Assembly (NCBI RefSeq): GCF_025370775.1
Contig: NZ_JAMXEX010000002.1
Span: 496,001 to 560,000, forward strand
Length of the DNA: 64,000 bases
Source of the DNA: Ancylothrix sp. D3o
GTDB taxonomy: Bacteria > Cyanobacteriota > Cyanobacteriia > Cyanobacteriales > Oscillatoriaceae
Reading direction: 5' to 3'
Below are positions 1-64,000 of this stretch, in pieces (within the stretch, counting starts at the first letter, position 1; each line of letters begins with the position of its first letter). Below the pieces are notes generated by a model that worked only from the letters and a program-made list of their open reading frames with translations, did not search any database and was not told the origin of the DNA. The position numbers and the translations under genes are program-made.

Positions 1-99
1 GTGGTGAAGTTGCCAGAAAGTGCTCATTATCCCCAGGAGCATTGGTCGGAAGACGTGGGAAATGGGATTACAACATTTTTACGGCGCTCTGAGGTTTAG
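1..99 (+). CDS. alpha/beta hydrolase, C-terminal fragment
   Basis: Frame 1 is open from the window edge to a TAG at 97-99, giving the last 32 residues of a protein that begins outside the window. The tail has a Ser-Ala-His-Tyr-Pro-Gln-Glu motif near its start and ends in a hydrophobic helix (ITTFLRR). This resembles the region around the catalytic His and the final helix of haloalkane-dehalogenase-like alpha/beta hydrolases. The assignment rests on that short motif only, so substrate and subfamily are unknown. A perfect hairpin follows the stop codon. Confidence 0.5.
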   Translation: MVKLPESAHYPQEHWSEDVGNGITTFLRRSEV

Positions 100-105
100 G
101 GGAAT

Positions 106-122
106 GGTGGGCTATGCCCACC
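106..122. repeat. GGTGGGC-TAT-GCCCACC hairpin
   Basis: A perfect 7-bp inverted repeat with a 3-base loop lies 7 bases after the hydrolase stop codon and is followed by gtattttgtg. It could act as a weak terminator. The same GGTGGGC/GCCCACC theme recurs at 11440-11460 and near 57300, so it may instead be a copy of a dispersed repeat. Confidence 0.5.
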
Positions 123-237
123 GTATTTTGTGTTAAATATGCAAGTTTAGTCTGTTTTCCCTAATCATTGAGCGCCCTATCTTGATATATTTTTGTTCGG
201 AACGCTAAGTGATTGGTTTATGACAAAGAATTTGGTT

Positions 238-681
238 ATGTCTCGTTTTCGGTCAGTTTTGGCGGTTGTTTTGGTGGTTTTTGCGTCGTTTTTCTTTAGT
301 TTTGCCAGTTTTGCGGCGACAAAGGCGGCGACTTATACACCGGCTCAAGTTCAGCTTATTAAGAAATATGAACCTCGTATTGCTGAGTACCGGGGACGGA
401 TGGATGAGTTGCAAGCGTTGATTAAAAAACGCGAATGGGTGAATGTTGGTTCTTTTATTCACGGGCCTTTGGGCCAGTTGCGGCAGGATATTGGTTATTT
501 AAACCGCAATTTGTTGCCGAAGGATCAACCGCAGGCGCGTGAGGCGGCGAAAGACCTTTTTGTTGATTTGGAGGCTATTGATAAGGCTGCGGAGGTGGGT
601 AATTATACTTTGGCGGTACAGAAGTATAACCAGGCTTTGAATGATTTTGATGCTTATTTGAAGTTGGTTCCGCAGGTTTAA
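238..681 (+). CDS. psbQ: photosystem II PsbQ-like extrinsic protein (CyanoQ)
   Basis: A 147-residue protein matching CyanoQ, the lumenal extrinsic subunit that supports the oxygen-evolving side of photosystem II. It has an N-terminal hydrophobic signal segment of about 25 residues, then a four-helix-type body with the family hallmark IHGPLGQLRQD and a second landmark LLPKDQ, and ends LKLVPQV. I chose the ATG at 238 because MSRFRS matches the usual family start; the frame is also open from a TTG at 193 and an ATG at 220. CyanoQ is normally a lipoprotein, but here the signal segment ends FASFAATKAAT with no Cys, so ordinary signal-peptidase cleavage is expected. It appears to be a single-gene unit. 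Confidence 0.85.
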   Translation: MSRFRSVLAVVLVVFASFFFSFASFAATKAATYTPAQVQLIKKYEPRIAEYRGRMDELQALIKKREWVNVGSFIHGPLGQLRQDIGYLNRNLLPKDQPQAREAAKDLFVDLEAIDKAAEVGNYTLAVQKYNQALNDFDAYLKLVPQV

Positions 682-682
682 T

Positions 683-719
683 TTTTAACCGCAGATGAAC
701 GCAGATGAACGCTGATGAA
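683..719. repeat. dispersed repeat, CGCAGATGAA units
   Basis: Tandem units reading CGCAGATGAA(C) follow the psbQ stop. The same sequence is found at 19767-19814 and, inverted, at 57267-57296. It is a short dispersed repeat of the kind common in cyanobacterial spacers and not a gene. Confidence 0.75.
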
Positions 720-787
720 TAGGATTGTTTTTCTGTGTTTGTCTGTGGTTTTTTTATGGATTATATTTGAGGGTTTAACAGATTTTT

Positions 788-1849
788 ATGGATGTTGTTG
801 TTGTTGGTTGTGGGGTTGTTGGGGCTTCTATTGCTTATGAGTTGAGTAGGGTTTCGGGTTTGCGGGTTAGGGTTTTGGAGAAGGATGAACCGGCTTTGGG
901 ATCTACTGCGGCGGCGCTTGGGGTTTTGATGGGGGTGGTTAGTCATAAGGTGAAGGGGAAAAATTGGCGGTTGCGTTTGGCTAGTATGCGGCGTTATGAA
1001 AGTTTAATTCCTGAGTTGGAAGAGTTGACGGGAAGAAGGATTTTATATAACCGGAATGGGATTTTGATGTTGTGTTTTGATGAGGAGGAGTTGGGGAGAA
1101 AACAACATCTTGCTGAGGTTCGTAAATCACAGGGTTTTGAGTTAGAAATTATTGGTTTGGATAATTTTAAAAAACGTTTTCCGCAGGTGTGTTGTGAGGG
1201 GGTTTTGGGTGCGGTTTTTTCTCCTGATGACCGGCAAGTTGATCCGGTTGGTTTGACTGCGGCTTTGGTTGATGGTGCTCAAAGAAATGGGGCGGTTTTT
1301 GAGTTTGGGGTGGGGGTTGAGGGGTTTGATTTTAATGCGGAAAAAGCCAGGGTTGAGGTGAGGATAAGGGGGGGAATTATAGGGGCTGATTGGGTGGTTA
1401 TTGCGGCGGGTTTGGGCAGTTTTGGTCTGCAAAATCAGGTGGAAATTAAGCCGGTTTTGGGTCAAGGTTTGTTGTTGCGTTTGCCGCAACCTTTGGCGGA
1501 TAATTGTGAGCCGGTGATTACGGGTAATGATGTGCACATTGTGCCGGTTGGTGGTGGTGATTATTGGGTGGGGGCGACGGTTGAGTTTACGGATGTGGCG
1601 GATGATGGTTTGTTGGATGAGGTTTTGCGTCAAGCAGTGCAATTTTGCCCGCAATTAGAAGGCGGGGAGATTGTGAGAAAATGGTCGGGGTTGCGTCCGC
1701 GTCCAGAAGGGCGACCGGCGCCGGTGATTGAAGCGTTATCTGGTTATAAAAATGTTTTGCTGGCAACCGGCCATTACCGGAATGGGGTTTTGTTGGCGCC
1801 GGCTACTGCTTTGGCTATTCGTCAAATGATTGCGCCAGAGGTTGTTTGA
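788..1849 (+). CDS. FAD-dependent amine oxidoreductase (DAO family, glycine-oxidase-like)
   Basis: A 353-residue flavoprotein of the D-amino-acid oxidase/DadA superfamily. The N-terminus is a Rossmann dinucleotide-binding motif (VVVGCGVVGASIAYEL, residues 4-19) followed by an acidic residue ending beta-2 (LEKDE). The C-terminus has the family signature GLRPRPEGRPAP and then ATGHYRNGVLLAP, which in ThiO/glycine oxidases contacts the flavin and substrate. It probably oxidises an amine or amino acid with FAD. In cyanobacteria ThiO feeds thiamine thiazole synthesis, but no thi gene is adjacent, so the substrate is left open. The 3' end overlaps the opposing FHA gene by 28 bases. Confidence 0.8.
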   Translation: MDVVVVGCGVVGASIAYELSRVSGLRVRVLEKDEPALGSTAAALGVLMGVVSHKVKGKNWRLRLASMRRYESLIPELEELTGRRILYNRNGILMLCFDEEELGRKQHLAEVRKSQGFELEIIGLDNFKKRFPQVCCEGVLGAVFSPDDRQVDPVGLTAALVDGAQRNGAVFEFGVGVEGFDFNAEKARVEVRIRGGIIGADWVVIAAGLGSFGLQNQVEIKPVLGQGLLLRLPQPLADNCEPVITGNDVHIVPVGGGDYWVGATVEFTDVADDGLLDEVLRQAVQFCPQLEGGEIVRKWSGLRPRPEGRPAPVIEALSGYKNVLLATGHYRNGVLLAPATALAIRQMIAPEVV

Positions 1850-2178
1850 GTGGGTTTGGGGAGGTTTTTAAAGTGGGTTATACCTGTTTTGATGTGTATT
1901 TGGGGGCCAGAATTGGCGAGGCGGATCATCATATTATCGGTAACGGGGACTTCGATGATGGCATGATCTTCGAGGTAGGTTCCGTTACTGCTGAGGTTAA
2001 CGAGTGTCCACCGGCACCCTCGACGTTTGAGTTCGATGTGGTGGCGGGAAACGACTGCGCTGTGCAAAATAACGTCGTTGTCGGCGGATCTGCCAACGCG
2101 GATCAGCGTTTGGTTTTCAAATGTCCAGCTTTGGGCCGGTAGGTTGGAAAGTCGATGCACCAAGGTGAGAGTAATCAC
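1822..2178 (-). CDS. FHA domain protein
   Basis: A 118-residue protein consisting almost entirely of one forkhead-associated domain, which binds phosphothreonine peptides. The hallmarks are visible in order: an arginine in the first strand pair (IRVGRSADNDVIL), the SRHH motif (VVSRHHIEL) and the later NGTYLE loop (SSNGTYLED). The start is a GTG at 2178. It is convergent with and overlaps the FAD oxidoreductase by 28 bases. A partner kinase is not adjacent, although a Ser/Thr kinase lies at 5912. It probably acts as a phospho-dependent adaptor in the cytoplasm. Confidence 0.85.
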   Translation of the reverse strand: MITLTLVHRLSNLPAQSWTFENQTLIRVGRSADNDVILHSAVVSRHHIELKRRGCRWTLVNLSSNGTYLEDHAIIEVPVTDNMMIRLANSGPQIHIKTGITHFKNLPKPTQTTSGAII

Positions 2179-2412
2179 TTTGTACTCCGCACAAAATATG
2201 AGAATTATGGTTTTTAGCTGACGTTTTTTGTAACAAGAGGTTTCTAATTAGTTTGTAATTTTCTGGTTTGGTTTATATAAAAAGGCTTAACAGAATAAGA
2301 AAAAATATGCAAGGGTCTGAGATACCTTATTAAGTTTTTTATTAGGGTGGGTTTTTTCTTGTATATTACGAAATGTTAACTATCTGGCAATCATTGCTAA
2401 TAATTTGTAGTT

Positions 2413-2895
2413 ATGGATACAAAAGCTTTGGGAAAACCTCGTCCGCTTTGGCAAGTGATTTTGTTATCGGGTGTAACCGGCTTGCTATATTATGGCTGGT
2501 ATAAGTGGATTATTCAGGAAGAGTTGCGCCGGTATAATGGTGAGGGGTGGTCTGGTACAAAGTGTTTATTACCGTTTGTGTTGGGGGTGGCAATTCCGCA
2601 ATTATTGCGTATTTTTGATCCTGATGTTCCGGGGTGGTTTGGTTGGTTTTCTTTGTTAGGAATTGTCTGGATTTATATTGTGCAGTTTAAGCTTTATAAG
2701 ACGGTGAATGGGCTTTACCGTGAGGCGGGGTTGAAGGAACCTTTAACGGTTTGGTGGATGTTTGTACCTGGTTTAAATTTAGTTGTGGGGTTGCGCCAAA
2801 TTCATTTTTTAAGTCAGTTTTGGGCAAAAAAACAAGGCGTTACAGTTAAGGATAAGTTTGCGGAAAGTATTCCGTTTTTGTCAGCAAATGCTTAA
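2413..2895 (+). CDS. membrane protein, DUF4234-like
   Basis: A 160-residue protein with about four hydrophobic segments: residues 14-30 (VILLSGVTGLLYYGWY), about 50-62, 75-92 (WFGWFSLLGIVWIYIV) and 113-127. The aromatic first segment followed by a short basic cytoplasmic stretch, and the pattern of paired helices, recall DUF4234-type membrane proteins of unknown function. It starts with ATG after a 230-base spacer in which I see no gene. A hairpin follows the stop. I cannot assign a function. Confidence 0.6.
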   Translation: MDTKALGKPRPLWQVILLSGVTGLLYYGWYKWIIQEELRRYNGEGWSGTKCLLPFVLGVAIPQLLRIFDPDVPGWFGWFSLLGIVWIYIVQFKLYKTVNGLYREAGLKEPLTVWWMFVPGLNLVVGLRQIHFLSQFWAKKQGVTVKDKFAESIPFLSANA

Positions 2896-2903
2896 GGGTT
2901 TTT

Positions 2904-2927
2904 CCCCTATTTTTGGAGAAATAGGGG
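2904..2927 (+). terminator. hairpin downstream of the DUF4234-like gene
   Basis: CCCCTATTT (2904-2912) pairs with AAATAGGGG (2919-2927) across a 6-base loop, 9 bases after the stop codon. The T tract that should follow is interrupted (atgattgttgaattgtttttt), so termination efficiency is uncertain. Confidence 0.5.
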
Positions 2928-3270
2928 ATGATTGTTGAATTGTTTTTTAGGTATTTTTTTGCTTGGCTTAGATAGAGTCAAGTGATTTTGATGCTGATAA
3001 TTAAAATAGAAAAGCTGGCCAGGATGCTTAATTTATATTAAGAAAATTTAAAAATTTCAAATTGGCTTTTAACAGCCCTTGACATTCAAAAATATCCATG
3101 ATATTAAATTATTTATCAGGTTTTAGTTTATAAGCTGTTTCTTTATTGTTTTTTGGGGAACAAAAAAAACTTTTAAGCGATCTAAAGTAAAGCTCGTAAC
3201 TAAGAGCGGATTTTTTATGATTTCAGGGTGCATTGCTGACAAGTGTTAATTATAACTAGCAGGAAAACAA
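2928..3270. other. AT-rich spacer, no gene seen
   Basis: About 340 bases without a plausible ORF. The sequence is AT-rich, and a purine-rich gcaggaaaacaa just before 3271 serves as the ribosome-binding region of the next gene. I see no strong repeat or RNA-like structure. Confidence 0.5.
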
Positions 3271-3669
3271 ATGAAATTGAATCAAAAATTAGCCGTGTTG
3301 GTGGCTGGTATTTCTTTGGTGTTTGCAGGGGTGCAAACAAGTTCTGTGAGAGCAGAATCTTTTGAGAATAAAACAGGAAATGTGTTGTTGGCACAGAATC
3401 CGGGAGAGTACAAATTTAAATTAACCAATAACACATCTAAAGCTATTGTGACGGTGGTGGCAGCAGAAGTAGCAGGAAATGAGACTGTGGGTGATTTTAC
3501 ATTAGATGGCCCTATTAATTCTGGTGATTCCCTTACTTTAATTTGGGATAAAGCGACCGATAGTAGTCAGTGTGAGTGGGCAATTACGGTCGGTTTTGAA
3601 GATGGTTCTGTGGCGGAACCCTCAATTGTTGATTTCTGCCAATCAAATGTGTCTTTAACTGTTGAATAA
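3271..3669 (+). CDS. secreted protein of unknown function
   Basis: A 132-residue protein with a clear Sec signal: a basic start (MKLNQK), a hydrophobic core (LAVLVAGISLVFAGV) and a likely cleavage after SSVRAES or VRA at about residue 28. The mature part looks like a small beta-rich domain (YKFKLTNNTSKAIVTVVAAE) with two cysteines, C111 in SSQCEW and C125 in DFCQSN, that could form a disulfide. It starts with ATG behind aggaaaacaa. I do not recognise the family. It probably works in the periplasm or outside the cell. It ends just before a bidirectional terminator. Confidence 0.65.
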   Translation: MKLNQKLAVLVAGISLVFAGVQTSSVRAESFENKTGNVLLAQNPGEYKFKLTNNTSKAIVTVVAAEVAGNETVGDFTLDGPINSGDSLTLIWDKATDSSQCEWAITVGFEDGSVAEPSIVDFCQSNVSLTVE

Positions 3670-3689
3670 ACGTAAACAATAGTTTTTAA

Positions 3690-3717
3690 AAACCTGGACT
3701 TTAAACAATCCAGGTTT
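3690..3717. terminator. bidirectional rho-independent terminator
   Basis: AAACCTGGA (3690-3698) pairs with TCCAGGTTT (3709-3717) and is flanked by A and T runs on both sides. It sits between the convergent secreted-protein gene and the prolyl oligopeptidase gene and can serve both. Confidence 0.85.
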
Positions 3718-3725
3718 TTTTTGTT

Positions 3726-5783
3726 TTAGGAAATTTCTAAAACTCTCGCTAAAAATGCCCATTTGTCGGCAAGTTCTTCGATGATTTTAGCAGTAGGTTT
3801 ACCGGCGCCATGACCCGCTTTTGTTTCAATGCGAATTAAAACGGGGTTTTCGCCGGTGTGGTTTTCTTGGAGGGTGGCTGCAAATTTAAAACTGTGGGCC
3901 GGTACAACGCGATCATCGTGGTCTGCGGTTGTTACCATTGTAGCAGGATAGGTGGTGTTTGGCTTCAAATTATGCAGGGGAGAATAGCTGTATAAAATGT
4001 TAAAGTCTTCGGGATTTTCGGGGGAACCGTATTCAGAACACCACGCCCAACCGATGGTAAATTTATGAAAGCGTAGCATATCCATAACGCCGACATCGGG
4101 GAGGGCTGCGCCGAATAATTCGGGACGTTGGGTAATGCAAGCGCCTACTAATAAACCGCCGTTACTTCCGCCACCAATGGCGAGTTTTTTGGGTTGGGTA
4201 TATTTGTTTTCTATTAACCATTCGGCGGCGGAAATAAAGTCATCAAAAACGTTTTGTTTTTTGTGTTTCATGCCGGCTTGGTGCCAGTCTTCGCCGTATT
4301 CGCCACCGCCGCGTAAATTGGCGATAGCTAAGACTCCGCCGAGTTCCATCCAAATAAGTTGTCCGACGGAAAACCAGGGGGTTAAGGAGATACTAAAGCC
4401 GCCGTAAGCGTATAAATAGGTGGGGTTGTTTCCGTCTAGCTGGATGCCTTTTTTGTGGGTAATGAACATGGGAACTTGTGTTCCGTCTTTGCTGGGGTAA
4501 AAAATTTGTTTGGTTTCGTATTCTTCGGGGTTAAAATCTACGTTGGGTTTGCGGAAAACAGTGCTTTTTCCGGTGATCATGTCGTAGCGGTAAATGGTGG
4601 CGGGGGAGGTAAAGCCGGTGAAGCTATAAAAGGTTTCTGTGTCGTGACGTTTGCCACCAAAACCTCCTGCTGAACCAATTCCGGGGAGTTCAACTTCGCG
4701 GACAAAAGAACCATCTAAGTTAAAGATTTTAACTTGGGTTCTGGCATCTTTTAAGAAGTCGGCAACAAATTGGTTATTCAGTAAGCCAATACTTTCTAAA
4801 ACTTCGTCTGTTTGGGGGATGATTTCTGGCCAGTTTTCCTTTGATGGGTTGTTGATATCGATGGCAATAACTCGTCCGCGAGGTGCGTTTAAATCGGTAT
4901 GGAACCAGAAAAGAGTACCGTCGTTATCGATGAAGCTATAACTTGCTTCAAATTCGTTGATTAGTTCGATTACTTGGCTATTTGAATCTGTTAAATCTTT
5001 GTAAAAAACGAGGTTTTTGGGGTCGGTTCCTAGCCATACGGAAATTATCAGATATTTGCCATCTTCGCTGACTCCACCGGCAAATCCCCATTCTTTTTGA
5101 TCGGGCCGGTGATAGATTAAAATATCATCAGATTGGGGTGTACCAAGTTTGTGATAATATAGTTTTTGGAAGTAGTTTGCATCTTCTAATTTTGTGGCTT
5201 CGTTGGGTTCATCATACCGGCTATAAAAAAAGCCTTGATTGTCGTGAGTCCAAGATGCACCAGAAAATTTTATCCATTGGAGATGATCGTTTAAATCTTG
5301 GCCGGTTTCGATGTCTCTAACTTTCCATTCTTGCCAGTCGGAACCAGAGGAAGATAAGCCATAAGCTAATAAATTTCCGTCTTCACTAATGGCGGTTCCA
5401 GAAAGTGCAACGGTTCCATCTTCAGAAAGTTTATTTGGGTCGAGTAATTCTCTGGGTTCACCGTCTAAACTTTTTAAAGTGTAGAGGACGCTTTGATTTT
5501 GCAGGCCGTCGTTTTTATAATAAAAATAGCGGTTTCCTTGTTTAAAAGGGATGCTATATTTTTCGTAATCCCAGAGTTTGGTGAGTCGTTGTTTGAGGGT
5601 TTCGCGGAGGGGAATTTGTTCGAGAAATTTAAAGGTAATTTCGTTTTGTGCTTGTACCCATTGTTGCGTTTCTTCCGAGTCTGGATCTTCTAACCAACGG
5701 TAGGGATCTGCAACGGTTGTACCGTGATAGTCGTCGAATTGTTCAGCTTTCCGGGGGGTTGGATAATTGAAGGTTTTGGACAT
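3726..5783 (-). CDS. prolyl oligopeptidase family serine peptidase (S9A)
   Basis: A 685-residue protein of normal length for family S9A, cytosolic enzymes that cut short peptides after proline. The N-terminal part starts with the characteristic YPTPRKAEQFDDYHGTTVADPYRWLED. The middle part is the beta-propeller gate. The C-terminal alpha/beta-hydrolase domain carries GGGSNGG with nucleophile Ser540, the Asp in DHDDRVVP and the His in KAGHGAGKP. All three catalytic residues are present, so activity is expected. There is no signal peptide. The start is an ATG at 5783. It is monocistronic, and the opposite 3' neighbour shares its terminator. Confidence 0.92.
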   Translation of the reverse strand: MSKTFNYPTPRKAEQFDDYHGTTVADPYRWLEDPDSEETQQWVQAQNEITFKFLEQIPLRETLKQRLTKLWDYEKYSIPFKQGNRYFYYKNDGLQNQSVLYTLKSLDGEPRELLDPNKLSEDGTVALSGTAISEDGNLLAYGLSSSGSDWQEWKVRDIETGQDLNDHLQWIKFSGASWTHDNQGFFYSRYDEPNEATKLEDANYFQKLYYHKLGTPQSDDILIYHRPDQKEWGFAGGVSEDGKYLIISVWLGTDPKNLVFYKDLTDSNSQVIELINEFEASYSFIDNDGTLFWFHTDLNAPRGRVIAIDINNPSKENWPEIIPQTDEVLESIGLLNNQFVADFLKDARTQVKIFNLDGSFVREVELPGIGSAGGFGGKRHDTETFYSFTGFTSPATIYRYDMITGKSTVFRKPNVDFNPEEYETKQIFYPSKDGTQVPMFITHKKGIQLDGNNPTYLYAYGGFSISLTPWFSVGQLIWMELGGVLAIANLRGGGEYGEDWHQAGMKHKKQNVFDDFISAAEWLIENKYTQPKKLAIGGGSNGGLLVGACITQRPELFGAALPDVGVMDMLRFHKFTIGWAWCSEYGSPENPEDFNILYSYSPLHNLKPNTTYPATMVTTADHDDRVVPAHSFKFAATLQENHTGENPVLIRIETKAGHGAGKPTAKIIEELADKWAFLARVLEIS

Positions 5784-5827
5784 GATGAGATTTTTGATAG
5801 AATTTTCTTTAGTTTAACATTGTGTCG

Positions 5828-5862
5828 GGTAGGTTGGGTTGAGGAACGAAACCCAACCTACC
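5828..5862. repeat. palindromic dispersed repeat GGTAGGTTGGGTT
   Basis: GGTAGGTTGGGTT (5828-5840) and AACCCAACCTACC (5850-5862) form a perfect 13-bp hairpin with a 9-base loop (gaggaacga). The same arms occur at 37980-38007 with a different loop. It lies in the promoter gap between the divergent peptidase and kinase genes. Confidence 0.8.
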
Positions 5863-5911
5863 AGAATTTGCGGCACAATAGAATTAGATTTTTATTTGAT
5901 TTGTCTAAAAA

Positions 5912-7759
5912 ATGCTTTATTGTTTAAATCCAAGTTGCCAAAAACCAGAAAATACTAGCAGTGCAAAAGTTTGTAAAAGCTGTGGAAGTTCGCTTTTACT
6001 TAGAGGAAGATATAGCATAATTCGTCCGTTGAGTCAAGGCGGTTTTGCTAAGACTTTTTTGGCGCAAGATGAAGACCGGCGTAGGGCAATTTGTGTAGTA
6101 AAACAGTTTGCTCCTTCGCTGTTTATACCGGCTGCTTATCAAAAGGCTGTGCAATTATTTAATGAGGAAGCAGAAAAGCTTATACATTTGGAAGATCACC
6201 CGCAAATTCCTACACTTTATGCTTATTTTCAAGAAGGTAATTGTTTATATTTAGTGCAGCAATTCATTAAGGGTGAAACTTTGATGGAGTTGGCACAAAA
6301 GCAAACTTTTAATGAAGTGCAAATAAGGGAATTATTGGGTGATGTTTTGCCGTTGTTGCAGTTTATCCATGAGCGAAAGGTAATTCACAGGGATATTAAG
6401 CCTGATAATATTATTCAGCGGGAAAATCGGCAATTTTTACCTGTTTTTGGTAGGGGAAATGGGGGGGAATATGTGTTAATTGATTTTGGGGTAGCGAAAC
6501 AGTGGACGGGGAATTTATTAAGCCGGCAAGGTACAATGACCGGCACGCCTGGTTATGCACCAATTGAGCAAATGCGAGGTATAGCTTATCCTGCGAGTGA
6601 TTTGTATAGTTTGGCTGTGACTTGTATTCGGTTAATGACGGGGATTTTTCCAAAAGATGATGGTTCAGATGAGCTTTATGATAACTTAACTGGCAATTGG
6701 TTATGGCGAGAAAAGTTGCCCGAAGGAATAGAGTTTTCGCCGCAACTTGGGGCAATTTTAGATAATTTGTTGTCTGATTATGTGAAGGAAAGATATCAGT
6801 CAGCCGGGGAAGTTTTGCAAGTTTTGCAAACGAAAGTAGCCAAAAATGTCGCGGTAGCACAAAGTAGCAAAAAGGCAATCAATCAGCCAAAAGCCAAGGC
6901 GATAGAAACGGCAGAGAAAAAAGAGCCGGTGAACCAAGTTTCGGAATTTGAAGTAATTAGGTTAGATGCGCGGGGGAAAGAAATTAACCGGCAACGCAAA
7001 ATCGCAGAAAGCTTTGTGGAAAAATTGCCAGGTGGAGTCAGTTTAGAAATGGTTTCTATTCCGGGGGGTATTTTTTTGATGGGTTCGCCAAGAGGCAAAT
7101 ATTTAACGCGGGAATATCCGCAGCATTCGGTGCAAATTAAGCCGTTTTTTATGGGGAAATTTACCGTGACTCAGGCGCAATGGAAGGCAGTTGCAAGTTT
7201 GCCGAAAGTGAGTAGAGTTTTGGAAAAAGAACCGGCAAAATTTAAGGGTAAAAATAGGCCGGTGGAGTGTGTTTCATGGGAAGATGCTATCGAGTTTTGT
7301 GCCCGACTTTCGCGGCTGACTGGCAAAAGTTACCGGCTTCCTTCAGAGGCGGAATGGGAATATGCTTGTCGGGGGGGAATGATGACGGATTTTTGTTTTG
7401 GGGAAACGATGATTCCGCAGTTAGCTAATTTTGATGCGGGGGTGTCGGGGGGATGGTTTGGTTGGAAAAAACAGGAAATTCAAGAAACAACTGATGTGGG
7501 TAGTTTTGGGTTTGCTAATGATTTTGGCTTGTATGATATGCACGGGAATGTCTGGGAATGGTGCGCTGATTTTTGGCATGATAATTATCAGGAAGCACCT
7601 ACTGATGGTAGAGTTTGGAAAATAGGCGGAGATGATAAATTTCGGGTGCAGCGTGGGGGTTCTTGGTGTAGTAATTTGTTGATGTGCCGGTGTGCTTATC
7701 GGGATAGAGATTTGGTGGAGAAAAAAGAGGATAATTTGGGGTTTAGGGTGGTTTGTTAA
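5912..7759 (+). CDS. Ser/Thr protein kinase with zinc ribbon and C-terminal FGE-sulfatase domain
   Basis: A 615-residue multidomain protein. Residues 4-24 form a zinc ribbon (C4, C9, C21, C24). Residues 34-300 are a Hanks-type kinase with Gly loop SQGGFAKTF, Lys64, catalytic HRDIKPDN (Asp161) and DFG (Asp191), so it should be active. Residues from about 370 to the end are an FGE-sulfatase (SUMF1-type, C-type-lectin fold) domain: [45 protein letters not shown] and RGGSW near the end. Kinase-FGE fusions are known in cyanobacteria; the FGE part is often a binding module and not a true formylglycine enzyme. The next gene encodes a paralogous FGE domain without a kinase. Confidence 0.9.
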   Translation: MLYCLNPSCQKPENTSSAKVCKSCGSSLLLRGRYSIIRPLSQGGFAKTFLAQDEDRRRAICVVKQFAPSLFIPAAYQKAVQLFNEEAEKLIHLEDHPQIPTLYAYFQEGNCLYLVQQFIKGETLMELAQKQTFNEVQIRELLGDVLPLLQFIHERKVIHRDIKPDNIIQRENRQFLPVFGRGNGGEYVLIDFGVAKQWTGNLLSRQGTMTGTPGYAPIEQMRGIAYPASDLYSLAVTCIRLMTGIFPKDDGSDELYDNLTGNWLWREKLPEGIEFSPQLGAILDNLLSDYVKERYQSAGEVLQVLQTKVAKNVAVAQSSKKAINQPKAKAIETAEKKEPVNQVSEFEVIRLDARGKEINRQRKIAESFVEKLPGGVSLEMVSIPGGIFLMGSPRGKYLTREYPQHSVQIKPFFMGKFTVTQAQWKAVASLPKVSRVLEKEPAKFKGKNRPVECVSWEDAIEFCARLSRLTGKSYRLPSEAEWEYACRGGMMTDFCFGETMIPQLANFDAGVSGGWFGWKKQEIQETTDVGSFGFANDFGLYDMHGNVWEWCADFWHDNYQEAPTDGRVWKIGGDDKFRVQRGGSWCSNLLMCRCAYRDRDLVEKKEDNLGFRVVC

Positions 7760-7774
7760 CCCTTGCAGTGTAGA

Positions 7775-7803
7775 TGTAAAGCAGGCCAGATGCCTGCTTT
7801 ACA
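7775..7803. repeat. 12-bp perfect hairpin TGTAAAGCAGGC
   Basis: TGTAAAGCAGGC (7775-7786) pairs perfectly with GCCTGCTTTACA (7792-7803) around the 5-base loop CAGAT. It lies between two FGE-domain genes. Read in the coding frame of the second gene it would give [10 protein letters not shown], a peptide theme I recall as recurrent in cyanobacterial mis-extended ORFs. This argues that it is a dispersed repeat and that the second gene starts downstream of it. Confidence 0.8.
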
Positions 7804-7855
7804 AATAAATGTAGAATATAGAGAGGTTTTAGATAATAAATTAAGGATTGAGCAA

Positions 7856-8695
7856 ATGCAGTTAAAATCGTTTGACTTTGAAGTAGTGACTGTGGATGCT
7901 GAGGGGAAAGAAATTAAGCGCCAACGCCAACAAGCCGAATATTTCACAGAAGATTTAGGCGCTGGGATAATACTAGATATGGTATCAATTCCAGGGGGTA
8001 CATTTAACATGGGTTCCCCCACTTCAGAAGCTGACAGAAGCAACAATGAAAGTCCGCAACATTCGGTAACAGTCAAGCCTTTTTATCTGGGGAAATATGC
8101 CGTCACTCAGGCACAATGGAAAGCAGTTGCAAGCTTAGCCAAAGTTAAACAAGACTTAGACCCAGATCCATCTCTTTTTAAAGGTACAAATAGGCCGGTT
8201 TCGCAAGTAAGCTGGGAGGCTGCTATCGAATTTTGTGCCAGACTTAGCAAAAAAACCGGCAAAAATTATCGCTTACCGAGTGAGGCAGAATGGGAATATG
8301 CTTGTCGTGCAGGAACATCCACACCCTTTCATTTTGGCGAAACAATAACCCCAGATTTAGTTAACTATAATGGCAAGTATCCCTACGCCTCTGCACCAGA
8401 AGGAAAAGATAGTGAACAAACAACAGATGTAGGCAGTTTTCCACCCAATGCCTTTGGTTTATACGATATGCACGGCAATGTTTGGGAATGGTGTCAGGAT
8501 GTTTGGCATGAAAATTATAATGGTGCGCCTGTGGATGGTAGCGCTTGGGAAATTGGAGGTGATTCTCAATACCGGGTACGGCGTGGAGGTTCTTGGTACT
8601 ACTATGGGAGGCTTTGCCGTTGCGCTTATCGTGACTGGCTTCAGCCTGCCTACTGGTGGAGGTTCAGCAGTTTTCGCGTTGCTGTTTCCCCTTGA
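7856..8695 (+). CDS. FGE-sulfatase (SUMF1-type) domain protein, candidate DGR target
   Basis: A 279-residue protein made of one FGE-sulfatase domain. I chose ATG 7856 because AAGGA lies 8 bases upstream; the frame stays open back to a TTG at 7763, but that extension is the hairpin repeat. Landmarks: [53 protein letters not shown] and RRGGSW. It resembles the FGE domain of the preceding kinase throughout, except after RGGSW, where it reads [16 protein letters not shown] and continues rich in Tyr, Trp and Arg. That segment has the codon pattern of a diversity-generating-retroelement variable region (separate entry). True FGE activity is doubtful; a binding role is more likely. Confidence 0.85.
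8597..8671 (+). other. candidate DGR variable region (VR) at the 3' end of the FGE gene
   Basis: After the conserved GGSW the gene has TAC TAC TAT GGG AGG CTT TGC CGT TGC, then GAC TGG CTT, and GCC TAC TGG TGG AGG TTC AGC AGT before TTTCGCGTT. At the places where related FGE domains usually have Asn, the codons are NNC or NNT with only the first two bases changed. This is what adenine-directed mutagenesis of AAC/AAT template codons gives. Adenine is about 15% here (11 of 75). Position, fold and codon pattern fit a DGR variable region. No reverse transcriptase, Avd gene or template repeat is visible in the window, so it would have to be diversified in trans or be a fossil. Confidence 0.5.
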
Positions 8696-8795
8696 CTTAG
8701 CCCTTAGCACTTTTGCTCTTTTCCCTTCTTTTCTTTTCCCTTTTGGTTGTCACCGGCAGGCGACTCGAAATTTTTTCAGCTATGTACTACCCCTT

Positions 8796-9077
8796 CTAAT
8801 AAACCTCATCATGGGAACCTAGAGTGTGAAGTAAAATCACCTCTTCCTGAGAATCGTCATCCGGCACAAATTCAAATAGAATGCGATTGCTATAATCAAT
8901 AGAACAAGACCAAACGCCCGATAAATCTCCTTTCAGCTTATGAGTTTTCAAGCTAGGATGAAAGGCATCTGCTGTCAATTGTTGCAAAGTTTCTTCAACA
9001 GCCGTGCGTAGCTGTGGATTTTGACGAGACACGCGCTTAAAATCTCTCACAAACCTAGAACTCCAAAGCAACCGCAT
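8796..9077 (-). CDS. RelE/ParE-family toxin (YafQ-like mRNA interferase)
   Basis: A 93-residue basic protein with the RelE/ParE fold signature: an N-terminal WSSRFVRDFKRV helix, the middle HKLKGDLSGVWSCSIDYSNRILFEF strand pair, and a C-terminal ILLHTLGSHDEVY. Conserved His and Arg residues typical of RelE-type mRNA interferases are present. Its ATG overlaps the antitoxin stop as TAATG (9075-9079), so the two are translationally coupled. It is a type II toxin predicted to cut mRNA at the ribosome when free of antitoxin. Confidence 0.85.
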   Translation of the reverse strand: MRLLWSSRFVRDFKRVSRQNPQLRTAVEETLQQLTADAFHPSLKTHKLKGDLSGVWSCSIDYSNRILFEFVPDDDSQEEVILLHTLGSHDEVY

Positions 9078-9301
9078 TAACTGTCTAACTCCGCTAATAG
9101 ATCAGCAATTGAGCCTGTTTTAACTTTTCCTTGTGCATATTCTTGGCGAGATTCATTAACAGCATTAACCAATTCAGCGCGGCGCTGTTGTTTAATGCGA
9201 TTTTGAAGAATATTTACCATAACTTCTTGTTCTTCCAACGTAAGAGATTCTAAGATTTCTAGAGCTTTTTGGAAGTGAGAATTTTTTTCTGTTTGGAGCA
9301 T
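9077..9301 (-). CDS. type II antitoxin partner of the RelE-like toxin
   Basis: A 74-residue, largely helical acidic protein located directly upstream of the RelE-like toxin and overlapping it by one base. The N-terminal half (HFQKALEILESLTLEEQEVMVNIL) is helical, and the C-terminal tail (TGSIADLLAELDS) is the likely toxin-wrapping segment. No strong DNA-binding motif is obvious, so I name it antitoxin from its position and size. It probably also represses its own promoter in the spacer above 9301. Confidence 0.75.
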   Translation of the reverse strand: MLQTEKNSHFQKALEILESLTLEEQEVMVNILQNRIKQQRRAELVNAVNESRQEYAQGKVKTGSIADLLAELDS

Positions 9302-9490
9302 TGTTTTATAACAGTTAAACTAAATCTAGTCTAGCAAAAAATCCCCCCACCGGCCATCGCTTCTAACCCTAAAACTGTATTTTCTTATTGTAGGTGCCGA
9401 TTTTAATTTTAGTCGCCGGTTAAAACTACCCGAAAAAAGCCTTTCAAACTAAATAATTAACTTATCTAACCCCACCGGGGTTTTATTTCT

Positions 9491-9516
9491 GTAGACGCCG
9501 GTTTTAACCGGTGGCG
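9491..9516. repeat. GTAGACGCCGGTTTTAACCGGTGGCG repeat
   Basis: A short palindromic element with an AACCGG core in the 217-base spacer upstream of the antitoxin and downstream of the GTPase. A near copy (TGTAGACACCTGTTTTAACCGG...) is at 12282-12307, and a partial one lies around 9391-9425 (GTAGGTGCCG... GTCGCCGGTTAAAAC). Confidence 0.65.
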
Positions 9517-9518
9517 CT

Positions 9519-10697
9519 TTACTCAATATCAATCTCACGGGGCACCGGCTCATCATCCTTAAGCGTCTTCCTTCCCGACGTCGCATAATCCTTATAAAAC
9601 TCCCCAAACAACCGCGTTAAATCCCCCATAGACAAACTTTTCCCACTAATTTGAGCCTGCAAATAAACCCTCAATAACTCAATATAAGCCAACCCCAAAG
9701 CCATCGTCAAAGTCGCCGCAGTCGCCGCCGAAATAGCACCACCTAAAACCGTCCCCGCACCCGGAATTAACTTCAAAACATTCGTCACAATAAATCTCCC
9801 CGTCGCCGCCATTCCCCCCACACCGGCTATAGAAGAAAGCACCCCACTAATAAAAGCTTTATCAAACGGCAATCCAAAAATTACCGTAATATGAGCCAGC
9901 ATCGTTGTTTGCATCGGAATTAACAGCAAAGCGTCCGAAAACGGAATAGGAGAAGCCCCAACAATAGCCGAACTAGCCACATAACCACTTACATATTTAA
10001 ACGCCGCTTCCGACTTCAATTTAATACTAGCAATTTGCTCCTTTACAAAAGCTTTTTGTGCCACATCCGGCAACAATTCAAACGTCGCCTCCACCAATCT
10101 TTCTAAACCATAAGATTCTATATTAAACTTCCCTACCTTTTTATCTTCTGCCAACACCGGCACCAAATAACTCACCGGCAGATTTTTCCTCTCCAACCAC
10201 TTCAAAAACTCGCTGCTATTCTCTTCCTCATCAAGAGAAATTGCCTGTGTCAAAACCAAAATCACCGGCACTTCTTTATGTACCAATTCCCTCAGCCATT
10301 CCTCTTCAATTTCCTCAAACCGGCCCGTTTCGTGATTAATACAATACCATATTACATGAATATGATCCTTTGCCGGCAGCATTCTTTGGTCTTCTATCAG
10401 CTTATCGACTTCAAATTGAACTTTTTTAACTTTTTCCTCATCCAACTCTAACCCCAGAGTATCATAGACAGTAATCGGGCAATTTTGCTTTGTATATTGA
10501 CGGATACTTTGAGTAATTGGTCTTCCCACGCCGGTTTCTGCCAAACGTTCTTGAAACACAGCATTAATTAACGTACTTTTGCCGACGCCGGTTTTCCCTA
10601 TCACTAAAACATTACATTGTCCCACTTTACTTTCTGCATCTGTGTAAGCTTGGCTAATTTTAATTAATAGCTCATTTAATGATAAATCTTGCGGCAT
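9519..10697 (-). CDS. dynamin/Era-like GTPase with DUF697-type membrane domain
   Basis: A 392-residue protein. The N-terminal TRAFAC GTPase domain has the P-loop GKTGVGKST at residues 34-42, a switch Thr region (GVGRPITQSI) and the G3 motif DTLG at 79-82. The usual G4 NKxD is replaced by LTQAI, seen in some members. The C-terminal half, from about residue 230, has two or three Gly/Ala-rich hydrophobic helices (VASSAIVGASPIPFSDALLL; AGVGGMAATG; LIPGAGTVLGGAISAATAAT), as in DUF697/YcjF proteins. It is likely a membrane-associated GTPase of unknown physiological role. ATG start; monocistronic. Confidence 0.85.
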   Translation of the reverse strand: MPQDLSLNELLIKISQAYTDAESKVGQCNVLVIGKTGVGKSTLINAVFQERLAETGVGRPITQSIRQYTKQNCPITVYDTLGLELDEEKVKKVQFEVDKLIEDQRMLPAKDHIHVIWYCINHETGRFEEIEEEWLRELVHKEVPVILVLTQAISLDEEENSSEFLKWLERKNLPVSYLVPVLAEDKKVGKFNIESYGLERLVEATFELLPDVAQKAFVKEQIASIKLKSEAAFKYVSGYVASSAIVGASPIPFSDALLLIPMQTTMLAHITVIFGLPFDKAFISGVLSSIAGVGGMAATGRFIVTNVLKLIPGAGTVLGGAISAATAATLTMALGLAYIELLRVYLQAQISGKSLSMGDLTRLFGEFYKDYATSGRKTLKDDEPVPREIDIE

Positions 10698-10928
10698 TTA
10701 TTAAGACTCCTTTGCAAAGGCGAAAGCCGGCACTTGCAGAAAAATTATATCATGGCCGGTGCTGAAAAAGGCCGGTTGGTCAAGAAACAAAGAGATTAAA
10801 AGACCATTTATGTTATAATCAAAGATTGGGGGGAAACAAGTAAAATAACACCCCTCAGATATTTTTGCTGAGCGTGTTCGCTGACTTTATCCCATCCGCA
10901 CACAACCACATCTCACACAAGAATACTT

Positions 10929-11432
10929 ATGTCTGATGCGAACTTAGAAAGAATTACAAGCCGGCTCTATAAAACCCTGAGAAAAGATGCAATTGTCCAA
11001 TCCACAACAGACAACCTGCGTCAAACATTACAAGTAGATCGGGTGGTTTTATATTACTTTTACCGGCAATGGGAAGGACAAGTAACTTTTGAATCTTTGC
11101 TCGATAAAAATTTATCAATTATCGGACAAACCGGCCCAGATCAATGTTTTAATGGAGATTATGCCGCCATGTATTTAGCGGGGAGAGTGCGAGCCGTTCC
11201 AGACATAGAAACCGAACCAATACACGAATGCCATAGAGATTTTTTGAGACAGCTAAAAGTGCGAGCAAATTTAGTGGTGCCGGTTCTCAATGCTCAAGGG
11301 TTATGGGGATTATTAATTGCCCATCATTGCACAGGCCGGCGGGAATGGTTGGCAAAAGATATAGAATTAATGCAAGAAGCGGCGCAAACATTAGCAACTG
11401 CCGGTGCTATTCGAGATAACGTGCCGGTTTAG
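10929..11432 (+). CDS. stand-alone GAF photoreceptor, DXCF-type cyanobacteriochrome candidate
   Basis: A 167-residue protein consisting of one GAF domain. It matches cyanobacteriochrome GAFs closely: D71-Q72-C73-F74 is the DXCF motif carrying the second, reversible cysteine; GRVRAVPDI follows; Cys101-His102 is the canonical bilin-attachment Cys-His pair; then VRANLVVPVL and LWGLLIAHHC. DXCF cyanobacteriochromes bind phycocyanobilin or phycoviolobilin and typically sense violet/blue against green light. There is no output domain, so signalling would need a partner protein. ATG start; a hairpin terminator follows. A bilin-free GAF role cannot be excluded without the protein. Confidence 0.75.
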   Translation: MSDANLERITSRLYKTLRKDAIVQSTTDNLRQTLQVDRVVLYYFYRQWEGQVTFESLLDKNLSIIGQTGPDQCFNGDYAAMYLAGRVRAVPDIETEPIHECHRDFLRQLKVRANLVVPVLNAQGLWGLLIAHHCTGRREWLAKDIELMQEAAQTLATAGAIRDNVPV

Positions 11433-11439
11433 GTTTGGT

Positions 11440-11464
11440 AGGGTGGGCATTTTCCACCCTTTTT
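11440..11464 (+). terminator. rho-independent terminator after the GAF gene
   Basis: AGGGTGG (11440-11446) pairs with CCACCCT (11454-11460), followed directly by TTTT, 8 bases after the stop codon. The arms are also variants of the GGTGGGC dispersed repeat. Confidence 0.7.
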
Positions 11465-11578
11465 AGTGATCTATTTCTAGGGTAGCTATTCGCGTAAGGA
11501 AATCGAATTTTTGATTATAAAAACACACTTTTGATTTTAAGTGCTAGTAGTTAAAACCAATAATTTATAGCAAATATC

Positions 11579-12190
11579 CTAACCAACATCCTCCCCACGA
11601 ATCACAGAGCGAAACTCATTAACAGCATCAAATTGATCCGTAAAATTCACATATTTAGACAACAAAACCAAATCCAAATCTGGCAACAAACCACTTTTTT
11701 CACACCGCACATAACCCCCCTCACCCAAACAAAAAACCATCATTTGATTATCTTGCCAAAACCAAACTTCAGCCACCCCCAAAAGCTTATAAACCTCCAA
11801 AACCTCCACACCCCCACTCGTCACCACCACCTCAATTGCAATATCAGGAACCGGCTTTTTTGACCCCAAACTATAAGACTCATCAGGCTCCTTTCGCGCA
11901 CCCAAAGCTTTACTCCCCAAAGTAGGGCCACCGCGAGCGTAAAACCGAATACCTATATGTTGCAAATAAGCTTCAACTAATAAACCAATTGTACTTTTAG
12001 ATTCTTCATGTTCATCAGAAAGCGGAGCCATAATATCCAAAATTCCATCTAAATAAACAAAACGCAACCCACAAATCCCCTCAAAAGCCGCCTCAATTGC
12101 CTCACATTGTTGCCAAGACACATCATATAAAGTCAAGCAACCTTCCTGAAAACAAGCAGCGTTTTTCTTTTCCAAAATTGCTGTCATCAT
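11579..12190 (-). CDS. Uma2-family (DUF820) endonuclease
   Basis: A 203-residue protein of the Uma2 family, PD-(D/E)XK-like proteins that are highly multiplied in cyanobacteria. I chose the ATG at 12190 (a second ATG directly follows) because AAGG lies 7 bases upstream; the frame remains open to 12259. Family landmarks: FVYLDGILDIMAPLSDEHE, then EPDESYSLG, PDIAIEVVVTSGG (the DxxxE core) and VAEVWFWQDNQMMVF. It is smaller in its middle than the other two Uma2 proteins here. The cellular role is unknown, and there is no adjacent partner gene. Confidence 0.85.
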   Translation of the reverse strand: MMTAILEKKNAACFQEGCLTLYDVSWQQCEAIEAAFEGICGLRFVYLDGILDIMAPLSDEHEESKSTIGLLVEAYLQHIGIRFYARGGPTLGSKALGARKEPDESYSLGSKKPVPDIAIEVVVTSGGVEVLEVYKLLGVAEVWFWQDNQMMVFCLGEGGYVRCEKSGLLPDLDLVLLSKYVNFTDQFDAVNEFRSVIRGEDVG

Positions 12191-12259
12191 AACGCCCTTA
12201 AATAAATAAAATCCATTGCTATTCCTGCCCCTAATTCTAACAACCCCCCACCACCTCAT

Positions 12260-12353
12260 AGTCCCTTCGGGACTTCCTTCCTGTAGACACCTGTTTTAAC
12301 CGGTGGCTTTCGTGTAGACAGCGGCACCGTACAGACGTTCTGCCAGAACGTCT
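12260..12353. repeat. cluster of small palindromic repeats
   Basis: Three elements are packed together: AGTCCC-TTC-GGGACT around 12260-12274, the TGTAGACACCTGTTTTAACCGG element at 12282-12307 (a copy of the one at 9491), and a perfect 10-bp inverted repeat AGACGTTCTG-C-CAGAACGTCT at 12333-12353. They fill the spacer downstream of the ATP synthase operon. Confidence 0.7.
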
Positions 12354-12371
12354 CTACCAACCTCAACCCAC

Positions 12372-12401
12372 AAAAAAAGCGCCTGAGTCACCCCAGACGC
12401 C
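12372..12401 (-). terminator. terminator of the ATP synthase operon
   Basis: Read on the minus strand, GCGTCTG (from 12400 down to 12394) pairs with CAGGCGC (12385-12379) with one G-U pair, followed by a run of seven T. It lies about 30 bases past the gamma subunit stop. Confidence 0.8.
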
Positions 12402-12429
12402 AAACACTCGTAAATATCTAAACCTAACT

Positions 12430-13380
12430 TTAACCGCGCAGCGCCTCAGCACCACCGCAAACCTCAAGAATCTCCTGAGTAATTGCCGCCTGACGAGCCT
12501 TGTTATAAGTCAAAGTCAAAGAACCAATCAACTGCTTAGCATTATCACTTGCACTACTCATCGCAGTCATCCGCGCCGCCAACTCACTAGCAGCAGACTC
12601 CTGCAAAGCACGCAACAATTGATTATTCAAATAAAGCGGCAACAAAGCATCAAGAATTTGAGTAGGATCTTGCTCAAAAAGCATATCGCGGGGGAGAGCC
12701 TTAACCTGCGAAGCCATTTTCTCCCGCGTCACCTCAAAAGCACCGCCACGAGTCGTCAAACGGAAAATTTCATCATCCGTAACTTCCAACCCTTGCGGAG
12801 TCAAAGGCAACAAAGTTTGAACAACCGGCCGAGAGCTAATCAACGAAACAAACTTCGTATAAATCAACTCAAAGCGATCCACACCTTCCGACAGAAACAG
12901 CGACAAAAGTTCATCAGCAATTTGCGAAGCCTCAGAAGAATTCGGCACCTGCTCCAAACCCGTATAAGTAGCAGCAATCGGTTGATTTCGACGTTGGAAA
13001 TACTGAATCGCCTTACGTCCAACCAAAACAAACTTATAGTCCAGACCTTCCGCCTTCAGTTCTTTAGCCCGTGCCTCAGCCCGTTTAATAATATTCGTGT
13101 TATAACCGCCGCACAAACCGCGATCACCCGAAATCACCAAAAGACCGACACACTTAACCTCACGTTGTTTCAACAGAGGTAAGTCTGCATCCTCAAACCG
13201 CAGACGCGCCTGCAAGCCGTACAAAACCTGAGCCAAACGATCCGCAAAAGGACGAGTAGCAATCACCTGCTCCTGAGCACGACGAACCTTAGCCGCCGCC
13301 ACCAGACGCATTGCTTCAGTGATTTTCTTTGTATTTTTAACCGACAGAATTTGATCTCGAATTGCCTTTAAATTTGCCAT
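12430..13380 (-). CDS. atpG: ATP synthase F1 subunit gamma
   Basis: A 316-residue central-stalk subunit (called atpC in cyanobacterial usage). It starts [11 protein letters not shown] and has [19 protein letters not shown] at residues 19-37 and the conserved [14 protein letters not shown] near 84. It carries the roughly 35-residue insertion (around residues 195-235, including [20 protein letters not shown]) typical of the cyanobacterial and chloroplast protein. As in other cyanobacteria the regulatory cysteine pair of the plant insertion is absent. It ends [13 protein letters not shown]. It is the last gene of the atp operon, separated from atpA by 179 bases of repeats. Confidence 0.97.
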
Positions 13381-13410
13381 AATTCCTAACCTCTATCCCC
13401 TTATACTCTC

Positions 13411-13548
13411 GTGCCCTGGCTAAGCCAGAGAACGCAGATCGTGAGGCTCTCCCTCACTATGTAGAACGAGGCAGAGCCTCTGAATAGGCATTCCCAGACA
13501 TTGCCTGGGAACGAGAAAACGAAGAAATTCCCAGGCAACGCCTGGGAA
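13411..13548. repeat. repeat-filled spacer between atpA and the gamma gene
   Basis: The spacer contains CTGGC-TAA-GCCAG (13416-13428), GAGGCTCT...AGAGCCTC (13443-13480), and two copies of a TTCCCAGG/CCTGGGAA hairpin (13491-13511 and 13528-13548), the second with 8-bp perfect arms and a 5-base loop. These look like dispersed repeat elements inserted inside the operon. If transcribed they would fold into several hairpins that could stabilise or attenuate the mRNA. Confidence 0.75.
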
Positions 13549-13559
13549 CCAGAGAAACA

Positions 13560-15077
13560 CTAAGCGGCTGCCTTGAAGGACTGCTTAAACTCAGAAATGC
13601 CTTCTTTGAGCAGATTTTCTGCCTCATCAGTCAATTGTTTTTGACCTTGCACGATTTCACCATATTTCGCCTTGCTAGTCCGCAAATATTCGCGGAAACC
13701 CTTGGTGAAAATTGATATCTTATCCGCAGGGATATCATCAAGATAACCATTAATCCCTGCATAGATAATTGCTACTTGCTCATTCAAAGGCAGAGGAGAA
13801 TTTTGAGCCTGTTTCAGCAACTCACGCAAACGTTGACCGCGAGCCAATTGGTTTTGAGTTGCTTGATCCAAGTCAGAAGCAAACTGAGCAAACGCAGCCA
13901 ATTCTTCAAACTGCGCCAACTCCAATTTCACCTTACCTGCAACCTTTTTCATCGCCTTGGTTTGAGCCGCAGAACCCACACGGGACACAGAAATCCCAGG
14001 GTTTACCGCCGGACGGAAACCAGAGTTAAACAAGTTAGAAGACAAGAAAATCTGACCGTCGGTAATTGAAATAACGTTCGTCGGAATATAGGCAGAAACG
14101 TCACCGGCCTGAGTTTCAATGATCGGCAAAGCCGTCATGCTACCTTCACCCAATTCGTTGCTGAGTTTCGCAGCGCGTTCGAGCAAACGAGAGTGGAGAT
14201 AGAACACATCCCCAGGGTAAGCTTCCCGACCCGGCGGACGGCGGAGCAACAAAGACATTTGACGGTAAGCTTGGGCTTGCTTGGACAAGTCATCATATAT
14301 AACAAGCGTATGCTTGCCTTTATACATGAAATACTCAGCCATACTTGCGCCGGTATAAGGAGCCAAGTATTGCAAGGTAGCCGGGTCACTTGCGTTTGCA
14401 GCGACGACGATTGTATAATCCATCGCGCCTTTTTCTTGCAAAACGTTGACCACGTTAGCAACCGTAGAGGCTTTTTGACCGATGGCAACATAAACGCAGA
14501 TCACGTTTTCCGATTTTTGGTTAATAATCGTGTCAATCGCAATTGCGGTTTTGCCGGTTTGCCGGTCGCCAATGATCAATTCCCGCTGACCACGACCGAT
14601 GGGAATCATCGCATCGATAGCGGTAATGCCGGTTTGCATCGGTTCATAAACCGAGCGGCGCTCAATAATACCAGGAGCCGGAGATTCAATTAACCGGCTT
14701 TCAGAGGTGTTGATTTCGCCTTTGCCATCAATAGGCCGGCCCAAAGCATCCACCACGCGACCAACCAAAGCGTCACCCACCGGCACCTGAGCAATTTTGC
14801 CAGTCGCGGTTACAGAAGAGCCTTCTTGAATTTCCCGGCCTTCACCCATCAACACCGCACCCACGTTATCCTCTTCGAGGTTCAGTGCGATCCCGATAGT
14901 GCCATCTTCAAACTCCAGCAGTTCACCGGCCATCGCCTTCTCTAAACCATAGATCCGAGCGATACCGTCTCCAACTTGCAGCACCGTACCAACGTTAGAA
15001 ACCTTAACATCTTGGTCGTACTGCTCAATCTGCTGCCGAATAATGCTGCTGATTTCGTCTGGTCTGATTGCTACCAT
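13560..15077 (-). CDS. atpA: ATP synthase F1 subunit alpha
   Basis: A 505-residue protein of standard length. It begins [17 protein letters not shown], has the Walker A motif [11 protein letters not shown] at about residues 170-180 and the alpha-family signature [17 protein letters not shown] in the C-terminal half. It forms the non-catalytic nucleotide sites of F1 and sits in the thylakoid (or plasma) membrane complex facing the cytoplasm. It is preceded by a 116-base spacer that includes short TTGGTCATT repeats. Shadow ORFs on the opposite strand are not genes. Confidence 0.98.
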
Positions 15078-15110
15078 TGCTGTTATTTATCAGTAATCAG
15101 TTGTTTGTAA

Positions 15111-15152
15111 ATTGGTCATTTGTCATTAGTCCTTGGTCATTGGTCATTTGTG
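15111..15152. repeat. GGTCATTTGTCATT short tandem repeat
   Basis: Degenerate 7-base units (GGTCATT, TGTCATT, GGTCATT) lie between atpH and atpA. Similar units occur at 42331-42366 and 43003-43059. They are low-complexity spacer repeats common in filamentous cyanobacteria. Confidence 0.6.
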
Positions 15153-15193
15153 AAACAGCCAATGTCTAAATTCCAACTCCAAATTCCCATCAG

Positions 15194-15742
15194 TTAGGCC
15201 GCTAAGCGTACACCAATACGGCGCAGTTGACCACGCAAACTCGCATCAATAATTTGCGAGCCTACCTTAATAATGACACCGCCAATTAAATCGGGGTCAA
15301 TAGTAGTTTGCAAATCCACCGAACGAGCGCCGGTAATATTTTGCACTCTTTGTTTCACCGATTCTTTTTGAGCGTCATTTAGCTCAACAGCAGAAACAAC
15401 TTCTGCCAAAACCGTTTGATTCAGTTCACGCAAAAGAGCAAGATACTGTTTGCCAATTCCTTCTATAAAAAGAATGCGGCCCTTATCAACCAGCAGCATC
15501 AAAAAATTACGCAGGAAAGGATGAGACTCATCGCCCACAATTCGCTGCAATACTGCTTTTTTGTCTGCCACTTTAATAAAGGGGTTCGCCAAAAATTGAC
15601 TTAGGTCAGCAGAGCCTTCCAAAGCACTCACCAAAGCGCGAACTTCATCCCCAAAACGGTCAGCTAAATTATGAGTTTTCGCCACAGACATCAAAGCCTG
15701 AGCGTAAGGTTCTACAATTTCAGAACTCACTAAACTTTTCAT
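15194..15742 (-). CDS. atpH: ATP synthase F1 subunit delta
   Basis: A 182-residue peripheral-stalk subunit (atpD in cyanobacterial usage) that connects F1 to the b/b' stalk. Family landmarks: VEPYAQALMSVAKTHNL at the N-terminus, FLRNFLMLLVDKGR in the middle and DPDLIGGVIIKVGSQIIDASLRGQL at the C-terminus. Its ATG overlaps the atpF stop by one base (TGATG at 15740-15744), so it is translationally coupled to subunit b. Confidence 0.97.
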   Translation of the reverse strand: MKSLVSSEIVEPYAQALMSVAKTHNLADRFGDEVRALVSALEGSADLSQFLANPFIKVADKKAVLQRIVGDESHPFLRNFLMLLVDKGRILFIEGIGKQYLALLRELNQTVLAEVVSAVELNDAQKESVKQRVQNITGARSVDLQTTIDPDLIGGVIIKVGSQIIDASLRGQLRRIGVRLAA

Positions 15743-16290
15743 CAGCGACCCCCTAGCATCGCAATGCTGCGGTCAATTAACTGCCCTTGAGCATTATCAT
15801 CTAAGCGCTCTTTCAACTGAGACTCAACTTTTTGCAACGCCATCGCTGCAACACGAGCGCGAAGTTCATTCACCACCCGCTCTTTCTCAGTTTCGAGATC
15901 CTTATCAGAATCAGCCCGCAAGCGTTCCACATCCTTAATAGCTTGCGCCATAATCGCCTCTTTTGCTGCTTTTGCTCGTTCTTGAGCAGCAGCGCGGATG
16001 CGTTCAGCCTCAGCTTGGGCTTGAGTTAATTTTTGCTGGCCTTCAGAAAGCGAAGTTGCTGCTTCTTGCAGCTTTTGCTCGGCTTCCTTAATTGCTGTTT
16101 CAATTCGATTGCGGCGTTCGCTTAAAACATTTCCCAAAAAGCCGCGACCGAAATAAAACAGCACTCCAATAATAATCGCCAGGTTAATTAGGTTGGTTTC
16201 AAAAAGATCAAAATTTAAACCGAAACCACCATGCTCTAATTCAGTTTCTACTGCCTCGGCTGCTGTAGCCAATAGCCAAAAAGTCCCCAT
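15742..16290 (-). CDS. atpF: ATP synthase F0 subunit b
   Basis: A peripheral-stalk subunit of 182 residues from the ATG at 16290 (MGTFWLLATAAEA), which matches the usual family start; a GTG at 16338 would add 16 residues without support. There is one membrane helix (NLINLAIIIGVLFYFG), then the long charged coiled coil (ERRNRIETAIKEAEQKLQEA and onward). It pairs with b' to form the heterodimeric stalk of photosynthetic ATP synthases. It overlaps atpH by one base. Confidence 0.95.
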   Translation of the reverse strand: MGTFWLLATAAEAVETELEHGGFGLNFDLFETNLINLAIIIGVLFYFGRGFLGNVLSERRNRIETAIKEAEQKLQEAATSLSEGQQKLTQAQAEAERIRAAAQERAKAAKEAIMAQAIKDVERLRADSDKDLETEKERVVNELRARVAAMALQKVESQLKERLDDNAQGQLIDRSIAMLGGR

Positions 16291-16361
16291 GATACCAAAT
16301 CCATTACTGTGTGTGTTTGTTACCAACCCAAAAAACACAAACTTTGTATTTTTGTATTTTT

Positions 16362-16853
16362 TTAACGGTTGGCTAACTCAGGGCCAAGTAGTTTTTCGAG
16401 GATCTGGCGACTGAGAGCGTCTACCTGTTGCTCAAGAGCTTGTAGCGCTTCTTGTTTTTGCCGGTCAATGTCTTTTTGGGCTTGTTCACGGATAGCTTGC
16501 GCTTCTCTACCGGCAGATGCAATTTGCTCCGCCGCTACTTTCTGCGCTTCTGCTTCCGCCGCCGCAATAATTGACTGTGCTTGCCGGCGAGCATCGCCTA
16601 ATTGTTGCTCATATTCACGAGTTAACAATTGGGCTTTTTGTAAGCGCTCTTTCGCATCTTTTTGATTGTTGCGGACATAAGAATCCCGCTCATCAATCGC
16701 ATTGCTCAGGGGCTTATAGAAAATCGCGTTTAGAATTGCTGCCAAAAGTAGAAACTGCACCGCCATTAAGGGCAATGTTGCATCTAAATCAAACAGCCCC
16801 CCCGCTTCCTCTTTTGCAGCTTCAACTGCTAATAAAAACGTCCAGTATGTCAT
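16362..16853 (-). CDS. atpF2: ATP synthase F0 subunit b'
   Basis: A 163-residue second stalk subunit (often called atpG in cyanobacteria), found in photosynthetic organisms. An N-terminal membrane helix ([20 protein letters not shown]) is followed by a long Glu/Gln/Ala-rich coiled coil to the end (LLGPELANR). It lies between the c-ring gene (a 196-base gap) and atpF (a 71-base gap). Its order and separateness confirm the cyanobacterial operon type. Confidence 0.95.
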
Positions 16854-17049
16854 AGCAACGGTTCGCGGCTCTGCTTTCTTAATATGAACCAGTCAAAACT
16901 CACAGAAAACTGCCTAAACCAGACGAAGAATAAATCTTCTTGCTGGGCAGTATCTCATTGAACTGACGAGGGCCGGCTTTTGCCGTATCTAGGTTGTGTA
17001 GCGGCACGTTAAAAACGCACCGTACACATCTCAAGCGTAAGCAAAAACC

Positions 17050-17307
<258 letters not shown>

Positions 17308-17420
17308 CTAAGTACAACTACAAACGAACAAGAAAAAAGTTAAACAAAGAGTCTTGATTTTATGCAATTTGAATGTTTCCACTCAAACTCCCCATCAAAA
17401 CCAAATCAGAGCGCGATTGC

Positions 17421-18173
17421 TTAATCGTGATGCTCTTCACCGCCATGCCCTTCCAAAGCTTCATGGATATAGGCCGCAGCCAGCGTGGCGAAAATTAACG
17501 CCTGAATTGCACTGGTAAACAAACCTAACACCATCACCGGCAAAGGAACAAACAAAGGCACCAGCAGCACCAGCACAGCCACCACTAACTCATCCGCCAA
17601 AATGTTACCAAAAAGACGGAAAGACAGCGATAGCGGCTTGGTAAAATCTTCCAAAATATTGATCGGTAAAAGAATCGGTGTCGGTTGGATATACTTGGCA
17701 AAGTACCCCAAACCCTTCTTGCTAAAACCGGCATAAAAATATGCCAAGGAAGTCAGCAAAGCCAGCGCCACCGTTGTATTAATGTCATTGGTAGGAGCAG
17801 CTAGTTCACCTTCTGGCAAATGAAGCAGCTTCCAGGGAACCAAAGCACCCGACCAGTTCGACACAAAGATGAACAAAAACAAAGTGCCAACAAAAGGTAC
17901 CCAAGGGCGGTACTCTTTCTCGCCTATCTGGTTCTTGGCCAGATCCCTGATAAAGTCCAGGGCATACTCCATAAAGTTTTGCATACCACTCGGCACCCTC
18001 TGGATGTTCCGAGTAGCAGCCAGCGAAGCAATCACCAGCACACCGATCACAAACCACGAAGTCAAAAAGACTTGACCGTGTATTTTGAGACCACCAAGGT
18101 GCCAGTAAAAATGCTGGCCAACTTCCAGTTTGGCGAGGGAAAGCGAGTTAAGGGTGTTTAACACATCCAACAT
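17421..18173 (-). CDS. atpB: ATP synthase F0 subunit a
   Basis: A 250-residue membrane protein (atpI in cyanobacterial usage) forming the proton half-channels beside the c-ring. About five hydrophobic helices are visible. The essential Arg lies in the [17 protein letters not shown] helix, and the last helix has the conserved Gln in [21 protein letters not shown]. The N-terminus [24 protein letters not shown] is typical. The C-terminus is His-rich (GHGGEEHHD). It lies 51 bases downstream of the atp1 gene. Confidence 0.97.
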
Positions 18174-18224
18174 ATTGATTCAGGAGGCTTCCCCAGATGC
18201 GAGAAATTCAGCTATCTCGTCTGA

Positions 18225-18671
18225 CTACTTAATGTCAGCCAAGAGTGTTGTCCGCAACACATAAACGATGAGCGCGGCTTTATATGTCAGAAATCCCAAA
18301 AAAATTGGCATTATCTGTAGTTGATTCCATTGAGTTGCTACTACAATCAACCCAATGAATAAAGCCAAACGAGTTTTGCTCAGGCGCTCCTTAGAAACGC
18401 CTATTCGCTCAACGTCCTTCGCCAACATTCTCAAGTAAACCACACCAGTGCACGCCCCGATCAAATAATTAAGGGCAATGTTAACTGAGTAAGCCAACCA
18501 AACAGAGACAAAAATTATCCCCGTTAATGCAATCGTCCCCCACAGCAAATCTTGCTGTAGTTTATAAAACTCTTGCATTGAGCCAGTTGGTTCTGATGCG
18601 GCAGAACCAGACGGGGAAGTTTCTTCCGCCGTAGACGTGGGTTCGTGAGAGTCGTTTTGTGGCAAGTTCAC
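18225..18671 (-). CDS. atp1: ATP synthase accessory protein I
   Basis: A small membrane protein of about 148 residues, the first gene of the operon. It has a disordered N-terminus rich in Ser, Thr and Glu, then helices around [59 protein letters not shown] and [20 protein letters not shown]. AtpI-type proteins assist assembly of the c-ring. The start is uncertain: a TTG at 18674, a GTG at 18671, or an internal ATG at 18578 are possible, and none has a strong ribosome-binding site. The operon promoter should lie between 18675 and 18830. Confidence 0.88.
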
Positions 18672-18832
18672 CAAAATAAGCTTGGATATTCAGGCCACCG
18701 CAATCATATCACGGTGGGGTACACAATTCTTAAAAAAAAATGTATTGGTCAAAAGTCATTTGCCCTGTGACTAAGATCCCCCCAAACCCCCCTTAACAAG
18801 GGACGACTTGTGCATTTTGACCTTTAACCAAT

Positions 18833-19663
18833 TCAATCTTGCTGGTGTGAAAACTTATAGGCACCAACCGCCGCAAGTCCTATCGCCACCACCAAAAGCA
18901 CCGGCACACTGTACCAAGGAAACTTAGACATCGGCAAATACGCCGCCGCCCGCAACCCAATACTCGTATAAGTCAACGGCATTAAATAGACAACCGGCTT
19001 AAACGCCGCCGGCAATGTCGCGGGATCAAAAAACGTCGCCCCCAAAAACGACATCGGTACAATCAAGAAATTATTCGCCAAACCCACACTCTCCAACGAC
19101 TTCACACTCAACCCCAAAATCACCCCCAAACCGGCAAACACAGCACAATTTAGGATCAGCATCAGCAAAAACAATGGATTGAGGAACGCCCAAACTTTGC
19201 CGGTGAAAACAATCGCCACCAAAATCACCGAACCCGAAGTCATCAAACCCCGGACAATACCCGCAATCATCTTGCCAAAATACAACGCCAGCGGATGCAC
19301 CGGCACCAATAACATCTCCTCAAATGTCTTACTAAACAGCCGGTCGCCACAAATCGAAAACGTCGTCCCCCCAAAACTAATCGCCATCGAAGACAACGCC
19401 ACCATCCCCGGCAACATAAACTCTAAATAACTGCCATAATCACTGCTGATCCCAGCCCCCGGTTTGACAGAACTACCCAACCCCAAACCAAAAGCCAGAA
19501 TATAAATAAGTGGAGAAACTAACCCAGACGCAGCCACCTGAGCAATACGCACCCGCAACTCTAGCCAATCTCCCCAAAATACCGTCAGGCTATCCGCCCA
19601 AAGAGTTTTAAGTACAGAAGGCGTAGAGACTTTGTTTGTTTTTAGCCAAATATCAGAGTTCAC
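18833..19663 (-). CDS. ABC-2 type transporter permease
   Basis: About 276 residues from a GTG at 19663. The frame is open to 19885, but the upstream part encodes the dispersed CGCAGATGAA repeat (peptide FICVYLRLK) and overlaps the response regulator gene, so I reject it. The protein has about six membrane segments (SPLIYILAFGLGLG; MLPGMVALSSMAISFGG; SGSVILVAIVF; LFLLMLILNCAVFAGLGVIL; VPVLLVVAIGLAAVGAY) and the ABC-2 features of NodJ/drug-exporter permeases (VPVHPLALYFGKMIAG). The ATPase partner is not adjacent. The substrate is unknown. Confidence 0.85.
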   Translation of the reverse strand: MNSDIWLKTNKVSTPSVLKTLWADSLTVFWGDWLELRVRIAQVAASGLVSPLIYILAFGLGLGSSVKPGAGISSDYGSYLEFMLPGMVALSSMAISFGGTTFSICGDRLFSKTFEEMLLVPVHPLALYFGKMIAGIVRGLMTSGSVILVAIVFTGKVWAFLNPLFLLMLILNCAVFAGLGVILGLSVKSLESVGLANNFLIVPMSFLGATFFDPATLPAAFKPVVYLMPLTYTSIGLRAAAYLPMSKFPWYSVPVLLVVAIGLAAVGAYKFSHQQD

Positions 19664-19766
19664 AATTGCCAAAATGTCAATGGTTTTATTGTTATTTTTA
19701 CATTTGTTTGCATTTTTTTCAACTAATAACAAACTCGATTTTTCCTTAGTTTGTAGGTCAGGGGCA

Positions 19767-19814
19767 TTTTTTAACCGCAGATAAACGCAGATGAACGCAG
19801 ATGAACGTGGATAT
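19767..19814. repeat. dispersed repeat, CGCAGATGAA units
   Basis: TTAACCGCAGATAAACGCAGATGAACGCAGATGAACG lies between the response regulator stop and the permease start, and is the same element as at 683-719 and, inverted, at 57267-57296. It artificially extends the permease reading frame. Confidence 0.75.
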
Positions 19815-19820
19815 TTTTGT

Positions 19821-20492
19821 TTAATTTTCTTGGCGTAATAAAGGCAGAAAAGCATTAGCAAAAACGGCAGCTTGAGTGCGATCACGCAAATTTAACTGGC
19901 TCAAAATACTGGTAATATGATTTTTGACCGTTCGTTCCGAAAGATAAAGGGCTTGTGCAATTTCTCGATTATTAGCTCCAGTAGCAATTAAACATAAAAC
20001 TTCTCGTTCTCTAGCCGTTAACCCTGCTAATTCTGGAGGTAAATGTGTAGGCATAGTTTGCACAGAAACCGCAGGTGTTATCGCTTTTTCTAACAAACCC
20101 GGCCCCATTTGAGTATAACCTTTATGAACTGCTCGAATCGCCGCCGCCAAATCATCGGAATGGGTATCTTTTAACAAATAACCTCTCGCCCCTAAACGCA
20201 TCGCCTTAGATACATATTCATCATCATCAAACGTTGTCAAAACTAACACTTTTGAATCACTAAAATTCTGACAAATTATCCGAGTTGCAGCCACCCCATC
20301 CATCACCGGCATTCGCACATCCATCAAAACTACATCAGGATGCAACGCTTCCACCATCGCCACCGCCTGCTGACCATTTTCTGCTTCCCCCACTACTTCT
20401 AAATCAGGTTTTGCCTCTAAAAGACTCCGCAAGCCTTGACGAATAATTCTTTGATCATCCACCAACAATAAACGAATTTTAACATCAGTCAT
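19821..20492 (-). CDS. NarL/FixJ-family response regulator
   Basis: A 223-residue regulator from ATG 20492, which overlaps the kinase stop as ATGA, so the pair is translationally coupled. The receiver domain (residues 5-122) has the acidic pair D12-D13, phospho-acceptor Asp58 ([13 protein letters not shown]), Thr in VLTTFDD and Lys in YLLKDT. The C-terminal LuxR helix-turn-helix reads [20 protein letters not shown] and continues [15 protein letters not shown]. It is a DNA-binding transcription factor controlled by the upstream histidine kinase. Its targets are not evident. Confidence 0.93.
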
Positions 20493-21736
20493 AAGCCCAG
20501 CCTCGGTAACGGAATTGACACACGAATGCAGCAACCTTTCCCACTTTCACTTGTCAGAAAAAACTTTCCTGTCAGCGCCGTTGTTCGTTCCCGCATTCCT
20601 TGGAGTCCAAACCCTGTAGAATTTACGTTTGGATCGAACCCTTTACCATTATCCTCAATTTGCAGAAAAATCGCTTCTGCGGTATTGTGCAGATCAATTC
20701 TGACAAAAGTTGCATCGCTGTGTTTATAAATGTTTGTCAGTGACTCTTGCACAATTCGATAAAGCGCCGTGCTAATTTCCGTAGGAATTGGCTGGGATAA
20801 TTTGATGGTACACTCAGGCTCAATGTTGGTGTTATTGCGAAACTCAGACACAGCTTTAGTAATTGCTACGTCCAGAGATTGCCCTTGTAAAGGATTAGAT
20901 CGCAACGTTGAAATTGACCGGCGTACTTCTTTTAAAGCTGTAGATCCTAACTGTTTGGCTTCTCGTAAAAACGCTTCACTTTTCTCAGCATTTGGCGGCA
21001 AAAATAAAAGCGCATTTTCTAACTGAATACTCTGCGCCGTCAGTGCGTGTCCCAAAGCATCATGGATTTCGCGGGCAATGCGATTACGTTCTTGTAGTGT
21101 TGCTTGGTCTTCAATTCGTAAGGCATATTGACGTAATTGATCATTAGCTTTCAGCAATTTTTCTCGACTTTCGCGTTCTGCCAATAAAGCATTTACTAAT
21201 AACAACATAAATAAAAGCGTCAGCCCAAAGGTGACAACTGTATTTAATTTCAACGTCAAAATTGTGTTAGCTATCGACTCTGGGATGGGAATAGGTCTGT
21301 GGTGTGGGCGTGGCGATGCTGTTAAACCGAAAAACTGCATCAACAAAAAAGCAATAAATACTAGAGAGGTGACAATCAAACGACCGGCTTGCTGAAACAT
21401 TAGACAAGCGCGAATTACAATAATAAGACCTAACATCGGAAAAAATCCAGTCCGATGATCCAACCAAAAATTTAGAAATAATAAGCCAAATTCTAGGAGA
21501 GTATAACCTAATTTGTCAGAGAATTTTTGAACCGGCAACTTCAGCCCCATCAAACCGAAACCGATTAAACACAACATTGAGAACCCTAGCGACGCTGGAT
21601 TAATGCCAAATCGGGCCGGTCGAATTTGCAAAAGCAACATAATGCCCAACAAAATCCATTCCAGATAAAGAATAAGCCGAAACGAGTGGCTTTTAAGAAT
21701 TGATGGGTGAGGCACCATAGATGAATGACTGTACAT
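20489..21736 (-). CDS. NarL-type sensor histidine kinase (HisKA_3)
   Basis: A 415-residue kinase. About six membrane helices occupy residues 20-185 with only short loops, so it probably senses something in or near the membrane. A short coiled coil follows, then the HisKA_3 box [12 protein letters not shown] with His225, and the ATPase domain with N-box [16 protein letters not shown] and G-box DNGKGFDP. It is coupled by a 4-base overlap to its response regulator. The arrangement resembles DesK/LiaS-like membrane sensors. The signal is unknown. Confidence 0.92.
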
Positions 21737-21848
21737 AAGAGGTTACGGGGAAACAGTTTGAGCGTTTGTGCAGAATTTGAAAAAAAAGAGGCCGCAGTAG
21801 TTAAGATGATTCTAGTTCTACTTTATTTCACCTTTGAAAATGACAGAC

Positions 21849-21887
21849 TAGGACTTTAATCCTAATCACTTTAGGACTAAAGTCCTA
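21849..21887. repeat. TAGGACTTTA palindromic repeat
   Basis: TAGGACTTTA (21849-21858) pairs with TAAAGTCCTA (21878-21887), with further ATCCTA/TAGGA pairing inside. It is a small dispersed-repeat-like hairpin in the divergent promoter region between the kinase and the LTXXQ gene. Confidence 0.65.
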
Positions 21888-21991
21888 TATCAAGTTAGGA
21901 AATTTGATCCTTATCGAAGAGCAAAGCCAGTGTCTAAAATGGGAACATCGAACCACTGAAAAGTTCGCTTTTTAGTTTCTCTCCTACTGGT

Positions 21992-22477
21992 ATGAAACCT
22001 ATTTTCTCTATGAAGTCAATTAAACTTTTGCCTCTGCTAGCCGGCGCTTTTTCTCTGAGTTTATCCCTTGCTCATATTCCGGCGGCATTGTCACAATCAA
22101 ATATGCCACCGGCGCCTCCTGCTGCCGGGGGTGAACGAAATACAAAACAGCGGCAAAACCGGCTCAATTTAACGCCAGAACAGCAAGAACAAATGCAGCG
22201 CATTAAAGAATCACAGCGTCAGCAGATGGAAAATATTTTGACATCTGAACAAAAAGCACGCTTAGAAACTGCTCGCGCCAACCGAGAAAACCCCCGTCGA
22301 GTTTTTCAGTCACTCAATCTCTCGGAAGAACAAAAAGCGAGAATGAAGCAAGTACACGAAGCTTCGAGTCAGCAAATGGCGGCAATTTTAACTCCCGAAC
22401 AGCGGCAACAAATGGAACAACACCGGCAACAACACCAGCAAAATGGCCCCAAAGGACAACGCAATAAAGCCCGGTAA
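21992..22477 (+). CDS. Spy/CpxP-like LTXXQ periplasmic protein
   Basis: A 161-residue secreted protein: a signal peptide (KLLPLLAGAFSLSLSLAHIP, then AALSQS), then a Gln/Arg-rich helical body with LTXXQ-type motifs in tandem (LTPEQQEQMQRI; LTSEQKARL; LSEEQKARMKQV; LTPEQRQQMEQH). Spy/CpxP proteins are envelope-stress chaperones or regulators of metal and envelope responses. The C-terminus is a low-complexity His/Gln tail. ATG 21992 is used, although an in-frame ATG at 22010 is equally possible. The gene is divergent from the membrane histidine kinase, so a stress-response link is conceivable but only inferred. Confidence 0.8.
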   Translation: MKPIFSMKSIKLLPLLAGAFSLSLSLAHIPAALSQSNMPPAPPAAGGERNTKQRQNRLNLTPEQQEQMQRIKESQRQQMENILTSEQKARLETARANRENPRRVFQSLNLSEEQKARMKQVHEASSQQMAAILTPEQRQQMEQHRQQHQQNGPKGQRNKAR

Positions 22478-22848
22478 TTAACAAATTGTAGTCTATGAGA
22501 TGCACAGATACGAACCCTCCCCAAAAATCGGATCTGTGCGCTCATATAAACTCACTCACAAGCAATTAATCAAATTGTCACCCAGATTGTTGATTTATTG
22601 CTTTTTTGGCAAGGCTCACGAGGGGTAATGCTTGTAACTTCTACCCTGCCCTAAGAGTGGATATTGCCTAGGTTTATATACAAAATTGCTAAGTTAAAAA
22701 TGTTAATTTTGCTGCAAATTCCATAACTCCAAAAATCCATAACTCCCGCGTCTGTACTTGTCTTATAGAAGAGAAAGTTAGTCGCGCGAAAAAATCTAAC
22801 TTTTCCTCATCTAAAAAACTAAAGTTTATTATACTTTTTTATTAAATT
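22478..22848. other. spacer with hairpins, no gene seen
   Basis: A hairpin GCACAGAT...ATCTGTGC (22502-22509 with 22532-22539, extended by CGA/TCG) follows the LTXXQ gene and may terminate it. A second hairpin, AAAGTTAG/CTAACTTT, lies around 22785-22812. I see no ORF in the remaining AT-rich sequence. Confidence 0.5.
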
Positions 22849-23568
22849 TCACGTTAGCCAAAAGGCATGAGTAATATCTAAAGGGCTAGAAATCCATAAA
22901 TCATAACGAGTCTGAGACGTGCCGGTTTCTAAATTTTTAATAAAAGGCTTAGCCGTCCAAACTTGACAACTACAACGAGGCTTAGGATCGACAATTTCAA
23001 AACCCCCCTGCACCGGCTCAAGGTGAAAAAACTCGATATGCCAGTGGGCCGGTTCAACCGCAATATGGTTAGGAGAAACTTTCTTTTCATCCTGAATTAA
23101 CTTACTAGCCGTTGGGAAAAAATCAATATCTAACAAATAAGAATCAAACCCCTGCTTTGCCGCAAACTCCAGAACCTTTTCCCAATCAAAAATCAACTCT
23201 TGATCGCCATCACAACTACTGCCATTATGAAAACAACAAGCCCCAAATAACCAAACCAACTTTTCTAAAATCGACTCTACACGCAAGCGATCCCGATTCA
23301 ACAAATCCACATCTTCCGGCAACAAAAAACGCCCAGGAACACACCACCAATACTCCCAACAAACCAAATGATCAAAAGGGATAATCCGCTTAACTACCCC
23401 TGGAATACGTTCGCGGCGTTGGATAGCCTGAATTTCAGCCGAATTAGCCTCCTTATAACTGGGAATAGACAACTCAAGATTTTGAGCCAAAGGATGCTTC
23501 AAAGCCACCAACTTATCAGCCGGAATAAAAGAACAAGCCTCTAAAGGAGAAAAATCCACCTCAAACAT
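22849..23568 (-). CDS. protein of unknown function
   Basis: A 239-residue soluble protein starting at ATG 23568, with GGAGG 9 bases upstream; the frame is open to 23583. It is rich in Trp, Cys and aromatic residues (CWEYWWCVPGRFLLP; FGACCFHNGSSCDGD; PAHWHIEFFHLEP; KPRCSCQVW). The His and Cys clusters could bind metal, but no known motif is evident. No signal peptide or membrane segment. I do not recognise the family. It appears to be transcribed alone. Confidence 0.65.
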   Translation of the reverse strand: MFEVDFSPLEACSFIPADKLVALKHPLAQNLELSIPSYKEANSAEIQAIQRRERIPGVVKRIIPFDHLVCWEYWWCVPGRFLLPEDVDLLNRDRLRVESILEKLVWLFGACCFHNGSSCDGDQELIFDWEKVLEFAAKQGFDSYLLDIDFFPTASKLIQDEKKVSPNHIAVEPAHWHIEFFHLEPVQGGFEIVDPKPRCSCQVWTAKPFIKNLETGTSQTRYDLWISSPLDITHAFWLT

Positions 23569-23748
23569 AACCAAACCCTCCAAAACAAACTACCTATAAC
23601 TATAAAACGCCAACCGAAACCGCCAAACCTGCCCTAAAGAAACTTAAACATTTATTCATAATCCCCCTTTACACCTGTGGGTACTTAGTTCTTAGTTGCT
23701 TTTTAACCTGATCTTAAAAAACATTTAACGCTAACCAACTCCCGAAAC

Positions 23749-26118
23749 CTACCACTGGAACTTAGACAAAAATAAAGAACGAGCCTTTTCAGAATCCACC
23801 GGCCTAGAAAACAAATATCCCTGACCAAACTCACACCCCAGCGACCGCAAAATCGCCAATTGTTCCGCCGTTTCCACCCCCTCAGCAACAACATTCATCC
23901 CCAAATTGTGAGCCAAATTAATACAAGTCCTAACAATCTCAACTTCCGCTAACGCAGCATCACTAACAACCATAGAACCCCCGGAATTTTTTTTCTTTTC
24001 CAAGCTCATCCTGCCAACAAAAGACTTATCAATTTTCAAAGTATCAATCGGCAAACGTTGCAACCGGCTCAAAGAAGAATAACCAGTGCCAAAATCATCA
24101 ATACACAACTGTATGTCACGTTTTTTTAATTGCAAAAGTAAATTAGTTGCCGGTTCGGCAGCTTCCATAATCACGGTTTCGGTAATTTCCAACTTTAAAC
24201 TACTCGGAGCAATGGCAGTAGACTCTAAAATTTCATCAATTTGAGCAATCAAACCAGGTTGAGCAAACTGCACCCCAGAAAGATTAACACTCATCGTCAA
24301 TGGCATTATTTCCCCAGGCAAATGTTTAGCCATTAACAATTGCCATTCGTGCAACTGCCGGCACGCCTCGCGCATTACCCAAGCACCCAAAGGAATAATC
24401 AAACCCGTATCTTCTGCAACAGAAATAAACTCCAAAGGAGAAATAAAACCCCGTTCTGGATGTTGCCAACGCACCAACGCTTCAAAACCTGTAATACTTC
24501 CGGTAGCCAGAGAAACCACCGGCTGATAATGTAAGCGAAGTTCCTGACGCTCTAGCGCTCGGCGCAAATCAGTTTCTAACTGCAATAAATTAATTGCCCG
24601 CGTGTGCATCGAAGTTTCAAACTCTTCGGAACGCGCCCCACCTAATTTTTTAGCATGGTGCATTGCCGTATCCGCCGCCCGCAGAAAATCTTCTGGTTGC
24701 TCGAAACCTAAACTACTTGGAGCAATGCCAATACTCGCTGTACTAAACAATTCACATTCGTGGAGATGAAAAGGCAAGCGTAACTCTTGATGCAGACGCT
24801 GTGCAATATCTCTAGCTTCTTGCCAATCGCCTAAATCTGATAACAAAATTGCAAATTCATCCGCACCTAAACGAGCAATCATATCTTTAGGACTTAAACA
24901 AGTACCAATGCGGCGAGCCGTCGCAATCAAAAGCTGATCGGCAACCAAATGACCAAAGCTATATTTAACTACTTGATAGCGGTCAAGATCCAATAACAAA
25001 ACAGCAAATAAACGATTGTTTGAGCGTTTAGCTTGACGAATAGAACGTCCCAAACAATTCAAAAACCAAGCCCGATTAGGCAGGCCGGTGAGAGAATCAT
25101 AAAAAGCGTGATAGAGCAATTGATCTTCGGCTTGTTTCCGTTCGGTGATATCGTGAATAACTGCTAAATGTAGGCCGGTGAGCAGGTTGGCGGTGGCTGA
25201 ATATTCCACATCACGAGTGCTACCATTTGGCAGTAACATCCGCAGTTCGCCGGTGACTTGACCTTTTTCTAGTAACGTTTGCCAAGTTTGGGAAAAATTG
25301 CTGTTTGTAACTAAAAAATCTTTCATTTGGCGCGAGAGCAATTCTGCTTTCGTGAGGCCAAAAAAGCTCTGCGCGGCTTGATTGACTTCCATAAATTGTC
25401 CGCTGTCATTCACAATCACCATTGCATCGAGGGCTCCATTAAAAACTGCCCTGAGTTGGCGTTCTGAGGCTCGCAAAGCCGCCTCAGCACCAATATGCCA
25501 CCGGCGTCTTTCCGCAGATCGCAATTCCCGCTCAATCACCGGCACCAGCCGAGCCAAATTATCCAGCGTCACATAGTCATCTGCACCGGCTTTCATCGCC
25601 GCCAGTGCCAACGGCTCACGCTGGGGATCACAGACAATAATAAATGGTTGTTGTTGATCCTTTTTTTGAACCAACGCCAACGCTTCTAGGATGCAGAATT
25701 CTGGCAAACAATCTACTGCCAAAATGACATCCCAAACACCAGACTCCAGCATGGCGCTCATTTGGTTCGCCGTTGCCACGCAAGAGAACCTTAACTCGTA
25801 ACCCTCGCGCTGCAACTCGCGTACCAGCAATAAGGCATCTTCTTCAGAATCTTGGACAATTAAAACTTGCAGCGATGATTGCACGCAGTTTTCCTCCAAT
25901 AGGACTTTGCTGGGTTCAACAAAGCAGTCCCTACAGTAAGTGGTTATCGTTTCAATTTTCCTTGTTAGGGGCTTGTAATGATTCTGACACTCACCCACAG
26001 TAGACAAAGATAACTGTTCTGGAGATGCTTGCCGGTCGCTTCCGCTTCGACTGGCATTTCGGAGGCCAGTTATCTGTGAGGAACCGTATAGATTTACACC
26101 CGATAAGTCCAAATTCAT
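23749..26118 (-). CDS. receiver-PAS-GGDEF-EAL protein, predicted c-di-GMP phosphodiesterase
   Basis: A 789-residue protein. Residues 1-82 are unassigned. Residues 83-205 are a receiver-like domain in which the phospho-acceptor position is Val135 (next to Asp136), with Cys and Leu at the usual Ser/Thr and Lys sites. A PAS domain follows (about 215-330). The GGDEF domain reads GADEF at 418-422, and the substrate-binding Asn-Asp pair is Lys385-Tyr386, so cyclase activity is unlikely. The EAL domain (about 530-780) is intact: EAL at 546-548, SVNLS, ITETVIM, IDDFGTGYSSL, LKIDKSFV, VAEGVET. It most likely hydrolyses c-di-GMP. It is the third gene of a signalling block with 26243-26689 and 26910-30581. 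Confidence 0.9.
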   Translation of the reverse strand: MNLDLSGVNLYGSSQITGLRNASRSGSDRQASPEQLSLSTVGECQNHYKPLTRKIETITTYCRDCFVEPSKVLLEENCVQSSLQVLIVQDSEEDALLLVRELQREGYELRFSCVATANQMSAMLESGVWDVILAVDCLPEFCILEALALVQKKDQQQPFIIVCDPQREPLALAAMKAGADDYVTLDNLARLVPVIERELRSAERRRWHIGAEAALRASERQLRAVFNGALDAMVIVNDSGQFMEVNQAAQSFFGLTKAELLSRQMKDFLVTNSNFSQTWQTLLEKGQVTGELRMLLPNGSTRDVEYSATANLLTGLHLAVIHDITERKQAEDQLLYHAFYDSLTGLPNRAWFLNCLGRSIRQAKRSNNRLFAVLLLDLDRYQVVKYSFGHLVADQLLIATARRIGTCLSPKDMIARLGADEFAILLSDLGDWQEARDIAQRLHQELRLPFHLHECELFSTASIGIAPSSLGFEQPEDFLRAADTAMHHAKKLGGARSEEFETSMHTRAINLLQLETDLRRALERQELRLHYQPVVSLATGSITGFEALVRWQHPERGFISPLEFISVAEDTGLIIPLGAWVMREACRQLHEWQLLMAKHLPGEIMPLTMSVNLSGVQFAQPGLIAQIDEILESTAIAPSSLKLEITETVIMEAAEPATNLLLQLKKRDIQLCIDDFGTGYSSLSRLQRLPIDTLKIDKSFVGRMSLEKKKNSGGSMVVSDAALAEVEIVRTCINLAHNLGMNVVAEGVETAEQLAILRSLGCEFGQGYLFSRPVDSEKARSLFLSKFQW

Positions 26119-26242
26119 CGCGTTTTATTCCTGTTTAATGGCAGCGCCAGAGCAAACCTTGTTTCTGTGCCTGCTCTCACTGTCCACTCTTATTGTGCCA
26201 TCGCCTGCCAGTACCGACAGCCCTTGATATGTTGAAGCTGCA

Positions 26243-26689
26243 TCATAATATCAACACTGGTGGAGTTTGATTGACTTGTAACCAATACACAGCCAACTGT
26301 TGCACCAATAAGGCAAATTCGCTAAATTCAACTGGTTTGCGAACATAGCTGTTTGCACCCACACCATAATTTTTTACAATCTCTTCCTGCTGATTTGATG
26401 CCGTCAGCATCACCACCGGCACTAATTTTGTACGTTGGTTTTCACGCAGACGACGCAATACTTCTAAGCCGTCCATTTTCGGAAGGTTTAAATCCAGCCA
26501 GATGACTTTAGGCATAATTCTCAAATCACGTCCGCTATAAATGCCGGTTCCAAACAAATAATCCAGCGCTTCCACTGGGTCATTCATTACAATAATTTCA
26601 TGGGGAATATTTCCTTTTTTCAAGGCTCTCTTTATTAATTCTTCTTCATCTAAATTATCTTCTACTAACAAAATAATTTTCTTCTCCAT
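26243..26689 (-). CDS. Rcp1-like single-domain response regulator
   Basis: A 148-residue stand-alone receiver of the type that partners cyanobacterial phytochrome-like kinases. Acidic residues E10-D11 (LLVEDNLDEEELIKRAL), phospho-acceptor Asp66 (VIWLDLNLPKMDG), Thr in VVMLTASN and Lys in YVRKPVEF are all present. The gene lies 220 bases downstream of the 1223-residue sensor kinase and 124 bases upstream of the EAL protein, all on the same strand. It is the only member of this block with an intact phosphotransfer residue. Confidence 0.92.
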   Translation of the reverse strand: MEKKIILLVEDNLDEEELIKRALKKGNIPHEIIVMNDPVEALDYLFGTGIYSGRDLRIMPKVIWLDLNLPKMDGLEVLRRLRENQRTKLVPVVMLTASNQQEEIVKNYGVGANSYVRKPVEFSEFALLVQQLAVYWLQVNQTPPVLIL

Positions 26690-26909
26690 CTTTCCTTCAA
26701 CATTTTTGATAAGTTTGGTGAGAATTGGTTGTTCACTACCCTCTCATTTTTTTATTGTGTAAAGTTTTATCCTAATTTTTTTGCTTCCCTAGTTTGAGAA
26801 TTGCTGAAATTGAACGGTATTAATCAGGGTTTTATGTTGCTCACTTTAGGCAAATTAGTGTGAAATTAATTGTTTTCAAAAGGCGCTCACTCCTGATTTT
26901 TGAAGGGTT

Positions 26910-29900
26910 TTATCTACTCAGAGTAAAATAAAATGTTGCACCTTTATTTGGAGCAGCGTCAACCCAGATTCGTCCTGAATGACTCTCAACAATGTGCCTA
27001 GCAATTGCTAAACCCATGCCGGTGCCTTCAAATTCAGTTTCGGGGTGCAGCCGGCCAAAAAAAGTAAACAGTTTTTCGGCATAAGCCATATCAAACCCTG
27101 CACCATTATCGCACACAAAATAAACTCGTTCTCCATCCAGCAGTTTTTCTCCAAATTCAATGTTAGCTACTGCTAAACCGGCACTAAATTTAATAGCATT
27201 ATTCAATAAATTTTCCAGCAGCAGGTGTAACAGTTGAAAATCTCCATAAGTGACAAGGTTTTCGGCAATATCGAAATTACAATCACGAGTCGGAAAAGTT
27301 TCTTTTAAATGTACAGCGATCTCCGTTGCCAAATAGCTAAGATTGACCGGAACTCGTTCCACACTATGGCATTTTATCCTCGACAACCACAATAAATCCT
27401 CTATCAGTTTTCCCATTTTCTCTGTTGCATTGCGGATGCGCTGGAGGTAATGTTGGCCGGTCAAGTCAAGCGATAGTAAATAATCTTCCAATAGCGCCGC
27501 ACCCAAGCCATTAATACTTCGCAACGGCGCTTGCAAGTTTTCAGCCACCGTATAACAAAAACTTTCCTGTTCTTTATTTGCCTTTTCTAAATGTTCCAAA
27601 CGTTCTTTTAAGCGTCTCTCAAACTCCTGCTTAAGTTGGCATAATTCTGTTTCTAAAATTTTGCGTTGCGTAATATCTTCAATCATGCCTAAAGCATAAA
27701 GGGGTTTTTCCTCAGCATCTCGAATTATACAGAATTTGACAAGTGCCCACACCAGTTCTTGATTTTTTTTCCGATAGCGTTTTTGCATTGTGTAAGACGG
27801 CAACTCACCGGCAAAAACTAATCGTGATAACGTTAACTCGGTTTCCAAATCTTCTGGATGAGTTATTTGAGCATTAGTCAGTTTTGTTAACTCGGCTTCT
27901 GTATATCCCAGCAATTGACTAAACTTTGAATTGACTTTCAAAAACATACCATCTTTTCTAAGAAAAGCAATTCCTTGGCTACCCTCATCAAAAATTTTCT
28001 CAAAGCTTTGGGTACTTTCTTCTAATAAAGGCTGACTTTTTTTAATAGGTTTTGCTGCCAAAGAAGATAACAAACTTTTATTAACTAAATCTACTTTACT
28101 TACATCTCTACAAGTGTAAATCCAAAGGCAATCTCCTCTATTTTTCCGATTGATATTTACTATGATTTGGCGAGTTTCCCCCCCTTTATCTTTGACGGAA
28201 ACTTCCCTATTTTTGATTTCTCCCGCCGTCAACAAAGCAGCATCCCCCAAAATTTCGCCCCAGAGCCGCTGAATATTTTTAAATTCATAAAGCTCGGTTA
28301 TAGAATAGCCCACAAAAGCTTTATTTTCAGGGAAAATATAAATCAAATCCCCCAAAGTGTCGGTAATAATAACAATTTCAATCAAGTGAGAAATAGCCAG
28401 ATTTTGGCCTTCTGCCTGATTGGATAAAATTAAGCGTGTAGAGGATTGTAATTGAGGGTTATTGTCAGCACGAAGGCGGAGTTCTTGGACAAAGGATAAA
28501 ACCTCATTGCGGTAAGAGCGGAAACTGCGAACCACAAACGAGCGTAACTGGTTATTGATTAATAGTTGATACTCAAAAGTTTGGTCAATGCCGGTGCGGG
28601 AAACTTGCTGGATAATTTCGATAATTTTTTCGCCAAGGGGTGCCGGGAAAACTTCCGAAACTTTTTTGCCTATCAACTCATTAGCAGGAATCAAAGGTTC
28701 AAAGTTTTCGGCGGAAATAAAGTCTAAATAAGTGCCATCTAAACTGGTACTAAAAATAGCATGAGGTTGGGATAAAACCGGCCCCGAATCGAAAAATTTT
28801 GCATAATTTGGCGCTGGAAAAGTGGGCTGTAAAGTAGTCCGAGCGGCTGCTTGAGCAATTTCGGAGGCCAGTTGGTTTAAAGCGTTGATTTCTTCTTCTT
28901 GAAAGGCGTTAGGATCGTTGGCATGAATGTTGAGATTTCCAAAATTAAATTCACCGGCCACCAAAGGAAGAGAAACCGAGGATTGATTGATGTTTGAGGT
29001 GGTTATTTGGCTGATAGGCGCATAGTCGGAAGCCAAAAGCGAAGCAGTTGATAGCGGCGTGTCGCCAACGGCGAGAGGCAATGACGGCAAAACATTATAG
29101 GCAGAGAAGAATTTTACTTTGTTGTTGCCTGGATCAGTAGCCGGTTCTGATAAACGAGCATTGCTATATTCGCCCACTTCTACCAAAATACGGCAAGTTT
29201 GTTGCAGTAGTTCTGTGGAATTGGTTGCATTTTGAGCAACTTCTTTGCAGGCAGTTTTGGCTTTAAGGATGCGGGAAATTCGGCTTAGTTGGGTTGTGAT
29301 TTCTTGGCAGTGGTTGGCGCGAGACAAAATTTCGCTGACGGTTTGGATAGCGAGGATTTCTTGGCTTTCTAGCCATGTATTAGAAGTATCGTTTAATAAA
29401 TTTTCTGGGGTATGAATGACATCAAAACCGATCAAGCCGGTGAGGGTGCCGATGGCGCTTTTGATGGGAACCCAAAGACGGGATCGAATATTTTGTGACC
29501 GGAGAATTTGTGCAGCAGTACCGGCTACTTCTGGTAGGGTAGAAATGTCTGCAATATTGATCGATTCACCGGCGGCAAGTTGATTTACCCACCAAGAAAA
29601 ATCGATAGTTGCCAGATTTTGCTCTTCAGAAATTAGGGGTGGAGTGAGAGGCGAGCACCATTCGTATTTGTTGTTTATTTTTGTGCCGCCGGCGCTGCAT
29701 TCAAAGATATAGCCACGACTAGCACCGATATTTTCTCCTAAAATTTGCAAGATATGATTAGGCGAAAAATTACCGCTCCCCACAAGTGTTGAAATTTGGG
29801 ATACTGCTTCAAATAATGCCAGCCGGCGGTCGATCAGTTTTTCACGAAGTTTGATATCGGTAATTTCGCTAACAAGAATACCGAGGCTGTTAATGGGTTG

Positions 29901-30581
29901 GGGGGGTTCGTCGATGGGAAAAACGGATAGTTGCCAGTAGCGTTTGTTTTCTGGCTTGTCGGTAGTGGTGACAATTTGGGTTACAGCGTTTTTTGTCCGC
30001 GCGCGAAGCACTTTGTGGAGGAGGGGTTCAATGGTTGGGGCGAGGTGGGGTAAGGTTTGGCGGTAGGTTTTGCCCAGGTGTTGAGCCGGTTTGATGCCGT
30101 GAATGTCTGCTAGGGTTTGGTTGATTTGTAAGAAGCGTAATTGTTTGTCTACAACGGCGACGCCAAAGCTGGAGGAGCTAAAGAGGGTGTTGATGGTTCG
30201 TTGGCTGGAAAATTGCCGGTTCAGGCGTTTGATGGGGGTGATGTCGGTGGCGGTGGCAAAAATTGTGCCGGTTTGATCGCGAATGGCTCTCCAACGCAGC
30301 CACAAATACAGGCCATCTTTATGCTGAAAGCGGTTTTCAAACTCGCAGGGCGTATCAGGTTTGCTGTGTTGGAGGTTGTTGAGGGTGCCGGCTACGTCGT
30401 CTGGGTAAATAAAGGAGATCCAAGCTTGGCTTTCAAGTTCTTCGGGTGTCCATCCCAAAAGGTTTTGCCAGACTGGGTTGAGTTTTTCAAAGTTTCCCTG
30501 TGGGTTGATTATGCAGAATATCTCTGCTGACAGGTTAAATAAGGTTGTGATGTCAGAGTTGTTCAAAGATAGTTCTGTCAT
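26910..30581 (-). CDS. multi-PAS/GAF sensor kinase with degenerate HisKA box
   Basis: A 1223-residue cytoplasmic sensor. Domain order: PAS (about 10-120), PAS (130-245), GAF (250-420), GAF (440-590), PAS-like segments (600-830), PAS/PAC (850-975, ending DITQRK), a coiled coil, a dimerisation helix pair (1005-1070) and a C-terminal HATPase (1110-1223). The H-box reads FCYTVAENLQAPLRSI where relatives have VSHDLRAPLRS, so the phospho-accepting His is Glu1014. The ATPase motifs are intact (LLLENLLNNAIKFS; CDNGAGFDM; GTGMGLAIARHIV). It therefore probably binds ATP but cannot autophosphorylate at the normal site. No membrane segment and no obvious bilin-binding Cys were seen. Confidence 0.9.
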   Translation of the reverse strand: MTELSLNNSDITTLFNLSAEIFCIINPQGNFEKLNPVWQNLLGWTPEELESQAWISFIYPDDVAGTLNNLQHSKPDTPCEFENRFQHKDGLYLWLRWRAIRDQTGTIFATATDITPIKRLNRQFSSQRTINTLFSSSSFGVAVVDKQLRFLQINQTLADIHGIKPAQHLGKTYRQTLPHLAPTIEPLLHKVLRARTKNAVTQIVTTTDKPENKRYWQLSVFPIDEPPQPINSLGILVSEITDIKLREKLIDRRLALFEAVSQISTLVGSGNFSPNHILQILGENIGASRGYIFECSAGGTKINNKYEWCSPLTPPLISEEQNLATIDFSWWVNQLAAGESINIADISTLPEVAGTAAQILRSQNIRSRLWVPIKSAIGTLTGLIGFDVIHTPENLLNDTSNTWLESQEILAIQTVSEILSRANHCQEITTQLSRISRILKAKTACKEVAQNATNSTELLQQTCRILVEVGEYSNARLSEPATDPGNNKVKFFSAYNVLPSLPLAVGDTPLSTASLLASDYAPISQITTSNINQSSVSLPLVAGEFNFGNLNIHANDPNAFQEEEINALNQLASEIAQAAARTTLQPTFPAPNYAKFFDSGPVLSQPHAIFSTSLDGTYLDFISAENFEPLIPANELIGKKVSEVFPAPLGEKIIEIIQQVSRTGIDQTFEYQLLINNQLRSFVVRSFRSYRNEVLSFVQELRLRADNNPQLQSSTRLILSNQAEGQNLAISHLIEIVIITDTLGDLIYIFPENKAFVGYSITELYEFKNIQRLWGEILGDAALLTAGEIKNREVSVKDKGGETRQIIVNINRKNRGDCLWIYTCRDVSKVDLVNKSLLSSLAAKPIKKSQPLLEESTQSFEKIFDEGSQGIAFLRKDGMFLKVNSKFSQLLGYTEAELTKLTNAQITHPEDLETELTLSRLVFAGELPSYTMQKRYRKKNQELVWALVKFCIIRDAEEKPLYALGMIEDITQRKILETELCQLKQEFERRLKERLEHLEKANKEQESFCYTVAENLQAPLRSINGLGAALLEDYLLSLDLTGQHYLQRIRNATEKMGKLIEDLLWLSRIKCHSVERVPVNLSYLATEIAVHLKETFPTRDCNFDIAENLVTYGDFQLLHLLLENLLNNAIKFSAGLAVANIEFGEKLLDGERVYFVCDNGAGFDMAYAEKLFTFFGRLHPETEFEGTGMGLAIARHIVESHSGRIWVDAAPNKGATFYFTLSR

Positions 30582-31025
30582 TTTTTGCTGTCAGCCCCCG
30601 GCTAGAGGGGTAACAAGGGTGGGTTTTGAGTCTCTGGAAAAGCCGACACTCTGAGGAGGGATAGCTTTTATCTTTTGTTGCCTTTTTTTAGGTAAGGCAG
30701 GATGTTTTTGTTTAGGAAATTAAGGGGTGCGGTTGTTTTTTCACTAAAAGGGTGTTTGAGATTATCCCGTGCGAAACCAACCAGTAATAAAAATAACTAT
30801 TGTTTTTTATTTTTGGCCGGCTCTGTCCCTAAAGCTGTGGAACGAAAAGTTGGGCTAGGGTTTTGTGTGCTGGGGAATTGCTCAAGGATGTTTCTATTGT
30901 AAAAGCTGGGGATTGTAAATAGTTAATTTGCTTGTTTATTGATTAAAACAAATGTCAGCTATGGTTGATACTTTCCGGCGAGGGGGTTTTAGGGGTGTCG
31001 GTCGGAGGGACTTAAGCATTAAGGC

Positions 31026-31141
31026 TGCCGGTTGCGGCAAATAGGCAGTCGAGATTATCTTTAATTTAGGGAGGCTGCAACCGGCCAACAAAATAGATAT
31101 AGCGAGCGGGGTGACAGAACCGCAGCTAATGGCCTTTTTTT
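31026..31141 (+). ncRNA. candidate structured RNA with terminal T tract
   Basis: GCCGGTTGC (31026-31034) pairs with GCAACCGGC (31077-31085). Downstream, GGCCA (31083-31087) can pair with TGGCC (31130-31134), enclosing a GCGG/CCGC stem, and the sequence then runs into a T tract (31135-31141). Two consecutive hairpins with a terminal T tract in a gene-free region suggest a small RNA or a leader terminator on the plus strand. No known RNA family is recognised. Confidence 0.3.
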
Positions 31142-31350
31142 GTAAAGTTTTAAATGAACCAACGATAAAATTTGCATGAATACGAACCGGCACCGTGAAA
31201 ATTGGCTGCCAGGGCGTGAGCGTCTAATGGCAGTTAAAAGAGCAGAATATACATAGCAATTCCTCGATCTGGTGGCGAGTCTCCCAGAAAAGTCGTGGAC
31301 GATGACGGCTGGATCAAGCTTTGGGCCGGCCTAAGCGTTTACTTATCTGC

Positions 31351-31484
31351 TAAGCCTCAAGGCCATACCATTCGAGGGATATGTTTGTGCCCGGAATGGC
31401 GTCTTAAAACTGCTGTTCTGCAAGGCTTTTCAAATTTAAGAGTTTAAAATTTTCGCTCCCAAAATGGTATAGCCGTGAAGCTTA
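31351..31484. repeat. 22-bp inverted repeat with 90-bp spacer
   Basis: The left arm at 31351-31372 begins TAAGCCTCAAGG and ends ATACCATT; the right arm at 31463-31484 is its reverse complement except for three mismatches. Just inside the arms GGGA and TCCC can extend the pairing. It could be a long-range RNA stem or the termini of a short non-autonomous element. No flanking direct repeat was noticed. Confidence 0.55.
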
Positions 31485-31584
31485 GTTGTGGTTAAGGCAC
31501 TATTTTATGGCTCAAACTTTTATAGAGTTTTATTTGGTTTGAGCCGCAACAATTGCAACTTTAAGCTAAATCAGGCAAATCTTT

Positions 31585-32640
31585 ATGAATACTAACGAGC
31601 TTGTGAGCGCTAATGAACTGTTGAACCGTCACGCCCAAGGGGAGCGGGATTTTCGCGGTGCCCAGCTAGTGAAAGCTAACTTTGGTGGGATGAATTTAAA
31701 CCGAACCAATCTGCGGGGCGCTGTTTTAAAGAAAGCTAATTTTTCGGGGGCATCTTTGGTGGCTGCTAACCTGAGTGAAGCAGATTTATATAGGGCGGAT
31801 TTTTCGGGGGCGACGTTGATTGATTCGACGCTGAGTAAAGCAAGTTTAATTGCTGCAAATTTGATGCGGGCTGATCTCAGTGGGTGTAGTCTCGGTGGGG
31901 CAACTCTGACGGGGGCAAATTTAGCAAAAAGTACGATGGTGTCTGCGTCTTTGGTGGGGGCTGATTTACGCATGGCTGTTTTAGAGGAGGCTTTGCTGAT
32001 GGGTGCTTCTTTGAGTCGTGCGGTTTTGTCGGAAGTGAAGGCAAAGGGCGCTAAGCTGAATCGGGCGATTTTGAGTGAGGCTGATTTGTCTGGGTCTGAT
32101 TTTAGTGGGGCGATGATGATTCGGGCTTCTTTAGGCCGGTGTAATTTACAGCAGGCTTGTTTGGTAGAAATTGATTTGAGTGAGGCTGATTTGCGCGAAG
32201 CTGATCTTAGTGGCTGTAATTTGACCGGCGCTAACTTGCGGGGCGCTAATTTGACGGGAGCCAAACTTAAAAATGCTATGTTGCGAGGTGCCGATCTGCG
32301 TTCTTGCAATTTAAGTGGTTCTGATTTGAGTGGTTTGCTGCTCTCTGGGGCTGATTTGAATGGCGCTGAAATGACGCGGGCTGATTTGCGTTCTTGCAAT
32401 TTAAGTGGGGCTAGTTTGGCCGGTGCGAATTTGCTTGAGGCTGATTTAGGCGATGCAAACTTACGTTTTTGCAATTTGTCTGGTGCCGGTTTGCTGCTGG
32501 CTTATTTGTGTGGCGCTGATTTAAGCGGGGCAAATTTAACCGGCGCTAATATGATAGGAGCAAAACTAGCGGACGCTTGTTTGAATGGAACCTTGCTTGA
32601 TGGTGCTGTTTTACCCAATGGAATGAGACATCCATCATAA
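31585..32640 (+). CDS. pentapeptide-repeat protein
   Basis: A 351-residue protein made almost wholly of A(D/N)LxG-type pentapeptides (for example GANLTGANLRGANLTGAKL), giving around 60 units from about residue 20 to 345. Such proteins form right-handed quadrilateral beta helices. There is no signal peptide, and the N-terminal 20 residues (NELVSANELLNRHAQGERDF) are a short cap common in cyanobacterial members. Function is unknown; the family is expanded in cyanobacteria. ATG start. A second, shorter family member is at 57347-58027. Confidence 0.92.
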   Translation: MNTNELVSANELLNRHAQGERDFRGAQLVKANFGGMNLNRTNLRGAVLKKANFSGASLVAANLSEADLYRADFSGATLIDSTLSKASLIAANLMRADLSGCSLGGATLTGANLAKSTMVSASLVGADLRMAVLEEALLMGASLSRAVLSEVKAKGAKLNRAILSEADLSGSDFSGAMMIRASLGRCNLQQACLVEIDLSEADLREADLSGCNLTGANLRGANLTGAKLKNAMLRGADLRSCNLSGSDLSGLLLSGADLNGAEMTRADLRSCNLSGASLAGANLLEADLGDANLRFCNLSGAGLLLAYLCGADLSGANLTGANMIGAKLADACLNGTLLDGAVLPNGMRHPS

Positions 32641-32770
32641 TTCTTCTAAAAACTTTACAAAAAATTCACAAAATTAGGCATCGAAAGTCTAATAAAGGCT
32701 TGAGAGGAGTCAAAATTTGTGATATATTCTAAAGGTTTGCGATATTTTAGGGTGGAGTAAAACGGGCAGA

Positions 32771-33187
32771 ATGAAACAAATGGGAACCCATCTGGTTGTT
32801 GAAGCTTGGCAGTCTCCGGGCGACCTTCTCAACGATCCTGAACGCATCCGCCGCGCCTTGATAGATGCGATTTCAGCTGGAGGCGCGACTCTCATTGACC
32901 TGTGTGTGCATCAGTTCAGTCCTCACGGAGTGACGGCCACAGCCACTTTAGCTGAGTCCCATATCGCTATTCATACTTGGCCTGAGTATGGATATTTCGC
33001 CGCCGATTTATTTTTCTGTGGAGCCGGTGAGCCAAAATTAGCGATGCAAGTGCTAAAAACTGCGCTTCAGGCTGAACAGGTAACAATGCGAGAGATTCCG
33101 CGAGGCTTCTATCCAGAGATGGGTGCTGACGAGCCTGTTCCTACGGAGTTTTATAAGGCTCGTCCCAAGGAAGCTGCTGCCGTCTAG
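32771..33187 (+). CDS. speD: S-adenosylmethionine decarboxylase proenzyme
   Basis: A 138-residue bacterial-type (class 1B) AdoMet decarboxylase, which supplies decarboxylated AdoMet for spermidine synthesis. The self-cleavage site is Glu62-Ser63-His64 in LAESHIAIHTWPEYGY; Ser63 becomes the pyruvoyl cofactor. The conserved Cys83 is in DLFFCG. Length and motifs are complete. The start is ATG 32771 or, four codons later, 32780. No spermidine synthase gene is adjacent. A terminator-like hairpin lies about 60 bases downstream. Confidence 0.95.
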   Translation: MKQMGTHLVVEAWQSPGDLLNDPERIRRALIDAISAGGATLIDLCVHQFSPHGVTATATLAESHIAIHTWPEYGYFAADLFFCGAGEPKLAMQVLKTALQAEQVTMREIPRGFYPEMGADEPVPTEFYKARPKEAAAV

Positions 33188-33244
33188 GGATAAACGGCCA
33201 GGTTCAAGGTAGCGGTTTTTTAACCGCGTGGAATAAGTCTAATG

Positions 33245-33285
33245 AAAGGTTGGGTAAAGCAAAAGGCTAAACTCAACCTTTTTGA
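33245..33285 (+). terminator. terminator candidate after speD
   Basis: AAAGGTTGGGT (33245-33255) pairs with ACTCAACCTTT (33271-33281) with one G-U pair, followed by further T. Just upstream GCGGTTTTTTAACCGC (33212-33227) forms another small hairpin. The gene at 33345-33884 is convergent, so the stem may serve both. Confidence 0.6.
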
Positions 33286-33344
33286 TGTTTTTGAGCCAAA
33301 GGCAAGTAAGAAGCCTGCCGGACAATACATCTATAAAAATAAAA

Positions 33345-33884
33345 TTAGCGTTTAAGCAACATCGGACGAACGACCCAATAGCCGGCCCCAAAAGCAGCGA
33401 CAACAATCAATAAAATCGCCACAGCAAACCACATCCCCCCCATATCGCGGGCTGATGGTTTTTGAGACCGGCGCGGACGAGTTTCTTGTTCTTCAGTAAA
33501 TAATCGGTTTTTGGCAGGAGAGACAGCCGCTTCCGACTCCAAAACCGCAAAAGGGTTTTTTGCCACCGGCTCATTACTATAGTCAGCAAAAGCTGCATTA
33601 TTTTGGTGAAGTGTCTCGCTTGCAAACGAAGGACTAGGCTGAGACTGAAGAGAATTTACAGCCTGCTGGGCGCGAAACGCTGATTGCATCAACTTTTCAA
33701 TTTCTTGACGCAACAATTGATTTTCTCGTGATAACTGCTGATTATGGACGCTGGTAGCTTGTAGTTGAGCTTTCGTAGAATCTAACTCTGCGGAGAGTTC
33801 ACGATAAACGGTTATGGGAACAGCAGGAGAATAACCCGAAGATTCCGCTGGAGTAGAATTGCCGGTGGTGGTAACATTTCGCAT
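33345..33884 (-). CDS. coiled-coil protein with C-terminal membrane anchor
   Basis: A 179-residue protein. Residues 28-80 form a coiled coil (ELSAELDSTKAQLQATSVHN... QLLRQEIEKLM), residues 80-150 are low-complexity and probably disordered, and residues about 151-172 are a single membrane helix (MWFAVAILLIVVAAFGAGYWVV), leaving a short basic tail. The predicted topology is a tail-anchored protein. I do not recognise the family; function unknown. It lies between speD and queF on the opposite strand to both. Confidence 0.65.
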   Translation of the reverse strand: MRNVTTTGNSTPAESSGYSPAVPITVYRELSAELDSTKAQLQATSVHNQQLSRENQLLRQEIEKLMQSAFRAQQAVNSLQSQPSPSFASETLHQNNAAFADYSNEPVAKNPFAVLESEAAVSPAKNRLFTEEQETRPRRSQKPSARDMGGMWFAVAILLIVVAAFGAGYWVVRPMLLKR

Positions 33885-34155
33885 AGATCGCGCTTGAGGT
33901 TAAAGACATTGATTGAAGTTTAGCAGACGCAGTGCGGAGTAAAAAGAAAGACATCCTTTGATTCGAGCCAGCCACATTGATTACAGCAACTCAGACAACG
34001 ATTCGTCAAGCAACCGACCAAAAACTTCTAACAAGCGCAAAAAATCAAAGCCCAATCAATCCTCGGTGATTGAAAAACCCTAAAATTATGACTATACTTA
34101 TCATCCGGGTTCTAAATAAGAACCACCGGCCTAAAATTTTAACTCTAAAATCGAT

Positions 34156-34563
34156 ATGTCAGACCAAACAACAAAAGAAACCGCAGAAATGAAATACGGT
34201 GAACGCAATATTGCCGAGGGAGAATTAATTACTTTTCCAAATCCACGACCGGGCCGGCGCTACAACATCAGCATATCCTTACCAGAATTTACCTGTAAAT
34301 GTCCCTTTTCTGGATACCCTGACTTTGCCACAATTCATATTAATTATGTACCCGATCAAAAAGTAGTAGAACTAAAAGCCATAAAGCTATATATCAACAG
34401 TTACCGAGAGCGCTATATTTCCCATGAAGAATCGGTTAATCAAATATTAGATGATTTGGTTGCGGCTGTCGATCCCTTAGAAATGAACGTCAAAGGAGAC
34501 TTTGCCCCTAGAGGAAACGTGCATACAGTCATAGAAGTACAGCATACAAAAAACGCAAATTAA
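34156..34563 (+). CDS. queF: NADPH-dependent 7-cyano-7-deazaguanine reductase (preQ1 synthase)
   Basis: A 135-residue unimodular QueF of the tunnelling fold, reducing preQ0 to preQ1 in queuosine tRNA modification. Catalytic Cys49 is in the EFTCKCPFSGYPDFA segment, where relatives have LCP. The QueF signature VELKAIKLYINSYRERYISHEE (residues 71-92) follows with substrate-binding Glu72 and His90, then FAPRGN. I looked for a preQ1 riboswitch in the 270-base upstream spacer and did not see the consensus. Other que genes are not in the window. Confidence 0.95.
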   Translation: MSDQTTKETAEMKYGERNIAEGELITFPNPRPGRRYNISISLPEFTCKCPFSGYPDFATIHINYVPDQKVVELKAIKLYINSYRERYISHEESVNQILDDLVAAVDPLEMNVKGDFAPRGNVHTVIEVQHTKNAN

Positions 34564-34587
34564 AGAAAGAGATTTTGCTTAAACAGA

Positions 34588-34618
34588 GGACGCAGAAATC
34601 CTAGCTAAATCTGCGTCC
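34588..34618. terminator. hairpin between convergent queF and ccs1
   Basis: GGACGCAGA (34588-34596) pairs perfectly with TCTGCGTCC (34610-34618) across a 13-base loop. It lies 25 bases after the queF stop and 24 bases before the ccs1 stop. A clear T tract is lacking, so its efficiency is uncertain. Confidence 0.5.
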
Positions 34619-34641
34619 ATCTCCACTGCGAGGCTTAAAAA

Positions 34642-36003
34642 CTATCCTTTTGCGCTCATGGTATCCAAAACTTCAATTACCTCTCTTTCAAAAGCAACTT
34701 GAGCGCGATTTGTACGGCCACCGATATATAACTCTCCATCTTTTTGCAGCGCCCAAATTTGAGAATGAGAGAAGTAACTCATCATCACACTTAACATCAG
34801 TAACCCAAAGCCAAGATAGACCATAGGAATGCCTGGATCTGCCTTAATTTGGAGGCCGGTGCTGCCAATAACATCGAGAATTTTGAGGGTAACTCCATTA
34901 ACTTGAACAGACATCCCCGGACGGGCTGTGGTGGCGAGGTTGCCGGTGGTATCGTAAATGAGGAGAGTTCCTTGCAGGTCTTTTGCAAGAAGAGAAACAC
35001 CGGCACTTAAGTCTGGTTTGGTGGGTATCCACGTTCCCCAAAGACGGCCTTTTCCTGCGGTGTCGAGGGAGGCCATTGGTAGCTGGAAAATAGGGCTGTT
35101 ATTGATTTGCACTTTAATTGCAGATATTCCCCAGTCGGTTTGGTACATGGTGACACCTTTGTACCGGAGGGGTTTGTTGACGTAGATGGTTTGCCGGTCG
35201 AGTTCTGCGCCTTGTTTATCAACAACGGAAAGGTCAGAATAAAATTGATCGATGGTGCCGTCGGGGGTATAGTCGATCCAAAAGCGGTTAACGTGGACTG
35301 CCCAATCTTTGGGGACTTGACCGGCTGCCCAAGGGCCGCTATCGATGATATTTTCAATTTGAAAGGTGTTACCGCTGGGAACGAGTTCTTGTGCCATAAA
35401 GCCGGTCATGGTGCCCCAAATTGCACCGGCAAGTATGAGCAGCATACTAGCATGAACGATGATCGGGCCGATGCGTCCGATTATGCCTTTGCGGGCGTAG
35501 ATTTTTTCGCCTTCACGGAAGACTTTATAGCGGCGTTTTTGGAGTAATGTTTCAAGAGTATTGAGGTTTTCGGTGGGTATTTGAGTGCTAAGGGCGAGTT
35601 TTTGAAATTGGCTGGGTTTGTCGTAGTATTTCCAGCGTTGTGCTGCTTTTAGGGCTGGGAATTGGCGGATGAATGTGCAGGTGGTGAGGCTGGTTGCAAA
35701 CAGGATTAATATTGATAGAAACCACCAGGTTCGATAGACGTGATCGAGTCCGAGGGCGAGTAGGAGTTTCCAGGTTAAAAAGCCGAATAGGGCTGGGTTT
35801 TCTGGGTAGTTGCTTTTGTAGTATTCGAGGTTTTGTCCTTGTTCGATGACGGTGCCGGATATGCTAAAGACAGCGATGGCTAATAGTAGGATGATTGCTA
35901 ATCTTAGGTCGGCGATTAGGGGGAGGATTTCTTTACGGATGAATTTTTGGGGGGTTAGCAACCAGTTTGTTAGGTTGGGGTATGAGGTGTTGTTGGGGGT
36001 CAT
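34642..36003 (-). CDS. ccs1: cytochrome c biogenesis protein Ccs1/ResB
   Basis: A 453-residue membrane protein of system II cytochrome c maturation, which with CcsA delivers heme to apocytochromes in the lumen. Membrane segments: about 29-51 ([24 protein letters not shown]), 70-105 ([36 protein letters not shown]), about 172-192 ([24 protein letters not shown]), and 388-408 near the C-terminus. A large lumenal domain lies between the last two. The HVYRTWWF and IIVHASM stretches are family signatures, the latter with a conserved His. ccdA lies upstream on the same strand, separated by a decayed toxin-antitoxin locus. Confidence 0.93.
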
Positions 36004-36099
36004 TTGTTGGTTGTCGGCAGGGATTTATCAAAAAAATATTGTCAATGAAAAAGCTGTAAAAAGGTGGCACTTTTAGTTTCTGCCGGCTCTTTCTTTTGC

Positions 36100-36272
36100 T
36101 CAATCATAAGCTGGATCGTGTTCGCCAAAGCTGATAATAACTACCCTTTTGGGAGCGGGTTTTTCATAAATTCGATAAACGATTCTGTTGCTAATTCTTC
36201 TGGTAGTTCGCCAAGGTCTTCTCTGTAGACCAGCGGGTGTATTTGAATTTCATACCTCGCCTGAGTAGCCAC
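36100..36272 (-). pseudogene. RelE/ParE-like toxin remnant
   Basis: Two frames read in succession on the minus strand look like the two ends of one toxin. From a GTG at 36272, one frame gives ARYEIQIHPLVYREDLGELP, the usual N-terminus of this toxin family, and stops at 36141. Another frame, ending with TGA at 36100, gives NRIVYRIYEKPAPKRVVIIS followed by FGEHDPAYD, the usual C-terminus. The middle (about 30-40 residues in intact toxins) is missing and the frame is shifted. The 5' end overlaps the antitoxin gene, as in intact pairs. Confidence 0.7.
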
Positions 36273-36462
36273 GTTTTGTCAGCCATTTATCTAGGGTTTG
36301 ATCGTCTATTAAATCACCTTCTTGTATGGTGGTAATCCAATCTATTTTTTCCCCGGCTTCGAGGTCTTCAAGTCGCTGTAAGGCTTTGGCTTCTGCGGTT
36401 TTGGGTGGAGATGGGATGATTTTTTCTTCTGCCTGTGTTTGGGATGGGTTTATTTTGGTCAT
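36250..36462 (-). CDS. probable orphan antitoxin
   Basis: A 70-residue acidic, helical protein starting with ATG and ending GYSGEV with TGA. It overlaps the 5' end of the toxin remnant by 23 bases, which is the coupling seen in type II pairs. The core is KALQRLEDLEAGEKIDWITTI. No DNA-binding motif is clear. The name rests on its position next to the decayed toxin; it may now be without function or act on another toxin. Confidence 0.6.
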   Translation of the reverse strand: MTKINPSQTQAEEKIIPSPPKTAEAKALQRLEDLEAGEKIDWITTIQEGDLIDDQTLDKWLTKRGYSGEV

Positions 36463-36554
36463 GGTTGCAGGCTTTTGGTTTTACTGTCATCTTAACATTT
36501 TGTGGTGTTAGGGGCAAAAGATGCGGAGATTTTTTATTAGAAATTTTCTGCTTG

Positions 36555-37292
36555 TTAGGCGGCGGGAACAAGTCTAAATAGTAGGGAAAATACGCCGAAT
36601 CCTACTAATAAGGCGCCGCTTAGGGGGGTGATCCATGATGACCACTGGCGCAGTTCTAGGAGTTTTTTGAGGCTGGCGGTGAAGGTGCCGGCGAGGATGA
36701 GGGGGGCGACGTAGCCGGCGGTGTAGGAGAGTAGTAGGAGGCTGCCGAGGATGGGGTCTTTTGTGGTGGATATCCAGGCTAGGAGGGTAGCGAGAACCGG
36801 TGTGCTGCAAGGGGAGGCGACAATGCCAAAGGTAAGGCCGGTGAGGTAGGATCTGAGGCTTTCGGGGAGGTCTTTGGAGATCCAGTCTGTGGAACCCCAG
36901 GCGGGGAGTTGGAGGGGGAGGGCTTCGAGGAGGTTTAGGCCCATTAGTATTGCGATGATGCTGACGATGATAGGTAGGCCAATTCCTACTTGTCCGTAGA
37001 CTTGACCGGCTACTGCTGCGAGGATGCCGAGGCCGGCTAGGGTGGTGGCTAGTCCTAGGGAAAACCAGGTGGACTGGGCGGCGGCTTGGAGGCGTGTTTT
37101 GGCTTCGTAGCCTCCGATGTAGCCGATGGTGATGGGCAGCATGGAGAGCATACAGGGGGTTAGGCTGGTGAGGAGGCCGGCTAGAAAGATGATGGCGATG
37201 CTGAGGGGGGTTAGGTGGGTGAGTTGGCCGGTGACTAGGTTATCGGCGAGTTGTTGGAGGTGGTATAGCTGGGTTTTAAGTGTTTCTATCAT
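36555..37292 (-). CDS. ccdA: cytochrome c biogenesis protein CcdA
   Basis: A 245-residue integral membrane thiol-disulfide transporter of the DsbD/CcdA family, moving reducing power from stromal/cytoplasmic thioredoxin to the lumen for heme attachment. Six hydrophobic helices are visible. The two conserved cysteines are in LTSLTPCMLSMLPITIGYIGG (helix 1) and FGIVASPCSTPVLATLL (helix 4). It is the natural partner of ccs1, which lies 550 bases downstream on the same strand. Confidence 0.93.
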   Translation of the reverse strand: MIETLKTQLYHLQQLADNLVTGQLTHLTPLSIAIIFLAGLLTSLTPCMLSMLPITIGYIGGYEAKTRLQAAAQSTWFSLGLATTLAGLGILAAVAGQVYGQVGIGLPIIVSIIAILMGLNLLEALPLQLPAWGSTDWISKDLPESLRSYLTGLTFGIVASPCSTPVLATLLAWISTTKDPILGSLLLLSYTAGYVAPLILAGTFTASLKKLLELRQWSSWITPLSGALLVGFGVFSLLFRLVPAA

Positions 37293-37358
37293 GCTGGCCG
37301 GTGCTTTGCCTAATTATTTCGGATTGTAACTTAGTTAAGGGCCGAAATTTCGTTTTTT

Positions 37359-37952
37359 TTAGATGGCCGGTGGTAGCATTTGTTGAATTTGAAGGTTAAT
37401 TTGGGGAAATTGTAGGGCTGAAATGCTGCTGTTTTCTGGGAGTGTTTGTTTGTTTTGATAATCTGTTTCTGTGGGTTGTCTGAAAACAAGAAGTTGCCGG
37501 TTTTTGAGGTCGAGTACCCAATATTCTTTGATGCCTGATTTTGCGTATTCTTTGGCTTTGATGCCGGTGTCTGTTTTTAAGGTTGTGTCGGCTATTTCTA
37601 TTAGCAGATGGATGTCTGCGGGGGTGGGGTGATTGGCAAGATATCGCAATTCATCGGGTATGACTACTGCAATGTCTGGTTCTGGTTCTGAAAAATCATT
37701 TAATGTGATCGGCAGTTGGGTTATGACTAAGGCTTGTTTAGCTAATAATTTTTGAATTAATAGGCGGGTTAAGGTTAGGCCGGTTGCGTGTATAGGTGTT
37801 TGAGGTCTGATTTTTCTAATGATTTGACCGGCAATTAATTCTACTTTTTCATCAGTGGTTAATATTCCGAATTCTGCGAGCCGGTGATATTCTTCCACTG
37901 TCCAAAGGCGCAGGGGTAAGGTTGTTTCTAAGTTTGTATCTGCTGTTTGCAT
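37359..37952 (-). CDS. Uma2-family (DUF820) endonuclease
   Basis: A 197-residue Uma2 protein. Landmarks: WTVEEYHRLAEFGILTTDEKVELIAGQIIRK at residues 17-47, the PEPDIAVV core near 91-98, LLIEIADTTLKTDTGIKAKEYAKSGI, and the closing KEYWVLDLKNRQLLVFRQP. The PD-(D/E)XK-like residues (Asp in EPDIAVV, Glu in LLIEIA, Lys in KAKEYA) are present. ATG start. Divergently arranged with another Uma2 gene at 38048 across a palindromic repeat. Biological role unknown. Confidence 0.88.
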   Translation of the reverse strand: MQTADTNLETTLPLRLWTVEEYHRLAEFGILTTDEKVELIAGQIIRKIRPQTPIHATGLTLTRLLIQKLLAKQALVITQLPITLNDFSEPEPDIAVVIPDELRYLANHPTPADIHLLIEIADTTLKTDTGIKAKEYAKSGIKEYWVLDLKNRQLLVFRQPTETDYQNKQTLPENSSISALQFPQINLQIQQMLPPAI

Positions 37953-37979
37953 AAGTTTGGGTTGTTTTTAGTCATTATA

Positions 37980-38007
37980 GTAGGTTGGGTTATTTAACCC
38001 AACCTAC
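37980..38007. repeat. palindromic dispersed repeat GTAGGTTGGGTTA
   Basis: GTAGGTTGGGTTA (37980-37992) and TAACCCAACCTAC (37995-38007) form a perfect 13-bp hairpin with a 2-base loop, a second copy of the element at 5828-5862. It sits in the divergent promoter gap between two Uma2 genes. Confidence 0.8.
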
Positions 38008-38047
38008 CTTTATAATAATGGTAAAAGCCTAGGGGAGGAATAGCAAA

Positions 38048-38740
38048 ATGCTCGAACTGCAATCACCGGCACAATCTAAAATTATTTACCCAGATAGCGA
38101 CGGGAAACCAATGGCAGATAATACGAAACAATACCATTTAATTGTGACAATTCAGGGGGGAATAGATGGGCTATATAAAGATGATGAAAATGTGTTTGTA
38201 GCGGGGGATTTGTTGTGGTATCCGGTGGAGGGAAATAATGCTGTTTGTACAGCGCCGGATGTGATGGTGGTTTTTGGCCGGCCCAAGGGATATCGAGGTT
38301 CTTATAAACAATGGCTTGAAGATAATATTCCGCCCATCGTGGTGTTTGAAATTCTCTCGCCAAGTAATACGATTAAGGAGATGGCGAAAAAGCAGGAATT
38401 TTACAACAATTACGGCGTTGAAGAGTATTATTTGTTTGACCCGGAAAAGGGCGATTTATGTGGATGGTTACGCGCTGAAAATAAGTTAGAAGTTATTGAA
38501 GAAATGAGGGGTTGGATAAGTCCGAGATTGGGGATAAAATTGGATGTGGTTGAGGGGGAATTGGTGATTTGCCGGCCTGATGGTGAGCGTTTTGCTTCTT
38601 ATGTGGAATTAATACGACAAAAGGAGCAACAACAGCAACGTGCAGAGCAGGCTGAGGCGTTATTAGAAGAGGAACGCCGGCGGCGGGAAGTTTTAGAGGC
38701 GCGACTACGAGAAATGGGAATTGATCCTCAGCAGTTGTAA
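38048..38740 (+). CDS. Uma2-family endonuclease with C-terminal coiled coil
   Basis: A 230-residue member of the larger cyanobacterial Uma2 subtype. It has a strong ribosome-binding site (GGGGAGGA, 10 bases before ATG). Core: LWYPVEGNNAVCTAPDVMVVFGRPKGYRGSYKQW, then PPIVVFEILSPSN and MAKKQEFYNNYGVEEYYLFDPEKG, which supply the nuclease Asp, Glu and Lys. Residues from about 185 to 225 form a Gln/Glu/Arg-rich coiled coil (RQKEQQQQRAEQAEALLEEERRRREVLEARL), as in many paralogues. It ends before a terminator hairpin. Confidence 0.9.
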   Translation: MLELQSPAQSKIIYPDSDGKPMADNTKQYHLIVTIQGGIDGLYKDDENVFVAGDLLWYPVEGNNAVCTAPDVMVVFGRPKGYRGSYKQWLEDNIPPIVVFEILSPSNTIKEMAKKQEFYNNYGVEEYYLFDPEKGDLCGWLRAENKLEVIEEMRGWISPRLGIKLDVVEGELVICRPDGERFASYVELIRQKEQQQQRAEQAEALLEEERRRREVLEARLREMGIDPQQL

Positions 38741-38750
38741 GGAATTTTTG

Positions 38751-38796
38751 GCCCCAGAAATTGAGCTTTGGATGCTAAATTTTCTGGGGCTGTGAT
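38751..38796. terminator. terminator between Uma2 and the GHKL ATPase
   Basis: GCCCCAGAAA (38751-38760) pairs perfectly with TTTCTGGGGC (38781-38790), followed by tgtgatttttc. It lies 10 bases after the Uma2 stop and between convergent genes. Confidence 0.75.
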
Positions 38797-38845
38797 TTTT
38801 CTAACACTTAGAAGATGATTTGCTTAACATCTCAAGTTATCTTGA

Positions 38846-40795
38846 TTAAGTAGTGCCCTTTTTTTTACTAACTGCTGGCGCAGATTTCCATGTAGAATTA
38901 GGAAAAGTTTTTTGTAGCAGTTTTTTAAGACTGATAACTTTGATCTTTCCTCCATGAACGTCGCCGTTGGTGTCATTCTCGATATTTTGAATTTCGTAAC
39001 CTATACCGTCAAGCTGCTCAGTGAAAACTATGGAGCCAGAGTATTCGTATGAATCCTCAATCTGTTCATTATTTTCTCCGGCTGGCATTTCCCAACAGAT
39101 GATCTGAGAAGTCAATATCAAGGGATGATTAAACTCATCACTTGGATAAAATGCGTACTTATATTCCAGGGCTTTGTGGACATTTTCATCTAAAGATTTC
39201 TCTGCGTTATCAACAGCAATGCTATCAATTCCCATGCTAGAGAAAGTTCGCGGACGTAGCCAAATATCCGCATAAGGCGAATCATTAGGTACAAGATGAG
39301 CAAACATTGTGTATAAGGCTCCTACCCAATGCTCTTCACCCATTTTAGGCTCTACAATCCATCTATCTTTAAATGACTCAATATCCACCATAAATCTTGG
39401 CCTGTGTTTAATTCCTTTTTTTAGGTTATTCAGTTTTTTGGTATAAGTGTCTAGTTTGACCTCTTGGTTCTCTTTGTTGAGTCGCTCTATCAATTCCTTA
39501 AATACCTCTTTATTCATGGCTTTATCAAAAAAATATTTGATTTCATCCACGAAAGAAGGATTTCTCAAAACGTTTAAGGAAGCGTCCGTTAAAGAATTTC
39601 TATTCGTTACCACATCAAAGGTGCCATTAATCATAAAAGTATAGTGACATTGACCCGCCGGAGTTGCCAGAACTGCATAATCATCTAACTGGCTTTGTTC
39701 AAAAATTTCATTAAAACTACAAATTTTAACTCCTTCAACGCAAATAAATGTCCCTCTCTGATCCGTCAATTTAATGCCACAACTTTGTTTCTTACCTTTT
39801 CTGCTTAATTGGGAATATTTGTCCATTGCTCGGCGATTTCCGTCAATTGCCAAAACTAGGCAATAAGTCATTCCTTCAAATTCAAAATTAGTAGCAAGCC
39901 GCTCATAAAACCTTCCATCAATAAGTTTTGCTACGTTGGCCGGACTTTTGATTGTTAACTTATCAGAGTCATCTGGCTTTTCTAAATAAGGATACCCAAC
40001 TTCAATTTTTTTTAATTTATTTTCTGTCCAGAGATATAACTTGCATTGATCATTGTAACCAGTACAGCTTTTAAAAAGTTCTTGTTTATCGTTTGGAAAT
40101 CCTGTGTCATTAGGGCGAAGAATTCTCATATCACCATGTCGGGTGTAAAAACGTATGTAATTCCTTAAATATGACAATTCCTCATCTTTATGTTTCTTGG
40201 AATCATAATAATCCGGAAAGTTGTTCACCTCCAGACCTTCAACAATGATCATAGCTCCTGTGTTAAATTTATCTCTAAAATATTCTTGATTAAGTTTATC
40301 CAGAATCGGCTGAATTTGAGAATTTTTGATCTTAAATAAAGCCGCTAGACTTTCCCAAGGTTGCTCATTTTTTTGCGAGGAAATATCAAATTCAACTTTT
40401 AAGTTCTTTTTAGGATTATCTATAGATATTGAACGCCAATTTTCCTCACCCTTACATCTGGTAATCAAGGTAAATTTTGTAGAAGCAAAACATAGCTTTG
40501 ATCCTTGACATTTATAGCCTATAGCTTCTCCTTGAATTTTTGTAGACATCCCTATAGAGAAAAAAGCCTCATAAGGAGTTATCCCATTAATTTCTTGAGT
40601 CTCGCTTAAACCAATACCGTTGTCAAAGTAAATAAATCCTTTTTCTTTCAATAATGGATAAATTTCTATTCTATTTGCCCGTGCATCATAGGAGTTTGAT
40701 ATTAATTCTCGAATAACCTCACAGGGGTCTTTTTTATTAACTGAAAGCTCAGACAAAGAGTGTGTATAGGATATGTGGGGATGAAGTGAAGCCAT
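38846..40795 (-). CDS. GHKL-family ATPase (MORC/Hsp90-like N-terminal domain)
   Basis: A 649-residue protein with a Bergerat-fold ATPase at the N-terminus: Glu30 and Asn34 in the N-box (IRELISNSYDARAN), DNGIGL at 58-63, and the glycine-rich lid IGYKCQGSK near 92-100. The Glu before the Asn suggests ATP hydrolysis and not kinase activity. The remaining 500 residues have no domain I recognise; they look globular and soluble, without a membrane segment. The overall layout (HATPase, transducer-like region, long unknown C-terminus) resembles MORC-like or Hsp90-like ATPases, some of which occur in bacterial defence loci. Here it stands alone between Uma2 and a small unknown gene. Confidence 0.8.
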   Translation of the reverse strand: MASLHPHISYTHSLSELSVNKKDPCEVIRELISNSYDARANRIEIYPLLKEKGFIYFDNGIGLSETQEINGITPYEAFFSIGMSTKIQGEAIGYKCQGSKLCFASTKFTLITRCKGEENWRSISIDNPKKNLKVEFDISSQKNEQPWESLAALFKIKNSQIQPILDKLNQEYFRDKFNTGAMIIVEGLEVNNFPDYYDSKKHKDEELSYLRNYIRFYTRHGDMRILRPNDTGFPNDKQELFKSCTGYNDQCKLYLWTENKLKKIEVGYPYLEKPDDSDKLTIKSPANVAKLIDGRFYERLATNFEFEGMTYCLVLAIDGNRRAMDKYSQLSRKGKKQSCGIKLTDQRGTFICVEGVKICSFNEIFEQSQLDDYAVLATPAGQCHYTFMINGTFDVVTNRNSLTDASLNVLRNPSFVDEIKYFFDKAMNKEVFKELIERLNKENQEVKLDTYTKKLNNLKKGIKHRPRFMVDIESFKDRWIVEPKMGEEHWVGALYTMFAHLVPNDSPYADIWLRPRTFSSMGIDSIAVDNAEKSLDENVHKALEYKYAFYPSDEFNHPLILTSQIICWEMPAGENNEQIEDSYEYSGSIVFTEQLDGIGYEIQNIENDTNGDVHGGKIKVISLKKLLQKTFPNSTWKSAPAVSKKKGTT

Positions 40796-40907
40796 AAAGA
40801 TATGTGTAGTTTACTGGGAACGAAATTATCTTATCACTCTCCTTGAGCCGAGGAGATCAGTAAATATACTGAGTTAATCGAATTAAGGTCAGGGTGAAAA
40901 CTTGCTG

Positions 40908-41099
40908 TTAATTGACATGACGGTGCTTTACTGTTGTCTTTGCTAAATCTTGCCTTAAACCTTGCCCGATGGAAAGTTTAAGTAAGGTTTCCACCGGCAT
41001 TTTTCGATGCGCCGAAACTTGCTTAAGCGATTCTAAAGTATCTATTAGAGTTAAAATAGAAACCGCTTCTGCTGGATGCGGACGCACTTTTAATTTCAT
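40908..41099 (-). CDS. small conserved-looking protein, possible antitoxin-like
   Basis: A 63-residue protein (ATG start) with a predicted strand followed by helices: SILTLIDTLESLKQVSAHRKMPVETLLKLSIGQGLRQDLAK. The closing IGQGLRQDL resembles small cyanobacterial ribbon-helix-helix or antitoxin-like proteins I recall, but the match is weak. It lies 37 bases after the ftsW stop on the same strand, so it may be co-transcribed with ftsW. No toxin partner is visible. Confidence 0.5.
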   Translation of the reverse strand: MKLKVRPHPAEAVSILTLIDTLESLKQVSAHRKMPVETLLKLSIGQGLRQDLAKTTVKHRHVN

Positions 41100-41136
41100 A
41101 TCTTCTAAAGCCTATTCATCACTTTTTGACTTTAAC

Positions 41137-42318
41137 TTACGCCGACCGGCGTCGGCGTTTTTGACGGCGTTCTTCCAACGACGAAACCTCGCCACCACTG
41201 CTTTCTCTTGCCACTCTAATTAACAAACCGGCAGTCAACAAACTGGCAATCATTGAACTACCACCATAACTGACTAAAGGCAAAGGTAAACCGGTTGTAG
41301 GTAACGCACCTGTTGCCACACCAATATTTAACAACGACTGCCCAATCATCAAAACCATCGCCCCAATTGCTACTAATTGATGTAAAATATTTTGAGCCTT
41401 AAATGCTACCCTCAGCGCCATTGTTCCATAAGCAACCAACAACAAAAATAACCCTAAACATCCGAAAAGCCCAAATTCTTCCGCAAACACAGAAAAAATA
41501 AAATCGCTGTATTGAATTGGCAGAAAAAATAACTTTTGTTGCGACATTCCGAAGCCATTTCCTACGGTTCCACCCGAACCCACAGCCATTAAACTTTGGG
41601 TGAGTTGATAACCATCTCCCATTGCATCGGCCCAAGGATTCAAAAATGATAAAACCCGGCGGCGTTGATATTCTTGAAAAGTTACACTTAAAAGCCCTAA
41701 CATTAAGCCGGCTAAAGCGGTTCCCCCCAGTTGATTGAAAGGAATACCACTCGCCAGCGCTACTAACCACAATGTCATGCCACAAAGGGCTGTTGTACTT
41801 AAATTTGGCTGTTTTAAAATCCCAAGCAAAACAAGGGCAAAAATCCCCAGCCAAGTAATGCGGACTCCCCAAGAAAAGCGGTTCCAATGCCCAAAAATAC
41901 GAGCGCTTTGTAAGATTAAAAATGGTTTAATTAATTCCGAAGGTTGAATCAAAACCGGCCCCAATTTTAGCCAGCGAGTTGCGCCGAAAGCGGTTTGTCC
42001 AAGTCCGGGTAACTGCGTCATCCAAATAAAGCCCAGCAATAGCAAAACTAAAAAATTTGCTATCCCCATGATGTAGCGCAGGGGGGAGTTGACGATTATA
42101 TTAAAGCCTAGCAAACCGATCAATATCCAAACTAGCTGGCGTTTCACAAAAAACAAGCCATCGCCATGTTCTACAAAGCCGCTAGGATAGGATGCAGAAT
42201 ACATGACTATGAGGCCGGTAAACAGCCACAGGAAGGTTAACCACCGCAATATCCGCGCTTCCCACGCCCAATCTTTTACGGAAGGGTCAAAAATCGGTAA
42301 TAGCCGGCTTATATTCAC
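41137..42318 (-). CDS. ftsW: FtsW/RodA/SpoVE-family lipid II polymerase
   Basis: A 393-residue SEDS-family membrane protein with about ten helices, a peptidoglycan glycosyltransferase of the divisome. Landmarks: IVMYSASYP at residues 38-46, ATRWLKLGPVLIQPSELIKP (SEDS core), PIQYSDFIFSVFAEEFGLFG and the C-terminal signature TGLPLPLVSYGGSSMIASLLTAGLLIR. The FtsW call over RodA rests on overall length and the N-terminal region. A basic C-terminal tail (EERRQKRRRRSA) is cytoplasmic. Downstream lies a small ORF; upstream is apcC with its own terminator. Confidence 0.88.
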   Translation of the reverse strand: MNISRLLPIFDPSVKDWAWEARILRWLTFLWLFTGLIVMYSASYPSGFVEHGDGLFFVKRQLVWILIGLLGFNIIVNSPLRYIMGIANFLVLLLLGFIWMTQLPGLGQTAFGATRWLKLGPVLIQPSELIKPFLILQSARIFGHWNRFSWGVRITWLGIFALVLLGILKQPNLSTTALCGMTLWLVALASGIPFNQLGGTALAGLMLGLLSVTFQEYQRRRVLSFLNPWADAMGDGYQLTQSLMAVGSGGTVGNGFGMSQQKLFFLPIQYSDFIFSVFAEEFGLFGCLGLFLLLVAYGTMALRVAFKAQNILHQLVAIGAMVLMIGQSLLNIGVATGALPTTGLPLPLVSYGGSSMIASLLTAGLLIRVARESSGGEVSSLEERRQKRRRRSA

Positions 42319-42330
42319 AATTGTTTTTTA

Positions 42331-42366
42331 TCCTTGGTCATTTGTTCTTTGTCAATTGTCCTTGGT
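42331..42366. repeat. GGTCATTTGTTCTTTGTC short repeat
   Basis: Degenerate GTCATTTGT/GTCCTTGGT units upstream of ftsW, related to those at 15111-15152 and 43003-43059. Confidence 0.55.
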
Positions 42367-42390
42367 AAAATCACAAATGACAAATCACAA

Positions 42391-42419
42391 AAAAGAGGCC
42401 GCTACTAGCGACCTCTTTT
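42391..42419 (-). terminator. terminator of the apcA-apcB-apcC unit
   Basis: On the minus strand AAAAGAGGTCGC pairs with GCGGCCTCTTTT (one G-U pair) around a 5-base loop (42419-42408 with 42402-42391), followed by further T. It lies 28 bases after the apcC stop. Confidence 0.85.
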
Positions 42420-42447
42420 CAAAGCGTGATTCAAACTAAAGTGGCTA

Positions 42448-42651
42448 TTACAGCAGGCCGGTGTTGGTGCCGGGTTTGCCGGTAGCTAGCTGAACTTTAA
42501 CGATTTTGCCACCCATTTTCATAATCCGTTGCTGCTCACGGAACCAGTTGTCGTAAGGCACCAATTTGGTGAAATAGGTGTTTTGTAATTCGCGCTGAGT
42601 GCGGATACGCGACTGGCTGGGAACGCAGGCAGTAACTTTGAACATTCTCAT
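42448..42651 (-). CDS. apcC: allophycocyanin-associated small core linker (Lc 7.8)
   Basis: A 67-residue core linker with the standard sequence MRMFKVTACVPSQSRIRTQR and onward to KPGTNTGLL. It sits inside the allophycocyanin trimer discs and tunes energy transfer in the phycobilisome core. The ribosome-binding site AGGAG lies 8 bases before ATG 42651. It is the last gene of the apcABC unit, but the gap to apcB is unusually long (412 bases). Confidence 0.97.
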   Translation of the reverse strand: MRMFKVTACVPSQSRIRTQRELQNTYFTKLVPYDNWFREQQRIMKMGGKIVKVQLATGKPGTNTGLL

Positions 42652-43063
42652 GGTTTTCTTCTCCTGGCGGGATATGAAAAATTTGGATGTGAATTAATTA
42701 TCTAATGTCAACGTCTCGCCGGTAAATTATTTAAAAAATTTTACGGGGAGTAAGCGTTTGTTTGGTCGTTTTTACTATTAGTCAAATTTGGATGATTTGA
42801 CCGAACGACGAGCTTTTTGGCTGACAAGCTTTGCATTTTACTATCGATGCGGAGGCTAATGCACGCGAGGTAGCCCATAATTTTTATTGAAGGTTGGGCA
42901 TCAAGAGTCAATATTAGACCGAAAAAACTCATTTATTTTGGAATAAATAAGCCTTAAACAGGCTAACACTCACTCTGGACGGCCCAAACCCCAATTATTT
43001 AGTCATTCGTCATTGCTCATTTGTTCTTAGCTAAGGACAAAGGACAATGGACAAGGGACTTTA
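42652..43063. other. apcB-apcC spacer, no gene supported
   Basis: A 412-base spacer containing GTCATT/GGACAA short repeats around 43003-43059 and a minus-strand 63-codon frame (42741-42932) that I do not believe is a gene. In many cyanobacteria an RNA hairpin between apcB and apcC limits apcC expression; I see no single dominant hairpin here, but repeats near 43030-43055 (GGACAAAGGACAATGGACAAGGGAC) could play a part. Confidence 0.45.
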
Positions 43064-43549
43064 TTAGCTCAAGCCAGAAGAAATGTAGTCGAAGTAAACG
43101 CCCATTTCTTTACCGGCATCAGCACCCACCAAACCGGCGGTAACTTCTTTCATAGCTTGGATAGCTTGAACGGTAGCGCCGATGGGAACGCCCAAGGAGT
43201 TGTAGGTTTCTTTCAAACCGTTGAGGACGCGCTCATCAAGGATGGACGGGTCGCCGGCCAACATGGCGTAGGTGGCATAACGGAGGTAGTAGTCGAGGTC
43301 GCGGATGCAAGCTGCATAGCGACGGGTGGTGTACATATTGCCACCGGGACGGGTGATGTCAGAGTACAACAGAGATTTGGCTACTGCTTCTTTGACGATG
43401 GTGGCTGCGTTGGCGCTGATGGTGGTTGCGGCGCGGACGCGGAGTTCGCCGGTGGCGAAGTATGCTTTCAGTTTGTCGAGAGAAGAACTATCAAGGTATT
43501 TGCCTTGAACGTCGGAAGAGTTGATTACGGAAGTAATTGCGTCTTGCAT
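43064..43549 (-). CDS. apcB: allophycocyanin beta subunit
   Basis: A 161-residue phycobiliprotein. The phycocyanobilin-binding Cys81 is in [13 protein letters not shown], preceded by Asn71 ([13 protein letters not shown]), the site that is methylated in allophycocyanin beta. N-terminal helices X/Y ([20 protein letters not shown]) are complete. It pairs with ApcA to form the core discs. The ribosome-binding site AAGGAAA precedes ATG 43549. It lies 74 bases after apcA. Confidence 0.98.
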
Positions 43550-43623
43550 CTTTGATGTTTCCTTAAACTGCCTAATTTTCGGTGGTTATTCGTTGTTACG
43601 GTTTAACAGTAGGGAATAATTCC

Positions 43624-44109
43624 TTACTGCATTGCACCGATCACATAGTCGAAGTAGGAAGAGGCTTCGGCTGCATCTTCGCCAGACAGCAGAGAAGAAG
43701 CTGCGTTTTTCATTGCGCGGATGCCTTCGGCAACGCCATCAATGGGGGTACCCAAGGATCTGTACATTTCGCGCACGCCAACGATACCGATTTCTTCGAT
43801 GGGGGTTACATCACCAGCAACGATTCCGTAGGTGATAAGGCGCAGGTAGTAGTCGAGGTCACGCAAGCAGGTGGCGGTCATTTCTTCGCCATAAGCGTTT
43901 CCACCAGGAGACACGACGTCGGGGCGTTTTTGGAAGAGTTGGTCGCCAGCTTGTTTGACGATGCGTTCGCGGGATTCGCTCAAGATTTGGGCAATCCGAA
44001 CGCGGCGTTCGCCGGTGGTGACGAAGCCTTTGATGCGATCCAATTCACCAGGGCTCAGGTAACGGGCCTCGGCATCAGCATTCACGATGGATTTCGTGAC
44101 GATACTCAT
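43624..44109 (-). CDS. apcA: allophycocyanin alpha subunit
   Basis: A 161-residue phycobiliprotein with chromophore Cys81 in [13 protein letters not shown] and the usual start [23 protein letters not shown]. It has a strong ribosome-binding site (GGGAGG, 9 bases before ATG 44109). It heads the apcA-apcB-apcC unit. Its upstream neighbour is not apcE, as in many cyanobacteria, but a divergent peptidoglycan-binding gene array; apcE starts 11.5 kb away. Confidence 0.98.
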
Positions 44110-44639
44110 TAACGGTTTCCTCCCAATGATATGTAAACTCGGCTTTTTAGGCCGGTTGCTGGGTTGGTCTTTGGCTGTGCTTATAAAGTAAGTGGCTTTT
44201 GGGCCGCTTCTTCTGCACTGGCTTTAGATGTCCCTTGTGTATTTTAAGGGTATCTGTGCCGCTTTCAGACTTTTAACGCCAGTTAGTTTTTGCAAATACG
44301 GATATTTTGCAGCATGAGGTTTGCTTTCTGACAAGCGCTTAATATTTTTTAATATTTTTTTCATACGGGGCCGGAGATGGGCCAAAACAGAGGGGCCGGT
44401 TTTAAGGGTGGGATTTTTAGCTAAGGAGAGGGAATACTTTATTTATAAGATACTTTGAGTGAGAAGCACTACGCATATATAACCCTCCTCCATAGGGTTG
44501 GCCTCATCCTTTTGGGTGAGAGGGGGGGGTGATTGAAGCATCTACCTTTGGATGAGCATACCGGGGGAAGGGGGTAAGGGGTGACACCCCTTATCGTTAG
44601 AAATGTAAGGACAAACAAGTTCACCCAAGGAACACCAAA
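44110..44639. promoter_or_regulatory. divergent regulatory region, apcA / peptidoglycan-binding array
   Basis: A 530-base region between divergent genes. The apcA leader probably occupies 44110-44400. On the other side are palindromes: AACCCT-cctccat-AGGGTT (44481-44499), CTCATCC-TTTT-GGGTGAG (44504-44521) and AAGGGGTGACACCCCTT (around 44577-44593), within a G-rich tract (gggggaagggggtaagggg). I cannot place promoter boxes with confidence. Confidence 0.5.
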
Positions 44640-45143
44640 ATGCAATCCACCAACAACCAATCAATTCAATCTCAAGCATTTGCTACTCAATTAAATAAGC
44701 CGGTTCTCCAGTTAGGTTCTAAAGGTAATGAAGTTAAAGAGTTGCAAAAGTTGCTAATTCACTGGAATTATCTTCCCTACGGTTTCTCGATTGATGGTTA
44801 TTTCTCTACCACTGTTCAAGATGCTGTTACAGCTTTTCAATACCGAGTATTTTTGAAAATGGATGGCATTGTTGGCAAGAATACCTGGCAGGCATTGTAC
44901 ACCGGCGCCCCTGTGAATATGCCAATGTTGCAACGTGGTTCTCAAGGGGAAGCAGTCAAAACTTTGCAACGCGCTTTAGCCGATTCTAATTCTTATTATG
45001 GCGCAAATGATGGAAATTTTGGGCCGATTACTGAGGCGGCTGTTCGCACTTTCCAAAAAAATGCCGGTTTAGTTGTTGACGGAATTGTGGGCAATAAAAC
45101 CTGGTATGCGTTGAGCAAAATTTACGCTCCTGTGGGCTGTTAA
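44640..45143 (+). CDS. tandem peptidoglycan-binding domain protein, copy 1
   Basis: A 167-residue protein with two PG_binding_1 domains. Domain 1 (about 22-84) reads VLQLGSKGNEVKELQKLL... FQ.. DGIVGKNTWQALYTG; domain 2 (about 95-160) reads LQRGSQGEAVKTLQRAL... VVDGIVGNKTWYALS. The N-terminus MQSTNNQSIQSQAFATQL is polar, with no signal peptide, and the protein ends in Cys (APVGC). Such domains bind cell-wall glycans or peptides, yet no export signal is seen. The start is the ATG preceded by CAAGGAACACCAAA. It is the first of four near-identical copies with an exact 594-base period. Confidence 0.88.
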   Translation: MQSTNNQSIQSQAFATQLNKPVLQLGSKGNEVKELQKLLIHWNYLPYGFSIDGYFSTTVQDAVTAFQYRVFLKMDGIVGKNTWQALYTGAPVNMPMLQRGSQGEAVKTLQRALADSNSYYGANDGNFGPITEAAVRTFQKNAGLVVDGIVGNKTWYALSKIYAPVGC

Positions 45144-45167
45144 TTGCGAGTTTTACTCTGGTTGGAA

Positions 45168-45189
45168 TGAATGCCCTGTTGGGCATTCA
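45168..45189 (+). terminator. intergenic hairpin 1 of the PG-binding array
   Basis: TGAATGCCC-TGTT-GGGCATTCA is a perfect 9-bp stem 25 bases after copy 1. There is no T tract, so it may be an mRNA processing or stabilising element instead of a terminator. Confidence 0.6.
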
Positions 45190-45233
45190 ACACTCTCTCA
45201 AATATCAACTTTATTAACTCAAGGAACACCAAA

Positions 45234-45737
45234 ATGCAATCCACCAACAACCAATCAATTCAATCTCAAGCATTTGCTACTCAATTAAATAAGCCGGTTC
45301 TCCAGTTAGGTTCTAAAGGTAATGAAGTTAAAGAGTTGCAAAAGTTGCTAATTCACTGGAATTACCTACCCAACGGTTTCTCCATTGATGGTTATTTCTC
45401 TACCACTGTTCACGATGCTGTTACAGCTTTTCAATACCGAGTATTTTTGAAAATGGATGGCATTGTTGGCAAGAATACCTGGCAGGCATTGTACACCGGC
45501 GCCCCTGTGAATATGCCAATGTTGCAACGTGGTTCTCAAGGGGAAGCAGTCAAAACTTTGCAACGCGCTTTAGCCGATTCTAATTCTTATTATGGCGCAA
45601 ATGATGGAAATTTTGGCCCGATTACTGAGGCGGCTGTTCGCACTTTCCAAAAAAATGCCGGTTTAGTTGTTGACGGAATTGTGGGCAATAAAACCTGGTA
45701 TGCGTTGAGCAAAATTTACGCTCCTGTGGGCTGTTAA
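45234..45737 (+). CDS. tandem peptidoglycan-binding domain protein, copy 2
   Basis: 167 residues from ATG 45234. The frame is open back to 45171, but that extension is the conserved spacer, and the leader CAAGGAACACCAAA fixes the start at the same place as in copy 1. It differs from copy 1 by Tyr to Asn in LPNGFSI and Gln to His in TVHDAVTAF. Same two PG_binding_1 domains and the same C-terminal APVGC. Confidence 0.88.
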   Translation: MQSTNNQSIQSQAFATQLNKPVLQLGSKGNEVKELQKLLIHWNYLPNGFSIDGYFSTTVHDAVTAFQYRVFLKMDGIVGKNTWQALYTGAPVNMPMLQRGSQGEAVKTLQRALADSNSYYGANDGNFGPITEAAVRTFQKNAGLVVDGIVGNKTWYALSKIYAPVGC

Positions 45738-45761
45738 TTGCGAGTTTTACTCTGGTTGGAA

Positions 45762-45783
45762 TGAATGCCCTCTTGGGCATTCA
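45762..45783 (+). terminator. intergenic hairpin 2 of the PG-binding array
   Basis: TGAATGCCC-TCTT-GGGCATTCA, the same stem as at 45168 with one loop base changed. The stem is conserved between copies while the loop varies. Confidence 0.6.
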
Positions 45784-45827
45784 ACACTCTCTCAAATATC
45801 AACTTTATTAACTCAAGGAACACCAAA

Positions 45828-46331
45828 ATGCAATCCACCAACAACCAATCAATTCAATCTCAAGAATTTGCTACTCAATTAAATAAGCCTGTTCTCCAGT
45901 TTGGTTCTAAAGGTAATGAAGTTAAAGAGTTGCAAAAGCTTTTAATTCACTGGAATTATCTTCCCTACGGTTTCTCCATTGATGGTTATTTCTCTACCAC
46001 TGTTCAAGATGCTGTTACAGCTTTTCAATATCGAGTATTTTTGAAAATGGATGGCATTGTTGGCAAGAATACCTGGCAAGCATTGTACACCGGCGCCCCT
46101 GTGAATATGCCAATGTTGCAACGTGGTTCTCAAGGGGAAGCAGTCAAAACTTTGCAACGCGCTTTAGCCGATTCTAATTCTTATTATGGCGTAAATGATG
46201 GAAATTTTGGCCCGATTACTGAGGCTGCTGTTCGCACTTTCCAAAAAAATGCCGGTTTAGTTGTTGACGGAATTGTGGGCAATAAAACCTGGTATGCGTT
46301 GAGCAAAATTTACGCACCTGTGGGCTGTTAA
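45828..46331 (+). CDS. tandem peptidoglycan-binding domain protein, copy 3
   Basis: 167 residues from ATG 45828, with the conserved leader upstream. Differences from copy 1: Ala to Glu in QSQEFAT, Leu to Phe in VLQFGSK and Ala to Val in YYGVNDG; otherwise the two domains are identical. Such near-identity in both coding and spacer sequence means the copies are young or kept alike by gene conversion. Confidence 0.88.
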   Translation: MQSTNNQSIQSQEFATQLNKPVLQFGSKGNEVKELQKLLIHWNYLPYGFSIDGYFSTTVQDAVTAFQYRVFLKMDGIVGKNTWQALYTGAPVNMPMLQRGSQGEAVKTLQRALADSNSYYGVNDGNFGPITEAAVRTFQKNAGLVVDGIVGNKTWYALSKIYAPVGC

Positions 46332-46355
46332 TTGCGAATTTTACTCTGGTTGGAA

Positions 46356-46377
46356 TGAATGCCCTGTTGGGCATTCA
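46356..46377 (+). terminator. intergenic hairpin 3 of the PG-binding array
   Basis: TGAATGCCC-TGTT-GGGCATTCA, identical to the hairpin at 45168, at the corresponding place after copy 3. Confidence 0.6.
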
Positions 46378-46421
46378 ACACTCTCTCAAATATCAACTTT
46401 ATTAACTCAAGGAACACCAAA

Positions 46422-46919
46422 ATGCAATCCACCAACAACCAATCAATTCAATCTCAAGAATTTGCTGCTCAATTAAATAAGCCGGTTCTCCAGTTAGGTT
46501 CTAAAGGTAATGATGTTAAAGAGTTGCAAAAGCTTTTAATTCGCTGGAATTACCTACCCAACGGTTTCTCGATTGATGGTTCTTTCTCGAAGTATGTACA
46601 ACAGGCGGTTACAGCTTTTCAATACCGAATGTTTCTCAAATCGGATGGTATTGTGGGTTCGTTGACTTGGAAAGCATTATACACCGGCGCCCCTGTGAAT
46701 ATGCCGACTTTACAAAAAGGTTCTCAAGGCGAAGCGGTAAAAACCTTGCAACGTGCTTTACGAGATGCCGGTGTTTATTTTGGCGCAATGGACGGAATTT
46801 TTGGGGAAGTAACTGTTGCTGCGGTTCGCACAATTCAAAAAAATTCTGGTTTGGTAGCCGATGGAATTGTGGGCAATAAAACCTGGTATGCTTTGAGCAA
46901 GGTAAACGCACGAGTTTAG
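46422..46919 (+). CDS. tandem peptidoglycan-binding domain protein, copy 4 (divergent)
   Basis: 165 residues from ATG 46422. The first 55 residues follow the other copies, then it departs: SFSKYVQQAVTAFQYRMFLKSDGIVGSLTWKALYTG in domain 1 and LRDAGVYFGAMDGIFGEVTVAAVRTIQ in domain 2. The end is KVNARV instead of KIYAPVGC, so the terminal Cys is lost. It may be the older member from which the others were duplicated, or the one that escaped conversion. It is followed by a strong terminator shared with the RTX gene. Confidence 0.88.
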   Translation: MQSTNNQSIQSQEFAAQLNKPVLQLGSKGNDVKELQKLLIRWNYLPNGFSIDGSFSKYVQQAVTAFQYRMFLKSDGIVGSLTWKALYTGAPVNMPTLQKGSQGEAVKTLQRALRDAGVYFGAMDGIFGEVTVAAVRTIQKNSGLVADGIVGNKTWYALSKVNARV

Positions 46920-46950
46920 AGTGTTTTTTAGAGCAATTTGGTATGCTACA

Positions 46951-46977
46951 AACCCGGTTTCTTATAGAAATCGGGTT
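46951..46977. terminator. bidirectional terminator after the PG-binding array
   Basis: AACCCGGTTTC (46951-46961) pairs with GAAATCGGGTT (46967-46977) with one G-U pair, flanked by T on one side. It lies between the convergent PG-binding array and RTX gene. Confidence 0.8.
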
Positions 46978-46984
46978 TTACCAG

Positions 46985-49150
46985 CTAAATTATTTGGAAA
47001 TCAGACACATCGATAAGGGAAGGTTGAACGCCGTTAAGAGTGGCAAGTAATTCGGAACCTGTGCTGATAATATTAGAGTTAATATCGGCAGTAATTATTA
47101 ATTCTTGGAAGGTTAAACCGGCACTTAAAATGATCAAGTCTTCCCCCTTTTTTAAATCGGTGATGATATCCATCTCGGCTGCTTTTTCTAATATAAAGTT
47201 GTCGTTTCCTAGTCCGCCGCTGAGGGTGTCACTGCCGAAGTCGCCATCGAGGATATCATTATCTTTTCCGCCAATCAGAATATCGTTATCTTTTCCGCAT
47301 TGAAGTGTATCGTCTCCCTCACAGCCATCTAGTATATGAAAATCGCTATTTCCAAAGAGTATATCGTTGCCTTTTCCTCCGCAAATTGTATCGTTGTTGA
47401 AGTTTCCAAGTATGGTATCATTGCCGGCATAACCTTTGACAATATCATCATCTTTACCGGCAAATATTAGATATTCTCCTTTGCCGCTATCGATAATATC
47501 GTGGCCGGTGTTGCCAATAATTAAGTCATTTTCTGTCCCGCCTATAATCGTATCATTGCCAATTTCTCCTAAGAGAATATCGTCTCCTTCACTGCCTAAA
47601 ATGACATCGTTATCTTTGCCTGCAAATACTGTATCTCTGCCTTTTCCGCCATCGATATAGTCGTTGCCGGTGTTGCTAAAAATCAAGTCGTTGTCATCTT
47701 CACCAACCAGGTTGTCGTTATCACTTTTGCCGATAATTGTGTCATTTCCAAGGCTAGAATTAATGCTTTCTCTGTTATCGGTGCCGGTGATAAAATCATC
47801 AGACAAACTACCGTTTAAACTGTTTTGTGTTGGGTTGGTAATAAAGCTGCTTGGTGTTGGGAAAATATCGCACAGGCAACTCACATCAGGATCAGCAAAA
47901 ACTTCCGATGTTGGTGTTGATGTAGAAGTGTCTGTTGGTGCCGGTGTTGGCGTAGAAGTTTCTGTGGGTGCCGGTGTTGGCGAGGGTGTGGGAGAATTTA
48001 GTAGCAAATTAAAAGAATTGCTAACACTCGCACCGGCACTATCTTTTGCTGTTACTAAAAACCTCAAAGTTTCTTGAATATTTTCTGGTGATGTGCCTCC
48101 AAAAGTAAGCGTTAGCGCATCAAAATTTAACCAAGAAGGTAAGAGAGTTCCATCACTAAGTGTTACGCTGTAGGTAAGCGGCTCGCCATCGGCATCAACA
48201 AAGATATTTTCTGGCAATTTAAAACTAAATGCTGTGCCGGCAACAATGGCGATATCGGAAATGGGGATGTTTACAGTTGGGGGAGTATTCGGAGTTTCAT
48301 TATCTGTTATGTTGACTTGCAGGTTGGGGATGGGTGTAAGGATGTTGGAGTATGCCGGATCAGCACTGTTGGTGATGCTGTGAGTGAGGATGCCGGTGTG
48401 AGGAGAGTTTTCAACTGTTGAATCGTTAATTGCTCTAACAGTAATTGTTTGAGGGTTTGTGGTGGGGAAATTTAAAGAAATTGAGTTTAAAAAGTTAACG
48501 CCATCTGTACTAATTTGAGTTTGGCTATCTGCTGATATTGTTATTTCTACTTGTCCTGTAGGGGCTGCATTTAAGGATATGTTGTAAGTATCGGTTGTTT
48601 GATTTTCTTCGTTTACATTTGTGCTGTCGGCAGTTTCGGTAATTGTAATTCCGGGTAAAATGGGAAGGGGAAAAGTTTGGCCGGTGTTAATAGTTCCGTA
48701 GCTGTTTGTTGCGGATGTCCAGCTAAAATTTGCGGAAGTGGTGCCGGTGCCTGTTAGTTGCAAAGATTGACCGAGGGGAGCGGCGTTTTGAATTACACTA
48801 ATATCGATACTTGTTAACCCAATGGCCGGCCCGTTAGCGGCAGTAAATATGCCTTCATAACTGAGAAATTGAATAACGTTGTTGTTGTTATCTACAAGTG
48901 CAATGGCATCAGGGCCGTTTTGTATGCCGTTTGTCGGATAAGAAAAAAATAGGCTGCCGAAGTTGTTTTGTTGGTTGGGAATTATGCCGGAAAGAATGCG
49001 AGTGTTATAAAAATTTCTGTTATTTCCGTTGTACAGAACGAGGCTCCAACCTGCTAGGTTTGTGTTGGCCGGCCCAGTTATTTCTATGCCTTCGTTTGCA
49101 TCGGTGCCGGTGTTGTCGTAGTGAATCTCACTGATAAATATGTTCGTCAT
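46985..49150 (-). CDS. RTX calcium-binding secreted protein with lamin-tail domain
   Basis: A 721-residue protein. The N-terminus (1-110) resembles a lamin-tail/LTD domain (FISEIHYDNTGTDANEGIEI; LAGWSLVLYNGN). Residues about 165-280 are a Calx-beta-like region, 285-385 a cadherin-like putative Ig domain (FKLPENIFVDADGEPLTYSV), and 388-420 a Pro/Thr linker. From about 440 to 670 run RTX nonapeptides (GNDTIIGKSDNDNLVGEDDN, GNDYIDGGKGRDTVFAGKDN) that bind Ca2+, many with imperfect consensus. The C-terminus lacks Cys and has the hydrophobic finish typical of type I secretion substrates. There is no Sec signal. It is likely an extracellular or surface protein. Confidence 0.88.
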   Translation of the reverse strand: MTNIFISEIHYDNTGTDANEGIEITGPANTNLAGWSLVLYNGNNRNFYNTRILSGIIPNQQNNFGSLFFSYPTNGIQNGPDAIALVDNNNNVIQFLSYEGIFTAANGPAIGLTSIDISVIQNAAPLGQSLQLTGTGTTSANFSWTSATNSYGTINTGQTFPLPILPGITITETADSTNVNEENQTTDTYNISLNAAPTGQVEITISADSQTQISTDGVNFLNSISLNFPTTNPQTITVRAINDSTVENSPHTGILTHSITNSADPAYSNILTPIPNLQVNITDNETPNTPPTVNIPISDIAIVAGTAFSFKLPENIFVDADGEPLTYSVTLSDGTLLPSWLNFDALTLTFGGTSPENIQETLRFLVTAKDSAGASVSNSFNLLLNSPTPSPTPAPTETSTPTPAPTDTSTSTPTSEVFADPDVSCLCDIFPTPSSFITNPTQNSLNGSLSDDFITGTDNRESINSSLGNDTIIGKSDNDNLVGEDDNDLIFSNTGNDYIDGGKGRDTVFAGKDNDVILGSEGDDILLGEIGNDTIIGGTENDLIIGNTGHDIIDSGKGEYLIFAGKDDDIVKGYAGNDTILGNFNNDTICGGKGNDILFGNSDFHILDGCEGDDTLQCGKDNDILIGGKDNDILDGDFGSDTLSGGLGNDNFILEKAAEMDIITDLKKGEDLIILSAGLTFQELIITADINSNIISTGSELLATLNGVQPSLIDVSDFQII

Positions 49151-49424
49151 AAAATATATTTATGATGAAAATTAAGTATGTCGTTAAAACTAGCTGAACG
49201 GATTTGATACTTAACTCACTAGAACCCCGAATAAATCTCTCGTCAATTCTTGTAAAGTTTTTATTTTTGTGATATATTTTCTATCGCTTATATGGCGAAA
49301 ATATATTCTCAGCTACCGGCCAAAAGATAAGCTGTTTTTCGTTGATCAAAGAATAACATTAAGCTTTTCAATTAGCAAATTACGAAGTAATATTAAAAAG
49401 TCGTTTATAAAACTTGTAGGAATT

Positions 49425-50303
49425 TTGGCTTACGATAACACTTGTAAGTTTTTAGCAGAAAGATACCCAGTGGATTTTGCTCGCTGGTTGCTGTCCGTTG
49501 AAACGACAGATATCCAGGTCATCAAGACGGAGTTAAACCAAGAACCAATTCGTGCTGATTCTCTGACTTTTCTGCAAATTTTGTCATCAATTCTGCACCT
49601 TGAATTTCAAACGTTGCCGGTTTCTACGCCCCCGCTACCTTTCCGAATGCTGGATTATTCAGTGAGGCTAAAACGTCAATATAATTGTGACGTTGAGCAG
49701 GTTGTCATTTTCTTAAAACCGACAAATTCTGAGATTGCTTTTACTGAAATGTATCAAGATCGAACTACGACGCATCGCTATCGGGTGATTCGTTTGTGGG
49801 AACAAGATCCGGCTATTTTTTTAGGGAATCCTGGGTTACTTCCCTTTGCGAGTTTAACACGGAGTGATGCGCCGGAAATGTTGCTCTCCCAAGTGGCGGA
49901 GCAAGTCGCTAGAATAGAGTCAACTTCGGAACGCGAGAATATTAGTGCTTGTGCTTATGTTCTGGCGGGTTTACGGTTTGAAGACCGATTAATTCAACAA
50001 TTATTGAGGAGCGATCTTATGCGCGAATCTGTCACTTATCAAGCTATTCTTGAGGAAGGCCGAGTCGAAGGCCGGCGAGAAGCACTCCAACAAGGACTCC
50101 AACAAGGACTCCAACAAGGAAAACAAGAGGAAGCTGCATCACTTATTATACGCCAGCTTGTACGCCGTGTTGGGGGTGTAGATGAGCAATTGCGACAGCA
50201 AATTCAAAGCTTATCTTTACCGAAATTAGAGGAGTTAGGAGAGGCGCTTTTGGATTTTTCTCAACTTTCGGATTTAATTGCGTGGTTGCAGGAAAATTCC
50301 TAG
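49425..50303 (+). CDS. Rpn-family nuclease / DUF4351 protein
   Basis: About 292 residues from a TTG at 49425, with AGGA a few bases upstream; the frame is open to a GTG at 49269, but homologous proteins begin near AYDNTCKFLAERYPVDFARWLL, so the first 52 residues are doubtful. The core (YDNTCKFLAE..., DSLTFLQ, HLEFQT, QYNCDVEQVVIFLKP) matches the PD-(D/E)XK Rpn/YhgA-like transposase-derived nucleases. Residues near the end (IRQLVRRVGGVDEQLRQQIQSLSLPKLEELGEALLDFSQLSDLIAWL) are the DUF4351 module. A Gln-rich hinge (EALQQGLQQGLQQGKQEE) precedes it. These genes are multicopy in cyanobacteria. Confidence 0.85.
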   Translation: MAYDNTCKFLAERYPVDFARWLLSVETTDIQVIKTELNQEPIRADSLTFLQILSSILHLEFQTLPVSTPPLPFRMLDYSVRLKRQYNCDVEQVVIFLKPTNSEIAFTEMYQDRTTTHRYRVIRLWEQDPAIFLGNPGLLPFASLTRSDAPEMLLSQVAEQVARIESTSERENISACAYVLAGLRFEDRLIQQLLRSDLMRESVTYQAILEEGRVEGRREALQQGLQQGLQQGKQEEAASLIIRQLVRRVGGVDEQLRQQIQSLSLPKLEELGEALLDFSQLSDLIAWLQENS

Positions 50304-50368
50304 GAAACTTGTAGATTGATTGGGGCCGGTGGCCCCATTTATGCTTGATTTGGTTAACAATTTGAATG

Positions 50369-50418
50369 AGAAAGCCGGTGTCTATGTTTTAGGGAAACAA
50401 ATAAGAAACCGGCTTTCT
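50369..50418. terminator. hairpin between the Rpn and EcsC-like genes
   Basis: AGAAAGCCGGT (50369-50379) pairs perfectly with ACCGGCTTTCT (50408-50418), and the 28-base loop holds a second small stem GTTT/AAAC. It is located between convergent genes. Confidence 0.7.
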
Positions 50419-50443
50419 TCACATCAATTGTGAAAAACAATCT

Positions 50444-51580
50444 TTAGGTTGCAGGAAGTTGCTCTTTTACAGACAAAGCTTTATCGATAACCTTCTGGAT
50501 CTGTGACTTTTCAGAGATAAGTTCCTTAATATAAGCTTGAACTTTCACCTCAAGAGTTTGATATTCTGCCGCAAAACTCGCAGCGCTTGGCATTGCTTTT
50601 TTAGCTTCATAATACTCGCAAGCAGCATAACCAACCGCTAAGAATGCCATTGCATTCACAAATGGACTGACCGCCCAGCTTGCAGTAGGAGTGTTTTTGA
50701 GTAAAAAAGCGAGACCTAATTTTGGTAAAGTATCAGCCGTCAAAGTCAAACCCAAAATTGCTAAAATTTCACTAGATTTTTCGGGGTTTTTGATATCTTC
50801 ACCATAGGCATAGGCAATTTCGTAAACCATTTGGATGAGTAAGGGGGTAGTAGTACCAAAGTCTAATAACAATCCTACGCCTGGCACCAGATTAAGCAAG
50901 CCTGTGGCTGTTGACCAAATTGCCTTTTCATTAATGAGTATCTGAGCAATAAGTGCTGGTGAGCGATCTGGGTGATCTTCCTTAATTTTGTTGACATTTT
51001 TCTTTGCTTTTTCTGCATCAACTTTTATCAACCCCTCAACAATACGCTCTACCCAGATTCCGTTCCACAAAATAATGATCGGTTGCACTAAATCTGCAAT
51101 TGCTTTTTCAGTTCCTTTAAAAGCTAAAGAGATGAACTGTAAAGCCTCTTGACCGGCCTCTCCGACAGCTTGCCCACCGGCTTCAATATTTTGCGAGATA
51201 AATTTTTGGCTTTCCGTCACAAAGTAAAGTGTTGTTTCAATATCTTTTGTGGCTTTATTCGTTACGGCTTGCTGAACATCCGTTATCCACTTCACGAGAT
51301 AATTAACATCTTGTTCCGCCTCTTGTTGGGCTTCTTGTTGGGCTTTTTTATGGATTTTTTGCTCGTTTTGTTTAACTTGTGGCTGAATTACTGTTTCTGA
51401 GTCAACAAGTGCTGAAACCGGCACCCATTCTCCCATCGAAAGCCCTTCAACAAGGAAACAGACTTGTTGCCTGTCTACCCAGGTAGCTACTGCCAGGACT
51501 TTCCCTTTTTTTTGCTCTCCATCGATATTACAGATGGTTGGTTTAAATAGCCTTGCGTTCTCTATCGTATTTACACTCAT
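50444..51580 (-). CDS. EcsC-like membrane-associated protein
   Basis: 378 residues from ATG 51580; an alternative start five codons earlier is possible. An N-terminal region (1-90) has a conserved small beta domain (KGKVLAVATWVDRQQVCFLV) and a Gln/Glu coiled segment. The middle (about 195-300) resembles EcsC: HPDRSPALIAQILINEKAIWSTATGLLNLVPGVGLLLDFG, then TTPLLIQMVYEIAYAYG, with two hydrophobic helices, followed by TADTLPKLGLAFLL. The C-terminus is helical. EcsC-family proteins are poorly understood and often membrane bound. No partner is obvious. Confidence 0.7.
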   Translation of the reverse strand: MSVNTIENARLFKPTICNIDGEQKKGKVLAVATWVDRQQVCFLVEGLSMGEWVPVSALVDSETVIQPQVKQNEQKIHKKAQQEAQQEAEQDVNYLVKWITDVQQAVTNKATKDIETTLYFVTESQKFISQNIEAGGQAVGEAGQEALQFISLAFKGTEKAIADLVQPIIILWNGIWVERIVEGLIKVDAEKAKKNVNKIKEDHPDRSPALIAQILINEKAIWSTATGLLNLVPGVGLLLDFGTTTPLLIQMVYEIAYAYGEDIKNPEKSSEILAILGLTLTADTLPKLGLAFLLKNTPTASWAVSPFVNAMAFLAVGYAACEYYEAKKAMPSAASFAAEYQTLEVKVQAYIKELISEKSQIQKVIDKALSVKEQLPAT

Positions 51581-51845
51581 TGCCGCTCTGCCCAAAGATA
51601 ATTGTTTCTATATAAGAGCTTAGCTAACATCCACCATAAGATCAAGCCTTATTTATTCTTTCTTCAGAGAAAAATATCTATTTATTTGAATGATAAAAAT
51701 TAGCAAATCACCCTCTTGAAACAGTAGTTGTCCTGAGCGAAAAGACAGGCATACAGGCTGTTAGAACCGGCCCCCACCTCTAGGCATCCCCGGCACCATT
51801 TCCTCACACTATACTAATCAGTGTAATATCTAAAAAACCCCTACC

Positions 51846-52289
51846 ATGCCATCCCCAACCAACACCCAAATGGGAAAAGTCACCACCACAATCACCGTCA
51901 CAAACGAAGTAGATCAAATCCTTGCAGAAAGAGGATTCATCCCCGTCGATCAAATTCGCTCCATCACCCTGCATAACGTCCTCGTAGACACCGGCGCCAC
52001 CCGCCTTTGTCTCCCCGCAGAAATCATCAGTCAACTTGGCTTAACCCCAGTCGGAGAAATAGTAGTAAAAACCGCAGCCGGCAACCGAACAGTCCGCGTC
52101 TTCAAAAATGCAGCCTTGAACGTAGAAGGACGAGAAGGCTCTTATAGTTGTATTGAACTCCCAGGAGGTGAAGACCCCTTACTCGGTGTATTTCCCCTAG
52201 AAGACTTAGCCCTAGAACCCGACTTAAAAAACCAATGCCTCCGACACTTACCCATAGACGGAAACGACACCTACCACACCATTTATTAA
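51846..52289 (+). CDS. retropepsin-like aspartic protease
   Basis: A 147-residue single-domain clan AA protease. The active-site motif DTGAT (Asp48-Thr49-Gly50-Ala51) lies in NVLVDTGATRLCLP, and the later LLGVFPLEDLALE strand matches the second part of the fold. As in retroviral and bacterial DUF-type retropepsins, a homodimer would give two catalytic Asp. There is no signal peptide, so it should act in the cytoplasm. ATG start. Convergent with apcE, which ends 90 bases away behind a shared terminator. Confidence 0.85.
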   Translation: MPSPTNTQMGKVTTTITVTNEVDQILAERGFIPVDQIRSITLHNVLVDTGATRLCLPAEIISQLGLTPVGEIVVKTAAGNRTVRVFKNAALNVEGREGSYSCIELPGGEDPLLGVFPLEDLALEPDLKNQCLRHLPIDGNDTYHTIY

Positions 52290-52310
52290 CCCCATAAACC
52301 TCCAAAGAAA

Positions 52311-52342
52311 AACCCTAGTTTCTCTAAAGAAACCAGGGTTTT
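52311..52342. terminator. bidirectional terminator, protease / apcE
   Basis: AACCCTAGTTTCT (52311-52323) pairs with AGAAACCAGGGTT (52328-52340) with a single A-C mismatch, and a T tract follows on the plus strand. On the minus strand it would terminate apcE. Confidence 0.8.
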
Positions 52343-52379
52343 AAACTTAAAAATGTTGCTCAAGCACAACTACATAAAA

Positions 52380-56017
<3,638 letters not shown>

Positions 56018-57202
56018 ATGACGAATTCTCAAGAAATTAGCGCGGCGGTGAGTCGGCTTTATGATACTTACCCTTTTCCCCCTGAACCTCTGCTTGATGA
56101 AGCTCCACCGGGTTATAACTGGCGTTGGAGTTGGCCTGCTGCTTATGCTTTTTGCACCGGCTCCTATCCCGAAACTTTAAAGCCTCGTATTCTTGATGCC
56201 GGTTGTGGTACAGGTGTAGGTACTGAGTATCTGGTTCATCTTAACCCCGAAGCTTCTGTGACTGGTATTGATTTGAGCGGCGGGGCGCTGGAGGTGGCAA
56301 AGGAACGCTGCCGCAGATCGGGTGCAGATCGTGTCCAGTTCCAGCACTTGAGTTTGTATGATTGTGCCCAGCTTGAGGGGGAGTTTGATTTAATTAATTG
56401 TGTGGGAGTGCTGCATCATTTACCTGAGCCGATACGGGGAATTAAGGCTTTGGCTTCTAAGCTTGCTCCGGGGGGGTTGATGCACATTTTTGTCTATGCT
56501 GAGTTGGGCCGGTGGGAAATTCAGCTTATGCAAAAGGCAATTTCTTTGCTCCAAGCCGACAAGCGCGGCGATTATCAAGATGGCGTTAAGGTTGGCAGAC
56601 AAATTTTTGCTTCTTTACCACAAAACAACCGTCTTGTCAAGCGCGAAAAAGAACGGTGGTCAATGGAAAATATGCGGGATGCCAATTTTGCGGATATGTA
56701 TGTTCATCCCCAAGAAATTGATTACAATGTTGAGACTTTATTTGAGTTAATCGATGCTTCTGGGTTAGAGTTTATTGGTTTTTCTAATCCTGAATATTGG
56801 AATTTAAACCGGCTTTTAGGTAGTGAACCGGCCTTAATTGAACGGGCAAAAAGTTTAAATAAAAAGGAATATTACCGGCTGGTTGAGTTGTTAGATCCAG
56901 AGAATATTACGCATTATGAGTTTTTCTTGGGTCGGGCGCCGGTGGCTAAAATTAATTGGGATGAAGATGAAAAGCTTATGAAAGCTAGGCCGGTGGTTTC
57001 ACCTTGTCTTCAGGGTTGGCCTTCTCAACAAGTGTTTGATTACAACTATCAAGTTGTTGAATTATCAGATGGCGAATTTGCCTTTATGCAAGCTTGTGAT
57101 AGTAATAAAACTGTTGAGGAAATTTTGAAGCAAGTTACTGTAGAGTTAAACGAAGTAAGAAGTCTACAAAACCGGCAGTTAATCTTATTAAAACAAGAAT
57201 AA
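56018..57202 (+). CDS. class I SAM-dependent methyltransferase
   Basis: A 394-residue protein. The Rossmann methyltransferase domain has motif I ILDAGCGTGVGTEYL at 58-72, an acidic residue ending beta-2 (VTGIDLSGGALEVAKERC), motif IV FDLINCVGVLHHLPEP and LAPGGLMHIFVY. The N-terminus carries YDTYPFPPEPLL, seen in a cyanobacterial family of unknown substrate, and the last 80 residues form a small helical domain (DGEFAFMQACDSNKTVEEIL). It is divergent from apcE, which is only suggestive of a link to phycobilisomes. ATG start; a strong terminator follows. Confidence 0.88.
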   Translation: MTNSQEISAAVSRLYDTYPFPPEPLLDEAPPGYNWRWSWPAAYAFCTGSYPETLKPRILDAGCGTGVGTEYLVHLNPEASVTGIDLSGGALEVAKERCRRSGADRVQFQHLSLYDCAQLEGEFDLINCVGVLHHLPEPIRGIKALASKLAPGGLMHIFVYAELGRWEIQLMQKAISLLQADKRGDYQDGVKVGRQIFASLPQNNRLVKREKERWSMENMRDANFADMYVHPQEIDYNVETLFELIDASGLEFIGFSNPEYWNLNRLLGSEPALIERAKSLNKKEYYRLVELLDPENITHYEFFLGRAPVAKINWDEDEKLMKARPVVSPCLQGWPSQQVFDYNYQVVELSDGEFAFMQACDSNKTVEEILKQVTVELNEVRSLQNRQLILLKQE

Positions 57203-57235
57203 AAACCTTGTAATCTCCCCAAAATATAAGTTTTT

Positions 57236-57268
57236 AAAAACCCGGCTTCTTCAAGAAACCGGGTTTTT
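57236..57268 (+). terminator. rho-independent terminator after the methyltransferase gene
   Basis: AAAAACCCGG-CTTCTT pairs with AAGAA-ACCGGGTTTTT (57236-57251 with 57253-57268) with one mismatch, ending in a T tract. It is usable from both strands. Confidence 0.85.
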
Positions 57269-57296
57269 CATCTGCGTTTATCTGCGGTTTAAAAAA
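57267..57296. repeat. dispersed CGCAGATGAA repeat, inverted copy
   Basis: On the minus strand TTTAAACCGCAGATAAACGCAGATGAA, a third copy of the element at 683-719 and 19767-19814, next to the terminator. Confidence 0.7.
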
Positions 57297-57346
57297 GAGT
57301 GCCCATAGCCCACCCTAAAAGGTGTTTTGGTATCTTCCAGGCACCC

Positions 57347-58027
57347 TTAAGCAACCGCCAAATTGTTTGGTAAAATAGCCCCGTTAGGCATGATGGTATT
57401 GAAGAGTTTGGCATCCGTAAGATTTGCGCCGTAGAGGTTTGCACCTTCGAGGTTGGCTTCGGTTAAGTCGGCTCCCGTTAAGTTGGCCCAGCGGAGGTCT
57501 GCATTACAGAGGTTTGCGCGGGTGAGGTTAGCTTCTTGTAGTTTAGCTCCGCAGAGTTTGGCCTCAGAGAGGTTAGTTTTTACTAAATAAGCTCCTATCA
57601 GAGAGGCTTCTGTGAGTTGAGCAAAACTTAGATCAGCTTCGCTTAGGTCAGTTTCACAGAGAGAGGCTGCTAAAAGATTGGTTCTGGTTAGTTTAGCTCT
57701 CCAGAGGAAGGCTCCGCAAAGGTTAATTTTAGCGAGTTGAGCATTACTGAGATTGGCTTCAAATAAACTGGCTTCGGCGCAGTCTGCATTTTGTAAGTTA
57801 ACTTGTAAAAGTTTGGCGTAGCTTAGGTTAGCTCCTTTGAGTTTGCTTCCGCTGAGGTTTGCACTAGATAATTCTGCTCCTACTAAGTTTGCTTCGCTTA
57901 AGTTTACTTTTATTAATTCGATGCCGCTGAGGTTGTTTCGGCTGAGCAATAGTTGTGTAAAAATTTCTTCAGGTATTTGGTTTAAGGTTTTTTCTTGGGC
58001 TTCAGTTGTCAGGGTCACGTTTTCCAC
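57347..58027 (-). CDS. pentapeptide-repeat protein
   Basis: A 226-residue protein of tandem A(N/D)Lxx pentapeptides from about residue 30 to 215 (LSEANLVGAELSSANLSGSK and onward), predicted to form one quadrilateral beta helix. The N-terminus (MENVTLTTEAQEKTLNQIPE) is a short helical cap, and there is no signal peptide. It ends NGAILPNNLAVA, closely resembling the end of the larger protein at 31585-32640 (DGAVLPNGMRHPS), so the two may be related. Function unknown. Confidence 0.9.
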   Translation of the reverse strand: MENVTLTTEAQEKTLNQIPEEIFTQLLLSRNNLSGIELIKVNLSEANLVGAELSSANLSGSKLKGANLSYAKLLQVNLQNADCAEASLFEANLSNAQLAKINLCGAFLWRAKLTRTNLLAASLCETDLSEADLSFAQLTEASLIGAYLVKTNLSEAKLCGAKLQEANLTRANLCNADLRWANLTGADLTEANLEGANLYGANLTDAKLFNTIMPNGAILPNNLAVA

Positions 58028-58421
58028 TCCTTGGAGGTTTGCGGTTATATTTTTTGGTTATGTTTGCGGTTTTTTGCCTGGGCTGGGCCGGTTGGGTTGC
58101 CAGACGGGCTATTCTACCATTTTAGATTTTAGGTTTTGATTAATGGTGGTGAGTGCGGTGGTTTTGGGTGTGAATCTATCTAGGGGAATAGGCTTTAGGA
58201 AGATGGTTTGTATAGACTAAAAAAAACTTTAGGGGGAGGATGGCGCTCAGTGGGATTGACATCGCCCCCGCAAAAATATGTAAATCAAGCAGAAAAGAAA
58301 AAAGCAAGTGTGTTACTTTTTGCTTTCGTCTTTGAGACTACAACAACTGCTATAAAACTTTCAAGGAAGGAAAAAAAAATAATTCGGGAAGTTTTCGGGA
58401 AGAATTGGGGAACGTAACAGT
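58028..58421. other. spacer, no gene supported
   Basis: 394 bases between convergent-free neighbours: upstream of the pentapeptide gene and downstream of the OmpR regulator. A plus-strand TTG frame at 58208-58417 exists, but it is Lys-rich, lacks a ribosome-binding site and has no family resemblance, so I leave it out. Confidence 0.45.
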
Positions 58422-59099
58422 TTAGCTGAGTTGGCTAAGGCGATATCCCAGACCGTGTACTGTTTCTATGAGGTTTTCGGGGGCGTTGGCGGCTTTTAGT
58501 TTCATTCGCAGACTTTTGATATGGGCTTTGACTGTTTCTTCTTCTGGGGGGTTTTCTGATGACCATAGCCGGTCTAGGATAACTGACCGGCTAAGTACGC
58601 GGCGTCCATTTCGCAAGAGTAGTTCGAGGAGGCTAAATTCTTTAGGCGTGAGGTGTAGGGGTTGGTTGGTATAGGAGACTTCGTAGGTGCTGGGGTCGAG
58701 TGATAGGTTTCCCCAAGTAAGTATGGGGGGGGTGGAGGTATTACCACGCCGCAAGAGGGCGCGAATACGGGCGAGGAGTTCTTGCAAGTCAAAGGGTTTA
58801 ACAACGTAATCATCCGCACCGGCATCAAGGGCGTTGACTTTATCGTTGCTGGTGTCTCGCGCTGTTAGCATAAGGATGGGTAAGGTGTGTCCGTGTGTGC
58901 GGATTTTTTTGCATAGGCTTAGTCCGTCGAGTTTAGGCAGATTGATGTCTAGCAAGATTAGGTCGTAGGTGTTTTTTTGGATTTGATTCCATGCGCTTTC
59001 GCCGTCTTTGAGGTGATCGACGACGTAAAGTTGGTCGCTGAGGGCTTCACAGAGGGCTTCTGCTAGTCGGATATCGTCTTCTACAAGCAAAATCCGCAT
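58422..59099 (-). CDS. OmpR-family response regulator
   Basis: 225 residues from ATG 59099, chosen because AAGGTG lies 9 bases upstream; a GTG at 59111 is also in frame. The receiver domain has E7-D8-D9, phospho-acceptor Asp51 (LILLDINLPKLDG), Thr in MLTARD and Lys in YVVKPF. The C-terminal winged helix (LHLTPKEFSLLELLLRNGRR; VKAHIKSLRMKL; ENLIETVHGLGYRL) binds DNA. It is divergent from a CHASE3 histidine kinase at 59190, the likely cognate partner. Confidence 0.93.
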   Translation of the reverse strand: MRILLVEDDIRLAEALCEALSDQLYVVDHLKDGESAWNQIQKNTYDLILLDINLPKLDGLSLCKKIRTHGHTLPILMLTARDTSNDKVNALDAGADDYVVKPFDLQELLARIRALLRRGNTSTPPILTWGNLSLDPSTYEVSYTNQPLHLTPKEFSLLELLLRNGRRVLSRSVILDRLWSSENPPEEETVKAHIKSLRMKLKAANAPENLIETVHGLGYRLSQLS

Positions 59100-59189
59100 T
59101 TTTGGGTACACCTTGTTGGGATATAAAAGGCCGGTTTGATGGGGAAGATGTTTTGTTAGTCGGAGGTTTATTGCAATATACCTGATTTA

Positions 59190-61367
59190 GTGAAACTTCA
59201 CCACGCTTATACGAGCCGGTTGCGGGTATTGAACGATTGGGAAATATTTGGCTTTTGGGAGAATTTGGCTGTGATGAAATGGGCGTTTGAGTTAAAGTTT
59301 AGTGCGGCGGGTTTTTGGGGGGCGGTTTTGATTCTTTGTGGCGTGAGTGGTGGGGGGTATTGGACGACAACCCAGCTTTTTGAACGTCAAAAACAAGTTG
59401 AATATAGTTATGAGGTTCTGCAAAAGGTTAAAGAAGTTTTAACGACTTTGCGGGATGCTGAAAGGGCGAGACGTGGTTATGTTATTACGGGAAAAGACAG
59501 TTATTTATCTACTTATGAGACCTCTGTTGAAACGATCAAGGATAAGTTTGATGAGGTTCGGATATTAACAGCGAATAGTAGAACCCAGCAACACCGGCTT
59601 GATTTGATTGAGCCGTTAATTGCTCTGCGGGTTGATTTAATTAAACAGTCTATCGCGCTTTATAAAAAAAATCCTGAAGATAGAGCAATTCAAATTGAAT
59701 TAACGGATCTGGGAATTAGACAGCATGATGCAATTTGGAGAGTGATTGCGGAAATGGAAGGGGAAGAGCAATTGATTTTACAAAAAAGAATTGCCGAATC
59801 TCAAGAAACTTTTCGCTATAAAATGTTGCTTGATGTAGTGGGTCATGGGTTGAGTTTTTCTTTGCTTTTTGCTGTTTATTCGTTGTTACACCAGCAAATT
59901 CAAAAACGCCGGCAATTTGAAGAGACTTTGAGCGAAAGTGAGCAACGTTACCGTAGTTTATTTGAACTAAACCCTCATCCGCTATGGGTTTATGATCAGG
60001 AAACTTTGGAGTTTTTGGCCGTGAATGAGGCGGCGATTCAACATTATGGCTATTCGAGAGCAGAATTTTTATCCCTGCGGCTGTGCGATATTGTGGCTGG
60101 GGATAAACCTTATTTATTTCCTTTTATGCAGGGGATAAGAAAACATATAAAACAAGATGAAACTGTGATTGATGTTGAGGTTATTGCTCACGATTTGATG
60201 TTTAAAGGCCGACCGGCTACATTGGTTTTAGCCAGAGATATTACCGAAGAAAATAAAGCGCAAGAAGCCTTACGAGTCAGTGAGGAAAAGTTTCGCCAAA
60301 TTGCCGAAAATATTCACGAAGTTTTCTGGATGAGCGATCTAAAGTTGACAAAAATTTTATATGTTAATTCTGCTTATGAGCAAATATGGGGGCGCAGTTG
60401 TGAAAGTTTATATAAAAATGTTTTGTCTTTTTTAGACGTTGTTCATCCAGAAGATAGAGAAAGCGTGATGACAAATATGCTGAAAAATAGGGAGAAATCG
60501 ATAGAAATTGAGTATCGGATTGTTCGTCCTGATAATTCAATTCGTTGGATTCTTGACCGCAGTTTTCCTATTAAAAATTCTGCGGGCGAAATTTACCGCC
60601 GCGTCGGTGTAAGTCAAGATATTACTGAACGCAAACGGGTGGAAGAAGTGGGGCTGTATTTGGAAAAAGAACGAGAAATGAGTGAATTGAAGTTACGCTT
60701 TTTTTCGATGGCTTCTCACGAGTTACGCACGCCTTTAAGTACGATTTTACTTTCTGCTCAATCGTTAAAAAGTTCGGGGGGAAGATGGGGAGAGGAGAAA
60801 ACTTTTAAAAATCTCAATCGCATTGAAATGTCTGCTAAAACGATGACGCAGTTATTAACAGATATTTTGACTTTAACTCGTGCAGAGGCCGGTAAGCTTG
60901 ATTTTCATCCAGAATTGTTGAATTTAACTGAATTTTGTTTAGTTTTAATTGAACAAGTGGAGGTGAGTTTGCTGGTAAATCAGCGAGTTTTTTTTGTGTC
61001 TGAGTGGTGTGGTGGGGAGGCTTGGGTTGATGAAAAATTATTGCGTTCTATTTTAACTAATTTGTTGTCAAATGCTATTAAATATTCCGGCGAGGGAAGT
61101 TCGATTTATTTGACGTTAAGACGCGAGGGGGAAATGGCTATTTTTCAAATTCGGGATCAGGGAATTGGGATTTTGCTGGAAGACCGGCAATTTCTTTACG
61201 ATTCTTTCCATCGGGGGGAAAATGTTGGCGATATTCCGGGGACTGGTTTGGGTTTGGCTGTGGTGAAAAAGTGTGTAGAGTTACACGGGGGAAGGATTTC
61301 TGTAGAAAGCGAGGTTGGGGTTGGGAGTTTGTTTACAGTTTGGCTTCCTTGTCGGAGATGCGGTTAG
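59190..61367 (+). CDS. CHASE3-PAS-PAS sensor histidine kinase
   Basis: A 725-residue membrane kinase from GTG 59190 (ATG 59274 would drop 28 residues and is equally possible). Two membrane helices (about 36-58 and 213-233) frame a CHASE3 sensor domain (TTLRDAERARRGYVITGKDS... EEQLILQKRI). PAS domains follow at about 251-365 and 370-490 (ending DITERKR). The HisKA box is MASHELRTPLSTI with His510; the ATPase has LTNLLSNAIKYS, IRDQGIGI and GTGLGLAVVKKCV. All catalytic motifs are intact. It is divergently paired with the OmpR regulator 90 bases away. Confidence 0.92.
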   Translation: MKLHHAYTSRLRVLNDWEIFGFWENLAVMKWAFELKFSAAGFWGAVLILCGVSGGGYWTTTQLFERQKQVEYSYEVLQKVKEVLTTLRDAERARRGYVITGKDSYLSTYETSVETIKDKFDEVRILTANSRTQQHRLDLIEPLIALRVDLIKQSIALYKKNPEDRAIQIELTDLGIRQHDAIWRVIAEMEGEEQLILQKRIAESQETFRYKMLLDVVGHGLSFSLLFAVYSLLHQQIQKRRQFEETLSESEQRYRSLFELNPHPLWVYDQETLEFLAVNEAAIQHYGYSRAEFLSLRLCDIVAGDKPYLFPFMQGIRKHIKQDETVIDVEVIAHDLMFKGRPATLVLARDITEENKAQEALRVSEEKFRQIAENIHEVFWMSDLKLTKILYVNSAYEQIWGRSCESLYKNVLSFLDVVHPEDRESVMTNMLKNREKSIEIEYRIVRPDNSIRWILDRSFPIKNSAGEIYRRVGVSQDITERKRVEEVGLYLEKEREMSELKLRFFSMASHELRTPLSTILLSAQSLKSSGGRWGEEKTFKNLNRIEMSAKTMTQLLTDILTLTRAEAGKLDFHPELLNLTEFCLVLIEQVEVSLLVNQRVFFVSEWCGGEAWVDEKLLRSILTNLLSNAIKYSGEGSSIYLTLRREGEMAIFQIRDQGIGILLEDRQFLYDSFHRGENVGDIPGTGLGLAVVKKCVELHGGRISVESEVGVGSLFTVWLPCRRCG

Positions 61368-61415
61368 TTTTAAGGGCAAAAAAATCCTGAGATTTAAGCA
61401 ATATTTTCTTTCTTT

Positions 61416-62459
61416 CTAATCACAAGCCGCTTTTATTTGTTCTAATTTTTCGGCAATTTCTCCTTTGATGAGCATTTGTTCTGCTTTGGCTAAACCGGCT
61501 TCTAAATCTGAACAAATCCCGCAATGCCATAAATAAAAGCCTCCGTTCCAAATGGCGGATTTTGTCATTTCTGTGGGTTTTCCTTGCAGGGTTGTTTGGA
61601 TTTCTCTTATTAGTTCAAAAGTGGTTTCGCTTAGGGGAACATCTTTTCCGCCTAAGCCATATTCCCACGAGTGTAAGATGATGTGCTCAAAGCTTTTTTC
61701 AGGGTTTTGGGTGCCAATAATTGCGGCGCGATCTCTGGGTAGGTTTGGACTGCCTTCTAATCCTTTGACGGTTGTATAGGTGTTAAATCCTCGCAATTGG
61801 TGAGATATTTGAAACATCTTTTCGGTGGGAGGATGAACAAAGCCTGATATAATGTGAGAATCACCGGTATAGGGACACCAGATCAGTTCTAAGGTAGACA
61901 GGGGCGGACGTTTGCCGATTTGAGAACGGTAGGGAACGATTTGTTGGGCGAGGGGAAAATGGTTAGGTAGATATACAAAGCCGAGAAGGGTTTTTTCTAA
62001 TATTTTTTGTATCTGGGGTATATCGTAGCGATTCCAGTGTACTCCTAGTCCTTGCCATATTTCGATGAGGGGGATGCCTTCTTTGGTGGGCATTCTGTCT
62101 CCGCCGTGCAGAATCACCGGCACTCCGGCGGCTGTTAAAATTAGGGCGGTGATGGGAAGGATGGGCGCATACCGGCTGTGTCCGTCGTAGGGGCTGCCGA
62201 AGACAACGACTTTTTGGGCAAGGTTGATCGGTTGGAGTTTTGGGCCGAGTTCATCGTAGGCGTCTAGCATTCCGGCGAGTTCTTCACCTGTGGGCCGTTT
62301 GATGCGGTGGGAGATTAAAAATGCACCAATTTGGGCGGGGGTTGCTTGGTGTAATAGCATCATTTCGGCGGCTTGAAAGGCTTCGCTTCGAGTTAAGTCT
62401 TTGTTGGTGTGGTTGCCGCTTCCTACTTTCTTCAGCAATTCTCTAAACGCATCACTCAT
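61416..62459 (-). CDS. anthranilate phosphoribosyltransferase family protein (TrpD-like)
   Basis: A 347-residue protein with the nucleoside phosphorylase/TrpD fold: an N-terminal helical domain (LTRSEAFQAAEMMLLHQATPAQIGAFLISHRIKRPTGEEL) and a large alpha/beta domain with ILTAAGVPVILHGGDRMPTKEGIP. The GTGGD pyrophosphate loop of true TrpD is replaced by FGSPYDGHSRYAP, so anthranilate transferase activity is doubtful. A GTQNPEKSFEHIILHSWEYGLGGKD segment near the C-terminus is typical of the cyanobacterial paralogue. The substrate is unknown. It is followed, about 57 bases upstream on the same strand, by a LysR-type regulator. Confidence 0.85.
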   Translation of the reverse strand: MSDAFRELLKKVGSGNHTNKDLTRSEAFQAAEMMLLHQATPAQIGAFLISHRIKRPTGEELAGMLDAYDELGPKLQPINLAQKVVVFGSPYDGHSRYAPILPITALILTAAGVPVILHGGDRMPTKEGIPLIEIWQGLGVHWNRYDIPQIQKILEKTLLGFVYLPNHFPLAQQIVPYRSQIGKRPPLSTLELIWCPYTGDSHIISGFVHPPTEKMFQISHQLRGFNTYTTVKGLEGSPNLPRDRAAIIGTQNPEKSFEHIILHSWEYGLGGKDVPLSETTFELIREIQTTLQGKPTEMTKSAIWNGGFYLWHCGICSDLEAGLAKAEQMLIKGEIAEKLEQIKAACD

Positions 62460-62516
62460 TCTTGCAACTTTACCCTGTGTTTAAAATTTACAAATTTCCC
62501 CTATTTGATTAAACCA

Positions 62517-63479
62517 TTAGGCGACTTGTGTGTGTGGGGAAAGCGAGGGGGAATTTTTGGTGGTAAGTTGGGTGAAGTAGGCGGGCATAAGTTCTTTGAC
62601 GAGTTGATAAAACCGGCCTATGGGGGGAATTTGCAGACGATCTCGGCTTGTGACAACAACGACTTGTCTGCTGATGCCGGTGTCGTTTGTGGTTTCAATT
62701 TTGCGGATGGCGAGAGTGGGGTCAAGTTGAGCTTCGATGAGGGCGGTTTGGGGTAAGATGGCGATCAATTCGCCGCAGCGGACGACTCCCCGGAAGGCGT
62801 CTAGGGTGTTGAGTTCGAGGGCTGCTTGTAGTTTCATGCCGCGCCGGTCAAATTGATCTTGGACGAGGCGTTGCATTCCGTAGCCGTCTTTGAAGAGCAC
62901 TTGTTGATACCGGCCTAATTCTGTCCAGGGTATAGTTTCGTATTGGGTGAGGGGATGATTGGCTGCCATTAAGACTTCGATGGGTTCGTTGTAAAGGCTT
63001 TCTACGATCAGATCGGGACTGGCGGTGAGAAAGCGGTTATTCATTACAATGGCGAGGTCTACGAGTCCGTCTTTAAGCACTTTCAGGGCACGATCACTTC
63101 CCAGGGAGGTAACGCGCAGTTGCACATCTGAGAAGTCTTTGGCAAATTGCAATAATACCGGCGGTAGGCTGTAGGCGCAAACTGAGTGGATGGCAGCTAT
63201 GCAGAGTTCGGGTTGTTTGCCGGCCATGAGATCGGAAAGTTCTTGATGGGCGTTTTGCCATTCTGAGCAAATTTTTTTGGCGCGGGGTAGCAGCCGTTCG
63301 CCTCCTAGTGTGAGTTTAGCTTGGGCTGTGCGGTGAAACAGGGGCAGTCCTAGGTCGGCTTCTAGTCCTTGCACTTGCCGGCTGATGGTTGATTGGGTGA
63401 CTCCGCATTTTCTAGCTGCTTGTTGAAAGCTGCCGGTTTCCGCGACTGCTAAGAAGGCTTGCAACTGCTCTAACCGCAT
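62517..63479 (-). CDS. LysR-family transcriptional regulator
   Basis: A 320-residue regulator. The N-terminal winged helix-turn-helix is MRLEQLQAFLAVAETGSFQQAARKCGVTQSTISRQVQGLEADLGLPLF (residues 1-48). The rest is the two-lobed effector domain (about 90-300) with the usual LYNEPIEVLMAANHPL segment. Relatives in cyanobacteria include RbcR, CmpR/CcmR and NtcB; I cannot choose among them from the sequence alone. It lies upstream of the TrpD-like gene on the same strand and may be co-transcribed with it. Confidence 0.92.
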   Translation of the reverse strand: MRLEQLQAFLAVAETGSFQQAARKCGVTQSTISRQVQGLEADLGLPLFHRTAQAKLTLGGERLLPRAKKICSEWQNAHQELSDLMAGKQPELCIAAIHSVCAYSLPPVLLQFAKDFSDVQLRVTSLGSDRALKVLKDGLVDLAIVMNNRFLTASPDLIVESLYNEPIEVLMAANHPLTQYETIPWTELGRYQQVLFKDGYGMQRLVQDQFDRRGMKLQAALELNTLDAFRGVVRCGELIAILPQTALIEAQLDPTLAIRKIETTNDTGISRQVVVVTSRDRLQIPPIGRFYQLVKELMPAYFTQLTTKNSPSLSPHTQVA

Positions 63480-63851
63480 GATGGTTTAGCCCCAAGATTG
63501 TGATGGATGACTTTTCCAACGAGGTTAGCCGGTCTGCTTTTGGCTTTCCGTACTATTTGATACACCTCGTCAAAGAAATATTAAGAAATTACTAAGAAAA
63601 TACCATAGTTTTTTCTTTGACGGTAAATTTTTACGTTTTTGCTAATTTTGGCTGTTGTTCTGGGCTTTGGCATCCAGTTTTGTCGCCCAAGGGAGCCGAG
63701 CTTTAAATTTTCTATTATTTGTTGATTTAAGAACTCTGGGTTTTTAGTGGCATAATCATCATAAAAATGCTGAAAAAGCTAGTGTTCGGTGGATTACACC
63801 GGCATTTTTATTTTTAATTATTTTTATTAATTAAAAGGAGAATAAAGCCAG
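63480..63851. promoter_or_regulatory. divergent spacer, LysR gene / ion channel gene
   Basis: 372 bases with no ORF. The first part carries AT-rich tracts (aagaaatattaagaaattactaagaaaatacc) that could bind the LysR protein at its own promoter. AAGGAG lies 11 bases before the ATG at 63852. Confidence 0.45.
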
Positions 63852-64000
63852 ATGTATGAAGCTTTTAAACACCGAGTTTATGAAATCTTAGAAGTTTCTA
63901 ATTCAGATGATTGGCTGCGCCGGTTGGATGATTACAGCGTAACAATTTTGGTAATTTTAGATGTGGCTGATTTTATTCTAAAAACTTTGCCAGCTATTTA
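63852..64000 (+). CDS. ion transporter/voltage-gated channel, N-terminal fragment
   Basis: The first 49 residues of a gene that runs off the window: MYEAFKHRVYEILEVSNSDD, then WLRRLDDYSVTILVILDVADFILKTLPAI. The amphipathic RVYEILEV start followed by a first membrane helix matches cyanobacterial ion transporter (voltage-gated cation channel-like) proteins. AAGGAG is the ribosome-binding site. The selectivity filter and the rest are outside the window, so the ion is unknown. Confidence 0.65.
   Translation, partial: MYEAFKHRVYEILEVSNSDDWLRRLDDYSVTILVILDVADFILKTLPAI

Follow-up and report, generated by a model that had tools for sequence, protein, structure and literature searches.

We have analyzed a stretch of 64,000 nucleotides (the window in what follows) from the cyanobacterium Ancylothrix sp. 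D3o, whose assembly (G000) has 6.57 Mb in 142 contigs and is 95.7% complete. Close to the beginning of the window there are two neighboring genes with FGE-sulfatase domains, and the second of them ends in a stretch that resembles the variable region of a diversity-generating retroelement (DGR). The features referred to below are the following:

5912-7759, plus strand: neighboring kinase-FGE paralogue (PF00069 and PF03781), with a 3' end lacking the variable-region pattern
7856-8695, plus strand: gene of the FGE-sulfatase / C-type-lectin fold, 279 aa, without kinase domain; candidate orphan DGR target (variable protein)
8267-8776, plus strand: block of high identity in common with a kinase-FGE gene on contig C3 (L002), containing the variable region and the 3' flank
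8597-8671, plus strand: likely variable region of a DGR, made up of the 25 codons that follow RGGSW and ending 7 codons ahead of the stop
8696-8776, plus strand: non-coding 3' flank in common with the C3 copy, a pyrimidine-rich tract followed by a weak inverted repeat and a T run

The product of the gene at 7856-8695 matches Pfam PF03781 (E 4.7e-59), with a domain that reaches to 3 residues or fewer from the C-terminus. Its relatives in the PDB include FGEs and variable protein 1 of Treponema denticola (2y3c, E 2.5e-18), with which it has in common the C-type-lectin fold of the FGE type. The Treponema protein is a DGR target with a DGR of its own, comes from another phylum and is distant in sequence. 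The window gene shows the arrangement by which DGR variable proteins are recognized, namely a lectin-fold (FGE-type) domain and, at its 3' end, the variable region. In the alignment with solved FGEs, the variable loop falls on their active-site loop region and lacks the pair of cysteines found there (alignment inspected by eye), so that an enzyme role appears unlikely from the sequence. A single-sequence AlphaFold prediction of the protein had a mean pLDDT of 37 and was left out of the argument.

The initial annotation had described the stretch after RGGSW as poor in A and built of NNC/NNT and NGG codons, and the counts agree: A makes up 11 of the 75 nucleotides (14.7%), and the codons end in C or T in 18 cases, in G in 7 and in A in none. 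It was also right in seeing ordinary codons at the corresponding stretch of the neighboring kinase-FGE gene (20/75 A). However, among the 75-nt in-frame windows of the long ORFs in the 64 kb, 5.3% were comparably poor in A and 9.9% had as many pyrimidine-ending codons, and with a mere 5–10% tail we dropped this composition as evidence for a DGR. The differences between the neighboring gene and the window variable region are spread evenly over the three codon positions (16/13/16). The surroundings of the variable region are repeated inside the window just once, as the paralogue pair 7517-7667 / 8447-8597, and the similarity stops at the start of the variable stretch. This pair being the sole in-window repeat of the region and the sole RVT_1 match lying on another contig (C45), neither an RT nor a template repeat is present within the window, as had been claimed.

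A DNA search of the assembly recovered one other copy of the variable region, located in the kinase-FGE gene on contig C3, where the variable stretch reads DRNARSCRCANRVRHQPGDRWSSSG. The two copies are 81–83% identical and the match extends beyond the stop codon. The identity was 58–63% at 8157-8276 vs 82–90% at 8277-8576, and the similarity runs out near 8776. This step and this end suggest that the variable cassette and its 3' flank moved as a block, and a transfer of about 510 bp between the window and C3 loci, by gene conversion or duplication, is probable.

We have found a complete homologous DGR in a genome of the same family that belongs to a sister genus (G005, locus L016). It comprises a kinase-FGE target, Avd (NF033474, E 5.7e-40), RT and template. 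The target domain and the 3' flank are homologous to those of the window, and the non-coding template (AAC AAC AAC CCC AGG AAT TGC CGT GCG GCT AAC CGC AAC AGG AAC ...) has AAC or AAT, and hence its adenines, at the same codons as the window variable region. Over 8696-8739 the window flank has an identity of 93% with the C3 copy and of 75% with the DGR-internal target of G005. The strong hairpin that follows the pyrimidine tract in G005 (z -1.5) is weak in the window (z 0.12), where an IMH has no template of its own for delimiting it. When the G005 RT was used as query against 196 genomes of the order (E <= 1e-10), about 40 relatives appeared, full-length or nearly so and with more than 60% identity. 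The loci of these RTs provided 22 templates that align gap-free to 8597-8671. In 25 of 31 template/variable pairs from the same loci the differences were confined to template adenines, and this validates the use of adenine columns as a reference.

The comparison of the window and C3 copies against these templates is what makes the signal in 8597-8671 real. They differ at 21 of the 75 sites, with an excess on template adenines (Fisher p=1e-5): 15 of these differences are on the 25 template-A columns, 4 on the 44 non-A columns and 2 on mixed columns. The columns were derived from the 22 templates of other genomes, as no template was found in the assembly itself. Shifting the adenine mask by whole codons hit at most 12 differences, vs 15 in place. 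All the changed codons (15) are non-synonymous and none synonymous, in contrast (p=6e-4) to the preceding 150 codons with 34 non-synonymous and 29 synonymous changes. Besides, codon positions 1 and 2 were changed at 19/50 sites (38%) vs 14/220 (6%) in the portion of the shared block immediately upstream (p=6e-8), with the third base unchanged in 13 of the 15 changed codons and both the first and the second base altered in several of them (TAC/CGC, CTT/AGT, AGG/TCG, TTC/AGC). Third positions differed less often in the variable region (2/25 vs 24/110 upstream), yet at p=0.16 this deficit is not significant, and we made no use of the idea that the template had homogenised silent sites. The pattern is the fingerprint of a DGR, explained by random incorporation at template codons AAC, AAT and AGG. 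The in-genome paralogue on C3 goes against the contrary expectation that homologues would show the same residues without A-biased substitutions.

A cluster of replacements could in principle arise with no DGR at all, if a binding loop had diverged between two FGE paralogues under positive selection or in the ordinary way. Fast evolution is plausible in a loop that corresponds to the active-site loop region of solved FGEs, and the assembly contains no detectable DGR RT. We consider this explanation highly improbable, given that the third base is kept while first and second bases change together, and that the changes follow template-A columns known solely from the DGRs of other genomes. Moreover, a comparable FGE gene in three Janthinobacterium genomes shows nearly only silent changes.

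The initial annotation proposed to search the whole genome for a DGR-clade RT and for a template repeat, and both searches of G000 were negative. The query that retrieved about 40 RTs in other genomes of the order had no match here at E <= 1e-10. The match on C45, which is the sole RT in G000, is partial, and its best family is that of group II intron RTs/maturases, so it was ruled out as a DGR RT. No Avd was matched at E <= 1 in G000 (a search with no positive control of its own). As for the template, blastn and two degenerate patterns matched in G000 just the two coding copies or nothing, while one of the patterns, as a positive control, recovered the templates of G005 and of a second genome with a DGR RT (G006) without mismatch. 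A search of plasmids retrieved cyanobacterial FGE genes with partial matches alone, none covering 80% of the query. The missing RT does not prove a loss, because the assembly is 95.7% complete and divided in 142 contigs.

This same incompleteness leaves some room for an active remote target, with RT and template present in the organism, missing from the draft (in a gap or on an unbinned plasmid) and still diversifying the gene in trans. Cyanobacteria commonly have remote targets, some of their plasmids are known to carry DGRs (PMC7517822), and the 3' flank has been kept. Nevertheless, RT, Avd and template all went undetected in G000, and the downstream hairpin is weak compared with that of G005. 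Furthermore, 6 of the 21 differences are outside clear adenine columns, among them those in codon 4 (GGG/GCC) and the one by which the window has Ser (AGT vs GGT) instead of the Gly of GFR, a residue that does not vary in the templates. Such off-adenine differences are absent from the 25 of 31 intact-locus template/variable pairs mentioned above and from 6 of the 8 variable-region pairs of intact DGR loci. A continuing activity thus looks rather unlikely. Since most intact DGR copies lack them, the off-adenine differences suggest a former diversification followed by ordinary drift, although two different templates, instead of decay, could be another cause.

That a remote target can stay fixed is indicated by G005 and G006, which have in common such a target (YVYPRNCRAAFRDWVGPDFRIGNIG) with 2 differences in 75 nt, both at third positions, despite the presence of a DGR RT in both genomes. 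The G006 copy near C3:4764728, by contrast, has 18 differences from the DGR-internal target of G005, and 12 of these are on template-A columns. The comparison controls for age only in part, since the remote pair is also closer in its flanks (97% vs 89% for the other pair). The window gene and this remote target both have Y at codons 1 and 3 and RDW, which we considered as a sign of orthology and rejected, the positions being too few.

We regard it as likely that 8597-8671 is an orphan remote variable region of a DGR, probably inactive now. The initial annotation had spoken of a remote DGR target, or something that was one; the past tense is well supported by the template-A and codon-position biases and by the DGR of G005, while the present tense fits poorly with an RT, an Avd and a template that were not found. 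In the history that we propose, the error-prone RT of an ancestral DGR would have copied a template repeat with codons of the AAC/AAT/AGG type, inserting random bases at the template adenines during copying. The mutated cDNA would then have taken the place of the 3' end in two genes, the one in the window and a kinase-FGE gene at another locus. The RT, Avd and the template may have been lost later, or may be located in the few percent that is unassembled, and we infer loss instead of an assembly gap. Both regions would now evolve by ordinary mutation, and the residues fixed in this way would probably form the putative ligand-binding surface of a lectin-fold signaling protein.

Much of this has precedents. 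The DGR targets of cyanobacteria, remote variable proteins included, are known to include proteins of CLec alone and of kinase and CLec (PMC7517822), and the two genes described here resemble them in fold, in architecture (lectin-fold alone in the window, kinase-lectin on C3), in the variable region at the 3' end, in the template-adenine pattern and in the dispersal of copies in a genome. They are unlike them in that RT, Avd and template were not found in the assembly. A remnant paralogue without nearby RT is known too: all3226 of Nostoc sp. PCC 7120 has remnant TR-VR homology but no RT close by (PMC7517822). In this it resembles the window gene, which has no adjacent RT either, but PCC 7120 still has two DGRs elsewhere in its genome and none was found in G000. 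Proteins of this class have been proposed to sense signals, in the case of kinase/lectin proteins (PMC7517822), or antigens, as parts of conflict systems (PMC10907252). The novelty is modest, namely a pair of targets in an assembly without detectable DGR and three genomes of the same family in a similar state. A narrow literature search turned up no paper on exactly such a target pair in a DGR-less assembly.

These three genomes (G002, G003 and G004) represent three species of one sister genus and are 99% complete. They have DGR-type 3' ends, and the same search with the G005 RT found no DGR RT in them. In the family, variable-type regions are present in G000 and G002–G006 and the DGR RT in G005 and G006, that is, the regions occur in more genomes than the RT; the window's genus contributed one genome to the comparison. 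It is distinctly unlikely that the regions of G000 and G002–G004 keep differing in the absence of a resident RT, by recombination of stored variants or through a transient mobile DGR. Genomes without DGR and with scrambled targets could reveal the fate of hypermutated binding surfaces once mutagenesis ends, and some of these surfaces may become fixed as ordinary binding proteins. Such targets are overlooked by RT-seeded surveys, and the survey in PMC7517822 chose its genomes by RT. With two genomes that have a DGR RT and four that have regions but where the RT was not found, this family makes the question testable by comparison.

Some other observations deserve mention. Some of the DGR-type 3' ends of L008 and L009 (G002, G004) and L007 (G003) lie in 885-nt FGE repeats arranged in tandem, and most of the differences among the 3' ends of these loci are on template-A columns. 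In the Janthinobacterium FGE gene (L115, L116 and L118) the 25 codons after RGGSW (LYHPRYLRSALRNGFSTVLSNDIVG) are like a DGR variable region, and the stretch codes for an identical protein in the three genomes, with nearly only silent changes. This proteobacterial gene may hold a variable region that has become frozen (domesticated). After the window target there is a YafQ/YoeB-type toxin-like gene (8796-9077, minus strand; PF15738, E 5e-8), with a small ORF upstream of it that extends to about 9319, and after the C3 target a small ORF (L002:1806-2051) looks by eye like an antitoxin or a part of an addiction module. Elsewhere in the window, 44620-46701 contains four direct repeats of 300 nt, spaced exactly 594 nt and 87–98% identical. 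Finally, the plus strand at 47225-47730 has repeats with a period of 27 nt and units like ATATCGTTATCTTTTCCGC, which by eye resemble calcium-binding GGxGxDxxx repeats on the opposite strand.
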